This document shows positions 1 to 64,000 of a stretch of 64,000 bases of DNA, one piece after another. The translations under genes and the position numbers were made by a program. The stretch's first letter is position 1. Every line of letters starts with the position of its first letter. The notes beneath the pieces are model-generated. The model saw only the letters and a program-made list of their open reading frames with translations. It was not told where the DNA came from and did no database searches. Origin of the DNA: Zygaena filipendulae (lineage: Eukaryota > Arthropoda > Insecta > Lepidoptera > Zygaenidae). The stretch lies in the NCBI GenBank assembly GCA_907165275.2, contig OU015655.1:9746501-9810500 (forward strand). The letters are read 5' to 3'.

Positions 1-245
1 TGGGCTATGTCGACTTCCGCCACCAGCTCTTCGTGAGCAAAAAAACCCAAGTGGGCAGACACCAGGGGACTTGTCACCGAATTCAAACCGATCAGAGGTA
101 GCACAAACCAATAATAATATTACGTGTGTTTTTTTCTTTTAGATTAAATCGGTATTTTTGTTATTTTTGGTTTTTATTTTTGGCTTTTTAGTTTTGTGTT
201 TTTAGAAGTCGGTTTTAATTTTTTTGTTAAAAATTTGTTTATTAT
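1..245. repeat. 3' part of an unidentified dispersed element
   Basis: Plus-strand frame 1 reads KWADTRGLVTEFKPIRGST and then a stop, followed by an AT-rich tail with a GTCGGTTTTAATTTT block that resembles tails of lepidopteran dispersed repeats. The opposite strand is also open, so the coding strand is uncertain. No next Unr exon can be seen here. Confidence 0.25.
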
Positions 246-257
246 TTGTATCTATGT

Positions 258-394
258 TTGTTTGTTACGCTTTACGCCTTCGGCTCAACCGATCATCATG
301 AAATTTTGCGTACACGTTGTCAGGGGTACAAAGAAAGATATAGGGTACTTTTATCTCCGAAATTATCGCAGGTGAAACCGTGAGGAACCGCTAG
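258..394 (+). mobile_element. Non-autonomous Helitron (truncated 5')
   Basis: Shows TTTGTTTGTTACGC, CTCAACCGATCATCATGAAA, GTTGTCAGGGGTACA, and a 3' end GGTGAAACCGTGAGGAACCG closing on CTAG followed by T. The 5' TC terminus is not clear. Confidence 0.6.
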
Positions 395-414
395 TAAAAA
401 TATAAATAATTGAA

Positions 415-603
415 CTAGCTGTACTCCGCGGTTTCGTTCGCGGTAATTTCGGAGTTCCCGCGGGAATATCAGGATGAACTATACGTATAAATCTTCCTCT
501 TGGATCAGTCTATCTATTGGTGAAAACCGCACGAAAATTCGTTCAGTAATTTATCGCGAACAGACAGACGTGGCGGAGGACTTTGTTTTATAATATGTAA
601 GGA
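415..603 (-). mobile_element. Non-autonomous Helitron
   Basis: Reverse orientation. CTAG at 415-418 is followed on the plus strand by CTGTACTCCGCGGTTTCG (the 3' hairpin); the far end reads ATAATATGTAAGGA, a diverged 5' terminus. Confidence 0.65.
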
Positions 604-827
604 CATAAATTCACGGGTGAATGACCTTTAGATTAGATTTGTTGGCGCGCCAACGCCACAGTTGGCTACGTGCTTGCTTAAAAGCATTATAATAATTATT
701 ATAATGCAACTCCCGGCCTTACACAACTTCGTTTCATCCACATTTTATCCGATTGCTGTTGATCGGACTACTCTTCTGATCTGAGACATGTTCTTACTCT
801 TGCATTACATCATATAATATACTACTT

Positions 828-1077
828 GTGCCCCGCGGTTTCACCCGCGTTAATTTCAGAGTTCCCGCGGGAATTTCGAGATTAAAAGTACCCATGTGTT
901 AATCTGATGTATAAACTATATTATTGTAAAGTTTCATTTAATTCCATCCAGTAGATTTTGCGTGAAAGATTAACAAACATTTATCCATCCATCTATCCAT
1001 CCTTACATACTTACATACAAACATACATACATACTTACGTACATACTTACAAACTTTAGCGTTTATAATATTAGTAG
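828..1077 (-). mobile_element. Non-autonomous Helitron near the left end
   Basis: TGTGCCCCGCGGTTTCACCC at the left and TTTATAATATTAGTAGGA at the right mark a complete reverse copy. The interior has a CATC/CATAC-rich tract at about 980-1050. The CTAG is diverged to CTAC. Confidence 0.65.
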
Positions 1078-1383
1078 GAAAAGTAGGAAGTAGGACTTTC
1101 TTGGTCATTCTACTCATAATCATCAAAGCCACTAAGTATTCCTAGCCATTTTAGTCGCTGCATCATCATTTTTCTCACAATATTCTCATACCATACTGTT
1201 CCTAAGGTAACCATCATGACGTGATTAAACCTAGTCATCGATAAACAAGCTGTATAACTCGGTATAGTTAACAGAAACCGCTTTATTATAATATTCGACA
1301 CTATAATGGCCTAGCCTTTTAGCAACGTTTTCACTCGTTCTTCGCAAAGTTAACATTCAATTTTTGTTCATAATCATACATAC

Positions 1384-4300
1384 CTCGTCACCGATGCTGA
1401 AATGGCGACGCAAAACTTCAGGGAAAGCAAAATACATGGACTGCTCTCTCTCCACGCACCGAATGTACCCGAAGCCATCCTTCAGGGAACACACGACGCC
1501 TTGTTCCCTCCTGTGATTTATTTACACATTATTTCTTTTCGCATGTATAAATAAGTCATATTGGAAAAACAAATAGTATATTAGACACAATAGAATAATC
1601 GAGTCTGTGATTTAAAATTTTTTGGCTTGATGTTTATTATAGCAAATTGTAAACCTAAGTTTCTGTAGTGATTTTACTCAACAATTACAAAATTTTTAGA
1701 CTTGAAACACAACGTTTGTAAATTACATTGGAACAAACATTAGATGACGTTGTTTCCAATTCATCAACTTAAAAAAGGAGGAGTATGTATCCAATGGAAA
1801 ACTCTAAGTCAGTTTCGAAGTTTTGTTTCTATTTATTAGCATCGAATCAACAAAAAATGTAACATAAACTTGCATAACACTTGCACTTTTGTTGCGAGTA
1901 GTTATCCTTACTAATATTATAAATGCGAAAGTGAGTATGTTTGTTTGTCTGTTACGCTTTCACGCCTTATCGGCTTAACCGACCATCATGAAGTTCTTTA
2001 TACAGGTTGTCATAGATACAGGGGAGGATATAGGGTACTCTTTATTCCGGAATTCCCGCGGGAACTCCGAAATTATCCCGGGCGAAACCGCGGGGAACAG
2101 CTACTTATTTTTATAAAAATAGCAAGCCGAGATAAAACGCCACAAAGTCGTAACATGTACAATCTTTTAAATCTATAAACAAATGTTTTAAAATTACACA
2201 AATATACACGTACAATATCGGTATTTTGATTATCTAAATTACAAACTGAACTAACTGTCACCAAGAAAAGTACTGCACACGCCGTAGATCTAACCCATGA
2301 TCTAACCATATTGTTTTAGCATTAACATGAACAGAAAATTAGGGCCAAAATACTATAACATTTGAAGGAGCACAAATAAAGTATACCCTCTGCAATTAAG
2401 GACTGTAAAAATATCACAACTTTTATACTAAAACTATAAGGACTTAATGCAAGACGCCTCTCTGTTAAAATAGTTTTTCACTTCAATAGCTCAAACATGT
2501 AGGTTTTGCTGCATGAAATTAGTGAGCAAAATGCGATTTTGCTCACTGAGTGAGACAAAGTAACTTTTTAATTTTTGTTTTCAGAAAGCTGCGAATATCT
2601 TATTCAGCCTTGGGTTAATCATATACAATTCGAAACATTTACACTCTTATCTCTTTCCCGCCATTAGAAAGAGAGAGAGATAAATACCAGCCCTTTCGAA
2701 GTTCCGATTTTGAATTCGACCTCAAAGACAAAAACGTTCGAAAATTTGTACTAACTAAAGAAATTTTGGAAAAAAATAATTGTCTTTAAATGTAATTTAT
2801 TGAATTTTTAACTTATTGTTGTATTTAAACGAAAATAAGTATTTACTGCAAATAAAACTGATATTTAACCTGTAAATAACTATTATCTCCTAAAGTGTTC
2901 TCACTGCTGAAGTGAAAAGTTATGTGTGTTACATGAGAGCAAAGTTTTTTGCATCTCGTGCCTTTGAATCCCTCGCCACACTCAGTATTCAAAATCAGCA
3001 CTCGCAGCAAAAAATGACTTTGCTCTCTTGTTGCACAAAATTGTGCTGATTCAAAGAAAAGTTTTGCTAGAATGTTTAATCTATACTTATAAGTACAAAT
3101 TTCCGAACGTGTTTGTCTTTGAGGTCGAATTCAAAATCGGAACTTCGAAAGGGCTGGTCTTTGTCTCTCTCTTTTTCTAATGGCGGGAAAGAATATAGAG
3201 TGTAAATGTTTCGAATTGTATGATTAACCCAAGGCTGAATAAGATATTCGCGGTTTTCTGAAAACAAAAATTAAAAAGTTATTTTGTCTCACTCAGTGAG
3301 CAAAATCGCATTTTGCTCACTGATTTCAGGCAGCAAAACCTACATGTTTGAGCTACTGAAGTGAAAATAACTATAGTAACATTAAAAAACATACAATATA
3401 CATACACACAACTAGGATACTACAACATACTAGGAAAACATGTTTTTTTAGTAAGGTTAAAAACTATTATAGACAAGTGCCATACCGTTCACCAGACACA
3501 TTGAATGACTCGTCGAGCAGCGAGATGTTAGTTGCGCGCTTCAACTGGTCTCTCCTGTCGGTGGCCACTTGAAACTGCACCCAATCACCATGGCGGAGCG
3601 TGTACTCACCACACTGGTCCTTGTCGCCAAAAGGTACCTGATCACAAAACTCAATTACATGCAGATAAATAGCACTTGGTGTCCAACAAGGGTTGGTCAG
3701 AATCTTAATCTCTGGAGAATTCACGCATAAGCGGGGGCGCTACAGGCGACAAAAATAATGCCAAACCACAAAAGAATTATTTATTCGAAAAGTTTTGCTA
3801 GAATGTTTAATCTATACTTATAATAAAACTGTAGAGGTCAATTCTGTACATTGAATATATATTCAAAATTAATATTGGAGGATGAATGGTGATCGATACT
3901 GATGCCAAAAATGCAATCAGTAAATTTTTTGTCTCTCTGTCTGTCTGTATGTGCACGCATGGGTCAAAAACTACTGAAGGGATTTTAACTAAACTTGGTA
4001 CGATTGTAGTCCATGCTCCTGGGCAGGTTATAGGCTATATAACATAACGCTAAGACACATAGGAGCTGAGCAGTGATGATAAATTTGAGGCAAGTCGGAT
4101 GAAAATGCGCTTTCGAGCTCTTATCCTCGCATACGTTTACTCAATCACGCAAAAACGACTGAACGGATTTGGATGAAATTTGGCATGCACGTTGTCAGGG
4201 GTACAGAGAAGGACATAGGGTACTTTTTATCCCGGAATTCCCGTGGGAACTCCGAAATTACCGCGGATGAAGCCGCGGGGCACAGCTAGTATAGAATAAA

Positions 4301-7300
4301 GTGAAGAAAGTGATATTCCAGCAATTATTCTAATTCATTCGTAATTCTTTCTGAGCTCCGATACTTAATACTGCGAGTAACGCTACTAGGTACAAACTTT
4401 TAAACTATTTAATAAAATAAAATAACCGGAAGAAGCAGCGTGGGTGGGCAGCGTGGGGCATAAGGTAAACCGACGACTTGATGAAGGTCGCGGGACGTCA
4501 TTGGATGCGGGAAGCGCAGGACCCGTCGTTGTGGCGATCCTTGGGGTAGGTCTATGTCCAACAGCTATATGACGTTGATGATAAAATATTTATAAAAGTT
4601 TTACCTCTACTTCGGAGTGATCGGCAGCGCGGTATCGAATTCTTCCCGGCAAGGGGTCACGGGGACGAACCATGATGTGTTCCAAAGACTTCAACACTTG
4701 CCCACGCATTATCTCGGGACACACGTCTTCAAAAACAACAGATCCACTTGGCAGTTTTGTTATATTGCACGCCACCTCTTTGCCCTACAAAATATAAAAA
4801 GTATAATCAATAGTTATCATTATTTAACGTACAAAGTACATGCACAATAATTATATAAATATATAATATACTCGAATAGACTGCTTACATTACGTGTTTG
4901 TATTATAAATTCAACATCGTCGCCCAAAACCAATTCTTCCTTGGTCTTAGCTTCAGAATAGTGAAAGAATATCTCTTTTACAACATCAGCCCTCTCAATA
5001 AAACCATAATTATCCTTCATCGAACACACAACACCATGATATTTAACTGGATGCACTGGATTCTCAAAACGCACATGACAAGCACCAAGTGTTCCTCTGT
5101 AACACATAAAATATTTTGTAATATTTTACAAAACAAATCACCATTTAGGTAAGATTACGAAGCGCAAACACAATTTGTTATATTTTTTATAGCTGTTCCT
5201 TGCGGTTTCGCCCACGGTAAGTCGGAGTTACCGCAGGTTACAATACAGCCTAATAACGTAAACACTCACACATAACGTGGCTTTCTATTGGTAAAAGGAT
5301 TTTCAAAGTCGGTTCAGTAGGAATATTACCACCCTACAACCTCACAAACTTTACCTTCTTATAATATTAGTAAGATTTAAAGATATAACTTTTTTTAAAG
5401 ACTATAGAAGAAATCTTACAATTTATGTAAAAAAGCAATACAACGACGAATATTCGCGTTAACGCCGTGAATATGGTCCAGGAGATATAGGCAGTATCAC
5501 AAAACTTAGTAAAATTGAACAAAATTTAAGTTCTCCACTAAAAAATATTACCTTTGATTAGTAGCAATCTGGAAACTAACAGCATCGCCAGTGTGTAGAG
5601 TCACATTACCCTCCACATCGTCCTTGGTGTATGGAAGAAAGAAGCACTCGCCACGATTCTCATACGAAATTCTCCCGGTGTTATCCCCTGAGCCCTCTCC
5701 CTTCACTTCAGTCGTTACAGTCCCAGTAACGCGAGCTTCGCTTAAAACCTGACAGAGGAATTACTTGTAAAAAAATAGAATGGTGATTACACCAGGTCAC
5801 CAGCAGAAAAAAAAAATTGCAATTAAATTTCATGGTAAGTCCAATGATTAGGTACACACTAACTTTCAAAATAAAAAAAATTGCAGAAAAGCAAAAATTT
5901 TATCAGAATTATTATCTCAATTGTTTAACTTACCACTTCAGGGGCAATTTTTGTTACGTTAGAAGCAATGGGCTTTCCAGTGCGTCGGTCATACGTCATT
6001 TCAAATTCCACTGGATCACCAATCTTCAAATGCTCAATATTGCCACTAAACTGACTAAAGTGGAAAAATAGACGAGCCTGCCTTTCACAGCATTGTATAA
6101 ATCCATAAGAATGCTGTGGACAGAATGATAATTTACATTAAATATAACATGTATGATTGTAAACGTTTTATTTTTCCATTAGTGATAATATGCACCAATT
6201 TATTATTCAATTAAAACGCCGCTTGTCAATTTCAACTCTTATGAATCTTGGAGTTTAGAATTCCCTAAATTGCGATTTCTATACTGTTGCAATAGTGTAA
6301 TTAACCCTAAGGGCGGCGCCACAGTCTCGGCAGCGGCGGCGGTGGTGGCGGTGGCAGCGGCGGCAGCGGCAAAAACAAATGGTAGACGATATAAAAAGTG
6401 GGCCACAGCTCTCGCCGCTGATAGCTGTGGCCGACTTGTAGTAAGTGTTAGCTTACTATTTATGCAACATAATCATGAGTATAAAAAAAAAACTCTTTTA
6501 TGACTCACCAATAATTTTTCAATAATTCCTGTCTCTCTAATAGGTGGGTGATTTGTAGAATCATATTGGGAGTTATTAGCAGAACCTGATGAGAAAACAC
6601 CAACAGAGTCTCCCATAGGGTTGCTGTCCAAGTTATAATTGCCAAGGTTGAAACGATTCCCACCACTCATCTTATTTAGATTATAATTATCTCTTGGGGA
6701 ACTAGGATACTCACTGCTGTAGGTACCTTAAAAAAAAGGTGGACATTATTCATTAATCATTATTTGACTGCATCTTTGCTATCACTTATACAGACATGGC
6801 ATAAATAAGCCTAAACCAGCTTTCCCAAACCTTCTTTCATAGAAGTAATAACTGTTTCCTGCAGTTTCACCCACGTAAATTTCAGAGATTTCACAGGAAT
6901 TCCAGGATAGAAAGTCCTTATCTGTACCCCTGACAATGTGGGTGCAAAATTTCATGATGATTGGTTGAGCCTAAAGTGAAATTGATTTTGTTCTCTTGGC
7001 CTGCTTATTGTAAAAAGAGGTTGGTGTCTCTCTGATCAAAAACCAACTGCAAGTATTGCAGGGGTCCATTTTCGCTGATAACGCTTTTCTATTATAGAAA
7101 TTTCTTGGTGAAAGCTCTCACCATTGTCATCATTCACAGCACCTAGATTTCCTTTAAAAAAATCTATGTGTGAATGCAGGAACTGCATCTTTAACAACTT
7201 TTGCATACCAATTGTTTATAAGCATTTATTATTGACTTAAAGATTTTGATTTCCCAAAGCATTCTTTTCTTCATTATTTTAAATGAAAATGAAAAAGGAT

Positions 7301-9179
7301 GTTTTATTAACTTCTTAACATCTGGGTCAGAAAAATACCTTCTTTTACTTTTGTATCACTCAATAAGAAAATTTTTGCTTTAAAAAGTTGCAACCTTGAC
7401 CATCTTTACTAATTGCTTTGAATTTTTTTAAATTAACTAACCTTAGTGTAATGTTTAAAAAGCTGCAAAAGAATTTTTTTGGATCTACTAATGGGTTGTT
7501 TTTCATATATATTTCTGACCTGAATCTTAAGAAATTCTGAGTGATCAAGTGCTCAGCTCTTGCAGGACTATCTTTTAAAAAACAACAGTATTTCATGTAC
7601 CCAGTTTGCAGTCCTAGAAGTATAGCAAACACATATTGCTGTGCCGTGCTTGAATTTTTTAAGAAAAACTTTTGAATCTGTAAGACAAAAGTATGTCACT
7701 CACATGATCTTTAAGCTCTCACCAAGTCATAGTTTGATGAAAAGGCATCTCTGTTGGTTTCCCATTGAACTAGTTCATCAAATTTTTGTTGCATGATAAC
7801 TACTCATATGTAGCACCCAATATTTGTCTTAGTTATGATTGTCTAAGCCAAAATATGCACGATATCATTTTGTAATTAAAGATGTAATACTTTTTTGTAC
7901 ATTTTGGTAAATATAAACCACAAATAAAGCAAAATTAATCTGGATAATTAACATAACAGCAAGATATGGAAAAAAACTGAATTTTTACTAACACTACAAA
8001 ATGGTATTGTGACCGTTTGTAACAAAAATTTAAAGCTTCCTTCATTGATCGAAAAACATTATTAAAAAAAAAAAATGTGATCAAAATAAATAACTATTTT
8101 TCTGGTTTTAAGTGTGTATATATGAAATACGCTATGAATTTTCCCTGTGTTAGGTACCTTGTGTTATTTTTTTTGTCATATTACTACAAAAAGGTTTTTT
8201 GATTTTTCCCAAATTTCCTAATTCTAGGTCAATAGAAGTGCCCGTATGTTTTAATTCCCTTTTGTGTTGAAATATAGCACATCAACAGCTTTACCTATCT
8301 TTTGATTGCATTGACTCAGAATTTTATTTTTTTCATGGCTCTAAGCCTAGGCGCATACATACAACTTCTACATTGACTAAACTGTTTAGTTGAGTTGTGT
8401 ACTTCTCATGAATTCCACACAACTATGGGCCTTTTTGTTGAACAACTATTGTGTTGACAGTATGCGCAAGTTTTATGATCGCAGTACATTCCTATAAACT
8501 TATGAAACAGGGCAAAATAGTTGTTCAATTAAAAATTTTATGTATGCGCCAGGCCTAAGGAATTGTTAACCTATGGATTGGTGTGTGTTTAATATTTATT
8601 TATTCAGACAGACAGTTGAAGCAACTGATAGGTGCCTGTATCCAGTTATCCATTATTATTTTTATAGCCAGCTTTATTACAATGTAAAAATACTTAAATG
8701 CCTAACATTATTGGAAGTATTAAATACAGTCATGTATTTTATTTGATAGTGTAAATTTAATAAACAATATCAGCATAACAGGCTCCACTAAAACTGATAA
8801 TTTATCATAAACATAACCTTAAAATGCATATTTGATCTGTATATTTATGCATCATTATCAAATTTTAAAACAATAATTATTGAATAAGCTAGATTGAGGA
8901 AACTCAATTGTTAACTAGATCTCTTTTCACAATAAATTCAATCCCATAAGTAAACAAGTCTTTTCACCAGCTAGATTTCTTTGAACTTAGAGTGAGACTA
9001 ATTACTTGACATAATTCTAAAGAGCTCCATCGGAGTATTGCAATAAGATAAAGCCACTTACCATTACGGTATGGTGGATTGTTTTGCATATTAGAGTGCT
9101 GGAGATCCAAAATATCCTGCAAGGGTGATGAGTGTGAATCTGGCGGCTGGAACATTTTCCACTGAGGATTATTTGACAT
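1384..9179 (-). CDS. Unr: Unr/CSDE1 cold-shock-domain RNA-binding protein, 5' part (partial, continues past left edge)
   Basis: Eight coding exons on the minus strand: 9062-9179 (start ATG at 9179), 6509-6726, 5934-6113, 5552-5748, 4889-5096, 4605-4784, 3486-3637 and 1384-1510. All have AG/GT borders and phases that join without a stop, giving 460 codons before the left edge. The protein starts MSNNPQWKMFQPP. Its first cold-shock domain begins around residue 102 (RETGIIEKLL, then SYGFIQC and ARLFFHFSQ). Later modules show GECFFLPYTKDDVEGNV, YGFIERADVVKEIFFHY, VPFGDKD with ATDRRDQLKRATNI, and FGYIRCVERE. The order and wording match vertebrate CSDE1 and Drosophila Unr, a cytoplasmic regulator of mRNA translation and stability; fly Unr represses msl-2 translation in females. 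The last exon seen ends in phase 0 (SIGDE) and the C-terminal half is missing. Introns hold several Helitrons and one long inverted repeat. Identity is firm; the transcription start is not visible. Confidence 0.93.
1905..2103 (+). mobile_element. Non-autonomous Helitron (near complete)
   Basis: Starts TCCTTACTAATATTATAAAT directly after an A, carries the TTTGTTTGTCTGTTACGC and GACCATCATGAA blocks, and ends with GAAACCGCGGGGAACAG then CTA. It lies in the Unr intron between exons 3486 and 1510. Confidence 0.8.
2475..3367. repeat. Long inverted repeat in an Unr intron
   Basis: Arms 2475-2751 and 3093-3367 (about 275 bp, high identity) flank a 341-bp spacer. Shared blocks include TAGCTCAAACATGTAGG / CCTACATGTTTGAGCTA and GAATTCGACCTCAAAGACAA / its complement. 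A reading frame with FRSSDFEFDLKDK and VRKFVL is present on both arms and, from the left arm, runs on into the spacer. No TIR/TSD pair is obvious. Confidence 0.85.
3811..4289 (+). mobile_element. Complete non-autonomous Helitron, ~480 bp
   Basis: Begins TCTATACTTATAATAAAACT after A and ends AGCCGCGGGGCACAG-CTAG before T. The body carries GTCTCTCTGTCTGTCTG and a second half matching the shorter family (CACGTTGTCAGGGGTACAGA). It lies between two Unr exons. Confidence 0.8.
5190..5372 (-). mobile_element. Non-autonomous Helitron
   Basis: GCTGTTCCTTGCGGTTTCG at the left and CTTATAATATTAGTAAGA at the right give a reverse, diverged copy in an Unr intron. Confidence 0.6.
6846..6984 (-). mobile_element. 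Helitron fragment in Unr intron 1
   Basis: Reads on the plus strand CTGTTTCCTGCAGTTTCACC, GTACCCCTGACAATGTG and AAATTTCATGATGATTGG, which is the reversed body of the common Helitron. The 5' end is missing. Confidence 0.55.
6985..9061. other. Unr intron 1, mostly featureless
   Basis: AT-rich intron between the first two coding exons. Beyond the Helitron fragment and runs of T or A, nothing with coding, TIR or tandem structure was seen. Confidence 0.4.
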
Positions 9180-9976
9180 GTTTTTGTTTGTTTGATTTCA
9201 ACTGTTTTCTTATATAAAGTCCCAAAATTTCAATATTTTATCACAGAAATCGTGTGGTGTTAGTGTTTTTTATATAAACAAGTAACAAACTATTTAATGA
9301 AATCACATTTTCTTTTAGTCTTTGGGTTCATTTGAACACCACCACGTTTATATTGCAACAGTCACAATTTGTAGGTACACAAAAATCACTTGTTGAAAAT
9401 AAAACTGGGTAGGTATGATTGGTTAAATTATATCCTCAGATGTCTTCAATGCTTGCTGAGTCGGTGCTCTCCGAAGAGTAGGTATAACATTGATTCGGTT
9501 ATAGGACTTATAGGTTTGCATATATTTCTTTTAACTGCCCTTTACTTATTCTCACTATTCAGTTTCGATTAATAAAGTAATTGTTACGATCAAAATTCTT
9601 CCGAAACAACGTTATATAGTTTCAATGACACAGGATTACAACAAAGCGGCGACTCCAAATATAGTTCTACATTTTAATATCGCTATCTAGCTAGGCAAGG
9701 ATCGGCCGCCCGATCACGGTGAAGTGTAGAATTAACGAACGCCGTTCTTCCAATCGCATTTGATTAATCACTTTTAAATAAGGCAAACAGTATATCACAC
9801 AGAAACTACACACTGATAACTATTTTTTCTGTCTTCAACATATCAAGGAAGGCAAAAACAAAATGATAAAATTAATAAATCTCACCACGACACAGCACAG
9901 CACTGACGACATACCGCCATATTGAATATCAACATTTCTGTCCGTCTGCCGATCATACGTACCTACTTTTTATGTA

Positions 9977-10195
9977 TGTCACCGTAAAATTGTAAAATCC
10001 GTTAAATTGTAAACAGTTGGCATTACATCTTAGTATTTGCGAGCACCGCGAAACGCCAGAAAAGATTATTGTTTAAAATGTGACCAAAACAAATGGTGCC
10101 GATTACCGAGGACCCACTACAAATTTCTGCCCTCAGCATTTTAAAATATTATCGTTAGTTTACAAACTAACAGTTTTTACAATTTTACGGTGACA
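9977..10195. mobile_element. TA-flanked MITE (Tc1/mariner-like), 219 bp
   Basis: The TIR TGTCACCGTAAAATTGTAAA at 9977 is mirrored at the right end (TTTACAATTTTACGGTGACA, ending 10195). The element is flanked by TA at 9975-9976 and 10196-10197. It lies about 800 bp upstream of the Unr ATG, in the 5' flank or 5' UTR intron. Confidence 0.75.
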
Positions 10196-10432
10196 TATAC
10201 AAAAATATCGACCACGAGTTAATTTATTTGTATTTGTTGAAAATAAAATAGGATTTTTTTAAATTTTGTGCTTATTTGTTTGGAGGCGACAATCAACATT
10301 AAAGATTTTTTTCTCGTAATTTATGGCAGTCAAAAGTTTTTTTTTTTTATGGTGGCCATGATTGTGAATATTATTATTTTATAGATTTTACGACTTTAAT
10401 TATTGGTACAAAGCTTTAATGATACTCTAGCC

Positions 10433-10642
10433 TTCGCACAAGAGCTTTTTTAACGTCCGTTAAAAAAGCGTCTAAATAGAACTAATGCATGCATTCCCAA
10501 TAAATGTTCACACGCGGTCAGCACTCACCGGTGCTTTAAAGCGCAGCGCTTTTTTTTATCGAGCCCTGTTGGATTTTCGAGCATTTTACCTTCTTATCTG
10601 TGGTCGGGTTTTAACGCCACGCTTTTTGGGCTCTCGTGCGAA
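10433..10642. mobile_element. MITE with 14-bp imperfect TIRs, ~210 bp
   Basis: The left end TTCGCACAAGAGC and the right end GCTCTCGTGCGAA are inverted repeats with one mismatch; subterminal TTTTTTAACG / CGCTTTTT blocks are also related. No target duplication could be fixed. Confidence 0.55.
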
Positions 10643-10689
10643 CCTTGAGTCTTGAACTTGACTCTGACTCATTAGGTTCAATGAGGGTA

Positions 10690-10757
10690 AGCATTCACCT
10701 TTTTCTTTCAGCTCAGCTCAGTTAAACATTCACCTTTTCCTTTCAGGTCAGCTCAGT
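10690..10757 (+). repeat. Two tandem ~35-bp units
   Basis: AGCATTCACCTTTTTCTTTC then CAGCTCAGCTCAG is followed by an almost identical AACATTCACCTTTTCCTTTC then AGGTCAGCTCAG. Confidence 0.6.
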
Positions 10758-10759
10758 AT

Positions 10760-12720
10760 ATTAAAATTGCAATGACCGTACGGAATTCCTTTTTGTTTTA
10801 ATGAGTAATTTCATTTCTAAGATGATCGGATAGTATTACCTCCTGTTATTGTTCTGAGATTACCTCATAATATGCTTTATTAATATCTGGAAAAATATGA
10901 TATAATTTTTTTTTTTACACGATCTAGAAATTCCAATTCATTACGTAACGTTTTCATTTTCAATTTTTGTTAAATTAAATTAGGTATTATTTTTAATTCA
11001 ATTTTAATTTATATTAGAGAAAAACACAAAAGTCTCCATGAAAACCAAATTGTACATGAAATTTTTACAGCACTTTGTGAGTATTTTCTCTTAAAGCTCC
11101 ATTTCGTAACTTTTTTAAAGTTAATGTGAAGTCCCAAATAGAAATATTTTTAAATTGGTAGAATAAAAGTTTTTACTTTCGCAATTTCAACTAGGTACCA
11201 GTATTTCAACTACCCTTATTTAAAGAGGGCAATTAAAATGATTTATTATTATTTTCTTCTACAACACAGGAAGTAATGCTTTTTCTTGTGTCTTTAAATA
11301 ATATTTCTATAAAGATAATAATAAGGACTTATGATAGTGATCGAGTTTTTAGTAAGCGAGGTATGGGGTAGATATGCAAAATCTGAAGAATCTTCCGTGA
11401 CTAATTTGATTTTAAAATGTTTTCTTCAATATCATTGTTTACTAAAAATACCTAAGATACATAGTCAAAGACGCAAATAGTACATTGTTATCCTAGGGGT
11501 GAAAGTAACTAAATAAGTCTTTCCCCCGAGGATAACACTGTGCTTTTCATTACGAATGCAAGGAAAGTCAAAATAAAAACAAAAAATAGGAATTATCTAA
11601 AGAAAAAATGAGTGAAGATCGGAGTCGCTTGACACTTTCCCACCTATTTCTTTTTCTTTGGCCGGCTAGCTATTCAGCCAGTATTTTTTATTTACATTGT
11701 GGCGACCTAAAAAAAATATTATCTTTAATTATTAAGTATTAATTAAAGAAAATAAAAAAATATAAATAGGAATTAGCTTAAGAAAAAGTGAGTGAATTTT
11801 ATTTTAATTAATACCTACTTAAACTTTACGTTATTTCAATTTTACATCGCGCTGGCTGTATAGAAAGTTGAAACATGGTTCAATAGAAATGTGAAAATAG
11901 ACCTAGTTTATTTTTAATAATTTGACAGTTGTCAGTTGAAAGCGATTCTCCCTAGGGCTGAAAAGTGTTACTTTCAACCCGCTTCTCAGGCAACTTCAGA
12001 CCTACTTTCCGAGTATGAGTAATGAAAAAAATATTTGTGTACCTAACTGTGAATCTAGGCACAACATAACAACTTTTTACATCAATGTTTTTTTTAAATG
12101 TACCTACGTATATTTTTTTTCGAAACATGAGTTTTTAATTTATGATGGTCATTGTTTTTGGAATTGGAATTGCAAAAAAGTACGTATTTGTAAAGAGTAA
12201 AGGTTTCAAAATAATAAAATAAATAGTTACTTAAGACTTACCCAAATACAGGCGATCCATGAATGTGTCTAATTAGAGGTCGTTTTTAACGTGGAATAAT
12301 TTATCGAAATATGCATTTTATTGAGGGTAGTTCGAAATAAAGACCACATTGATGTTTTTTGGGTAAATTACACCCAAATTACACTCCTTACGGGGAAGAC
12401 AAAGAAATCTTAGTCCATACGGCCAAGTCGTAGGATTTCTTTTTATTGTTATACATTGAAATGAACTTGTAAAATGCTTTTCCATCAAATTTCATTGATT
12501 TCGATGCTTTACTGGAACTTTTTGGAGTAATTTCTTATTTTTGCTTTTGATCAATTTTTTTTTATAAAACTAATATTTTCGCCATGATAATTTCGAAACT
12601 ACTTAAGGCAAAAATTTTGGCCCTATTTATGTTCTATAAACTTTTTAGTAATATTATTATTTTATTTAGGGGGATTTGGGGGTTTTTAATTAACCTTTAG
12701 GGGTAAATATTTTCAAGAGT
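10760..12720. other. Intergenic AT-rich stretch
   Basis: Between the Unr promoter side and a LINE fragment. Short frames only; one at 12015-12200 has a CVPNC start but no continuing family match. No convincing gene. Confidence 0.4.
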
Positions 12721-12798
12721 TGGTAACACTGGCACAAATCAAAGATGGCGGTTTAGTCATCCGCGTAGTGATTACCTTCTCTCCACAAATTAACTAGT

Positions 12799-13304
12799 TA
12801 ATGGCTTGGATTCCGGGGCACGCTGGCATTGCTGGCAATGAGCGTGTGGACTTGGTTGCCAAGGACGCCATTGTCTGCGGTGACAGGGTGCCGTTCCGAT
12901 GTTATTGCCATGATCTTATATCTCTCCCGAAACAGTCCCTATATAAAACTTGGTCTGCCCTCTGGGATAAATCTAAAAAATCAAAGGGTGCTTGGTTTGG
13001 GGTAATCCAACCAAGTATCCCTAATAAACCCTGGTTTTCCCGATGGAATTTCAACAAAAAAATCTGCTCCTCGATTATTCGTATGAGGTTAGGTCACTGT
13101 TGCATCCCAGTTCATCTTCACAAAATTCATTGCCTTAATTCATCTTTATGTGAATGTGGTCTCTCCGAAAGAGACCTTAATCACATCATCTTTTCATGTC
13201 CTCGTTTCAATCATAATTATTTATTTTCTGACCTTGTATTCTGTAAAATTCCGCTCCCCACATCCATCATCACCCTTCTTCACTCTTTAGACTTCCAAGT
13301 CTAA
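12799..13304 (+). pseudogene. LINE RNase H / C-terminal fragment (5'-truncated)
   Basis: An open frame of 167 codons starts MAWIPGHAGIAGNERVDLVA, the last RNase H motif of jockey/I-type non-LTR retrotransposon polyproteins. It continues through a Cys/His cluster (LGHCCIPVHLHKI, LCECG, DLNHIIFSCPRF) typical of the tail after RNase H. Reverse transcriptase is absent. The 5' break falls directly after the recurrent sequence CACAAATTAACTAG at 12784-12797. The 3' UTR (13305-13440) becomes the outer part of the left arm of the long inverted repeat. Confidence 0.8.
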
Positions 13305-13949
13305 GATCCCGCTATACAACGACCTTCACCGAGATGCTTATTTAATGAGACGTATTTTTTATGTTATTAAATATGCCAATAAATATATCCTATATGGGTT
13401 GCCTAACAAATTTCAGTCCAGAGTATTTTTAATTAATAATTAAAAAAAAATTTTTTTTTAAACATTGCACCGGTGTGATTATTAAATAAATTTGATACCA
13501 ATCGAAAGTTTGAAGCCCATAGAATATGCAAACGTTAGGTTGCCTATTTTTTTCCGGTCACAACCACGGGCTGCCAGGTGTAAACAGGTAAATCTATACC
13601 TACTAGCATTTTGTAACGGTCTGATTATTGAATCAAACTTAGATAAAATGAAAGATTATTTCATAAGGAACACGGTGGTATAGGGTTGCCTGCGAAAAAT
13701 CAGTCCCGAATTACGGTTGTCGAATTTTAAATAATAAAATATCGCTGCGAGTGAATGTGTGTGAGAGAGAGGTCCCAGACCAACCATCCCATGCGGTAGA
13801 AAAGGACGCAGCGTAGCAGCTGTTTAAAGTCCGCCCATTTAAAGAAGGAGAGTGCGCATGCTATTTGTGCTTGGAAATGAAAAGGATAGCAATAGACTCG
13901 TATATGCTGTGCATTATTTTGGAGTAGTTAATTATTAATATACAGAAAT

Positions 13950-14143
13950 ACTTACTTAATTTTTTATTTTTATCAGCCAGAAACTGCACCAGAGCCTCTT
14001 TAAAGCGATAATTTTTAAGGCTTTGCAAAAAATTTTTTGGTCTAGTTTGCTGAGGTCCTGAAATTTTGTACGGAATATCGAATTCTTTTCTGCTTTCACG
14101 TTCGGAATCTTTGATTGACGGTGATAAGTAGCGATTAAATTAA

Positions 14144-14181
<38 letters not shown>

Positions 14182-14444
14182 ATTAAATGTATTTCTGTCG
14201 CGTTTGTTGAACATATTTTTATGAGTATTGACTCGGCAATTTTATCAAAAGTTTGAGCTATAGCAGCTCCGATTAAATGCAAGTAATAAAAACCATCTAT
14301 TATTTCAACGTTGATATGAGTTGGCTCAACCATTTTAGTTTTGGATTTCAAAACCTTTGCTAACGTTGATTTTGAAGTTTTTAATATCTCTCCAGTACAT
14401 GCAAAAAGATCCTTTTCATTTCCAAGCACAAATAGCATGCGCAC
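13950..14444 (-). pseudogene. Fragment of an uncharacterised transposon-encoded protein, split by an ATT microsatellite
   Basis: On the minus strand, from 14444, the frame reads FVLGNEKDLFACTGEILK, then EIIDGFYYLHLIGAAIAQTF and DKIAESILIKIC. It is then broken by the ATT repeat and resumes at about 14137 with FNRYLSPSIKDSERESRK, YKISGPQQTRPKNFLQSL and ALVQFLADKNKKL. Both halves look like a large uncharacterised protein family repeated in invertebrate genomes (recalled from general pattern, not searched). It starts in the right arm of the inverted repeat and crosses the spacer. Confidence 0.6.
14143..14180. repeat. ATT trinucleotide microsatellite
   Basis: About 12 uninterrupted ATT units, placed inside the fragmented transposon gene and splitting its frame. 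Confidence 0.9.
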
Positions 14445-14466
14445 TCTCCTTCTTTAAATGGGCGGA

Positions 14467-14502
14467 CTTTAAACCACAAATTAACTAGACTTATCTTTAA
14501 AC
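14467..14502. mobile_element. 20-bp micro-insertion with perfect 8-bp duplication (filled site)
   Basis: CTTTAAAC at 14467-14474 and 14495-14502 flanks CACAAATTAACTAGACTTAT. The homologous position in the other inverted-repeat arm (13822-13829, GTTTAAAG, reverse strand) has a single CTTTAAAC and no insert. Confidence 0.85.
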
Positions 14503-15018
14503 AGCTGCTACGCTGCGTCCTTTTCTACCGCATGGGATGGTTGGTCTGGGACCTCTCTCTCACACACATTCACTCGCAGCGATATTTTATTATTTAAAAT
14601 TCGACAACCGTAATTCGGGACTGATTTTTCGCAGGCAACCCTATACCACCGTGTTCCTTATGAAATAATCTTTCATTTTATCTAAGTTTGATTCATTAAT
14701 CAGACCGTTGCAAAATGCTAGTAGGTATAGATTTACCTGTTTACACCTGGCAACCCGTGGTTGTGACCGGAAAAAAATAGGCAACCTAACGTTTGCATAT
14801 TCTATGGGCTTCAAACTTTCGATTGGTATCAAATTTATTTAATAATCACACCGGTGCAATGTTTAAAAAAAAAAAATTTTTAATTATTAATTAAAAATAC
14901 TCTGGACTGAAATTTGTTAGGCAATCCATATAGGATATATTTATTGGCATATTTAATAACATAAAAAATACGTCTCATTAAATAAGCATCTCGGTGAAGG
15001 TCGTTGTATAGCGGGATC

Positions 15019-15878
15019 CTATACTTTAACGATATTAAATTATGACTTATTATTCGTTCATATTCTCTTATTTATTTAAGTATAAGTATATAATTTCTGT
15101 CTTGTCCTATTGTACATAGTTCATCCCATTTCATCACTATTCTTATTACAACGAACGCCCAAAATTTCGCTCGTTCATTTCTTTTTGCAAATTAAATTAA
15201 CGCGACACTGGCACAATGTCATTAATGACAATTGCCATAAAAAAAAAAAAAATCTCTCTGGTCATCCGTCCACGGCACGTAGTGATTATATGATCTTTGG
15301 TCCACGGGTTATTCATTTTTTTTCATGTCGATAAAAAATGGTTAAAAATGGATTTTGTTCTGTAAGGTGCTGTATAATAGGACAATAATATTCATAGTGA
15401 AGGTTTTTTATGTGCTCAAGAAGATAAATGACATTTCGAGCTTATTTCTTCGATTTCCTCCAAGAGCTCCGAGAAAGTTCTTGCAAGTTATAGCAACCGT
15501 GGCTTGCAATTTCAAACCGTACAACGAAGCATTTCAATAGAAAATAATATTGATCTAATTAATTTTTCTTGAAACGGGCTAAATGCATTAAGCAGAAGTC
15601 CATAAAAAAGAAAGAAAATACATAATAAATAAAATAAATAAATAAATACATAAATAGGTATATTAAATGCCTACTAATATTATAAATGTTTGGGAGAGGA
15701 GCGGTCTGCAGCGTCGGTCGTGGTGCCTCGCTGTTCCTCTCCCGTCTTTGGAAGGGTTGCAGGATGTTGTGTAGAAACTCAAAGAATCGGTTGACATTCT
15801 TGTTAAACACTATATTCTCCAGAAGTCTTAGAAATTATATTAAAGTAACTTTTTGTACAATCCTAGGTATCGACTCAG
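15019..15878. other. Intergenic stretch, no gene seen
   Basis: Apart from the micro-insertion at 15268 and A/T-rich runs, it shows only short frames of no recognisable family. AATAAATA runs lie near 15635. Confidence 0.35.
15268..15307. mobile_element. 24-bp micro-insertion with perfect 8-bp duplication
   Basis: GTCCACGG at 15268-15275 and 15300-15307 flanks a 24-bp insert that starts CACGTAGTGATTA and ends GATCTTTG. Confidence 0.8.
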
Positions 15879-16740
15879 ACGGTAGTATCTCTAAAGCCCT
15901 CTCCACATTCGCGCGCGATTCACGCGTGATTCGCGGCGCGAACTACGCAAGAACTCCCAAGGTTCCACATTCATCATCATTCGCGCCATATTCGCAGTAT
16001 AGTTCGCGCACTCAACAAAGATGGACGTCGAAGTTGCTGCTGCGGGGATACTTTGCGTATTACAGTTACGCTTATATTAAACATTAGAAAGTAATAAAAA
16101 GAAGTGGAGAAAATGTATGGCCTAAAAAAGAATCCATTATGTCCTAGGCAAACCAAATGGGCTGATATATGCTCGCGATTTTATAGATTTTTTGACCTTC
16201 ATCCTATTAACCCCTATAACTATACATCAAGGAATCTTTATTTTTTTTTAATACATCCACCGGTATTCGCATAATGCTACTTATTCGCATCCATACATCG
16301 CAATTTTAAATTTTATTTTCGTAATCCTTTAATTTGGTATGCCACAACATGGGTTAAGATTTCAGCTTGAGCATTCAAAAAATGCTAGTTCTAGTTGGTT
16401 ACAATTTGTCGCCATTTTCAAAGCATAAATTACATACGACTAACACCTAGATAGAATATCATTGACATAACCGCTCGCCGTAGGTACTCGACTCGACACG
16501 ACCATAGAGTAACTTATATATACTGGTACGACTGAGCCGCATGCGAGTGTGGAGCCTAGGCGCTTTCGCGGCATGTTCACGGCTTGCGAACCCTCTGTCG
16601 CGGGACAAAAAACCGACAACCGCGAATCGCGCGCGAATGTGGAGCGCGCTAAAAAACCGTCAATTTTCGGGGAACGAGGCGCGAACGCAGCGCGAAGCCG
16701 CGAATCGGTTCCACACTCATGGTTCGCGGGTGTTTTTAAC
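15879..16740. repeat. Region of GC-rich TTCGCGCGCGA-type repeat modules
   Basis: Begins ACGGTAGTATCTCTAA (also found inverted at 44907-44973), then CCACATTCGCGCGCGATTC. A related, inverted set at 16545-16735 (GAATCGCGCGCGAATGTGGA, GGTTCCACACTCATGG) suggests an element of about 0.85 kb with GC-rich ends in an AT-rich interior. Confidence 0.4.
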
Positions 16741-16789
16741 TACAGAACACACGTATCGACTTTCCCTAATCATATATATATCGTAGTAC

Positions 16790-17194
16790 CCAGCAACTCA
16801 AGTTGTTTTTTTTTTTACGGTCCGGGCGGGTGCATTCCAATTCGCCACACCACCCCCCCAGGGAGAGGGATAGGAAGATCTTACAATCAACAACAATCAT
16901 AATCAGGGAAATCCTTAAATTTTATATGTCTTCCGGACCTAGTGGTATATGGCGGCCTATTAGTGGTATCTGGTGGTGTTGTCACAAGCTCAGGCTCAGG
17001 AGAAAGGGGCTGTGTCAGACTCGTCGGAGGCTCTGAAACGTCAGGACCAGTGTTGTCGACGAAAGCAGGTTGCAGATAGATATCCAGGGTCATAGTCTTG
17101 CCATCACTAGCACGATCAATGACCTGGTACGGACCCATGTAAGGTGGTTGCAACGGCCGCCTAACGGTATCGTCCCGAAGAAAATATTATGTTA
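16790..17194 (-). pseudogene. Gypsy-type LTR retrotransposon 3' fragment
   Basis: Minus-strand frame from about 17180 to 16887 reads DDTVRRPLQPPYMGPYQVID, then LQPAFVDNTGPD and YTTRSGRHIKFKDF. This is the end of a Ty3/gypsy polyprotein: integrase C-terminal PPYxGPYxVI, the LKPAF-like step and the TRSGR tail. The usual stretch between DI and LQPAF is shortened. Beyond the stop a G-rich run (16849-16863 region on the minus strand) resembles a polypurine tract before an LTR starting TG. The upstream pol is cut off by the Helitron at 17195. Confidence 0.65.
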
Positions 17195-17377
17195 CTAGCT
17201 GTCCCCCACGGTTTCACCCGCGGAAATTTCGGAGTTCCCGCGGGAATTCCGGGATAAAAAGTACCTAGCCCATCCTAAGTCCTTCTCTGAACCTCTGACA
17301 ACGTGTGTACAAAATTTCATGGTGATCGATTGAGCCGTTAAGGCGTAAAGCGTCTGAGTTACCTTCGCATTTATAAG
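17195..17377 (-). mobile_element. Non-autonomous Helitron next to the gypsy fragment
   Basis: CTAG at 17195 follows an A on the plus strand. The copy shows CCCACGGTTTCACCCGCGG, CTGACAACGTGTGTACAAAA and TTCGCATTTATAAGC. Confidence 0.75.
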
Positions 17378-17676
17378 CAATCCTTACGTAGCCTCAATGA
17401 TAGGCACGATGAGGGAAGGCTTGTCATTTCAGTAGACCTTTATCATTGTATAGAATGTCTTTGATCAGTGACTGATATACATATTTCCCTATGATAAAAA
17501 CTTACAATTGAATCTGGTAACTAATATAGGTACCTACCTACTTCATTGCGAATACGTTAGACTTAGGTACATAGACATCTACCATTGCTAGATCGGGACA
17601 AAAAAATGTTTCGCAGAAAACGACTCAGTAGGCACGAGGCTTCTATGAATTTATCAATCAAAATATAAATATGTAA

Positions 17677-17682
17677 TTTATT
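17677..17682 (-). terminator. Poly(A) signal AATAAA of the protease homolog
   Basis: TTTATT on the plus strand reads AATAAA on the minus strand, about 22 bases downstream of the TAA stop at 17705-17707. Confidence 0.55.
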
Positions 17683-17704
17683 TACTCTTGTTGCAGACAT
17701 ATTT

Positions 17705-20700
17705 TTAATACAATGTCATAATATCCTTCAGCCAATCTTTGTAACTTTCAATCTTTAGTATTATTAATGGAATTCCTTTCCCTTGTTTGTCACCCCATGA
17801 AAAAAATCCAATTATTTTTGAATTCACGACAAGCATAGCTCCGTGTTCTGTAATTAAAACAAAAAAAATCAATTAATAAAAAAAATAAGACAGGACAGGA
17901 CCTATAGAGGTTTGATAAAATCCCCTCCTCGAGAATAATTAATCTAATGTACCTAGGTACCTACCTAGATAAGTAAGTAGTCAGAGGAGTCAACCACGAA
18001 AATATGTAAACACTTTCGTCGGTCGTTCTAATAACAGTTGGTATAGTGACATTCATGAGATTCAACGATTAGTGACTTCCAAAAGTGATTACATATTTCT
18101 GATGATTACTTACTGTACATGAACTACTCTGTGTAACTTGAGTAACTATTTAACCATATTCTAAGCTTTAACGGCCGCACTCAGAGTCGACTTTAATGAT
18201 TACTTAGTTAAGTATAGATTTTTAAAACAAAACTGCCGCAATCAGAGACGTTCATTAAATTAATGTTAATTGGCATTTAATGAGATGTAACTTAATTAGT
18301 TAAATGTCAATTAACATTAATTTATTAAACTTGTCTGATTGCGGCAATTTTGTTTTAAAAATCTATACTTAACTAAGTAATCATTAAAGTTGACTCTGAG
18401 TGCGGCGGTAAGTATTTAATAAATCAAAATTTTGCCTACCTACTTACGCTTACTTTACGAAATAGCAATACCTATGTGGTAGCACAATATGTTAACCAAC
18501 CCAAATAATTGCTGGATACTTTTTTGACAAAAACACACATTTCATGGTTTCTTAGTTCCAGAATAGGAGACACGTATTCCAAACATTTCTCCATAGTTAT
18601 AACATTTACATTGGTGAAACTCATCACATTACGATCATCTAAAAACAAGAAGGTAAGTTAATCCTTGCCCATAACGCGCGTCCTAAAAACTCAATTCCGA
18701 CCGCTTCAGATGCCAAAATATTAGATATTAATATTCTGCTTACCATAACACACATTGTAAATTTTTTTTAAATAGTGAAACTTCTTTGATCGAAGGGGAA
18801 AAACTAGGTGATTACGTTAATTTCATGTTTTCATGATTTGTCTTGATCCCGCAATTAGGCAGGTACCTACTGCGATCTATCAGTACCTACCTATAGCGGG
18901 ACTAACCGCCGCACTCTAGAGTAGTTTTAATGATTACTTAATTAAGTATACATTTTTAAAACAAAACTGCCGCAATCAGACAAGTTTAATAAATTTATGT
19001 TAATTGGCATTTAACTAATTAAGTTGCATCTCGTTAAATGCCAATTAACATTAATTTACTGAATGTCTGTGTTTGCGGCAGTTTTGTTTTAAAAATCTAT
19101 ACTTAATTAAGTAATCATTAAAGTCAACTCTGAGTGCGGCCGTAAGACTGCTTGCAGTGCTCGCACAAACATACCTACTAAGTTCTAAATTCACCGCTGA
19201 TTTTAAAGTTTTTTGTACAACTATAAAAAATATTTTTTTACAACAATATTCGTTGCTAGGGCCATGAGTCCAATGACGCATTTACCTGATAAATAAATTC
19301 CAATAAACTGGTACTGGAAAGGTACCTACCCATAGGTAGTAAATGTATAATGACAATAGCTAGTAGGTAAATTACCAAATACCACAAGTATATCAGGCAG
19401 AGGTACCTTCTTACCTGGATTATTGTAATCAAAAATACGACTCCATCCAACAACAGTCATGTCCTTTGAAAACCTATGCAAAAAATCATCAGCAACAGCA
19501 AACATACTGGAAACTGTAATTTTTTTTCTATTATTATGTATCTATCTCCGTTATTTCTAAATTAGTTAATTAATAATCATTATATCTCAAAACCTATTAT
19601 AGCTACTATAGCTATTATTCGTGTTTTTTTTTAATAATTACAATGAAGAAATAAAATACATACCGTCGTAAATATACGTTGATACAGTTAATGTATCGTG
19701 CTCGAACAATCCAATGTTGTTGTTCAGTTGGTCCCTGTCGAAATGCGGATGAACGATGTTGCGTTTTATGCCTGTTTCTGGTTTAAAACAATTTAATAAT
19801 GATTTTTAGAAAAAAAAAATAGAGGATTGTAACCAGTTATTCTTCTGAGATTGTAACGATTGTAAGCGTGACCAGTAGGTACCTCAGAAGTATTCTTCTG
19901 AGGTAGGTACCTTTTTTCCAGTGATTAAATCCCATGTCAATAATGACAGCTATTGTGTGTGGTCGACAATCGTATCATCGGTCGTCTTCTATGCGTTCCT
20001 ATACATTTGAACTGATTATGATGAAACTTTGTACGTGTACGTATAATTCATGCCGGAAGGGTTAGATATTATGAACAGTCTGCACAAAATTTACTATTCA
20101 TTGCGATTCGCGACGAGAAAAAAAAAACTGTAGTTGGGCGTACAGTGGTCACCTATAATATACATCTATACATATAAAATGCTTTGTCCTGAATGACTGA
20201 TGAATCATCGCACAGCCTAAACCGCTGATCGTAGAGACCTAAAACTTGGAGGGTGTGTTCGTTTATGACGTAGGCATCCGATAAGAAAAGATTTTTGAAA
20301 ATTCAACCCCTAAGGGGATGAAAAGGGGTTGCAAAGTTTGTATGGAACAATTCTTCGGGAACTACGAAATTATTGCGGGTGAAACCGCGCGGGACAGCTA
20401 GTTAACAATTAATTAACAATATACATATAAAATGCTTTGTCCTGAATGACTGATGGATCATCGCACAGCCTAAACCGCTGATCGTAGAGACCTGGAACTT
20501 GGAGTGTGTTCGTTGTATGACGTAGGCATCCGATAAAAAGGCTCAGACGAAATAAAAAAAAAAGGATTTTTGAAAATTCAACCCTTAAGGGGATGAAAAG
20601 GGGTTGCAGTTTGTATGGAACAATTCTTCGGGAACTTCGAAACTATCGTGGGTGAAACCGCGCGGGACAGCTAGTTAACAATAAATAGATAGATACCCAC

Positions 20701-21103
20701 ATATTAATACATATAATATTATTATGAGTGAGAAGAGTGATTGAAAAATTTATACCAACCTTCATATGCTAATTCACTGGTGTTGTAACTTATTTTCCAT
20801 TTCGGCATTAGAGAGAACAAATCAGGGTCCGATCTCATTGATACACAATGCCCAGGCGCAAGTGACCATCTAGGCGCTATAACTAATGTGTTACATAACA
20901 GTATTTTGGGTGATGTCTTTAAGTATAATATACCGATAGCATGCAAAAGGTTTGGTTTCGTTGTATCTGTAATATGACATTTCATACAAGTTTAGTGCGT
21001 TACAGAAGCATCAATGATATAAGTTTTATAAATAATTCATACTCATGTGTTGACACCTCAAATACAGACTGTTGTAGTATCTAATTAAGTACCTGAAGCA
21101 CAT

Positions 21104-21157
<54 letters not shown>

Positions 21158-22013
21158 TGCCTACTTCTAAAAGAGGAAGCACATAGGTAGGTAATACCGA
21201 AGAAATTCTATGTATTTTACTTGTGAGATCACATTATTATCCTTAGCTGAAAAGGTCAGTATGATAGGCGACAGCCAAAGACATTCTATATTTAAGGAGG
21301 CGACAGCGAATACGCAAATTGACGAAAATAATATATTGATATACCTACTTACCTACTACAGCGTACGTTAATGAATTAACTGAAAACCTGTTACACCCCA
21401 TTTAAAAAAATAAACAGTAATGGGACTAAAATATAAATTATGTCGAAAAAATTAATAGTTTAAAAGTTATTCAACATTAGTTTGGAGATGACCTATCTAC
21501 GAAATTTCAAGCGCTACGCCCGCACTTACGTGTCAATGACTGAATCGATTTTTTTGCTGCGGGCGGCATACGCGCCAAATATTGTATTGGGCTAGTAAAA
21601 ATAAAAAAAAATATAACCTATATTAAAACATGGTGCGATCGATTCGGAAGTCGATTCTGAGCAAATTACTTTCTGGTTTTCAGTTAATTCACCATGTAGG
21701 CACTGATAATGTAGGTAAGCTCGATTGTTTCTTGCTAGCTTTTTCGTCTTACGGTTAGTTTCGAAGGAATATTATATAGGATGTGAATTAAACGTCTCAT
21801 TCTTTACTTACCAACTGGAAAAGGTGTAACTCGCCGGCTAGTACTGAGCACGCTTTTGGCATTGTGTTTGATAAAGTACAAATGTATGAAATAAATAAAC
21901 GATAACAGTAAAATAAGTACGAACGTTATAATCAAATGAAAGAAAATACACTTCTCCCCTCTCGTAAATTTTGCATCTCCGTTGGTAACAGCTGGATTAC
22001 TCGGATTAGCCAT
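17705..22013 (-). CDS. Membrane-anchored serine protease homolog (S1 fold, catalytically dead)
   Basis: Six exons, 21812-22013, 20760-20966, 19664-19777, 19415-19513, 18501-18638 and 17705-17847, join in phase into 300 codons plus stop. Residues 1-22 are polar. Residues 23-48 (IFFHLIITFVLILLLSF and on) form one membrane segment without a cleavable-signal pattern, suggesting a type II anchor with the protease fold outside. The trypsin fold follows: LVIAPRWSLAPGHC in place of LTAAHC (His107 kept), HPHFDRDQLNNNIGL where the catalytic Asp of NDIAL is Asn157, VVGWSRIF for the GWG turn, and EHGAM (254-258) where GDSGGP should be, so the nucleophilic Ser is absent. GFFSWGD and an amphipathic YKDWLKDIM tail close the fold. 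Two donors are GTTGGT, less usual but phase-consistent. An AATAAA lies at 17682-17677 just after the stop. A regulatory or binding role is inferred; no function is known. The closest named family is insect serine protease homologs. Confidence 0.85.
18174..18406. mobile_element. Near-perfect hairpin MITE, copy 1
   Basis: Ends CCGCACTCAGAGTCGACTTT and its complement. The arms run almost to the centre (AATTAACATTAATT), so the whole ~232-bp unit folds on itself. It lies in an intron of the protease homolog (between exons 17847 and 18501). Confidence 0.85.
18908..19140. mobile_element. Near-perfect hairpin MITE, copy 2
   Basis: Same family as 18174-18406, about 233 bp, in the next upstream intron of the same gene. 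It has a small change near the left end (CTCTAGAGTAG). Confidence 0.85.
20165..20401 (+). mobile_element. Non-autonomous Helitron, tandem copy 1
   Basis: Starts TCTATACATATAAAATGC after A and ends GAAACCGCGCGGGACAG-CTAG before T. The interior reads CATCGCACAGCCTAAACCGC and CAACCCCTAAGGGGATG. Confidence 0.85.
20420..20674 (+). mobile_element. Non-autonomous Helitron, tandem copy 2
   Basis: A second copy of the same subfamily 18 bp downstream, same strand. It differs by small indels, including an extra GGCTCAGACGAAAT block, and lacks the first TCT. Confidence 0.8.
21095..21187 (-). mobile_element. Young poly(A) retro-insertion with 12-bp target duplication
   Basis: GAAGCACATAGG at 21095-21106 and 21176-21187 flanks 48 uninterrupted T (21107-21154) plus a 21-bp body, i.e. 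on the minus strand a very short 5'-truncated body followed by a poly(A) tail. This is the product expected of LINE-type target-primed reverse transcription. It lies in the first intron of the protease homolog. Confidence 0.85.
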
Positions 22014-22066
22014 TTGACAAATAACGACGTGTCGTCATTGCCATCTAGATCCACGCGGTGAAGTAC

Positions 22067-22275
22067 CAGCTGCTCCCCGCGGTTTATACTCGCGTTATTT
22101 TCGGAGATTCCGCGGAAATTCCGGGATAAAAGTACCCTATTTGCTGTATACTATTACTGATACGGAGGGTCCTTTTTATACCTCTGACAAAGTGTATGCA
22201 AAATTTCATCATGATCGGTTAAGTAGTTGAGACTTGAAAAGTAAAAGACAGACGGTTCCTTTAGCATTTATCCTA
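22067..22275 (-). mobile_element. Non-autonomous Helitron, reverse
   Basis: GCTGCTCCCCGCGGTTTA at the left (3' hairpin), then CCTCTGACAAAGTGTATGCA and AAATTTCATCATGATCGG. It lies immediately upstream of the protease homolog's ATG. Confidence 0.65.
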
Positions 22276-22344
22276 TGCGCGTGAGTAAATAATAATGAAT
22301 CGCCGAAATGTGTGTGATCGCGTTCGTTATTGTCAGGACCAGGT

Positions 22345-22653
22345 TTACATAAAAGAAGTTTGGAGTTCCTGCGGGAATTCTGAAACACATACGGGTGAAT
22401 CTCAGAAACGGTTAGACCGATTTTGACGGGACTTTCACTTCTAATTAGCTGATGTCATAGGAAGTAAATTAGGCTATTTTGGAGTTCCTGCGGGAATTCC
22501 GAAACTCACGCGGGCGGATCTCCGTTACGGTTGGACCAATTTTGACAGGACTTCAACTGCTAATTAGCTAATGTTATGAGTAAATTAGGCTAGTTTGGAG
22601 TTCCTGCGGGAAATCCGAAACTCACGCGGGTGAAACCGCGGGGCACAGCTATA
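22345..22653 (+). mobile_element. Helitron with internal tandem repeats
   Basis: Two and a half ~120-bp units, each with TTTGGAGTTCCTGCGGGAA and GAAACTCACGCGGG, then CCAATTTTGACAGGACTT. It ends GTGAAACCGCGGGGCACAG-CTA. A related sequence ends at 54489. Confidence 0.7.
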
Positions 22654-23453
22654 TTAAGTATGGATTTATCAGCTATACGTACGCACTTTGTCACATCACG
22701 CTTCATGACGCAAAATAGCACGTTATTCCCCGTAAAAAGACTGGGCTACCCATAGATTTAGAGTTTTTTCGCTACGCAAATTTTACATGAACTCAATCTA
22801 TCACCACTATCTCTCTGTCGTGATTCTTTTAAATTTTTTGCAAAGGTTGAGCGAAGAGAACCCCTCATCGGTGTAAAATAGATACTACACAAAATATCGA
22901 TTCATGAGATGGTGGAATTGTCCAATAGAGTTTCACTTTCAAAAATAGAATGCGTTCGATAGTCTGTGAATAAATTATTAAAAATCGAATATCTAGTCCT
23001 ACGCTTGCATTGCAACTAAAATAATTAATACAATAGGTACTTGGAACAAGTTACGTTGTATAAGTGTTTATCGTAATAATTCTAGTGTTCACTGTTCATG
23101 CTCTAATCAGATTGTTCTAACCCTAACCGGCATTAATTATTATGGTTGCCTGGAAGAGATTTTTTTAAGCAATACAGCCGCCTTTTGTTACTAGCGTTAT
23201 AACTTTCACCTGTATTTTATTTTGTTAAATTTGGTCCCAAATATTAAAAAAATTTAATATTATACAGGTAATAATATTTTTCGACCTAATTTCATGGAAT
23301 AACCTCGCTTTGTAATCAAGCATTCTAACCACGGATTCTAACGAAGTCTGAATATTTAAGATAAATAGGTAAATACATAAAAAACCAATTATTGCCAAAA
23401 AGTAAATAAAAATCATGTGTATGTTATGTATATAACAAAACTTAAAATTCTAA

Positions 23454-24069
23454 CTAATTAATGATTAGGTAAGGACAGACTCGCAATTGCGCGACGCGCC
23501 CCAGCATAAAATCAATAAGGCGGCAGTAGGCAATAGGGGTGCATTCAGCGCATACTAGATGAACATCCTTAATCCAGATGTTCACCCAGCGCTGGTTTTC
23601 AGTACCCCTTGCTCGGACAATGTATATGTCCCACATAGGTGTTTCTAGTAAAACTATTACGTTTTCCCGACTAAATCGCAGAACCAATATAGGAAAAGCT
23701 AGGACAAATAAAAAAAGGTGTTGAAATATTTATGAGTTTTATTATTAGTGAACGTGTAAACATCATAAATGGTTTTTTAAATAAAAAAAAAGGTTGAGTT
23801 TAACGTTGCAAATGGTAGACAGAAATGACAATATCTTGGGTTATCTCTGGTATTTACCTGAAATCTTTCACAAAACACAGATCTGCTAGCAGACAAGCAG
23901 CTAACGGTTTTCTTAAAAGCTTGGCGTTTGGGATTTGTCCGTGCGTCAGCGGCGATACAAACAGAGGTTGAATGTCCCTTACCCATCGTCCTAGTCCCAG
24001 TCCTGTGTTCGGGGTATAAAAATCAATATCTATTAAGTCCGATAGAGATAATAAAAAAATAACAGACAC
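23454..24069 (-). other. Two open minus-strand stretches, possible exons of an unrecognised gene
   Basis: The first stretch, from 24069 to about 23855, reads FYTPNTGLGLGRWVRDIQ with PLAACLLADLCFVKDF and ends at a good donor (TTTCAG then GTAAAT). The second, from about 23699 down to a stop at 23454, reads TENQRWVNIWIKDVHLVC with CTPIAYCRLIDF after a TCCTAG acceptor. Both look more protein-like than chance, but the splice phases of the obvious donor and acceptor do not match, no start or family is recognised, and the second may be decayed. Kept only as a candidate. Confidence 0.2.
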
Positions 24070-26728
24070 GTATTTTTTGCTTTTTCAAATTAATGAAAAA
24101 ATTACAAGCACTTTAAAGTTTAGGAGCACGATGTCATTGTGTCTTATAGTAAAACTAGCAAAGGCGTGTCGTCACGCGACATTTCGACTTAGGGGAACAT
24201 AGTCATACTACGTGACCTGTCCAGGGGGGTGTCTTCAAAAAAACACGCTTGATCACAAGTGGGAGGGGGGCTTAAGTTTCGTCATGTAGGCAATATCCTC
24301 TTGCGCTTGCGCTTTTTCGAGCTATATTCAAGCATGATAATTTTTTCCATAGTAATTGTAAGTATGCCCTTCCTCTTGGCGTCATGCGCTATATAATTGT
24401 AACAAATCGATCACGAGTACGTTCCCTTAATGTATCGCCGAACAAAAAATTCATGTTAATTTTTTTTTTATCTACTCGACGGCTTAAAACCCAAAATCAC
24501 ACATTAGGCCACGGACGGACGATTTTCGCGTCAGGTTCCCCGATAAGGCATTTTTGTACATATTTATACCTTCGCCATTTATTTGTACCTTTTGTGCACT
24601 AAAGAATAAATAAATAAATAATTTAAATAAATAATAAATAATAAGTTATTAGATTGGGCACCCAAAAACTATTGTTATTGTTATATACGAGATTAAATAC
24701 ACAAACCTTCTGCGAACATAAGAAAAGTCGCACAATGGATTCTGCATAGCAACGCGGGGGGCAACACAGGTTCAATATTTTTTTTTTATATTCGAGACAT
24801 GAATCGAATACTGAATACCATCCCTTGAACACTTTCCTCGTTTAACCTTAGAACCTTATGGACGAGTAGATCTGTGTTTTGTAAATTTACTAAGATTACT
24901 TTCTATTGACAAATAAACAATAAACATAAATCATTTTATTACATGTGATAGGTATTCGTATGTTTAACGTACAATAAATAGGTACAAAAGTATACAATAT
25001 AAAAACGACTGACAATTTGAGGTGTAAAATTGAGCAGGCATCGCGTCGTCGTCCTTAAATTATGTATTCTGTAGTTGTTGTAGCGGGAGAGCCTCCACAG
25101 TAGATATCGGCAACCAAAATTAACATGCACTGTTGCACTTTGGGGCAGTATAGAATTTCTGCTGGCTGCTGATATTTAGAACATTCGCGAAAGAGAATAT
25201 AATAATATTACTGACATTGAATGCCGGCTCTGGATTCCAAAACTTATTTTATACTTGAGAACGATTTTAGCATATGGAGTGCGCGCCTTCGGAGGTATAA
25301 AATTTATTATTAAATATGTGGTTCAGGCGCATCCACAGCACTGACAGTGGAGGCACTTTCTAATCATTGAACTAAATTTTATTTAGTTCACGTTATTATT
25401 TATCATTTTTCAAACTGTCATCATAGGTAATACTGGCTTTATTAAATATTGCGTTTTTTATTTCACATTAATAAATTCTTATTCATTATTATTCTTATAA
25501 ATATTTAACTTTTATTAAGTGTTCATTTCTTATATCTAGTTTCATGTTTTTTTACAAATATTGTGACACTTAAGGCTCTACTATCCGGTCTAACGCTTCG
25601 TCAGGATTAAAAAGAAATTACTTTAAATGAAGCCTATGGATATTACAATATAATACAAGTACCTAATACAAAATTTGCTTAAAGGCCCGATTTTCACTAA
25701 ATCGGTGATGGGCGAAAAGTTGATGCGTAACTAAGCTATTACATATTAGGTGAGAGATGTATGTATAGGAATAAGGACGTTCTATTGGTCATTTCACAAA
25801 ATATGTCTTCTCTTCTGACACTCTCTCTATCTCCGTTTATGGAAACCGGGCCGTATCTACGCTGTGCGCTGTGCCCTTCAGTGTGATAACTATAATTACT
25901 TATTACGAGTACTTATACTATGCGAATAAAAATTTTAAACAAGTTTACAAAAGCTCTATTATATAAAAAATTAAAAAATAATTTGTTTGTAAATAATTGA
26001 AAACATTATATTAAGTATAACAAACCAAATGGATACAAAAAAAAACTTTAAATCCCATATGATAGCAGGTGATTTAGACAATATTTTCTACCGACTAGTG
26101 AATGCACTAGACGTCGATTTTTGAGCTAAGACCCTATTGCCATTGAATCGTGGTTCATCCTACTCAGCTGTTACGTTTGGGTGTCGCAGTCCTACATATT
26201 ACAGCACCTACATATAGCTTGTAAATAACTTTCAGAGTACAGTGATTGGTTTTAGCGTTCACAAAGGTTCGACAATAATGAGCTAATAAACCGCAGTATA
26301 ATAACTCTCATATAAAACAGCAGGTGTTTAAAAGGCGGACTACAAATAGTTGAACCACCAATAGTGAGGACTCTCAACAAAAATGTGACTCTAACACAAT
26401 TTGGTAACGTTACTCATCATAGGTTGTTTTCCTATTATATTATACAAATGTATCAAATTATGTTTTAAATACGATCTAAAACTGTTCTATGTTACGCAGC
26501 CGAACCGAGAGTCAAGTTTTAGTTTAGACATTCTTGCATAAGAAAGACGAAAAAACCACTTTTAAATAAATAGATGTATGCACTTAAAAATAAATAGAAA
26601 GTCATCAAATGAAACCCGTGTCTTACGGATCAGATACATGTAAAGTTTGTCATAAATAAACCCTTGCCTTGCCATTCAGCTTCAGGAAATCGTTGTTGCT
26701 AAACTATACCTACACACTGTAAAATTAT
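24070..26728. other. Intergenic stretch between protease homolog and Masc candidate
   Basis: AT-rich, with no frame having family features on either strand. No TIR pairs were found by eye. Confidence 0.35.
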
Positions 26729-26925
26729 TCTATATACTTAATATATAAAAAACTCGTGTCACTCGTGTTTGACGTCTAAACGGCTGGACCAATTTTAATT
26801 TAATTTGTTTTTTTTATATTTGGTAGGTCGTAAAGAATTTTTCACCTCCCATTTTTTATTGTGATTTTAGTATTTTTGAATGATCAAATATTATATGGTA
26901 CAACAACGTTTGCTGGGTCAGTTAG
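26729..26925 (+). mobile_element. Diverged Helitron-like repeat
   Basis: TCTATATACTTAATATATAA at the start, TCTAAACGGCTGGACCAATT inside, and ACGTTTGCTGGGTCAGTTAG at the end. The CTAG is changed to TTAG. It is just past the 3' end of the Masc candidate. Confidence 0.5.
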
Positions 26926-27123
26926 TAAATCATAAAAAAATGTTATTATAGGTATTTAATTTCTTTAAGATTAAAATATTACTATGTACTCTGTCATTCA
27001 ATATCCATAAAATCTGAAACAATACAATAGCTTAGTGTTATGAATTATGCTTAGTTGTTATTACAAGTAAATTTTTTAAATGGATAAATTATACCGATTA
27101 AATAACCTGATAAATTAGTTACC

Positions 27124-30100
27124 TTATATTTTGTCGTCAGGTGATCTGTTGGCGGCAAAATATTCGCTCAATTGTTCCAACAACATCTAAAAATAATATG
27201 GTAATAAACATTAAATTGATTTTTTATCAAAAGTAACTATAACGAACGAACGACTAGTCGTACCTAAAGTTAGAAAATATGTCCGTTGGTATCTTTTAAA
27301 GACAGCGTTGTCTTGTATGCATAAGTAAGAATATTGCTTATTCAATCAAAAACTTTGAGAATTACGTACGCCGTACGTTTATTTTTTATCTATCGATGCC
27401 ACATTTTCTAAGGAAATTGTTTTTTTTTTTTACTGACAGAAAAACCGTAGATAAAAACCCCCAGAGCTACTTGGGCAATCTGTACGATTTTTTTTAAGTC
27501 AAAAATGAAGGTTTTGTTTCTTGCTATTTGAGACGAGAATCAAATACTAATTACCTAGTACCTAGGTATCTTCTTTTAATACGTCCCTCGTCTAACCTGA
27601 CTCCTTTGTACTCTGCTGAGTATTTATGCTAATTTGAAACTCCAAGCTCGTACAGCGCATTACAAGACGCGCGAATTACGAATAGTAACAAATTTATAGA
27701 TATGCCGATTACGACTTTGGCCGACTAGCCGATTAGCCAAGTTTTGATTGGCTGACCAAGTGACATGACGATTTGTTACTAACTGCCGCACTCAGAGTCG
27801 ACTTTAATGATTACTTAGTTAAGTATAGATTTTTAAAACAAAATTGCCGCAATCAGAGACGTTCAGTAAATTTATGTTAATTGGCATTTAATGAGGTGTA
27901 ACTTAATTAATTAAATGCCAATTAACAATAATTTATTAAACTTGTCTGATTGCGGCAGTTTTATTTTAAAAATCTATACTTAACTAAGTAATCATTAAAG
28001 TCGACTCTGAGTGCGGAGTTTAGTGTCTATGTATTAACGATTGTAGACTGTCGATTTGGCTAGGGGGACTGTTCGTTTCCTTCGCATTGTTTCTGGATTT
28101 TTGGTTTTCTACGGGCCAGAGCGGCGTTTTTATGTAAAAAAATATTTTTGTCTAAAGATTTTTGTCACTCTGTATTATTTATTGTTAATGTTATCATGTC
28201 AAAAATAAAGTCTCGTCTATGGATTTTTTTTAATCAATTGGACAATGATTCCCGTAATTATTATGAATTTATTTAATGTAATTCCCCCTTCATACATTTT
28301 ATTGAGAAATACATACAAAGTGAGAAACCGGTCTACTCCGGACTACAAAAGTTGTCGGATTGTCGGAACATCTCTGGAAAAAATCAAATTTTGGTACGTT
28401 ACCTCTTCTTTATCGCCGTTGGGGTTGAACTGTGTGCCGGTTAAACCACCCGACAGGCCGGTTTTATTCTAAAATGAGAAAAATGTTTTAACTTTAGTTA
28501 CACATAGCCGGAGACATGAGGTCTTTGTCTTATTTTATGAATCTAAAATGACTATGAAATTCATGAAAATCCTATTCACAAAACCTATTTCACAAAAAAA
28601 GCCTACTTGTTAAAAAAAATATAAAAATAATGTGTATGAAATATTTACGATCTATGTCGATTTACTGTTAATTAAAGATAATTAATATGCGTCGCACAGG
28701 AAAACCGCAGCTGGTTTAAGTATTTCATAGCTCTACGATACTACAACATATAATATAAAATACATATACATATAATATAAATACATATACAACATAAAAT
28801 ACTTACATTTGGCTTTAGAAGTGTCAAGATCACCTGATATAGCTTTTGGTTCTTTTTAATCAATTGGTTCATTTTTTGTGAATTGGTTTGGGATTCTTGT
28901 AACATTTTTTCCACTTTCTTTTTATTATACTGCAACCTGTAAACACGAAACGTGAGCATAAATAAACGGCTGGGTAGATTTATGAAACAAGAAAACATAT
29001 TATAGTGTTTCGCTGTTATTTTGAGAAAATAAAGTTTTCCATCATAATGTTTGAAAAAATCCAATAAGATTACATTTCAAAACTTTGGTCACTGCACAGT
29101 CTCATATAATTATATTAATTAATTTATGTAATAATTTAGAACTTCGCAACTATTGTAAGAAATAACATGGCGTTGAATAAAGTACACATTATACTGATTG
29201 AACACTATTCATTTATATTGAAACAAACTGTACCAATAATAGAATTAAGTGCTAAATATTAACCTGTAGCCAACGTCTTTTCGCAATAAATAAAGACAAA
29301 ATATTATTCGCAAACAGTTATTGTAGTATGCCCATTTCAATATAATTTTATGATAAATATAAAACACAGACCTGAACTCGTTAGTTTTGCAGTTATTGCA
29401 CGTTTTTACAGGTTTTTCAGCATTCTCATTTCCACGCGGCGAGATAGTTGCTGCAGAACAAAATATACAAACATGACATAAAGGCAATCGCTCAGCTCAA
29501 ATCGCACGGAAACATATAAAAACAAAAATGAAAAATGTGAAAAATTCAAACAAAAGCTAAGCTTCTTGGCGTACTAGGGATTTTTTTTTATCGCGGATAT
29601 AACTTTAATGCATTCATATCGCGGTGTCGCGGCTATGCCCATGGCCGCGAAACTTCATAATCACTAGTGCGCCAAGACTATGTAACAAATACACATAATA
29701 AGTTATTCACATAATTATTCACCTATTTAATTATATCATTCGTCTAGAGCACAGCTGTTACATTTTGGATAAAATTTGGTGCCTTGATACGAACCAGGAA
29801 ATCTGAAATTACAAAATAACATTGAATTCGCCTTGAAAAAAGAATTTATCGGTCTGTATACGAATCGGCTGAATATGGTTCGAGCATTATACGAATTTAC
29901 TTAAATTCACCTTTTGCTAATCGATATCGGGCCATATCTAAGAATTTGCCAATTCATGATGTGGCCGGCCATTTCATGAAATACCATGTTATATTACCAC
30001 TATATAGCATCATTCTGGATTAGGTTAGGTTTGTACTGCTGACAAATTCGCGCGAGCCGACCGAACATAGCGAGAGCGTGCCACAGTAGCGGCTGGCGAT

Positions 30101-33100
30101 GCGCCAAGTACACGATCCAATTATTATCATACATATCACCATATTTTGCTTTCATATAGTTCATGATGTGACCGACCATTTCATGAAATGCCACAATTAC
30201 TTAAATGGTCGGCCACATCATGAATTGGCCAATTATTTATTTGATGTGGCTACGACAGATAGACCACGTTATTTGAACGATACCTATTTGGCTTGGCACC
30301 GATTTCAAACTGATCTGTAGGTTACAGATACTAATAATATTATTATTACACGTGCATTTTAGTCAGTTGGATTAAATCTGTATTTAGTATTTGTTTGGTC
30401 GGCAACCAGCGGCCCTCGAAGCGCATGCGGCCTGTAAGCCATTACGGTGCGCCCCGCGCAAGTACGAGCCGTTTCGCACGATGCCGCACCGCAGGCATTA
30501 AACAAAAACACTCAATAAATTTGGTAGTACATATCTATGTGAGCAGACCTATTCAACTGTTAACTATCGAAAAAACAAGCATTGTTCTCGAGTGGCCGAT
30601 AAACATTGAGATGCGATTCTGTGCGTTTCTACGTCTAAAATGGAAGCAGGTATTAAAAACTTTCAAATCAAGTACAACTTAAAATCGCTTTACCTATTAT
30701 ATTAAAATGAGAGTAACAATATTGTTAAAACTGCAAAATATATTCTTTACTAAAAAAAGGTGTTTATGGCTCTTAAGAATATCCTCATAACATTTGTGGC
30801 CCATAAGAAAAGGTCGACGATCCGTGGTGTAGAGCAATTTTTTTTTTTTGGAGTCAGATAATGTTTTCTTTAAGTTGTATTTTTGCTATATACCTATATA
30901 ACTACTAGCCATAAATATAATTATAAAGAAAAAAAGGATAAGCTGAAAAAATACATAAAACAACGCGACGCACAGCTCCTATTATAGCGTCAGCTACTAT
31001 AATCCTAAGTATATGAGTAATGAGTATGTAATTCTAAGTATATATGTATGAGTTTTTTGTTATACTTTAACGTCTTAACTACCTACTCAATAAAAAAAAA
31101 AACTTTTTGCGATAGTCACCGTCGTGTCGTGCTATCATAAATAAGCCGACCCAAGTCTTTCTAGTTCTCATTGAATGGACGCTTTTCCTGACCTGCCTAG
31201 ATTCCGCGTCAATAAACGTTTATTTGGAGAACTCCTAAGAAAATGGTATCAACAGTAAATCTTGCAAATTTTCCTGTCTTTCTTGTACATGCTTTCGATT
31301 ACCATTACTCAAATCAAATCAAATATTCTTTATTGTCACCAAAAACATAAATATAAAAAAAAACATGGTGGGAAATACAGGCAACAAAGGGCGGCCTTAT
31401 TGCTTAAAGTCATTTGCTTAATATTCAGGTAGCTTACGTAACATAACCGATCCTTGGGAAACCCCGGAATCCACAAGGTTAAGCCGCAGGCAAAAGCTAT
31501 ACGTACCACCGGGATCCCTTTCATGCCATTCTTTCAATGGAGAAGTCGTAACTGGCACGGTATTTCGTACATCGCTCTCGAGCGGTCTGGTTTCTTGAAT
31601 ATTACTAATTGGTACATGATTACCAAGAACTATAGGTTTATCAGTACTGAAAATAAAATAAAAAAATTATGTCTTTTAGCTGTCTTTTTAGCTTAAAAGC
31701 TGCTTTTTTGAGAAGCACACAATTTACGCTTATACATACTACTTAACAAGAAAATGTTCAGTATAATTTTTGATATTCATACGGATAATTATGATGAGAT
31801 AACAATCACATAATTTTCGTTCAAATAACATTTTAAGCTATCAAGTGTATAATAAACATGACATATTGCTAGCTATTTGAGCAATGCAATTTACCTTATA
31901 TTGACATGTAGAGGAGGTGGTGGATTGCTAAACACTGGTGGAATGGTATCAGCTTTTGCAGTCTCTGGAATACAATAGTCAATAGATGAGCAAAAAATTA
32001 AAACTTTGGTAATAAAAAAGGGAGAAAAATAGGTCTATTTTTTATTGAAAGGATTGATAAGTGACTAAGAAAGTATATAAGCAACTGTTGTCTGACGAAA
32101 ACATAGATGGACATAGATAAGCAATAGTGTGTTAACCCACACTGGAGAAATTTTGAGTAAATCGTGTTTTAAAAGCTTAGCGCCATTTTGTGTCAACATT
32201 TTTTATGTTTAATATTTAGTTACATATTTAAGCAATGTAATAAGGTAAATACATACTAAAAAAATGTTCCCTAACTCTCAATAAATCGTTCTGAATCAAT
32301 AACTTAAGTTTGTGGGTTAACATGTTATTGCTTATCAGCGTCCAAATATGGATCAAGTAGAGGATATGAAAGATATTTTTCAACAGCAAAGGAACCAACG
32401 GAAATGATTTTAAAATGTGACCGAGATTATTATGGAGGTATTATTATTTATAGACTAGCAGCTTTCGCTGATGCGCCTATTATCTACACTTGTGTTATTC
32501 AGTTCATTGCTTTCTGTTCTCTAGTTGATTAACTATATTTTATGCTTTACTGTTCCAATGTCTGTATTTGAATTGATTAACTGTTTGTGCGTTAATCACT
32601 TCAGTAGGGAGCTGGTTCCATGCATTTACCACACGGTTTGTAAGGAAATGTTTATATGGGTTTGATTTTGCTAGTCCCTTCACTAGTTTTGTGCTATGCC
32701 TTAGGAGCCTGGTGTTGTCCTTGCTTTTATATATGAAATTTAGGTTCGACACATTGTAAAAATTGTTCAGAATCTTATATGTTTCTATAAGGTCGCCTCG
32801 TTCTCGTCTCTCTTGGAGTGTGGTCAGTTCTAGACTCTGAAGTCGACACTCATAGGACTTGTTCTTCAGCTCTCTAGGCAGCTTTGTAGCACGTCTTTGG
32901 ACTCTCTCCAGCACCTCAATATCTTTTACAAAGTAAGGATTCCATATTTGGAACCCATATTCCAACAAGGGTCTAATGTATGTTTTGTAAAGTGTAAAAA
33001 AGGTATGTCAGAAAGATTTATAAAGATTGTCACTAGTCCCTGCCTATCCCTTCGAAGCTGTTATGAATAGCTTTTATATTTACTGCTACTTTATATTATC

Positions 33101-36100
33101 ATCAGTTACCTTTTGGGGGAGGCGGCGGCGGCGGAGGTAAAACGCTGACTTTTCTTTGATGACTTAGAGCATTTGGAGGCAGTATACCGGTGCGATAAAA
33201 GTTTTGCTCTTCAAAGACTGTAGCATGAACATATTTACACTGGCGGAACGTGCACTTAGAATTTTGATAGTTGCGACAGAATGTAAATACACCGCTAAGT
33301 TGTGACAAATCAAATTTATGAACAAATTTACATGTACCAGTACGTGCACATGAACCCCTTATGAAGTCTCTGCATATTGTGGGCTTTGGTTTTTCTGGAG
33401 ATTCAGACTTATCGCTTTTAAACTCTGTGATGAGTTCTTCATTTGTTTCTATTGACTCTGTTTTCTCTTCCTCAATGTCTTCCAGTTCTTTTTTAAGTGT
33501 TAATATTAAGCCCGGCGGACTGTCCGGTGGTGGGGGATCCAAAGGCAATGGTGGTTGGATCACTTGGGCTATCTTAGGTGATTTAACGTCTTTTTCTACT
33601 TTGTTAGGCGATGGTGACGACTCAAGTGCCACAGGAGGTGGTGACTGGCTTGAACTTGATTCTTTGCCATCAATTTTAAGTTTGAGATACTTTTTCATGT
33701 TCCTGAAGTTGGGAGAAGGGCGAAAGTTAATGTTTTGCTCATCAACACCAACCCGTCGCAACTTTTCTGAACCTACAACAATTTAAACAAAACCATGTAC
33801 CAACATATTTGCAACTACTTGTTATGTTGTATGACAAATTTAGTTTTTTTGTAGAAAAGCACATCTGGATTGAATTTCTACTTTTTAACCGACTTCGAAA
33901 AAAGGAGGTTCGCAATTCGATTGTATGTTGTTTTGTTGTAACTTGTATGTTTGTTACACGATTACTCAAAGACGGCTGGACTGATTTGAAAAATTGTTAT
34001 TTTTTGTTTGAAAGGGTATACTTCGAAGTTGGTCACACTGTCATGAAGTCAGGATTCAGGAAATCAAGCAATTTGGGTATTTTTGTAGTAATTTAGTAAA
34101 TAGTTAATTTGCTTTCGACAACCACCAATTGATGAAGTGGAACTGATGATGAAGACCATAGATGGCCACTGGAACTACTGAATAATAAGTATTTCACAAT
34201 TGCGATTTGATTAGATAAATTGTCACTTAAAAGCGATAAATAAACAAAACTTTAACAAAAAATTAAACCTACTTCAAAACACACAAAAATTAGATAATAG
34301 TAGGTAATAGATATGAAATGGGGATTATCCCCCAAGACTACGTCATGGCTTTACACAATGGTATTGAAAACAACGATCAGTTATGGTGTAGTAACCTGGT
34401 GGCCATGCAACGAACTATCCACAAATGTTAACCAATTGCAACATTTCCAAAGATGGTGATAACAGGCTGCATGAGGAGAACTCCTACATCAGCTCCGAAA
34501 ATTATGCTGGGTCTATCTCTCCTCTATACCTTTTCATTCAGCAGGACAAACAATAGGATTCCGATACAACATGTCTTTAACAATAAATGCAAGATTTAGC
34601 TCTCTGGGGAGGGCAGTGAAACTATTAAGCTTAAAGAGCATTGAATCTTTACGGATGGCTCTAAAACTAACACAGGTATTGGCTCTGGATCCTTCTTGGA
34701 GGCCTAAATATTGGAATATCGATGCAATTGGGTGCCAAACAATACCATCTTTCAGGCTGTGTGTGGGCATCGTTTTGGCAGCAAGGGCAGTTGTGGCAAG
34801 AAAGATCCAGAATTACTCAATGCACATTCTTTCAGACAGTATGACGTCAGTATTGCAGGCTTTTAGTAATTACACAATTATCTCTATTATTTTTATTATT
34901 TCTGATAGTAAAAAATTGGTGAAAAAACTCGCCATGTTCAAATTGCTTATAGACCAAGATCCCAGAGCAATCAGATATAACTTATTTTCACACGGATGAA
35001 ACCTGAAGTTTTCAGTAGCGTCTCGTGTGCCTTGAATACCTACGCGCTTTGTGGAACTTGCCGAGTGACACCTGGGCAGGTACCAGGTGAGAAAGATAAC
35101 TAAAAATTAGAATTATTTAACTTAAATTCACATGGCTGATTTTTATATATGTCATGTAGAATATTATTTTAAAGTAATATCATAAGTGCCAGACACTTTT
35201 GATGGACCAGAGCTTTTGTCAGACGCTTTTAAGCTACCCAAAAAATAAATGAACTTTACTTATTTTTACATGTCTGATTTTTTAATATGTTATTGAAGTA
35301 TTTATTTAAAAGTTATATTCAATCAGTCAGACAAATTAGAGTGACCAAACATCCCCTAAGACAAAAATTATTCAGCCAGAAGTATGAGGGCGAGAGCACT
35401 ATGCATGCGCTTCAGAGTGAGTAAGACGTCCATAATAACTCGGTTCCCCTTCTTAAACTCACCATCTGTTTCAATCTACTGTGTATGTGCTGTTTGCGTG
35501 TAATATAACTTATAGTATACAGTATAGTTTGAGCCTGCGAGAGCACATGTTTTTGTTGTTTACATCAGGTTATTTGTGAGTGTTTTATTAAGTTGTTTGT
35601 AATAGTGATAATCATGGAAGAAGAGAAATTAAAATGTACATTTTGTAAAAAATCTCATGATAAACTTATATTATTCTCCGAAGAAATATTGAAAAATTGC
35701 AAAAACATTTTAAAACAGCAAATAATCCATAACCTCAAATTCAAAGATGTAGTTTTACCGGATGACTTGTATGACAGTGGTTACAATCGAGAATGTTATA
35801 AAAATTTTACTGCTCTGCCAAAAAAATATTTTTCCGCCATACCAGAAAAACCAAAAAATGCTGAAAAAAAAATCATCGAGTATTGTTGAAAATTCATCAG
35901 TTGCATCGACATCAAGCCAACCTTGTAATCTTAGTATTAACGATGATCTATGTATAGCATCTACCTCAAGTCAACAAAATAATTCAACAGTTCCAGATTT
36001 AGATGTAGTGTCAAACTCAAATCCAGCTAATTCAATGCCTGAACCAAGTGTTGAGCCAAATGTGAAGTCAAGAGTCATACAAGTCATCCGGTAAAACTAC

Positions 36101-37086
36101 ATCTTTGAATTTGAGGTTATGGATTATTCGCTGTTTTAAAATGTTTTTGCACTTTTTCAATATTTCTTCGGAGAATAATATAAGTTTATCATGAGATTTT
36201 TTACAAAATGTACATTTCAATTTTTCTTCTTCCATGATTATCACTATTACAAACAACTTAATAAAACACTCACAAATAACCTGATGTAAACAACAAAAAC
36301 ATGTGCTCTCGCAGGCTCAAACTATACTGTATACTATAAGTTATATTACACGCAAACAGCACATACACAGTAGATTGAAACAGATGGTGAGTTTAAGAAG
36401 GGGAACCGAGTTATTATGGACGTCTCACTCACTCTGAAGTGCATGCATAGTGCTCTCGCCCTCATACTTCTGGCTGAATAATTTTTGTCTTAGGGGATGT
36501 TTGGTCACTCTAATTTGTCTGACTGATTGAATATAACTTTTAAATAAATACTTCAATAACATATTAAAAAATCAGACATGTAAAAATAAGTAAAGTTCAT
36601 TTATTTTTTGGGTAGCTTAAAAGCGTCTGACAAAAGCTCTGGTCCATCAAAAGTGTCTGGCACTTATGATATTACTTTAAAATAATATTCTACGTGACAT
36701 ATATAAAAATCAGCCATGTGAATTTAAGTTAAATAATTCTTATTTTTAGTTATCTTTCTCACCTGGTACCTGCCCAGGTGTCACTCGGCAAGTTCCACAA
36801 AGCGCGTAGGTATTCAAGGCGCACGAGACGCTACTGAAAACTTCAGGTTTCATCCGTGTGAAAATAAGTTGTCTGATTGCTCTGGGATCTTGGTCTATAA
36901 GCATACATTCATAATATGACCTTCCTATCCTGGCAGATGCGCACAAATAGGTCGAAACGATCTTTGCGTATAGTAAAATATGGTTATCTTTCTAGGGTTA
37001 AAACTTGCCTATACCTGCAATTTACGTACAATCGGATCAAAACCTTAAATCGAAAGTTAAAAAAACTTACCTGTCTCCGGCTGCAT
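27124..37086 (-). CDS. Masc: Tandem CCCH zinc-finger protein, probable Masculinizer (Masc)
   Basis: Eight exons, 37071-37086 (ATG at 37086, in-frame TAA just upstream), 33110-33772, 31895-31964, 31507-31646, 29372-29450, 28807-28936, 28403-28468 and 27124-27186, total 1227 nt and join in phase into 408 residues plus stop. A Pro/Ser/Glu-rich N-terminal part precedes two fingers: C139-x7-C-x5-C-x3-H157 (starting CRDFIRGSC) and C171-x7-C-x4-C-x3-H188 (CRNYQNSKC), followed by VFEEQNFYRTGILPPNA. A proline run precedes CNNC at 314-317. A Lys-rich helix follows (YNKKKVEKMLQES, about 326-366), then a Gly/Asn segment and an acidic C-terminus. Masc of Bombyx has paired CCCH fingers and an essential Cys-x-x-Cys at 301/304, so finger pair plus CxxC at nearly the same position argue for Masc. 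Masc directs male splicing of doublesex and Z dosage compensation and is Z-linked. ZC3H10-like proteins share the finger type and are the main alternative. No clear bipartite NLS is seen. Confidence 0.72.
27786..28016. mobile_element. Near-perfect hairpin MITE, copy 3
   Basis: Same family, about 231 bp, in the last intron of the Masc candidate. Flanks AACT(G) and AGTT are also complementary. Confidence 0.85.
29575..29676. mobile_element. Short TIR element, ~100 bp
   Basis: CTTGGCGTACTAGGGATT at the left and AATCACTAGTGCGCCAAG at the right are inverted repeats with two mismatches. It is in an intron of the Masc candidate. Confidence 0.6.
29946..30233. mobile_element. TIR element, ~288 bp, carrying a GC-rich module
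   Basis: GCCAATTCATGATGTGGCCG at the left is mirrored by CGGCCACATCATGAATTGGC at the right. A third related block lies at 30157-30192. The interior holds GAGCGTGCCACAGTAGCGGC, a module shared with 44505-44563. Confidence 0.65.
32108..32344 (+). mobile_element. 237-bp MITE, copy 1
   Basis: TGGACATAGATAAGCAATAG at the left, with imperfect inverted TTATTGCTTATC(A/T)(G/A)CGTCCA at the right. It is in the Masc candidate intron between exons 31964 and 33110. Confidence 0.8.
32540..33005 (-). pseudogene. 5'-truncated LINE reverse-transcriptase C-terminus
   Basis: Minus-strand frame of about 150 codons reading YIRPLLEYGFQIWNPYF, DIEVLERVQRRATKLP, ERRERGDLIETYKILN and VVNAWNQLPTEV. This is the thumb and post-RT region typical of CR1/L2-type non-LTR elements. 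It lies in an intron of the Masc candidate, same strand, frame still open. The catalytic part is missing. Confidence 0.8.
33894..34095 (+). repeat. Dispersed repeat with ACCGACTTCGAAAAAAGGAGG start
   Basis: The start, followed by TGTTACACGATTACTC and AAAGACGGCTGGACTGATTT, resembles repeats of Helitron type often seen in Lepidoptera. It lies in intron 1 of the Masc candidate. Confidence 0.4.
34310..34944 (+). pseudogene. Decayed LINE RT/RNase H fragment
   Basis: Broken plus-strand frames read GLSPKTTSWLYTMVLKTTIS followed by YGVVTWWP, RFSSLGRAVKLLSLKSIESL, and NYSMHILSDSMTSVLQAFSN. These are the end of a jockey-type reverse transcriptase and the SDS step of RNase H, with frameshifts between. 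It abuts the outer border of the long inverted repeat at 34945. Confidence 0.6.
34945..36902. repeat. Very long inverted repeat, ~830-bp arms, in intron 1 of the Masc candidate
   Basis: Left arm 34945-35775, right arm 36074-36902, spacer 35776-36073. Shared blocks include GCTTATAGACCAAGATCCCA, CACCTGGGCAGGTACCAGGT, CGAGAGCACTATGCATGCGC (one base changed), and ACATCAGGTTATTTGTGAGT with their complements. By eye identity is about 97-98%, so the structure is young. Confidence 0.9.
35614..35889 (+). pseudogene. N-terminal zinc-finger part of an uncharacterised transposon protein
   Basis: MEEEKLKCTFCKKSHDKLIL, then LFSEEILKNCKNILKQQ, DVVLPDDLYDSGYNRECYKN and FTALPKKYFSAIPEKPK, stop at 35889, with a further open frame in another phase to 36094. 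The C-x2-C and later H/Y-x3-CYxxF pattern resembles N-terminal fingers of a repeated uncharacterised protein family, perhaps the same one as the fragment at 13950-14444. It starts in the left arm; a truncated copy of the start is on the right arm (to 36235, minus). Confidence 0.55.
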
Positions 37087-37306
37087 TTAATGAAAGCCAA
37101 ACGAAAGCTTTCAATAACTGGTTAAGTGAAAAGTCAATATATATTATCAAACTATGGAAATATATCAGTGATCATAAATTTAACTACCTACATACTTAAA
37201 TATTCTCTAACATGATTTTCCTACATTTGAAACACAATCATAATATCTTTTAGATCACAACAAAACACTAAACCAAACAGCTTAACAGCGAGAGAATCAA
37301 AGAAAA

Positions 37307-37543
37307 TGGACGCAGATAAGCAATAACATTTTAACCCACAAAACGAAGTTATTGATTCAGAACGATTTATTGAGATTTAGAGAACGTTTTTTAATTATGT
37401 GTTTACCTCATTACATTGTTTAAATATGTAACTAAATATTGAACATAAAAATTCTTGACACAAAATGGCGCTATAATTTTAAAACTCTAATTTACTCAAA
37501 GTTCTCCAGTGTGGGTTAACACACTATTGCTTATCTACGTCCA
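37307..37543 (-). mobile_element. 237-bp MITE, copy 2
   Basis: Reverse copy with identical length, about 220 bp upstream of the Masc candidate's ATG and so in its promoter, 5' UTR or a 5' intron. Confidence 0.8.
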
Positions 37544-37574
37544 AATAATACTCTCTGGACAGAACAGACTCAGA

Positions 37575-37602
37575 CAGTGCCTAGTTAGTAGTGCCCAGAG
37601 AG
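37575..37602. repeat. Micro-insertion core without visible target duplication
   Basis: CAGAGAGAAGGTAATCACTA followed by CGTGG, the same core as at 45194, but flanks do not match. Confidence 0.5.
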
Positions 37603-37717
37603 AAGGTAATCACTACGTGGTATGTCTAAAGACAGATTTTGAGGGGTCGTTAGAGATCCACCAATCACAGAAGAGGTCGCACAGCCACAGACAAAAGCCA
37701 CATATATTAGTGTTGTC

Positions 37718-37785
37718 CATGTCGATAAACTTTATCGTTACTAGGGATGGGATCCAGTACTCGTATCGATAGTATTATAGCTTAG
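37718..37785. promoter_or_regulatory. TCGATA-type motifs upstream of the Masc candidate
   Basis: GTCGATAAACTTTATCG and CGTATCGATAGTATTATAG include TATCGATA, the DREF/BEAF-type element of insect core promoters, about 650 bp upstream of the ATG. Promoter use is inferred. Confidence 0.3.
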
Positions 37786-38209
37786 TAGGATTAAATATTT
37801 TATATATTTTAGGAGTGTGACTGAATTGTTTATATATGGATTTGACAGCTCAAGTCAGCGACGAATATGTCAATTTTAGCCGTAGCGAGCGCTGTGGTCG
37901 TTTAGGCTACTACCTCCACCCGCTTTGTACCTTGCCAATTCATGCCAATGTCAGTAAGAGAAAACAGTGGACAGCAAAAAAGTATTACTTCTTCTTCTTC
38001 TTTTTTATTAAATGGCAACTTTTAAATAATTGTGCCAATGACAATGTGTGACTTGCTGACTTGATAGACAAAGAAACGCGATTGAAGTAAAAAAAAACAC
38101 GATATATTTTGAAATCATGAGATTTCCAAAATAAAATAAAGAACTAAGCAATTAAAAAATATTTACACCTGTCTGACTGTTTGACAAATCGGTAATCACC
38201 ATAGATAAA

Positions 38210-38245
38210 GCCCAAGGTAGTGATTACCTTCTCTGTGGCCCAAGG
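38210..38245. mobile_element. 20-bp micro-insertion with perfect 8-bp duplication
   Basis: GCCCAAGG at 38210-38217 and 38238-38245 flanks TAGTGATTACCTTCTCTGTG. The duplication could be read as 11 bp (plus TAG) because the insert also starts TAG. Confidence 0.8.
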
Positions 38246-38580
38246 TAGGCGTGTCAGACTGCCAACCTCAGCTGCCAAAAAATTGGAGAACAAAATGGCC
38301 GCTGCCTGATGGCTCACATTTTTTTTTTCTATACTGTCCAGGAAAGGCGAAGGGGTCTAGGCATTTATTGCCAAAAGGGCTCACAACAGACTATATTCAT
38401 ATTTTAAAGACTTTCGTATAATATAATGCATTTGGCCATTTCCATATAAAATATTATTAACATCACAAATTAACTAGACATATCTCCTAGATAAACATTC
38501 ATCTAGTTTGAGATATCACTCCAAAAGGTGAAAAAAGGTCAACACAACCATTACGCGAGAGAAACAAGACGTAATAGGTA

Positions 38581-38887
38581 TCCTTAGTAATATTATAAAT
38601 GCGAAAGTGAGTTTGTTTGTTACGCTTTCACGCCTCAACGGCTCAACGGATCATCATGAAATTTTGCATACATGTTGTCAGGGATCCAGATAACGACATA
38701 GATAGATATACTTTTATCCCAGAATTCCCGCGAAAACTCCGAAATAGACACAGGTGAAACTGTATTAAATTTTGTGTACTACAAGTGGTGAAAGGTACGT
38801 ACAGAAAAAAATATAGGGTAGTACTTTTATCTTGGAATACAGTGGGGTCTCTGAAATTAACGCGGGTGAAACTGCAGGGAGTAGCTA
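38581..38887 (+). mobile_element. Complete non-autonomous Helitron, ~307 bp
   Basis: Starts TCCTTAGTAATATTATAAAT after A and ends GTGAAACTGCAGGGAGTAG-CTAG before T. The body carries the TTGTTACGCTTTCACGCCTC and CGGATCATCATGAAATTTTG blocks. An internal partial duplication lengthens it. Confidence 0.85.
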
Positions 38888-38889
38888 GT

Positions 38890-40800
38890 TACGTAATATT
38901 TCAGACTGTGAATGATTATGAAGGATATGGCCGCTATGCTAGGTCCATTTCTCTTTATTAAGGAATAAGAAGTAGCTTTACGCAAAGAGAATATAACCAC
39001 TGAGTTTTAGCTTCACTTCACTTTTAACGGGATTTTAGCAGAAATGGACGTCACGTCGGTTTAATTTCTGTATTTTATAAATTACTTTATCGTTATTAAT
39101 ATTGTGCGACTGTGGTAAATTTTCCATTAAAGTGATCCATTAGTGATGAACATTGAACAGTGTATGGAAACAATGAAATAAAATTAAATTGGGCTTTCGT
39201 CGGGTGGTTGCCGTTTCAATATACAACTTCCCACAGAGCGTCCTATTTAAGTTCAACTGTGAAGATTTGCTGCCAAAAGTTCCAAAGTTCCAGTAAAGCA
39301 TTTTAATGTATCTCACCAAACGATGTAGTTAATTTGTCAATTAATAAATTTTAAAGCTTAATTAAACGCATTTTGTGTGATAAAGCCTATTATAGCGTAA
39401 AGAATTATTTGAATGACTCAAACGTTTGGTGATGAATTGCTCTTTTCTATTTTTTATTTTTATTAGATGTAATGTGTGCGAACAACGTAGCCATTACCGG
39501 CCTTACATTTTTATTAAATTAAGAATCAATTTCATTGACACGATAGTGACTAGATTATGTCATGCTCACTCAAATGTCCCGCTGCAGGCGGTTGCGTGTG
39601 AGTCGGGTCGCTCGGTTCCCTCTAATATGGTTGAGCGGGGTGGGGCTTACGAGCACGTCATACTCGTGAACAGGTGCCGTCAGTTGGTACTGGTCATGTC
39701 TGGTCTACTATTATAGATGCTTAATCCTAAATCCTAATGCAAAAAAAACCTTTACCTGCCGTACGTAGTTTATTTCTGGTTACGGCTCATTATTCTCACA
39801 TAATTAAAGTTGGGTTACCACTAATATTATATATATTATAATTTTAAACTGACAGCGTGCTGCTGTAGAGTTTGTTGCGCAGTTTCTTCTCTTCAGCCAG
39901 GAAAGCTGTGAAGGGTGGATATTTTATGGGTGCTGTCTAATGTAAACTGTAATTTTATTGACGTCAAAAAGAGCCACATTATGGGCCTAATTTGAATAAA
40001 TGATTTGACTATTGACTATTGACACCAATGCATTTCGATATGGATAACTCTAGAAAAAGAAAATAACATCTGGATTGAATATAGACTAAGTTTTATTTAT
40101 TTATTTATTTAAACTTTATGCACATCATAGTACAAAAAGCGGAACTTCCTTTGCCTTCCCTGATTTTTTTGGTCTTTTTTTGTGGTAAAGTCCTCAGTAC
40201 TTATGGGTGGGTCAGGTAAATTAGTGACAACCTAAACTTTTTTCTATTCACCCCATCTGCAGTTTTTTCACCCCATTCCTCAGGCAAATAGATATCACAC
40301 CCCTTATTGCGTTTTGTCCTGTTATAAGAAAAACTAATATGATTGTTTTAAAAAAAACAATCATATTCAAAAATTATGTTTACAGTATATGTATATGTAT
40401 GAAAATCGTAGGTTCTTCTAGGAAGAAAATAGAAAACTTTATTGTGTGTTCTAAGTAATAAGTCAAAAATATTTTTTTTTTTTAAACACAAAAAGTTTAT
40501 GTCTCACAAAAAAAGTAAAAGAGTAACACAGCCTGCCTGTAAATGCTAAATAGATTAACCTTTTAATTAAAATTAAGACTATTGTTTTATATTATGTTAC
40601 AAGCACTAAAATATTAAGACATGAATATGATATTTAATATATTTTCTATTAACACAAAATGGTGCCGGTGAACATAAACGAAAATTATTTAAGGGGGTAC
40701 CTACCTAATACTATTTATTTTCGTTTAAAAATTATTGACTTGTATTTAAGTTTACGATGATGTTGTATTTTAAATAATTGACGAGAAAAAATTAGAAATA
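38890..40800. other. Intergenic stretch, no gene seen
   Basis: Short frames only. A GC-richer patch at 39550-39710 has no recognisable protein. Nothing repetitive beyond A/T runs was noted. Confidence 0.35.
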
Positions 40801-40803
40801 AAA

Positions 40804-40925
40804 AATATCGACTGTCGATGTCGATATCTATATTTCAATATCGATATATCGTCCAAAAAAGAATTTTTTATTAGGAATAAATATCGATATTTCTAAATAA
40901 TAATATCGAAATATCGATATTTTAG
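40804..40925. promoter_or_regulatory. Dense cluster of ATCGATA motifs
   Basis: At least six ATCGAT or ATCGATA words within about 120 bp (for example CAATATCGATATATCG, AAATATCGATATTTC, ATATCGAAATATCGATATT). They match DREF/BEAF-32 sites, but the surrounding DNA is repeat-rich and no promoter is adjacent. Confidence 0.35.
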
Positions 40926-40992
40926 CAACACTCGTCACGTACCTATGTGTGTTCTGTGCTCAATGGTATCACAATCTCAATGACATACGGGA

Positions 40993-41300
40993 TTTACACT
41001 CGCGTACGCGCGACGAGGCGAGCCGAGTGACTGTTTACACTTGCGCTTCGTCGCTCGCCGCGTGGCGCGCCTCGTCGCTCGTGCCACTCGCGTCCCCCGG
41101 AGCGGCTTTTTTATCACGAGTCAAAGAGACGAAAAAGGAGCAAGAGGCGCGGGGCGAGGGACGAAGCGCGAGTGTAAACAGACGCTAGGGGCTCGCCGCG
41201 TGCCTCGCCTCGTCACTCGCACCGCTCACTTCTGGAGCGGTTTTTTGGTCACGAGTCAAAGGACCTCGTGTCAACGCGAGCGTGGTGTTTACACTCGCGT
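40993..41300. repeat. TTTACACTCGCG palindromic modules, left set
   Basis: TTTACACTCGCG or its complement at 40993, 41034 (TTTACACTTGCG), 41167 and 41288, separated by GC-rich CTCGTCGCTCG-type DNA. A partner set lies at 42768-42925. Confidence 0.6.
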
Positions 41301-41355
41301 TCTTGCTTCATTCGGGTTTCAACTTTGGGCCGCGATGGTTGTTTTTCACACAAAG

Positions 41356-41434
41356 TCCACCCCCACCGGGAATCGAACCCGGAACCTCTTGATTAGCGGG
41401 CAGACATGGTGACCATTGCGCCAATCGGGTCGTC
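41356..41434 (-). repeat. tRNA-derived SINE head with intact A and B boxes
   Basis: On the minus strand TGGCGCAATGG (A box, 41423-41413) and GGTTCGATTCC (B box, near 41379) match RNA polymerase III consensus. T-arm CCGGG/CCCGG pairs, but the acceptor and anticodon stems do not pair well, so this is a SINE or tRNA relic, not a working tRNA. A related, poorer copy is at 59323-59395. Confidence 0.65.
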
Positions 41435-41523
41435 AATTATTTTAAAAGAAACCGATAATTAATATAGATTCCACAAAAATAACCAAAAAGTAAACGTTAT
41501 ATGGACTAGATTTTATTAAGAAA

Positions 41524-41839
41524 CTAGCTGTGGCCCGCGGTTTCACCCGCGTGAAAAGTTTTTATGTAACAACTTTTATTTCCTGACATCCGATTTCAAT
41601 GAAACAAAGCCTATATGTAGCTCCAGGTTAAGCTAAATCTATCTGTGAAAACCGCATGACAATTCATTCAGTAGATTCGGAGATTATCGTGAACAGACAG
41701 ACAGACAAACAGACAGAAAAAAATTATAAAAACCCTTTTTTTGTGCTTGGTTACTCTTCGTTTATCGTCCCCTGTCAGTTTTTGTTAAAAATATTCAATG
41801 CACAGAATCGCGGATTCTACTCTTTCATTATAGCATAGA
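41524..41839 (-). mobile_element. Helitron of the ~310-bp family, copy A
   Basis: CTAG at 41524 after A; GTGGCCCGCGGTTTCACCCG hairpin; TATATGTAGCTCCAGGTTAA inside; the 5' end (reverse) TCTATGCTATAATGAAAGAG next to A. Confidence 0.85.
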
Positions 41840-41996
41840 TAGATATCTAGACCTCCAACCGCACTAAACAATAAACCTTTCAAAAGCATCTCCTGCGCAG
41901 AAAACAGTAGATGACACCCGGCGCAGGAGAAGATGATATTAACAATTTTATTTATTTTATTTTTTAAATTATTTATTTTATTTATTTATTTTACTA

Positions 41997-42530
41997 GCTA
42001 TTACATTCTAGCATTTCTCCGCGGTGTCATCCGCGTTAATTTCAAAGATCCTGCGGTAATTCCGGGATAAAAAGTACCCTTATTCTGAATTGCTTCTACT
42101 TGAAGCAAGATCAAAATATTAGCCTTAAATAAATTATATGTGCCTTAAATACATGCATTTAATTTTGGACGTTTACAAAATAATGGTTAACGACATCTCT
42201 TGATTATTTCAGGAATACATGAAATTTTAACCATCGAGAACCACATACAGGCACAGGACAGTTCAAATTTCAAAAAGCTTTTATTAGCAATACATAGATG
42301 GCGCAATATTAATACAATAATTATTAGCCAAGCTTGGCAAAAAATCCTATAGAGCAGATAGCAGACAGTAGATACATAATATAATAATAGGCATCTATAG
42401 CTATTTTTTTTAGATATTTTTATAGCTGTATTATTGTAAAGTTTCATTAAAATCCATTCAGTAGTTTTTGAGCGAAAACGTAACAAACATCCATACAATC
42501 CATACAAACTTTATAATATAAAGATTTTTA
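41997..42530 (-). mobile_element. Longer diverged Helitron
   Basis: Left TCTCCGCGGTGTCATCCGCG hairpin and a right part with AGTTTCATTAAAATCCATTC and ACTTTATAATATAAAG. The middle is unlike other copies, so this may be two fragments. Confidence 0.4.
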
Positions 42531-42636
42531 GAATAATAAGTAAGGATTTCTTTAATTAAATTTAATCGAGTAGTAGTAAAAGCTCAGTAAGCAAAGTCGT
42601 CTTGTTGCCGCTAACACTTCGACGTCCTCCCTTGTT

Positions 42637-42676
42637 GCTAGCTCCACGTAGTGATTACCTTCTCTCTGGCTAGCTC
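42637..42676. mobile_element. 24-bp micro-insertion with perfect 8-bp duplication
   Basis: GCTAGCTC at 42637-42644 and 42669-42676 flanks a 24-bp insert starting CACGTAGTGATTA and ending TTCTCTCTG. Confidence 0.85.
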
Positions 42677-42767
42677 AAAGACAACTGAACGCAGGCCGCA
42701 GCTCTTTTGTCTCTTTCTTTTCCATCGATCGCGCGGTCGCATGCACGAGCGACGGGACGAGGCAGCG

Positions 42768-42925
42768 TTTACACTCGCACCTCGTACTCCACCACGAAAC
42801 GAAGCACAAGACGAGGAACGAGGCGCGAATATAAACGCCGATAAAATAGCGTTTACACTCGCGCCTCGTACCTGGCCACAAGACCAAGCACGAGGCGAGG
42901 AACGAGGCGCGAGTGTAAATCCCGT
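42768..42925. repeat. TTTACACTCGCG palindromic modules, right set
   Basis: Two ~70-bp palindromic modules, each beginning GTTTACACTCGC(G/A)CCTCGT and ending ACGAGGCGCGA(G/A)T(G/A)TAAA. The last ends GTAAATCCCGTATG, the complement of CATACGGGATTTAC at 40984. Confidence 0.65.
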
Positions 42926-43039
42926 ATGAGGCCATTGCCCACAGAGTACTAGTATCTATTGTCTATTTCCTGTGCAGTGTGCCGTGCCAACAGTATGTTC
43001 TCTTATTCGTCTGTGGCCGTGCCTCAGAACAGAAGAATA

Positions 43040-43168
43040 GGGCCGTACCAAGGAAGTTATAAGTACTACGTACAAGTAGTTGTACAAGTACACGTAGTAC
43101 TTATAACTTCCTTGTCTTGTCTACGTACAAGTACACGTAGTACTTATAACTTCCTTGGGCCGTACCAA
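43040..43168. repeat. Palindromic insert between 12-bp direct repeats
   Basis: GGGCCGTACCAA at 43040-43051 and 43157-43168 flanks a 105-bp block made of a palindrome (GGAAGTTATAAGTACTACGT / complement) plus a repeat of its right half. The outer flanks GAAGAATAGG and CCTATTCTTC are themselves inverted. Confidence 0.65.
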
Positions 43169-43243
43169 CTTAGTGATTACCTTGAACGTAGTGATTAAGC
43201 CTATTCTTCTGAGCTTATGCCCTATGCCGATGCCTACTGCCAA

Positions 43244-43290
43244 TAAACGTAGTGATTACCTTCTCTCTGACCATAGTGATTACCTTCTCT
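43244..43290. repeat. Two micro-insertion cores side by side
   Basis: CGTAGTGATTACCTTCTCTC followed by TG, four bases (ACCA), then TAGTGATTACCTTCTCTCTG, which abuts the TIR of the next element. Partial cores also occur at 43170-43198. Confidence 0.6.
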
Positions 43291-43291
43291 C

Positions 43292-43771
43292 TGGTGTGCG
43301 TTCCGTGGGTTTGGGTGCGTTGTTTGGTTAAAATTTCACTCGTTTGAGTTGCAACCAAGCCACAGAACGATCGAGTTGTTTTTATAACCTTAAAATATTT
43401 GAAATTTCAGGCGCCATTTGTTTTCTCTCAACTCACATTGCAAATAAAACTGTTTTACATCCAATTATAAAGTTTTTGTGACTACGACACCTCCCCTTTA
43501 TTCGTAAGAACTCCGATTGATTTCTTTTTCGACGAATCCGGTTTTTGGCGCAATCTTTGACACTTCTTAAACAATACATAGCTGTCAGAGTGAAAATTAA
43601 CCTGCTTCGGAGATGGTTGTTTGGTTGCTGCACTCTGAGCCACGGAACGGGTGAAACTACGCTCTGACAGTTGTCAGAGTAAAATTTCACCAAGCCACAG
43701 AACGGGTTCAGCTTCAGAGCGCGCTCGAGCGCGTTCGAGTGCATTCGTGCGAAGCCACGGAACGCACACCT
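43292..43771. mobile_element. TIR element, ~480 bp
   Basis: GTGTGCGTTCCGTGG at the left and CCACGGAACGCACAC at the right are perfect inverted repeats. Internal GCCAC(A/G)GAACG blocks recur. No target duplication is seen, since the left flank is another repeat. Confidence 0.7.
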
Positions 43772-43825
43772 GGCTATAACTACATTAATGTTGTTAGAGA
43801 GGGAACCAGGAATTCACAACACGAT

Positions 43826-44905
43826 AATGTACGACACTGGAATGTACAGCACTGGAATGCGCGACACTGGATTGTACGACACCGGAATGTACAGCACCGG
43901 AATTGGTGACACCGCTCCTATTGGTCGATGAAATCACGCCTCCTTTCTTTGTGCTCGTTTACGTTACTTACCTAAATACTGGGTCAAGTTATTGTCAAAT
44001 ACGGCACAAATATATTTTATGTTAGATTTTTTGGTGATGATTATTAGGTTTCATGTTAGTGTTTATGCCCATTACGTTATTATGTTACAGTCTACAGGCA
44101 GGATAATCAAACAACGGACCACTCTATATATTTTACTGTATAGACTTAGAGTACAATACACTAAATCTGGTCCCTTAGTTTACACCTTATAATTATTATT
44201 TCCACGAGCTATGTGCCCTATACAGATTGTACAGATTATAAAAGTTACGAAAAGAAAGGAACCAAAACTGTATTAACTGGCGAACGGGAAGCGACTGGCG
44301 AGCGGTTAGCTTCGCCTGATTTACGTCACCTTTCCTATACCTATCCTACAGTAGGTACTAGTGTGGCGATGATGCCACTATAAGCTATTTATTGAAATAA
44401 GTAAAAAGTAATGAGAACATTACTATCAAGGTCACATCATGAACAGATTTCAAAGTAGTATACCCGACATTCTTTATTAGGTTAGGTTCTTACTGATGAC
44501 CAGGTCTCGCGAGCCGAGCGAGCGTAGCGAGCGTGCCGCGGTAGCGGCCGGCGATGCGCTAAAGACAAAATAAGGTGACATTTATTCGATTAATTCTTAG
44601 GTGTGACCACGAAGTTTCGATATATTATGCAAAAAAAAGAATATAACAAGTTGTAACAATTCATTAAAGTGAAAAATAATAATTACGTTACTAAATATTA
44701 CACTTGGACATGTTATTTGAATTTCCATCAGATTTTGAGACAGTAACTACTAACTACCTACTACCTGCATTGTATTGAATACTACTAAACGGAGCACGAA
44801 GTCGGCTAGGCCATGAAATCCGGTGTCGCCAATTCCGGTGCTGTACATTCCGGTGTCGTACAATCTCGTGTCGTGCATTCCGGTGTCGCCTTTTCCGGTG
44901 CTGTA
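43826..44905. mobile_element. ~1.1-kb element with TIRs made of ~14-bp tandem units
   Basis: The left end at 43826-43914 has six units of the type GTACGACACCGGAAT / GTACAGCACCGGAAT; the right end at 44819-44905 has the same in inverse. The order of unit variants is the same in both ends. The interior has short frames only. Confidence 0.6.
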
Positions 44906-45185
44906 TACGGTAGTATCTCTAAATAGTTTGTGGGTGCTGTACAATACAGGGACTCGTTAGAGATACTACCGTATTGTTGATCAACATTTTTCATACAATT
45001 TAGGATGTATTAAATGTACAATTATAGTCTGCTGTTAGTTGCACGGTAGCACTGAGCGAAGAGAATAATCAAAATCACTGGTTCTCCGCGACTCAAAGAA
45101 CAAAGCTATAAAATCTTAATCACTGCGTCGGATTGTAGGGTGTTCCTAGTCAAACTCTTTGGAGTAGATACCCATTCACACATAA

Positions 45186-45226
45186 CTCATAGCCAGAGAG
45201 AAGGTAATCACTACGTTTCTCATAGC
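45186..45226. mobile_element. 25-bp micro-insertion with perfect 8-bp duplication, upstream of the Tudor gene
   Basis: CTCATAGC at 45186-45193 and 45219-45226 flanks an insert that starts CAGAGAGAAGGTAATCACTA and ends CGTTT, the reverse orientation of the copies at 42645 and 15276. Confidence 0.85.
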
Positions 45227-45284
45227 TAGACAACGGTCGGCGCGGCTAGTTTTATTTTAAGCTTTTAATTTTTGAAAAAGACAG

Positions 45285-46445
45285 ATGTCTATGTCGAATA
45301 AATCCGTAAAAAAAATCACGTTACTTAACTTTGAAGTAGGATCGTGGTATTATGTGGATGTTGTGCACATCATAGACCCTGGTAACTTTTTCGTGCTTCC
45401 AGTTTCTTATCGTGATCACATGCCTTGGCTTCGACAGTTTAAAAACCATTGTACTGTGCAGATAGAATTGGGTAAGATGGTTATTTTCCATTCAAAAACC
45501 TTACACATGTATGCAAGAGGACAAATATTGTCCTTTAATAACCATGGCTCAGAAATGAAAGATTGTCATGTGTACGCATGTGACTATGGCATATATGAAA
45601 ATGTACCTCTGTCTGAGATGCACGAGCCTTACCATGACACAAACATACCACCATTAGCTGTTAACTGTAAATTAGCAGATTGCAAACCTATAAATGGTGG
45701 CAAATTTGATAAGAATTCGATCGACGCTATGAAACATTTTGTTGGCAATGAGCAGGCCAGAATGTTAATAAGAGGCAAAGAATCAAATAAGTTTATTGTA
45801 GAGTTATTTAACTCGTGTCCTGATGATATTACATTAATGATGGCATATACTGGATATTGTTTATTGGGATGGAAAACTAGTGGTGTCAACAAATTAAATG
45901 CTGTGGTTGCTTCAGAAATTCTTACCTTCAAATATATGGAAGTGAAAGAGGGGGAGGTCCTTCAAGTAAGAGTTCAGTCTGGTAAAACACTGGATGATTT
46001 CTATGTTGCCCAAGTTGATGAATTTGAAGATTATTTGAAGAAGAAAGATGATTACACTAATTGTGCTAAAGGTCTTAATTCATTGGTTGCAACTGATCTT
46101 ACAAAAGACTTACCAGTTTTTGTTTGTGACAATAAACCTTTTGAATATGAAAGAGCAAAAATTTTAGATATAATTGAACCTGACAGGGTTGTTGTACAAC
46201 TAATGGACTGGGGAACAATTAAGAATGTGAATATTAATAGATTGAAGAAAATTCCACAATTTCATCTTGAAAACCCTGCTATGGCTATTCACTGTACAGC
46301 TGATAACAGCCAAGTGTGGGATAATGGCAGACACAATTTTCTGTACACAGGATTTGAATTTCTGGTGAAAATAAGAAATATAAGTGACAGCTTCTTAAAG
46401 CCTCATGTTGTTGATATTATCAGATTAACACCCATTAGTAACTAA
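45285..46445 (+). CDS. Intronless double-Tudor-domain protein
   Basis: One uninterrupted frame of 386 residues (MSMSNKSVKKITLLNFEVG and on) ends at TAA, with AATAAA 22 bases later. Two Tudor cores are visible. The first (about residues 60-120) has YARGQIL, then HVYACDYGIYENVPLSEM. The second (about 275-345) has FEYERAKILDIIE, then VVVQLMDWGTIKNVNINRL and KIPQFHLENPAMAIHC. The D-Y/W-G turn and the preceding beta strand are those of Tudor domains that bind methyl-arginine tails, typically of PIWI proteins in germ granules. No RRM, MYND, LOTUS or KH module is present, so it cannot be assigned to Vreteno, Tejas or Papi by domain content. Lack of introns suggests either a retrocopy that kept its frame or a compact native gene. 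A 25-bp micro-insertion sits about 65 bases upstream of the ATG. A piRNA-pathway role is inference. Confidence 0.88.
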   Translation: MSMSNKSVKKITLLNFEVGSWYYVDVVHIIDPGNFFVLPVSYRDHMPWLRQFKNHCTVQIELGKMVIFHSKTLHMYARGQILSFNNHGSEMKDCHVYACDYGIYENVPLSEMHEPYHDTNIPPLAVNCKLADCKPINGGKFDKNSIDAMKHFVGNEQARMLIRGKESNKFIVELFNSCPDDITLMMAYTGYCLLGWKTSGVNKLNAVVASEILTFKYMEVKEGEVLQVRVQSGKTLDDFYVAQVDEFEDYLKKKDDYTNCAKGLNSLVATDLTKDLPVFVCDNKPFEYERAKILDIIEPDRVVVQLMDWGTIKNVNINRLKKIPQFHLENPAMAIHCTADNSQVWDNGRHNFLYTGFEFLVKIRNISDSFLKPHVVDIIRLTPISN

Positions 46446-46466
46446 TATATAAGCAATGAAATTAAA

Positions 46467-46472
46467 AATAAA
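46467..46472 (+). terminator. Poly(A) signal AATAAA of the Tudor gene
   Basis: AATAAA 22 bases after the stop codon of the Tudor-domain gene. Confidence 0.6.
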
Positions 46473-46499
46473 TCTAAACAAAACTTGTCTCATTTGTTA

Positions 46500-47200
46500 G
46501 TTCTATTTATATACTAGTTAATTACTAGATGGTTCCTAAGTTGTCTGTATAAGAATATTCGTTTTCAAACTTAATTTATAAGTACATTAGGCCTCAATTT
46601 AATTTGTTTTACTCACTGAAGTTATAAAAACAGTAAATTATTATTTTAAGTTTTTATGATTACATGCAATAGGTATAAGATTTTAATTTTGATAATATCA
46701 CCATAATTTCTATTTGTAGAACTAACAAATAGATTTATATACTAGTTAATTACTATTGTTTTTATAAAAATATTCATTATTAAACTTAATTTATATTTAT
46801 TACATTTTTAAGGCTTCAATTTAATTTTTTTACTTATTGAAGTTATAAAGTATATTATTTAAAGTTTTATGATTGATATGATGTTAGTGTATTGTTTTTA
46901 ATATATTAGTGTATTAGTATATTGTTTTAAGTTTTATGATTAAATGCAATGTAAGATTTAAATTTTGATAATATCACCATAATTTCTATTTGTTCTGTTG
47001 ATATATTATTAATTAATTACTAGAATATTCTTAAGTTGTCTTTATAAGGATAGAGAGCAAGGATAGGTATTTATTATTGTAATGTATGCAATGTATAGTA
47101 GTTAAAGCCTCAATTTAATTTGTGTTTCTCATTGAAGTTATAAACATAGAACATAATTATTGTTTTAAATATTTATGATTATATGCCGTTTTATAATTCA
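46500..47200 (+). repeat. Three diverged tandem copies of a ~200-275 bp AT-rich unit
   Basis: Units at about 46500-46718, 46719-46995 and 46996-47195 share the same ordered landmarks: TTAATTACTA, a TATAA(A/G)AATATTC or TAAGTTGTCT block, CCTCAATTTAATTTG or GCTTCAATTTAATTT, GAAGTTATAAA, TTTTATGATTA, and in the first two GATAATATCACCATAATTTC. The second unit is longer through internal repetition of a TTAGTGTATTGTTTTA block. They start directly after the Tudor gene's poly(A) signal. No coding frame is seen. Confidence 0.6.
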
Positions 47201-47454
47201 GTATATTTATAACTTTTAATTAAGGCCTATACTTACGTCGGATTAATCCAAGCCTAGATGGAGCATCCTGCAGGACTAATTTGGAGCAACCTTCTCAGGT
47301 TCATGATTGTCTCCCTCCCCCACGATTATTGGGCGTTCTTACGATCAGCTGAGCTATTTTTGATACATTTGGCAGAAGGGATTGTCCAACAATGGAGTCT
47401 AGCTCCATTTCAATCAATTAGATACTCCGCCGTGGAAATTATCATTATCTGTTC

Positions 47455-48230
47455 CCCGCTGTTTCACCCGCGTTAATTTCAGAGTTCTCACGAGAATTCC
47501 GGGATAAAACTACCTTATTTAAAGATTTTTTTAAATCGATATGTAATGGGCATGTTGACTAATTTTTATTTTTTAGTCCGTCTTGTAGATTATTGAAAAA
47601 TATTGGACACGTATTTTTTCTTTTTTTACGTAATCAAAAAATAACGGCGATATATTGAGTTGAAATTTCGCGTGACGTCACTATTCTGACAGTTTGTATG
47701 GCGGTTTTGCGGTTAGTGACGTCACGACCTCCTCATCCTAAACTTTAATGCCCTTTATCTCTGTATATTTTAATTTATTTCAGAAAGGAAAAAATACGTG
47801 TCTATTGTTTTTTTATTTTCTAACTGACAGACTAATTAGAATTTTGATTTTCAATAGTAGTCAACATCCCTATTATGCTATGTTCTGTGGATTGCTATAT
47901 CCGCTATCTCCATCTGCTTAGCTTCTACAATGGTAAAGCGATTGTAAAATAATAAAACTTGAAAATGGTATCTTAATATTTCATATAATATGTATTATTG
48001 TACTTAAAACTAAAAATTCAATCCCTGCATGCGTATAAATTCGTATGATTGAAAAAAATATTATTATAATATCGCAATTTATATCACCTTCAAATGTCAT
48101 TGACCTGATGTGATGAATATTATTTAGGTTATTAACAACCATAACACTTTTAGAATGTATCTGTTTAAAACACCACGATCACACCACTAAATATGGACGG
48201 ATAGTACTCATAAAGTAGAAACATATTAGG
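47455..48230. other. Intergenic stretch between Tudor gene and bestrophin
   Basis: Begins with a reversed Helitron 3' end (GTTCCCCGCTGTTTCACCCG at 47452-47471). The rest is AT-rich without genes or repeats that I could see. Confidence 0.4.
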
Positions 48231-48233
48231 TAG

Positions 48234-48239
48234 TTTATT
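48234..48239 (-). terminator. Poly(A) signal AATAAA of bestrophin
   Basis: Plus-strand TTTATT, read AATAAA on the minus strand, lies 26 bases past the bestrophin stop codon. Confidence 0.5.
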
Positions 48240-48264
48240 GTCTATAGTAGATATTAAGAAGACT

Positions 48265-51200
48265 TTATACATAGACTTCTCCTCTCTTAGAGCCGTTCGG
48301 TTGTCTCGCAAACTCCGGCGGTGTTGTTGCGCCGGGTGAGCTGTGTTCGCTATCTCTATCGGAGCCGGCAGAAAGTTCGGTGACCGTGGTGCGAGGCGCG
48401 GGCGGCGTGCCCACAGCGAGCGAACCCGGCGCGCCGCGGTCGATGCGGGGCGTCGACGGCGTCGATGCGACGAGCGACAGCTGCGACACGCCCAGCGTCA
48501 TTGGCGACACTATAGGCGCGGCCGCGATCATCGGCGTCATCCCCGAGGACAGTCCCGGCGACAGCACTGCCTGTGCGAGCGCCGTCGTCCCTGGCTGCCC
48601 GGCGTGCAGCGTATTATTCACCGACCCGCTGTCCAACTCTTGTATCGGCGACAACACCAATGTGCCAAGCACCGACACCTCGTTCGGATAGCCCTGGTGA
48701 GCCATAATGACGCCCATATTCTGCATGCCCATAGCGAGACCGTTTTCTCGGTCCATGACTTCTTTGGTAACGTCTGGCGTAGGTAGTCGTGGCCTGTTCC
48801 GTAACGTTATCGGCACGGCCGAGCCGTTGCTCTTTTGTCCAGCTGAAATAGTCATTGTTTAAATATTTTTTCAATTTTTTCATGAGAAAGGTTGTGGGTA
48901 CGGCGACACGAAAATCGACCAAGTGTGAGTTCCGACTTCCGACCGACACTTGGTCGATTTGGACTTGGACTACAGACTCACTTATGCAATGCATTCCGAT
49001 AATGATGACATTATTACAGCTAGAAAGCAAAATGGCGTTTCAAATCACGCACGGTTTATTGGTATTATTTTAACAATGGATTTGATATAACCCTAGGTGA
49101 TTGACCTCAATTAGGGTTGTAGACTTGCTCATTAGGGTGGATCCGCGCTTGCAGATAAACAGCCCGAAATGGTTCCATTTTTTAACTTATTCTCAGGTTC
49201 TATCTAAGGATTGTTGACTCGGCCCTAAGTCAACTAAACGACGACTAATAGTATTGGTGTAATTTTCAAATTGGTCAAAACAAAACGCTTCGGTCGTGCT
49301 CCAACATTGCTACATTTCAAATTGATATCACTACACTATGTAATTTTAAACGAGGGATAGGTAATAAGATATTCAAGGTACGAACAAATAATTGATGATG
49401 ATACAAAGTGAGTTTACGACGTGGATTGGCGCATCTGATTCTTGCGTGCTCAGTATTCGTGGATATTTTATTTGATAATAATAACGTTTTTTTATTAGGT
49501 TCAGTAAGTATTTCCGGAAATTACCTCGTACATCCAAACTTACAAACTTCACCTCGCTATACTGTGTAGTTGGTGTAGAATAGGTACTTACGATGTCCAT
49601 GTTTTGAGTTCTGCCGGTGTTGTCCTCTCCCCGACTTACGTCCAACGAGACGCTCGTACAGCGACATCTTGTGATGTGCGGGCGGAGGTGAAATGGGCTG
49701 ACCGGCCTCCGGGCTCGAGTACACCACCGAGTTGTGACGGTTCCTACCAAACAGACCACCCGAGGAGTACGCGGTCGACGCCGAACGGACGGAACCCATT
49801 CGCGATATTTGCCTCTGGAACCAATTCTTTCGCCTTTCCACTAACGGAGTGTCCACACTTTCCTGAAAGTTTATACTAAAAATAAAGCGTGAAAGTTCCT
49901 GGCCCCTTATTCACTATGACCAACAACATTTCGCTCATAACGCTCGTTTCAAAAAGATAAGCAAACGCTCCAGATGCCAAAATATTAGAAACTATCTAAT
50001 ATTCTGTGTGCCACGTGTCTTACACGTTGTAAATTGTTTTTTGAAGTAAAACTTGGGGTACAGGGGAAAAACAATTTTGCTGGCGCGTTATGTTTTCGCG
50101 GCGTTAAAGTTGTAGTGAATAAGAGCCCTCGTTTCATGATTTGTGAAGTTATACTGCCTTTGGCGCGTTATGAATAATTTTACATGATGAACTTGCAATG
50201 TTAACGTATTATAGAAAAAAATCGCCACTCGGCAAGGAGAGCAATATTTGATAATAATTATTAGTCTGATACCGGCATGGGCATAGAAATATAGCACACG
50301 TACAGTCAGCATCTGAAATATGCAATAATTTTTGACAGTCGTTGAATTGTATTTCAATAGTAAAAAAGTTGAGAGGCTGACAAAAATGATTGACCTATTT
50401 ATGATGACCGTACATACCTACTTCCATACCAATGTGTAATAGTACCTAGTTCACGTCTTAACTATTCAACCTATCATCATGAAATGCATACACATCAGGG
50501 GTATAGAAAAGGACGTACCTAGAGTGCTTTTACTCTGGAAATCCCGCGGGAACTCCGCGGGTGAACCCGGGAGAGAAGCTAGCTTTTTAATAGGGGTCCG
50601 GTCAAAACATGGGATCATTCTGATGATCATAGATAGATAGGGATTAGGATCGTCTCCGAAATGAATTTTGTATAAATATATGATCCTTACGTAATCAGCG
50701 TATGTTTCATCATGACTCTTCCTCAGTGGCGCCTGCACATTGGCGTACACTGCATCTTCGGCCTTCACTTTGTAATGGTCCGCGGAACAGGGAGGCTCGT
50801 GTCTTCTGTAGTGCTCTGATGCGACGGTGTAGGGTAGATCCTTCGGCACCACCTCCTCCCAATACTGGTCCTTCAGTAGTTCCGGATGCTCCTCGTGCAT
50901 CTCGTCTACTATCATGTAGGCAGCCTGATCAGGAGATATTGCAAAATTTAAAATGATGTGTTTAATGATCCATACTCTATCCATAATCCTTACTATTATC
51001 CTTATGCGAAAGTTCGAGTTTGTTTTTTTATTTGTTTGTTTGTTTGTTACGCTTTCACGCCTTAACGGCTCAACCGATCGTCATAAAATTTTGCATGCAC
51101 ATTGTGAGGGGTATAGATAAGGACATAGGATACTTTTTATCCTGGAATTCCCGCGGAAACTCCGAAATTACCGCGGGTGAAACCGCGGGGAGCAGCTAGT

Positions 51201-54200
51201 AGGAGGTATTATAAATACGAATATGAGTTTGTTTGTTACGCTTTCGGGTCTTAACTACTCGATCGATCTTCAGAAATTTTGCTTACACGTTGTCAGGGGT
51301 ACAGAGAAGAAGATAGGGTACTTTCACTCGGAATTCCCGAGGAACTCCGTAAATAACGCGGGTTAAACCTCGGGAAACAGTTCGTCCTTGATAAAATGAA
51401 CTATCCAACACAAAAACTAAAAGAACTATCCAAACTAAATGAACCAGAGAGAAGGTAATCACTTGAAATGAACTATTCAACACAAAATCAGAATATAAAA
51501 ATGAACAATTTGAAATTTATAAAAAGAATAACATTAGAAAATATTTTTTTTTTAATAAAAAGTAATATATGTTAATGAGGCGGGATAATATCACAACGAG
51601 TGGCATATCTACGGCCGCCTCGTTACAGTTTTTGAGTTTATCGCGGTCAGACAGACAGACACGACGGAGGATTGTTTTATAATATGTAAGGATTCATCGA
51701 GGAAGGCCGTAGGCAAATATAACATCACGCTACGAGTTACGACCAGTAGGAGCGGAAAATGTAGCAAATACGGGAAAAAATATTCCTATTGAGAGTTTCC
51801 ATTGCTTAGGTACGCTGCGTAAACGGTTGGATGTGGAATATTTTATTTTATTTATTTCAACATTAACAGGTATTTAACATTGATAGGACAATACACAATT
51901 ACAGTTTGACGTGCACTTAAACTAATTAAATACCCTTAAACAATGCTGATCCATAAGGCAAATTTATGAGACGTTGAGAGAGAGAAGATTAAAAGAGAAA
52001 AAATACAGGTTGAAGGTAGTTTACAATTTTGAAAGTGAAGAGCGAAAAGCGGTAAATGTGTGAAATAAATCTATATTAGATGAAGTTTTGGCACTAATGT
52101 CACTATATAATTGGCACATACGAGTTACAGGGTTGTTGCGCTGCCTCAAGGTATTACAAGTTGGGATGTGAAAGGTAAGATATTTCCTGTTTTGTCTGTA
52201 AATTTTTTTCGGGACGTTAATGAATATAGATGAGAGAACTGATGTGTCAAGAGGGTTGTGGATGATTTTGTAGAGGGTGGTATTTAGTACTTAGATTATT
52301 TTCTCAAATTGACGCAGGTGAAACCACGGGGCACAGCTAGTTTCAATATAAATTGTCATTCGTTGTTTCTGGATTAATCGATGATTAGTAGTATTATTTG
52401 TATTGGTTTTGTATATATATAATACTTATATTTGGACATAGATAAGCAATAGTGTGTTAACCCACACTGGAGAAATTTTGAGTAAATCGTGTTTTAAAAG
52501 TAGGAGCGCCATTTTGTGTCAACATTTTTATGTTCAATATTTAGTTACATATTTAAGCAATCTAATAAGGTAAACACATAATTAAAAAACGCTTCCTAAC
52601 TCTCAATAAATGGTTCTGAACCAATAACTTAATTTTGTTGGTTAACATGTTATTGGTTATCTACGTCCATTTATTATGTGGAATTAGTGTAGGTAATGTT
52701 ACCGGTTCTGTGTCATGCCACTAAACTATCCCCTAGCCAAAAGGTTGACTGGTAGAGAATGCCTTAGGCATTAGTCCGCCTTTTGTACGTAAATGTGCAA
52801 TAAAGATCTTTAAATAAATAAATTAACCTAGTAATTTTCGTCTCGATAATTACGAACCTTTATGTGTCTATCAATTAGCCAATTTAGCTCAATGTCGTCG
52901 TCGTCTTCTCCAAAAGGATTTATTAGAACTTCAGCTACCTTCAACCAGCCCACATAGAAGCAAAACTGAAATTAAAAAAAAAAAATCATAAAAATTGGAA
53001 CTTTACATAAAAATTTTATGAAAAGTGTGGATAACTTAGGTACAAACATTGGGAGTTGATATAAAATTTGCAAAAACAGATCGATAAACCTGCTTTATTA
53101 CCTAATCGATCGCTCGAGTCCAGAATATTACTTAATGTAAGTCCTGTCATAAAAATCTATACCTAAACAGCACTATAATATAAGGATATCTGACACTGCC
53201 TGTGTAGTTATTGTATTTATTTATAGTTACAGTATTTATTTATTACTAGCTGTGCCCCGCGGTTTCACCCGGATGAAAGGTTTTTATACAACAACTTTTT
53301 TTCCCGACATCCGATTTGAATGAAACAAAGCCTATATGTAGCTCCAGGCTAAGCTTAATTTACCTGTGAAAACCGCATGACGATCGGTTCAGTAGATGCG
53401 GAGATTATCGCGAACAGACAGACAGAAAAGAATTTTAAAAACTTTTTTTGGCTTGGTTACTCTTCTTTTATCACCCCTCTCAATTTTAAGTAAAAATATT
53501 CAATGTACAGAATCGCGGGTTCTACTCTTTTATTATAGTATAGATATTGGTGTTATTATATTTTGTCAATAAATTATTATAATATGTATCTATTTATGTA
53601 GTTAGGTGTGTACTTAATATTATTATTTTTCGTTATATTATTTTTGTATATCGTATAAATATCGAAATGAGGCACAGCAGATCAGCCTGTTCTAATCTTT
53701 TTCCTATTGCGGGCAGCTGGAAGAAATTCCACATGAAATAAGCATGACCCTTGTAGGCACATGATTAGACTTTTATACCTGTTTCCTTTTTATGTTGTCT
53801 TTGTGTGCATTAATTGTTAAATAAAAAAATAAACGGCAGGAGATCTCAAATTGTTCTCATTTGATCATTCCGCCATTTTTATTCTGAGTACGATTAATTA
53901 ACCTAATAACTCCTACGAACCTGTAATGCTGTAAACAGTGGAAAATATACGTCGGGCTCATACTTTGACGTACTGCCAGGAGCTGGCGGTACGAGCTGCC
54001 GCCCCATCAGCGCTGCCACAAAGTATGTGTACAGCGCCAACGTCACCACCTGGAATAGACATACAATACAAATATCTATATCTGGCAATTGGCATCACAA
54101 TATCCCATAACATTAAATGATAAGAATTTTTACAATAAAAAAACCGACCAAGTGCGAGTCGGACTCGCGCACGAAGGGTTTCGTACCATTATCTATAAAA

Positions 54201-57200
54201 ACGGCAAAAGAAATCTCGTTCATAGTTTCAAATCCGTTCAGCCGTTTTTGCGTGATTGAGTAACAAACATCCAAACATCCACACTTTCACATTTACAATA
54301 TGTATTATAAGTAGGATGAATCCTTATTTCCCTTGTTCACGGCATCACGCGTGAAAGGCTGGACCAATTTCGCTAATTCCTTTTTAGTTGTGTGTTGTTA
54401 TTGTTAAGGAGAAGAAGAATAAAAGAAGTTTGGAGTTCCTGCGGTAATTCCGAAACTCACGCGGGTGAAACCGCGGGGCACAGCTAGTTGTAAAATAAAT
54501 AAGTAAATCTACAAACTTGGTTCTTTAGTTCGTTGGTTGTTTATTAAACGTAGGTACCTACATACCACACGATCGTGAACATGACTGAAGGAATCCCTAA
54601 ATTACGTTATGAGACGCCCTATAGTTCAGCTTAGATAAATTGGAACTCACGCGGGTGAAACCGCGGGGCACAGCTAGTTGTAAAATAAATAAGTAAATCT
54701 ACAAACTTGGTTCTTTAGTTCGTTGGTTGTTTATTAAACGTAGGTACCTACATACCACACGATCGTGAACATGACTGAAGGAATCCCTAAATTACGTTAT
54801 GAGACGCCCTATAGTTCAGCTTAGATAAATTGGAATTCTTTGGTCAAATGAAAGTTTTGTCTACATCAAAAACTCAAAATATGCATTCACTCTTTTTCAC
54901 GTAGGTACTTAATTGAGGGCAATAAAACATTTTCCATCTTATTTATACATAGAACTATAGTATATCTTTGCACAAAATTATTGGACGGACTGAGTCAATA
55001 TTATACCTACTTACATTTTTTTTTTGCCAAACATAATACGAGTGAAACCGCGAGAAAAATTAGTGTAAGTATACAATGAGTAACAGCTGTCTATACTTTC
55101 GAAATGACCTCCGATTTCCGCCCATAAATCTTGCTTTCGGCAAGTCGTTCAATGCCATAAAGCACGAGGTTAACCGGTGACCGAAATGTCAATCAATGAA
55201 ACAACTTTAACCTACTCCAGCACAGAACTCTCTCACTGAACCACTGTACCTATCTAAGTAACCATCGGATTGTCATGAATTGACACATCGATCTTATGCC
55301 AGTTTGGTATTAGATACGCGTTTGTTTCGTGTTTCCAGTTAACTCCGAGTACCCCGACTCCTACTTTATTATTAAAAGTGATTACATATTTTTGACGCGG
55401 ACTGTACTAGAAAGCGCGTATAGCTAAGCGGTAACTGTAAACTTGAAAAAAATGCGCAATAGGTATTCCATACCTATTGCGCATGTTCCATACCTACTAA
55501 TATTATAAATGCGAAATTAACTCTATATGTCTGTCTGTGAGAAACAGCTAGATAAGCTCAAGTACATAGATGGCAGGAAAGGCTTGCGGTGTTTTTGTGG
55601 CACGCACGGATAAACCACACTGACTTTTATTAGAATTACCTATAATATTATGCATATAAATAAGTTCATCTTTATCCTCTTAAATTAATTCAACTGCCAC
55701 ATTTTTTGCTAATGTTATTTCTGTGTGGCAGAATCCGACCCGCATGCATAGTTGGTTAATTTTATGGTTTTTTGCTATGTCGCGTTATCAGTGCAACGAA
55801 TTTGACTCCAACTCTATGAACTCCGTAAATTGTAACTTTAGTGTTCGTTTTATTGGCACATAATTCTGTTATTACTGTGCTGTTTACTTCCACTGGCTAT
55901 CTAACATAATGATAACGCACGTACAAACATACAAGCGTACAGCGGGAAGCATTTATGTGCAGGATTATTGTAACAAAAGGAACTCTTGCGTAAAAATGTT
56001 AGACCGATATAAACTATGTGCGACAAGACGTACCCAGGCAAAGTACTTGTAAAAATGGATTCTAAGAAATCAAACTAAGCATAATAAATGTTTATGATGT
56101 GTATTTGAACGCTTTTTACTAATACAGTGTCCAGTCCCCCCCATAGCCTGGCATCTTTGAGGCATACTTTCTACTAAATTATTTTTTATATTTTATTGAT
56201 GACTCAGCTCGGCAGCGGAGTGGGTATTTTTTCCACGCAACTTTAGCTTTATCAGTGCCCAAACATTTTCTATGAGGTTCGCGTCTGATTGTGTGGGAGA
56301 AAAAACCGCATCCTAGCGCGATGCGTACGCGGCGCTCATCGTGAGAAACGTGCTCTCTCTCCGAAAGTTGTGGGCGCACTAAACGTATATTAGGCATAAA
56401 ACCACTTTACGAGTTACAACTTACAACCATTTTTAATACGAAACTTACTTACCCCGGGTACGCTCTTTTCGAACAGACTGAAGGTCCGGAAGGGTTCGGA
56501 CACAAGAACAATAATTTTAATACAAAATAGTACTCTTTTTTATTGTCACAATAAAATGACAGGACAAAATTTCATGATGATCGGTTGGGTAGTGGCGTGA
56601 AATCTTAACAAAGAGCCAAACAACAAACTTACACTCACATTTTTTATATTTAGTTACAATTATTTACCTTTTATTTCTCGTATATGTTTATTCATTTAGT
56701 TTTATCATAAAACAGTTATTGAAATGATCCCTTTTTGTATTTTACTGTAACGCAAATATTTAATATTTGTTTTATATGTATATTTTATTCTCTATAATTG
56801 TTTTTATATTGGCTATAATTAAAACACAGCGCAGCGCCACAGCGCTAAAGGTTGACTGAAAAGAAGCAGCCTTTGAGCGGGTCTGTCCTTTGGTCTATCT
56901 GTTTACAGTCTACTCACTCATCAAGTATATGTCTATGTCATCACACGAAAATTGTTTGACGGTTTTGATTGAAACTTGGTATGTATTCTATGTTGACTCG
57001 GAAAAAAGCAAAGACCTACCTAAGGTAACTTCGGTTTTTGCGGGTAAGTACCTATAAAGAATATTTTTTATCGTAGTAAAACCGCGGCATAATACGTACC
57101 TATTGTACAATCATTTACCGTAGAAAGTGCATTCTCTTCATGAATCTCATTTTTGCTAGTGGAAAGTTTTTGCATTTGCAGTTTAAAGTAATGTTAATTT

Positions 57201-60200
57201 ATTCATCTCTTATTGTAACGCATAATTTACCGCGTTTTTGGCCGCGTAAATTTTATCAAAAACAAACTTGTAAAAAAGTCCAAGTCTCGCAACTCAGTTC
57301 TTCTACAGTAAAAAGTTGTGAGATCAATGTAATACCAAGTCGGTTAATTTATTCAGTGCCTACTTAAGGGTCCTTCTGTCTAAAGTTATCATGTTATAAG
57401 CTAATCTAATAACATTTTATAGTGACCATATCAAATTTAAAAATCTTTTATGTTTTAAATAGATTGATTGGCTTGGCGATCACGTGAAAACACAATATAT
57501 CTCACATGCAATACATAATTATGGTTCTAAACAATCTAATTTAATTACAATATGTATTACTTGTGACATACATTGTGTTTTCACATGATCGCCAAGCCAA
57601 TCAATCTATTTAAAACATAAAAGATTTTTAAATTTGATATGGTCACTATAAAATGTTATTAGATTAGCTTATAACATGATAACTTTAGACAGAAGGACCC
57701 TTAAGTAGGCACTGAATAAATTAACCGACTTGGTATTACATTGATCTCACAACTTTTTACTGTAGAAGAACTGAGTTGCGAGACTTGGACTTTTTTACAA
57801 GTTTGTTTTTGATGGGATCTCATTTCTTTTTGTAAATGATCTTCCTCCTTTGAGCAATTTAGTCTACTTTTATAATATAAACACATGGCCCATTCTTGCT
57901 TTTTCATTCCGTTGACCATTGTAGGTACCTTTGAACATAATTATGTCTAGGTAACTATGTATCTACACTTTATATCTAGGTAGGTAACTAGCTACACTTA
58001 TTATTATTATTTATTAATATCTGGGCAACCGAGCTTCGCTCAGCTTAAATAGCTGTTAACCGCGGTTTAATCCACGTTAATTTCGGAGATCCCGCGGGTA
58101 TTCTGAGATAAAAGTACTACCCTATGACCTTTCCTGTACCCTTAACGTGTAGTATGCAATAATTAATTCACCCGCGTTGATATCAGAGTTCGCGCGGGAA
58201 TTCCAGAAATGAATCCTAGCTAGATCGATTTATGGCCCCCGAAATCCCCTGTATACAAAATTTCATGAAAATCGTTGGAGCATTCAGATTAGGGTAATTT
58301 TATCTCGGAATTTCCGAAGGATCTCCGAAATTAACGCTGGTGAAATCTCATGAAATTTTGCATGCACGTTGTCAGGGGTAAAGAAAACCTAGGGATATAG
58401 GGTACTAACTACTTTGCATCTCTGAATTCCCGCTGGATCTCCGAAATTAACGCGGGTGAAACCGCGGGGAACAGCTAGTCTCATATATCTATATGGGATT
58501 ACAAAGTTATTTGTGCAGTTGGTACATATAACTGCATATATAACTTTGTAATTCCATACATTTATATGGGATTACAAAGTTATTTGTGCAGTTGGTACAT
58601 ATAACTGCATATATAACTTTGTAATTCGATACATTTATATGGGATTACAAAGTTATTTATGCAGTTGGTGTATCTAGAAAACTGGACCGAAATTGCAAAA
58701 TATTTTAATTTTTCCTTGATTTATACAATAAACACTAATTGTATTCTAAATTTCAAACTTCTATGTCTGCTAGAAGTGCCTTAGAGTTTTGATGATCGGT
58801 CAGTGAGTGAGTGAGTGACCTACAAAATTAAGGAACTTTGACTAGTTATAATTCTTAAACTACTGGTTCAAATCGAATGAAATTTAAATTATACCGTCTT
58901 TATACAATACCTGCTTGTTTACTAAAAATTCAGGCTTCTAGTTTTATCCACAACGAAGTTATAGGGGGTCGAAAATGGCCTGAATTGCTTCGAGAAAAGG
59001 ATAGTACGGCCGTGCCGCTTTTGTTGCTCGACTTGGCGGGGGCACTGCCGTGCCCCCAGATTATCGCCTCAGGATCCCCAGAACAGGTTTTGTACCGGGA
59101 TTAAAATCACACAGGATAAATAGCACATCTTCACCTATCTCTGTGCAAAAGATAATGGCTGTATTATATCCACTTCTCAACACACAGATCTACTTGATCC
59201 CACAGTAAGCTATTATTAGCTTTTGTCGTGAAAACCAAGAAAATGTGGTATACTACATAGAAATACATATATAAACACACCCAGACTGGAAAGTGGAACC
59301 CTGTGTTCATCACACATAGTACACCCCCACTGGCAATCGGACCCGGAACCTCTTGATGAGCGGGCTGGCATGGTAACCTAACCTTAGTTTTGCAGTGTGT
59401 AGTGTGTAAGTTGCAACTTGCAGTACATATAGGTTGATGAGAAGTGATGTTCTATCATAATTATACGAAGGCTTCGTCCGAAGAGATTAGAGTATACTTG
59501 TAGTAGTACGTATAGACTCGCCATTCTTCCGTATAATCTTATTTATATGTGTTTTCTCTCCATAAAATTGGATATTAACGCCGACTATACAAAGTTTAAC
59601 ACTCTTTCAGGTTAATAAAAGGCATCTCAATTAAACAGTAGGAATCTGCATGCATATAGTTACTTGTTGTATGGACGGCTGGCGGCTTAGTTACTTAGGT
59701 ATATAGGCATCGACAAATGACTTGAGGTAAAACGAGAAAATTAATCTGAAAACGCGACGGGAAGAGAATAACAAGTAGGTATGATCCATATTATAATCTC
59801 TGCAGACAGGTCATTAAAATCTATATCTATACTAATATTACTAGCTGTCCCCCGCGGTTTCACCCGCCGGAATTCTCGCAGGAACTCCGGAATTACTGCG
59901 GGTGAAACCGCGGTGAAATTCCGGAGTTCCCGCGAGAATTCCGGGATAAAAACTATCCCATCTTTTAAGTTGGACCATGTTATAAATGGTTACAAAATTT
60001 TATCAAAATCCGTTCAGTAGTTTCGGAGTCCATCGCGGACAAACAACGTGACACGTGATTTTTATATATTAAAAGTTTGTGAGTTTGTGACGTTGTAGGG
60101 GGTAATTTCTTGATCTACTGAACCGATTTTGAAAATTCTTTCACAACACAACTCAAGCTACAGTGATCCTGAGTGACATAGGGTTCTTTTTATCCCAGAA

Positions 60201-63200
60201 TTCCCGCGAGTATTCCGCGGGTAGAACCGCGCGGGTCAGCTAGTCTAATAGTATTTTATTAATTTACGAAATAAAAACCAGTCATAGTTTAAAAATATTT
60301 ACCTACATCTATTGAAATTCGTATGAAAACTATAGCCCCTGATGATATTTGAATGGATGTCACTTCTATTATACCTATACTTCTCAATGAATTTTGAATG
60401 CATAAGAAACTGACGTTAAGTATGATTAGTTTAGGCACCTACATACATAATATTAAGTAAGTCCATGTTTATTATGAACAATTTTTACGTAGGTATATTA
60501 TAGTTTGCTTATCAATCCGTGAGATCCATGAAGGAATTATTACCTTCATGGTGAGATCATATAACATCGCAACATTGTTTTTATATGACCATTCTCATTA
60601 AAACTTATGTAGGTAAATTCTAAATGTGACTGACTACAATATGGAAATATAATATCAAATGAAAACGGACTGTTGATTTAAATGATGACAGACCGATTAT
60701 TCCAGCTGCTTCTTCGAAATTTAACTGAGATTCTCACATAACAGAGTCGTTTAAAAGTAAAGCAAAAAGCTAGTGGGGTGTTTGAAAGTGCGCCGGTATC
60801 ACTGTCGCGCCCATAAATAATACACTTTATATGACAACCCCTCAGATAAACCATGGTTACTTTTATTATATCTTAACTAGTTTTACTCGCGTTTATTGGA
60901 ATTCCCACGGGAACTCCTGGAAGCTGACGTCTCCTAGTCCTAATTTTTAACGAATTTTAGCTTCATAAGCAGTTGCGAGATTTCGTGTTGAGTCACTGAG
61001 TTAGTGACCTTTCTCTTAAAACCTATAGAAACAGATACATAATGACAGTGGGATACTTCAGAAAAAAAAATGCTTTTAGGAATAATATCTGGGCGACCGA
61101 CCTTCGCTCGTAACGTCATCTGTTGTTAAGTAGAAAAGCAGTACTAAACACTCATTTTTCATTGCCTGAAAACACGGATAAAACGTTTTCTAAAAATGAA
61201 ACCTAGCTACGTAGATCGATTAATCGCTCTCGGAACCCCCTGCATACTAAATTTCATCAAAATCGTTGGAGCCGTTTCCGAGAATCAGATTATATAGGTA
61301 TAGTATATACAAAAATTGCTCGTTTAAAGACAATAGATTGACATGTGTTTTACTGACCTGTGTATAAACTAGAGGTACACAAACGGTGTCGTAGCCTATC
61401 AGGGCGCCAAGTCTTCTCCTGATATCTGACAGCTCCACTAGCAACGTCTGAACGATGTGATCGCTGGTGATCAGTCCTTCCTTCCGCGCTCTGTTAATGA
61501 TATTAGTGGCCCACACCAAAGGCATCCAATACTTCGACATGGGACTCTTACCATCCATTTTCTCGAATACTTTTCGTTCGCTCTCTAGCATCAAGCCTGC
61601 AATTAAAAATACAAAAGTACTTTTAGTGAATGTGGATATAGAACAGAATACTCTGAACGTTACACAACTGCAACTTTTCAATTCACCGTGGCAACTGGCA
61701 ATAGTTAATACGTAGCTTAGGTAGATACGGAGGTATATCTGTATTGAAACAATTTTATCGTTTTTACCTAAATATATAATATGCTCTTGTAGTGTTACAA
61801 AATGATGTTTTATATTATGACTAGCTGTCCCCCGCGATTTCATCCGCGGAAATTTCGGAGTTCCCGCGGAGGTTGCGGGAAAAAAGTACTCTATGTCCTT
61901 CTTTGTACCCCGACAGTAGTTTGTGTCGGAGTTCCCGCGGGAATTTCGGGATTAAATAGTTTTAATCCGGAATTATTGCGGGTGAAACCGCGGTGAAATT
62001 CCGGAGTTCCCGCGAGAATTCCGGGATAAAAACTATCCTATCTTTTAAGTTGGACTATATTATAAATGGCTACAAAATTTTATCAAAATCTGTTCAATAG
62101 TTTCGGAGTCCATCGCGGACAAACAACGTGACACGTGATTTATATATATTGAGATTAAGAAGATAAGATATAATTCAGGAGCACTGCCATCATCTCTTTC
62201 GGTGGCATATAAACTTAAACAGAAATTTCATCTGTTTAAATTTTGACTTTAAAATGGTTTTAAGTAAAATGGTAAAAATTTCCATTAATGGTTTTAAATA
62301 AGACTTTTAGAGATGGTGGTAGACGGCCAGGTGGTGAGGATACCTACTTAAAACCGTTTTAAAGTCAAGATTTAAACAGATGAAATTTCTGTTTAAGTTT
62401 ATATGCCACTAAAAGATGTCCGAGTTCCCTAGTACGAGTAGTACGTCATATCAACTACTATTTTTGACTTTTATTATATACTAGCTGTGCCCCGCGGTTT
62501 CACTCGCGCGAAAAGTTTTTATACTACAACTTTTTTTCTCGTGATCCGATTTCAATGAAACAAAGCCTATATGTAGCTCCAGGCTAAGCTTAATCTAGCT
62601 GTGAAAACAGATTCGGAGATTATCCCGAACAGACAGAACTCTACTGAACGGATTGTCATGCGGTAGACAGAAAATATTAAAAAAAAACCTTTTTTTGTGG
62701 TTGATTAGTGGTTACTCTTCGTTTATCGTCCCCTGTCGGTTTTTGTTAAAAATATTCAATGTACAGAATCGCGGATTCTACTCTTTTATTATAGTATAGA
62801 TCTAACAAAAAACCGATTTTCAAAATTCTCTCACTAAAATTATACATAATAGTAATACATAATAAATATTATGTAGGTCTATGCTATACTAGCTATCGCC
62901 ACGGCTTTCCATGGGGCAATAATAATAATAATAGCCCGCAGCGTTTGTTCTGGCCACGCTGAGGAGTCATCCTACGCCGTCTTTTCCCTCGTGAAAAGAC
63001 GGGCAGTAGTGAGTTTCAAAAATAATAATAATAATCCACTTCATAACACACGGATCTACTTGATCCCACACTAAGCTATGATCTGGTGTGTGTGTTTGTA
63101 GGTATTCGCGAATTATGCATATTATATAAGTAGTGTATAAATTGAATGTAGGTACGCGGTCAAGGAGCGATAGATGAAGACGAGTGTGAATTCTCACCAG

Positions 63201-63327
63201 AGTCAACGACATGTTGCCACGTTGGGAAGCGCCGCTTCACTCTCAACGAAACCCTTTGAAGTGTGATGACGTACGCCAGTATGGCATATCTTACGATGTT
63301 CCGTCTCATCAGACGACCGGTCTCGTC
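48265..63327 (-). CDS. Best: Bestrophin chloride channel, C-terminal part (partial, continues past right edge)
   Basis: Seven exons, 63198-63327, 61358-61596, 53921-54049, 52858-52965, 50691-50924, 49592-49862 and 48265-48842, join in phase into 562 residues plus stop. Visible family marks in order: [16 protein letters not shown] with [33 protein letters not shown] and [34 protein letters not shown] with [30 protein letters not shown] followed by the DDDD calcium-clasp cluster and [26 protein letters not shown] with [10 protein letters not shown]. These are the transmembrane core and Ca2+ clasp of bestrophins, pentameric Ca2+-activated Cl-/bicarbonate channels. The last two exons encode a long basic, then Ser/Pro/Thr-rich cytosolic tail, longer than the core needs. 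The N-terminal exon with the first membrane helix lies beyond 64000. Introns up to 7.3 kb hold Helitrons, SINE pieces and a 263-bp-arm inverted repeat. The family is certain; the paralogue number is not. Confidence 0.95.
50440..50582 (+). mobile_element. Helitron 3' part
   Basis: CTATCATCATGAAATGCAT, CATCAGGGGTATAGAAAAGG, then AACTCCGCGGGTGAACCCGG and an end at CTAG; in a bestrophin intron. Confidence 0.6.
50987..51199 (+). mobile_element. Complete non-autonomous Helitron
   Basis: Starts TCCTTACTATTATCCTTATG after A and ends GAAACCGCGGGGAGCAG-CTAG before T. A second, diverged copy follows at once (51201-51384). Confidence 0.85.
51201..51384 (+). mobile_element. Diverged Helitron, head to tail with the previous
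   Basis: GGTATTATAAATACGAATA, TACACGTTGTCAGGGGTACA and a weak 3' end TAAACCTCGGGAAACAG. Confidence 0.6.
51437..51473. mobile_element. 21-bp micro-insertion with perfect 8-bp duplication
   Basis: AAATGAAC at 51437-51444 and 51466-51473 flanks an insert beginning CAGAGAGAAGGTAATC and ending ACTTG, inside a bestrophin intron. Confidence 0.85.
52260..52340 (+). mobile_element. Helitron 3' end fragment
   Basis: GCAGGTGAAACCACGGGGCA then CAG and CTAG before T. Confidence 0.55.
52433..52669 (+). mobile_element. 237-bp MITE, copy 3
   Basis: Same length and ends, in a bestrophin intron. Confidence 0.8.
53246..53544 (-). mobile_element. Helitron of the ~310-bp family, copy B
   Basis: Same family as 41524-41839, with CTAG/A and TC/T borders both intact; it is in a bestrophin intron. 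Confidence 0.9.
54135..54489 (+). mobile_element. Dispersed repeat and Helitron 3' end
   Basis: Begins AAACCGACCAAGTGCGAGTC, a sequence often seen in lepidopteran DNA, then passes into a Helitron ending TTTGGAGTTCCTGCGG and GAAACCGCGGGGCACAG-CTAG before T. Confidence 0.5.
54454..54833 (+). repeat. Exact 190-bp tandem duplication
   Basis: 54454-54643 and 54644-54833 appear identical by eye. The unit starts in the Helitron 3' end (AACTCACGCGGGTGAAACCG) and runs 155 bp into its flank. It is in a bestrophin intron. Confidence 0.9.
54834..57254. other. Bestrophin intron, mostly featureless
   Basis: No exon of bestrophin fits here and no repeat pair was spotted apart from ACTAATATTATAAATGCGAA at 55497 (Helitron 5' fragment). 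Confidence 0.35.
57255..57813. repeat. Long inverted repeat, 263-bp arms
   Basis: Arms 57255-57517 and 57551-57813 with a loop of about 33 bp and only a few mismatches. It starts ATCAAAAACAAACTTG and is mirrored by CAAGTTTGTTTTTGAT. A minus-strand frame enters the right arm from outside ([20 protein letters not shown] onwards, 57919 down), family unknown. It is in the large bestrophin intron. Confidence 0.9.
58050..58478. mobile_element. Cluster of Helitron fragments in both orientations
   Basis: Reverse pieces at 58050-58230 (TTAACCGCGGTTTAATCCAC) and a forward copy ending GAAACCGCGGGGAACAG-CTAG at 58478. Confidence 0.65.
58490..58670 (+). repeat. 73-bp tandem repeat of palindromic units
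   Basis: GGGATTACAAAGTTATTTGT recurs at 58495, 58568 and 58641 (the last with one change). Within each unit GATTACAAAGTTAT is mirrored by ATAACTTTGTAAT, so each folds back on itself. Confidence 0.85.
59160..59400 (-). repeat. SINE-like repeat
   Basis: CACAGATCTACTTGATCCCA (also at 63049 as CACGGATCTACTTGATCCCA) followed at a distance by the tRNA-like GGAACCTCTTGATGAGCGGG, reverse orientation. Confidence 0.5.
59841..60072 (-). mobile_element. Helitron with doubled 3' hairpin
   Basis: CTAG at 59841 after A, then CCGCGGTTTCACCCGCCGG and an inverted second copy (CTGCGGGTGAAACCGCGG). The body, from GGTGAAATTCCGGAGTTCCC on, is shared nearly identically with 61990-62150. Confidence 0.75.
60073..60243 (+). 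mobile_element. Helitron, forward
   Basis: GTTTGTGAGTTTGTGACG near the start, GATCCTGAGTGACATAGGG inside and GAACCGCGCGGGTCAG-CTAG at the end. Confidence 0.65.
60244..61357. other. Bestrophin intron, no further feature
   Basis: A short reversed Helitron piece at 60880-60930 (CTAGTTTTACTCGCG). Otherwise nothing seen. Confidence 0.35.
61821..62155 (-). mobile_element. Helitron with doubled 3' hairpin, second copy
   Basis: CTAG at 61821 after A. Same inner structure as 59841-60072 but with an extra CGGAGTTCCCGCGGGAATTT block. Confidence 0.75.
62198..62417. mobile_element. MITE with ~70-bp TIRs
   Basis: GTGGCATATAAACTTAAACA and CTGTTTAAATTTTGACTTTA at the left are mirrored at the right with few changes. 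Total about 220 bp. Confidence 0.8.
62481..62800 (-). mobile_element. Helitron of the ~310-bp family, copy C
   Basis: Same family and intact borders; it carries an internal duplication around ACAGACAGAACTCTACTGAACGG. Confidence 0.9.
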
Positions 63328-63330
63328 CTG

Positions 63331-64000
63331 TTAATAATTTTAGTGCAATTTAATAAAATATAATACCTAATAATGCTTGGACACTATCACACAGTGCCAA
63401 CTGCCACTAGATCCCAAACTAAACGGAGCTTATAGTATTATATCTGTATAGACAAAATGTACCTATAGTAGGTACTTATATACTTTTATGGTAAACTAGT
63501 TTTTTTTTTCTTATTAAAAACCAATAAGTACAAAATACAAAATTCACATATTTACAGTGCAACAAAAACCAAATTTGGTTTGTCTGTGCACTGAGACGGT
63601 TTGAGGCTACATTTACGTTGTTCTCTGTGTTAAACAGTCGATAGATAAACAGATCTTCCGACCTATCCCTACCTACTTTTGATACATAGGTACTAAAAAC
63701 CTAGACTCCAAGTAAACACTAATGTTCATCGCATAAATGGTAACACTGATGCAAGGATCAAACCTTCGACACCTGACGTAGCAGTCAGGTACCTCTACAG
63801 TCTACACCGATGACGCTGTCAATAGGCGATTTACCTACTAATAAAATGGTTCCTACACTAACTTAGTACAGTAAGTACACTAGGTACCTATCTACAAAAG
63901 CCATCAGAAGTTAAAGGTTCATAAACTAAAGTAAGTACCTACTAGTAAACGTGGAGCACATTTTAATTGATCGATATTAATAAAAACCAGTCTGAAGATT
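63331..64000. other. Bestrophin intron at right edge
   Basis: No candidate for the missing N-terminal bestrophin exon on the minus strand. GTAGGTACCTA-type short repeats only. Confidence 0.4.

What the first reader, a model, noticed from the sequence alone, without database searches (positions are those of the whole stretch)
42637..42676. A family of 20-25 bp insertions each flanked by a perfect 8-bp target duplication
Six sites show a very short insert between identical 8-mers: 14467-14502 (CTTTAAAC), 15268-15307 (GTCCACGG), 38210-38245 (GCCCAAGG), 42637-42676 (GCTAGCTC), 45186-45226 (CTCATAGC), 51437-51473 (AAATGAAC). Five inserts share a TAGTGATTA core, four of them extended to TAGTGATTACCTTCTCT, in either orientation. 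One end is rather constant (CAGAGAG, CACAGAG or CAAAG on one strand) while the other varies by up to five bases (ACTACGTG, ACTA, ACTTG, ACTACGTTT). 8-bp duplications fit hAT or P-type cut-and-paste, and CAGAG fits a hAT terminus, but the inserts are shorter than one usual TIR plus subterminal region and lack a matching second TIR. They may be solo ends, one-ended insertion products, or a minimal mobile unit moved by a hAT-like transposase. I know of no named element of this size.
Basis: partly seen in the sequence, partly recalled or inferred. Interest (0 to 1): 0.9.

Follow-up and report, generated by a model that had tools for sequence, protein, structure and literature searches.

The report
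Transposon excision scars, not tiny transposons
A genome that looks like a moth's or butterfly's carries thousands of copies of a short scrap, often lying between two copies of the same 8 letters; they are best read as scars left when larger jumping genes were cut out, so they would record past jumps rather than being a new, ultra-short jumping gene.

Summary
The six exact 8-bp repeats are real. The window lies in a 366 Mb genome, probably lepidopteran. The 17-mer core occurs 2558 times there; read backwards, 0 times. Of 99 copies examined (window + 80 stretches), 8 begin a longer element and 91 are solo. In 51 of the 91 an exact 8-bp repeat follows within 3 bases; 0.05 expected with repeats permuted. 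A parent is a 1348-bp element without an intact reading frame, with its own 8-bp duplication. Two sister families share the block CACTACGTTTTA.

Solo copies keep 19-27 nt of one parental end (two read 28 and 30); 22 add TG, the parent's last two bases. Three copies that keep 27 nt have the right repeat shortened at the joint (0.18 expected): support for end joining, but thin. Other families leave palindromic remnants, one with 17-nt arms. Drosophila P excision junctions are built alike (PMC2895639 Table 1, Rad51-deficient flies).

Best reading: excision scars of a long-stagger, P-like transposon. The superfamily is unproven: genome searches for transposases did not complete.

The parts
42637..42676 (-). 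Excision scar, 24 bp (left end 22 nt + TG) between GCTAGCTC repeats
45186..45226 (+). Excision scar, 25 bp (..ACTACGTTT) between CTCATAGC repeats; ends 59 bases before the ATG of a Tudor-domain ORF
51437..51473 (+). Excision scar, 21 bp (left end 19 nt + TG) between AAATGAAC repeats
38210..38245 (-). Excision scar, 20 bp between GCCCAAGG repeats
15268..15307 (-). Scar of sister family II (CAAAGATCATATAATCACTACG + TG) between GTCCACGG repeats
   Evidence: longer copies of this end in L075, L083, L086, L090 and L091
14467..14502 (+). Scar-like insert of a third end family (CACAAATTAACTAGACTTAT) between CTTTAAAC repeats
37596..37619 (+). Copy of the 24-mer without an 8-bp repeat
12762..12785 (-). 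Damaged copy without an 8-bp repeat, next to a CACAAATTAACTAG copy
43167..43293 (-). Cluster of four core copies (two in tandem, 24-bp spacing); no 8-bp repeat found for the tandem pair
43041..43165 (.). 109-bp element with 8-bp duplication GGCCGTAC; its terminal repeat CAAGGAAGTTATAAGTACTACGTG matches the 24-mer at 15 of 24 positions
60519..60558 (.). 24-bp palindromic insert CATGAAGG..CCTTCATG between GTGAGATC repeats; possible two-armed scar
19875..19910 (.). 20-bp palindromic insert CTCAGAAG..CTTCTGAG between GTAGGTAC repeats; possible two-armed scar
19826..19857 (.). 16-bp insert CAGTTATTCTTCTGAG between ATTGTAAC repeats
10835..10866 (.). 16-bp insert CTGTTATTGTTCTGAG between ATTACCTC repeats, similar end to 19826

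Best explanation
The short inserts are excision scars. Larger cut-and-paste elements insert with an 8-bp target duplication. When one leaves, the two strands at its left end are cut far apart, so up to about 27 nt of that end stay on the donor flank; the right flank keeps at most the last two bases, TG. End joining then gives: 8-bp repeat, 19-27 nt of left end, with or without TG, 8-bp repeat. Shown: the exact repeats, the parent elements, the pile-up at 27 nt with almost nothing beyond, the TG. Weakly shown: repeats shortened at the joint. Inferred: that a transposase makes the inner cut; that the mechanism is P-like (P leaves 17-nt tails at both ends); that the two ends are cut differently.
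For: Parent: L011 holds a 1348-bp element beginning CAGAGAGAAGGTAATCACTACGTTTTAAGAG and ending ..TTAGACTG between TACAAGCC repeats. The two edges of a second copy, between ATCACTAC repeats, are in L039 and L081; its middle was not fetched. Sister families I and II end CACTGAGCAAATAATCACTACGTTTTA and CAAAGATCATATAATCACTACGTTTTA. Of 91 solo copies 18 keep exactly 27 nt, one 28 and one 30 (its repeat begins AGA, which mimics the element); the 8 full copies run on. Solo copies with 26-30 nt kept: 22; right repeat 7, 6 and 5 bases long directly at the joint in one each (L037, L067, L012), 0.18 expected together. TG class: 22 of 91, defined by an exact repeat. Other families give palindromic inserts between exact 8-bp repeats: L028:7339 (36 bp, 17-nt arms), L061:90 (15-nt arms), L010:3399, L019:2623, window 60519 and 19875. 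PMC2895639 Table 1: Drosophila P excision in Rad51 (spn-A) mutants gives 8-bp repeat, pieces of the 17-nt tails, 8-bp repeat, one-sided cases included. The commonest base at each position of the 51 repeats reads G T C A T A A C, nearly palindromic.
Against: No transposase was found. Right-end scars seem to be missing: the parent's right end has no window match with fewer than 3 mismatches, the left end has 8 (6 exact); a symmetric P-like cut should leave both. In 24 of 91 solo copies no trace of the repeat was found. Shortened repeats are few: of 8 copies with 4-7 bases left, 3 are clean (one of them, L037, could be a base change), 2 fit one base change of a full repeat (L028, L050), 1 lies two bases off (L010), and 2 rest mostly on the element's own letters (L046, L099); at 4 bases there is no excess (2 seen, 2.07 expected). 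The TG class with an intact repeat could also be a 24-bp element that moves. The P junctions of Table 1 come from Rad51-deficient flies; in wild type most products involve repair synthesis. THAP-like fragments score nothing in Pfam or PDB. Strains with the element still in place were not available.
Confidence: 0.55

Rival explanations
1. A minimal mobile unit: a 24-bp internal-deletion derivative (22 nt of left end + TG) is itself recognised and inserted by a transposase with an 8-bp stagger.
For: 24 bp is the commonest length (15 of 37 exact cases) and ..ACTACG+TG the commonest joint (12 of 37); termini are CA..TG; repeats are exact in the 22 TG-class copies, though that class was defined by the exact repeat; clean shortened repeats are few.
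Against: Many different joints occur, implying independent events. The unit lacks a second matching end. Three copies have a repeat shortened at the joint.
Confidence: 0.18
2. Abortive gap repair: after clean excision, repair copies a little of one end from the sister chromatid and is then joined.
For: It gives the same repeat / end piece / repeat architecture; incomplete repair synthesis followed by end joining is the commonest product in wild-type Drosophila after P excision (PMC2895639, passages).
Against: It predicts a broad range of retained lengths. Of 91 solo copies 18 stop at exactly 27 nt and only two read longer (28, 30), while the 8 full copies continue.
Confidence: 0.12
3. A hAT-type transposase that holds the left end specially: the bound left end is protected and stays behind, or is inserted, as a piece of up to 27 nt.
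For: CAGAG start (recalled). In Hermes the left end is bound by several BED domains and the right end by none, and positions 11-27 of the left end are the BED-binding stretch studied (PMC10368747, passages): a parallel to a 27-nt limit on the left only. Some hobo episomes lack one or both terminal repeats (PMC2803484, passage).
Against: hAT puts hairpins on the donor flanks. 13 of 51 repeats fit nTnnnnAn, no more than the single-position frequencies predict (about 12). No hAT gene could be searched for.
Confidence: 0.08
4. One-ended or aborted integration: only the left end joins the target and the body is then removed.
For: In the window only left ends of this family are seen.
Against: An exact 8-bp duplication needs two staggered joins; shortened repeats are not expected.
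Confidence: 0.05

Closest known systems
P-element excision junctions in Drosophila (PMC2895639 Table 1; PMC7776569; passages seen)
   Same: 8-bp duplication on both sides of short pieces of the element's ends; CA..TG termini; shortened and one-sided junctions occur.
   Different: Here one end keeps up to about 27 nt and the other at most 2, against 17-nt tails at both ends; the core is present 2558 times in one genome. Table 1 is from Rad51-deficient flies.
hAT elements hobo/Hermes (PMC2803484, PMC10368747; passages seen)
   Same: 8-bp duplication; a CAGAG start (recalled); left and right ends handled differently in Hermes.
   Different: hAT excision puts hairpins on the flanks; target fit to nTnnnnAn is no better than single-position frequencies predict (13 of 51).
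P-derived MITEs in Anopheles (PMC1562414; passages seen)
   Same: Nonautonomous elements with P ends and exact 8-bp duplications.
   Different: Those keep two terminal repeats and an internal stretch (the members named in the passages carry numbers from 205 to 675, which I take as lengths in bp).

Membership tests
P superfamily | 8-bp target duplication | tested here: met
   51 of 91 solo copies and the parent in L011
P superfamily | transposase with a THAP domain and P catalytic core | tested here: inconclusive
   one copy of family II (L091) and one of family III (L011) share a 31-residue segment (18 of 31 identical) that resembles a THAP domain by recall only; Pfam and PDB give nothing; genome searches for PF21787 and PF05485 did not complete
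P superfamily | terminal inverted repeats | tested here: not met
   left CAGAGAGAAGG and right CAGTCTAACGC of the parent share only the first three bases (read)
P superfamily | long staggered cut leaving 17-nt tails of both ends | tested here: inconclusive
   pieces up to 27 nt of one end only in this family; 17-nt arms at both ends in one other insert, L028:7339, whose own parent was not sought
hAT superfamily | 8-bp duplication fitting nTnnnnAn | tested here: inconclusive
   13 of 51, about what the single-position frequencies predict
hAT superfamily | hAT transposase (PF05699) | not tested
   search did not complete
hAT superfamily | hairpin-type footprint without element ends | tested here: inconclusive
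   the short inserts keep 19-27 nt of the end, which fails the test if they are footprints at all

The most novel reading that the evidence does not exclude
A cut-and-paste transposon lineage with strongly unequal end cleavage: about 27 nt stagger at the left end and about 0-2 nt at the right. Every jump stamps a readable scar, so the genome holds a fossil record of thousands of excisions that can be counted and dated separately from the insertions.
Probability: 0.31. Interest if true: 0.72.

Novelty: new variant of a known kind. Interest (0 to 1): 0.55.

Why it matters
Excisions mostly leave little trace that can be assigned to a family. Scars that name the family that left would allow excisions to be counted against insertions, and end-joining habits to be read over evolutionary time. 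They would also explain a class of short 'unknown' repeats and warn against reading such repeats as ultra-short transposons.

Tried and rejected
Chance repeats: rejected. Tandem-repeat origin: the cluster at 43167-43293 is real, but the other window copies are single. Exact TAGTGATTACCTTCTCTSTG in the viral contigs and in the bacterial and archaeal genomes: 0 matches. A transposase in the window: Pfam on 10 chosen ORFs of 27 listed gave hits for 4 (RNase H below its cut-off, CCCH zinc finger, Tudor, Bestrophin), no transposase. The parent's protein fragment: no candidate in the protein database. Literal 14-mers in papers: 0. The other literature searches listed no paper that I recognised as describing these scars, judged from titles, abstract starts and passages of nine papers. 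A first assignment to hAT, then to P, stays open. The control (13 of 525 shifted anchors with an exact repeat), probably raised by tandem copies, was replaced by the permutation control.

Full report
Observation. The six exact 8-bp repeats and their 20-25 bp inserts are in the window as described, with two overcounts about the core: TAGTGATTA is in four of six, the 17-mer in three of six. The window holds 8 copies of this end family, 4 with and 4 without an exact repeat, and four further short inserts between exact 8-bp repeats. Among exact 8-mer pairs up to 3 kb apart with CA..TG inserts, two have clearly matching inverted ends: a 109-bp element at 43041-43165 and the 24-bp palindrome at 60519-60558.

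Genome. The window lies in a 365.9 Mb assembly. A Tudor-domain protein in it has its named hits in moths and butterflies, at 37-41% identity. The 17-mer occurs 1301 + 1257 times, backwards 0 times. ATCACTACGTTTTA occurs 920 + 895 times, backwards 4.

Sample. The search listed the first 100 places, all on one contig. I fetched 20 stretches of about 8 kb and 60 short ones around them in order; the last 9 places were left out. A further 20 stretches lie around ATCACTACGTTTTA places that lack the 17-mer, and four longer ones run into sister elements. The count uses the window and the first 80 stretches: 99 core copies, none dropped at edges. Eight run into the longer element and 91 are solo. Retained length of the 91: 19 (1), 20 (11), 21 (10), 22 (8), 23 (24), 24 (7), 25 (8), 26 (2), 27 (18), 28 (1), 30 (1). 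The 23 class is mostly 22 nt followed by TG. The 30 case has a repeat beginning AGA, which mimics the element. Because the sample was anchored on an exact core, diverged copies are under-represented.

Repeats. Longest suffix of the left 8-mer at, or within 3 bases of, the end of the retained stretch, 91 solo copies: 8 bases 51, 7 bases 2, 6 bases 2, 5 bases 2, 4 bases 2, 3 bases 3, 2 bases 5, none 24. Expected with repeats permuted: 0.05, 0.04, 0.17, 0.75, 2.07, 5.67, 18.21, 64.04. For the 22 copies that keep 26-30 nt the series is 9, 1, 1, 1, 2, 1, 3, 4. A repeat shortened exactly at the joint is what end joining after excision gives; an integrase makes a full duplication. Looked at one by one, L012, L037 and L067 are clean (L037 could be a base change), L028 and L050 fit one base change of a full repeat, L010 lies two bases off, and L046 and L099 rest mostly on the element's own letters. 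This support is real but thin.

Parent. In L011 the same end starts a 1348-bp element with TACAAGCC on both sides and right end ..GTTGCGTTAGACTG. L039 and L081 hold the two edges of a second one, inserted at ATCACTAC in another copy's left end; its middle was not fetched. Sister families I (213 bp in L089 if the first of two GTTCAAAC is taken) and II (about 1.4 kb in L090) have different outer ends but the same inner block CACTACGTTTTA. The 15268 insert is family II. One copy each of II and III share a short protein segment (18 of 31 identical) that a DNA comparison did not show. It looks like part of a THAP domain, by recall; Pfam and PDB do not confirm it.

Other families. CTCAGAAGAATA ends give two-armed inserts (29 bp in L010, 33 bp in L019, 20 bp at 19875), and CACAAATTAACTAG ends give one-armed ones (20 bp at 14467, 21 bp in L027, 32 bp in L025). 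Many other copies of both ends in the fetched stretches show no 8-bp repeat. L028:7339 holds a 36-bp palindrome with 17-nt arms between ACTGACAC repeats.

Mechanism. In P transposition the 5' cut lies 17 bp inside the end, leaving 17-nt 3' extensions (PMC7776569, passage). Table 1 of PMC2895639 (passage) lists Drosophila junctions, from Rad51-deficient flies, built as repeat, pieces of the tails, repeat, some one-sided. The inserts here have that build, with a limit near 27 nt on the left and TG on the right. The asymmetry is the unusual part: the window has 8 matches with fewer than 3 mismatches to the left end (6 exact) and none to the right end. Hermes, a hAT element, also treats its two ends differently and binds positions 11-27 of its left end (PMC10368747, passages), so a hAT-type version is kept as a rival.

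Verdict. Excision scars of long-stagger elements: 0.55. P membership is open, because terminal inverted repeats beyond three bases are absent in the parent and no transposase was found. hAT membership is open too, but its excision chemistry fits less well.

Noticed in passing
45186-45226 and 45285-46445: One scar ends 59 bases before the ATG of an open Tudor-domain ORF (386 aa) whose named relatives are lepidopteran.
   Followed up: partly
L039, L043, L057, L064, L081, L082: The site ATCACTAC inside the elements' own left end seems to be a repeated insertion target, giving nested and head-to-tail copies.
   Followed up: partly
43293-43770: Inverted repeat GGTGTGCGTTCCGTGGGTT / AAGCCACGGAACGCACACC, 440 bp apart, starting at the edge of a core copy; no target duplication noticed by eye.
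   Followed up: no
12798-13301: Piece of a retroelement-like RNase H reading frame (Pfam match below its cut-off) close to two end-family copies.
   Followed up: no
43809-43898: 15-bp tandem repeat (GGAATGTACGACACT type).
   Followed up: no
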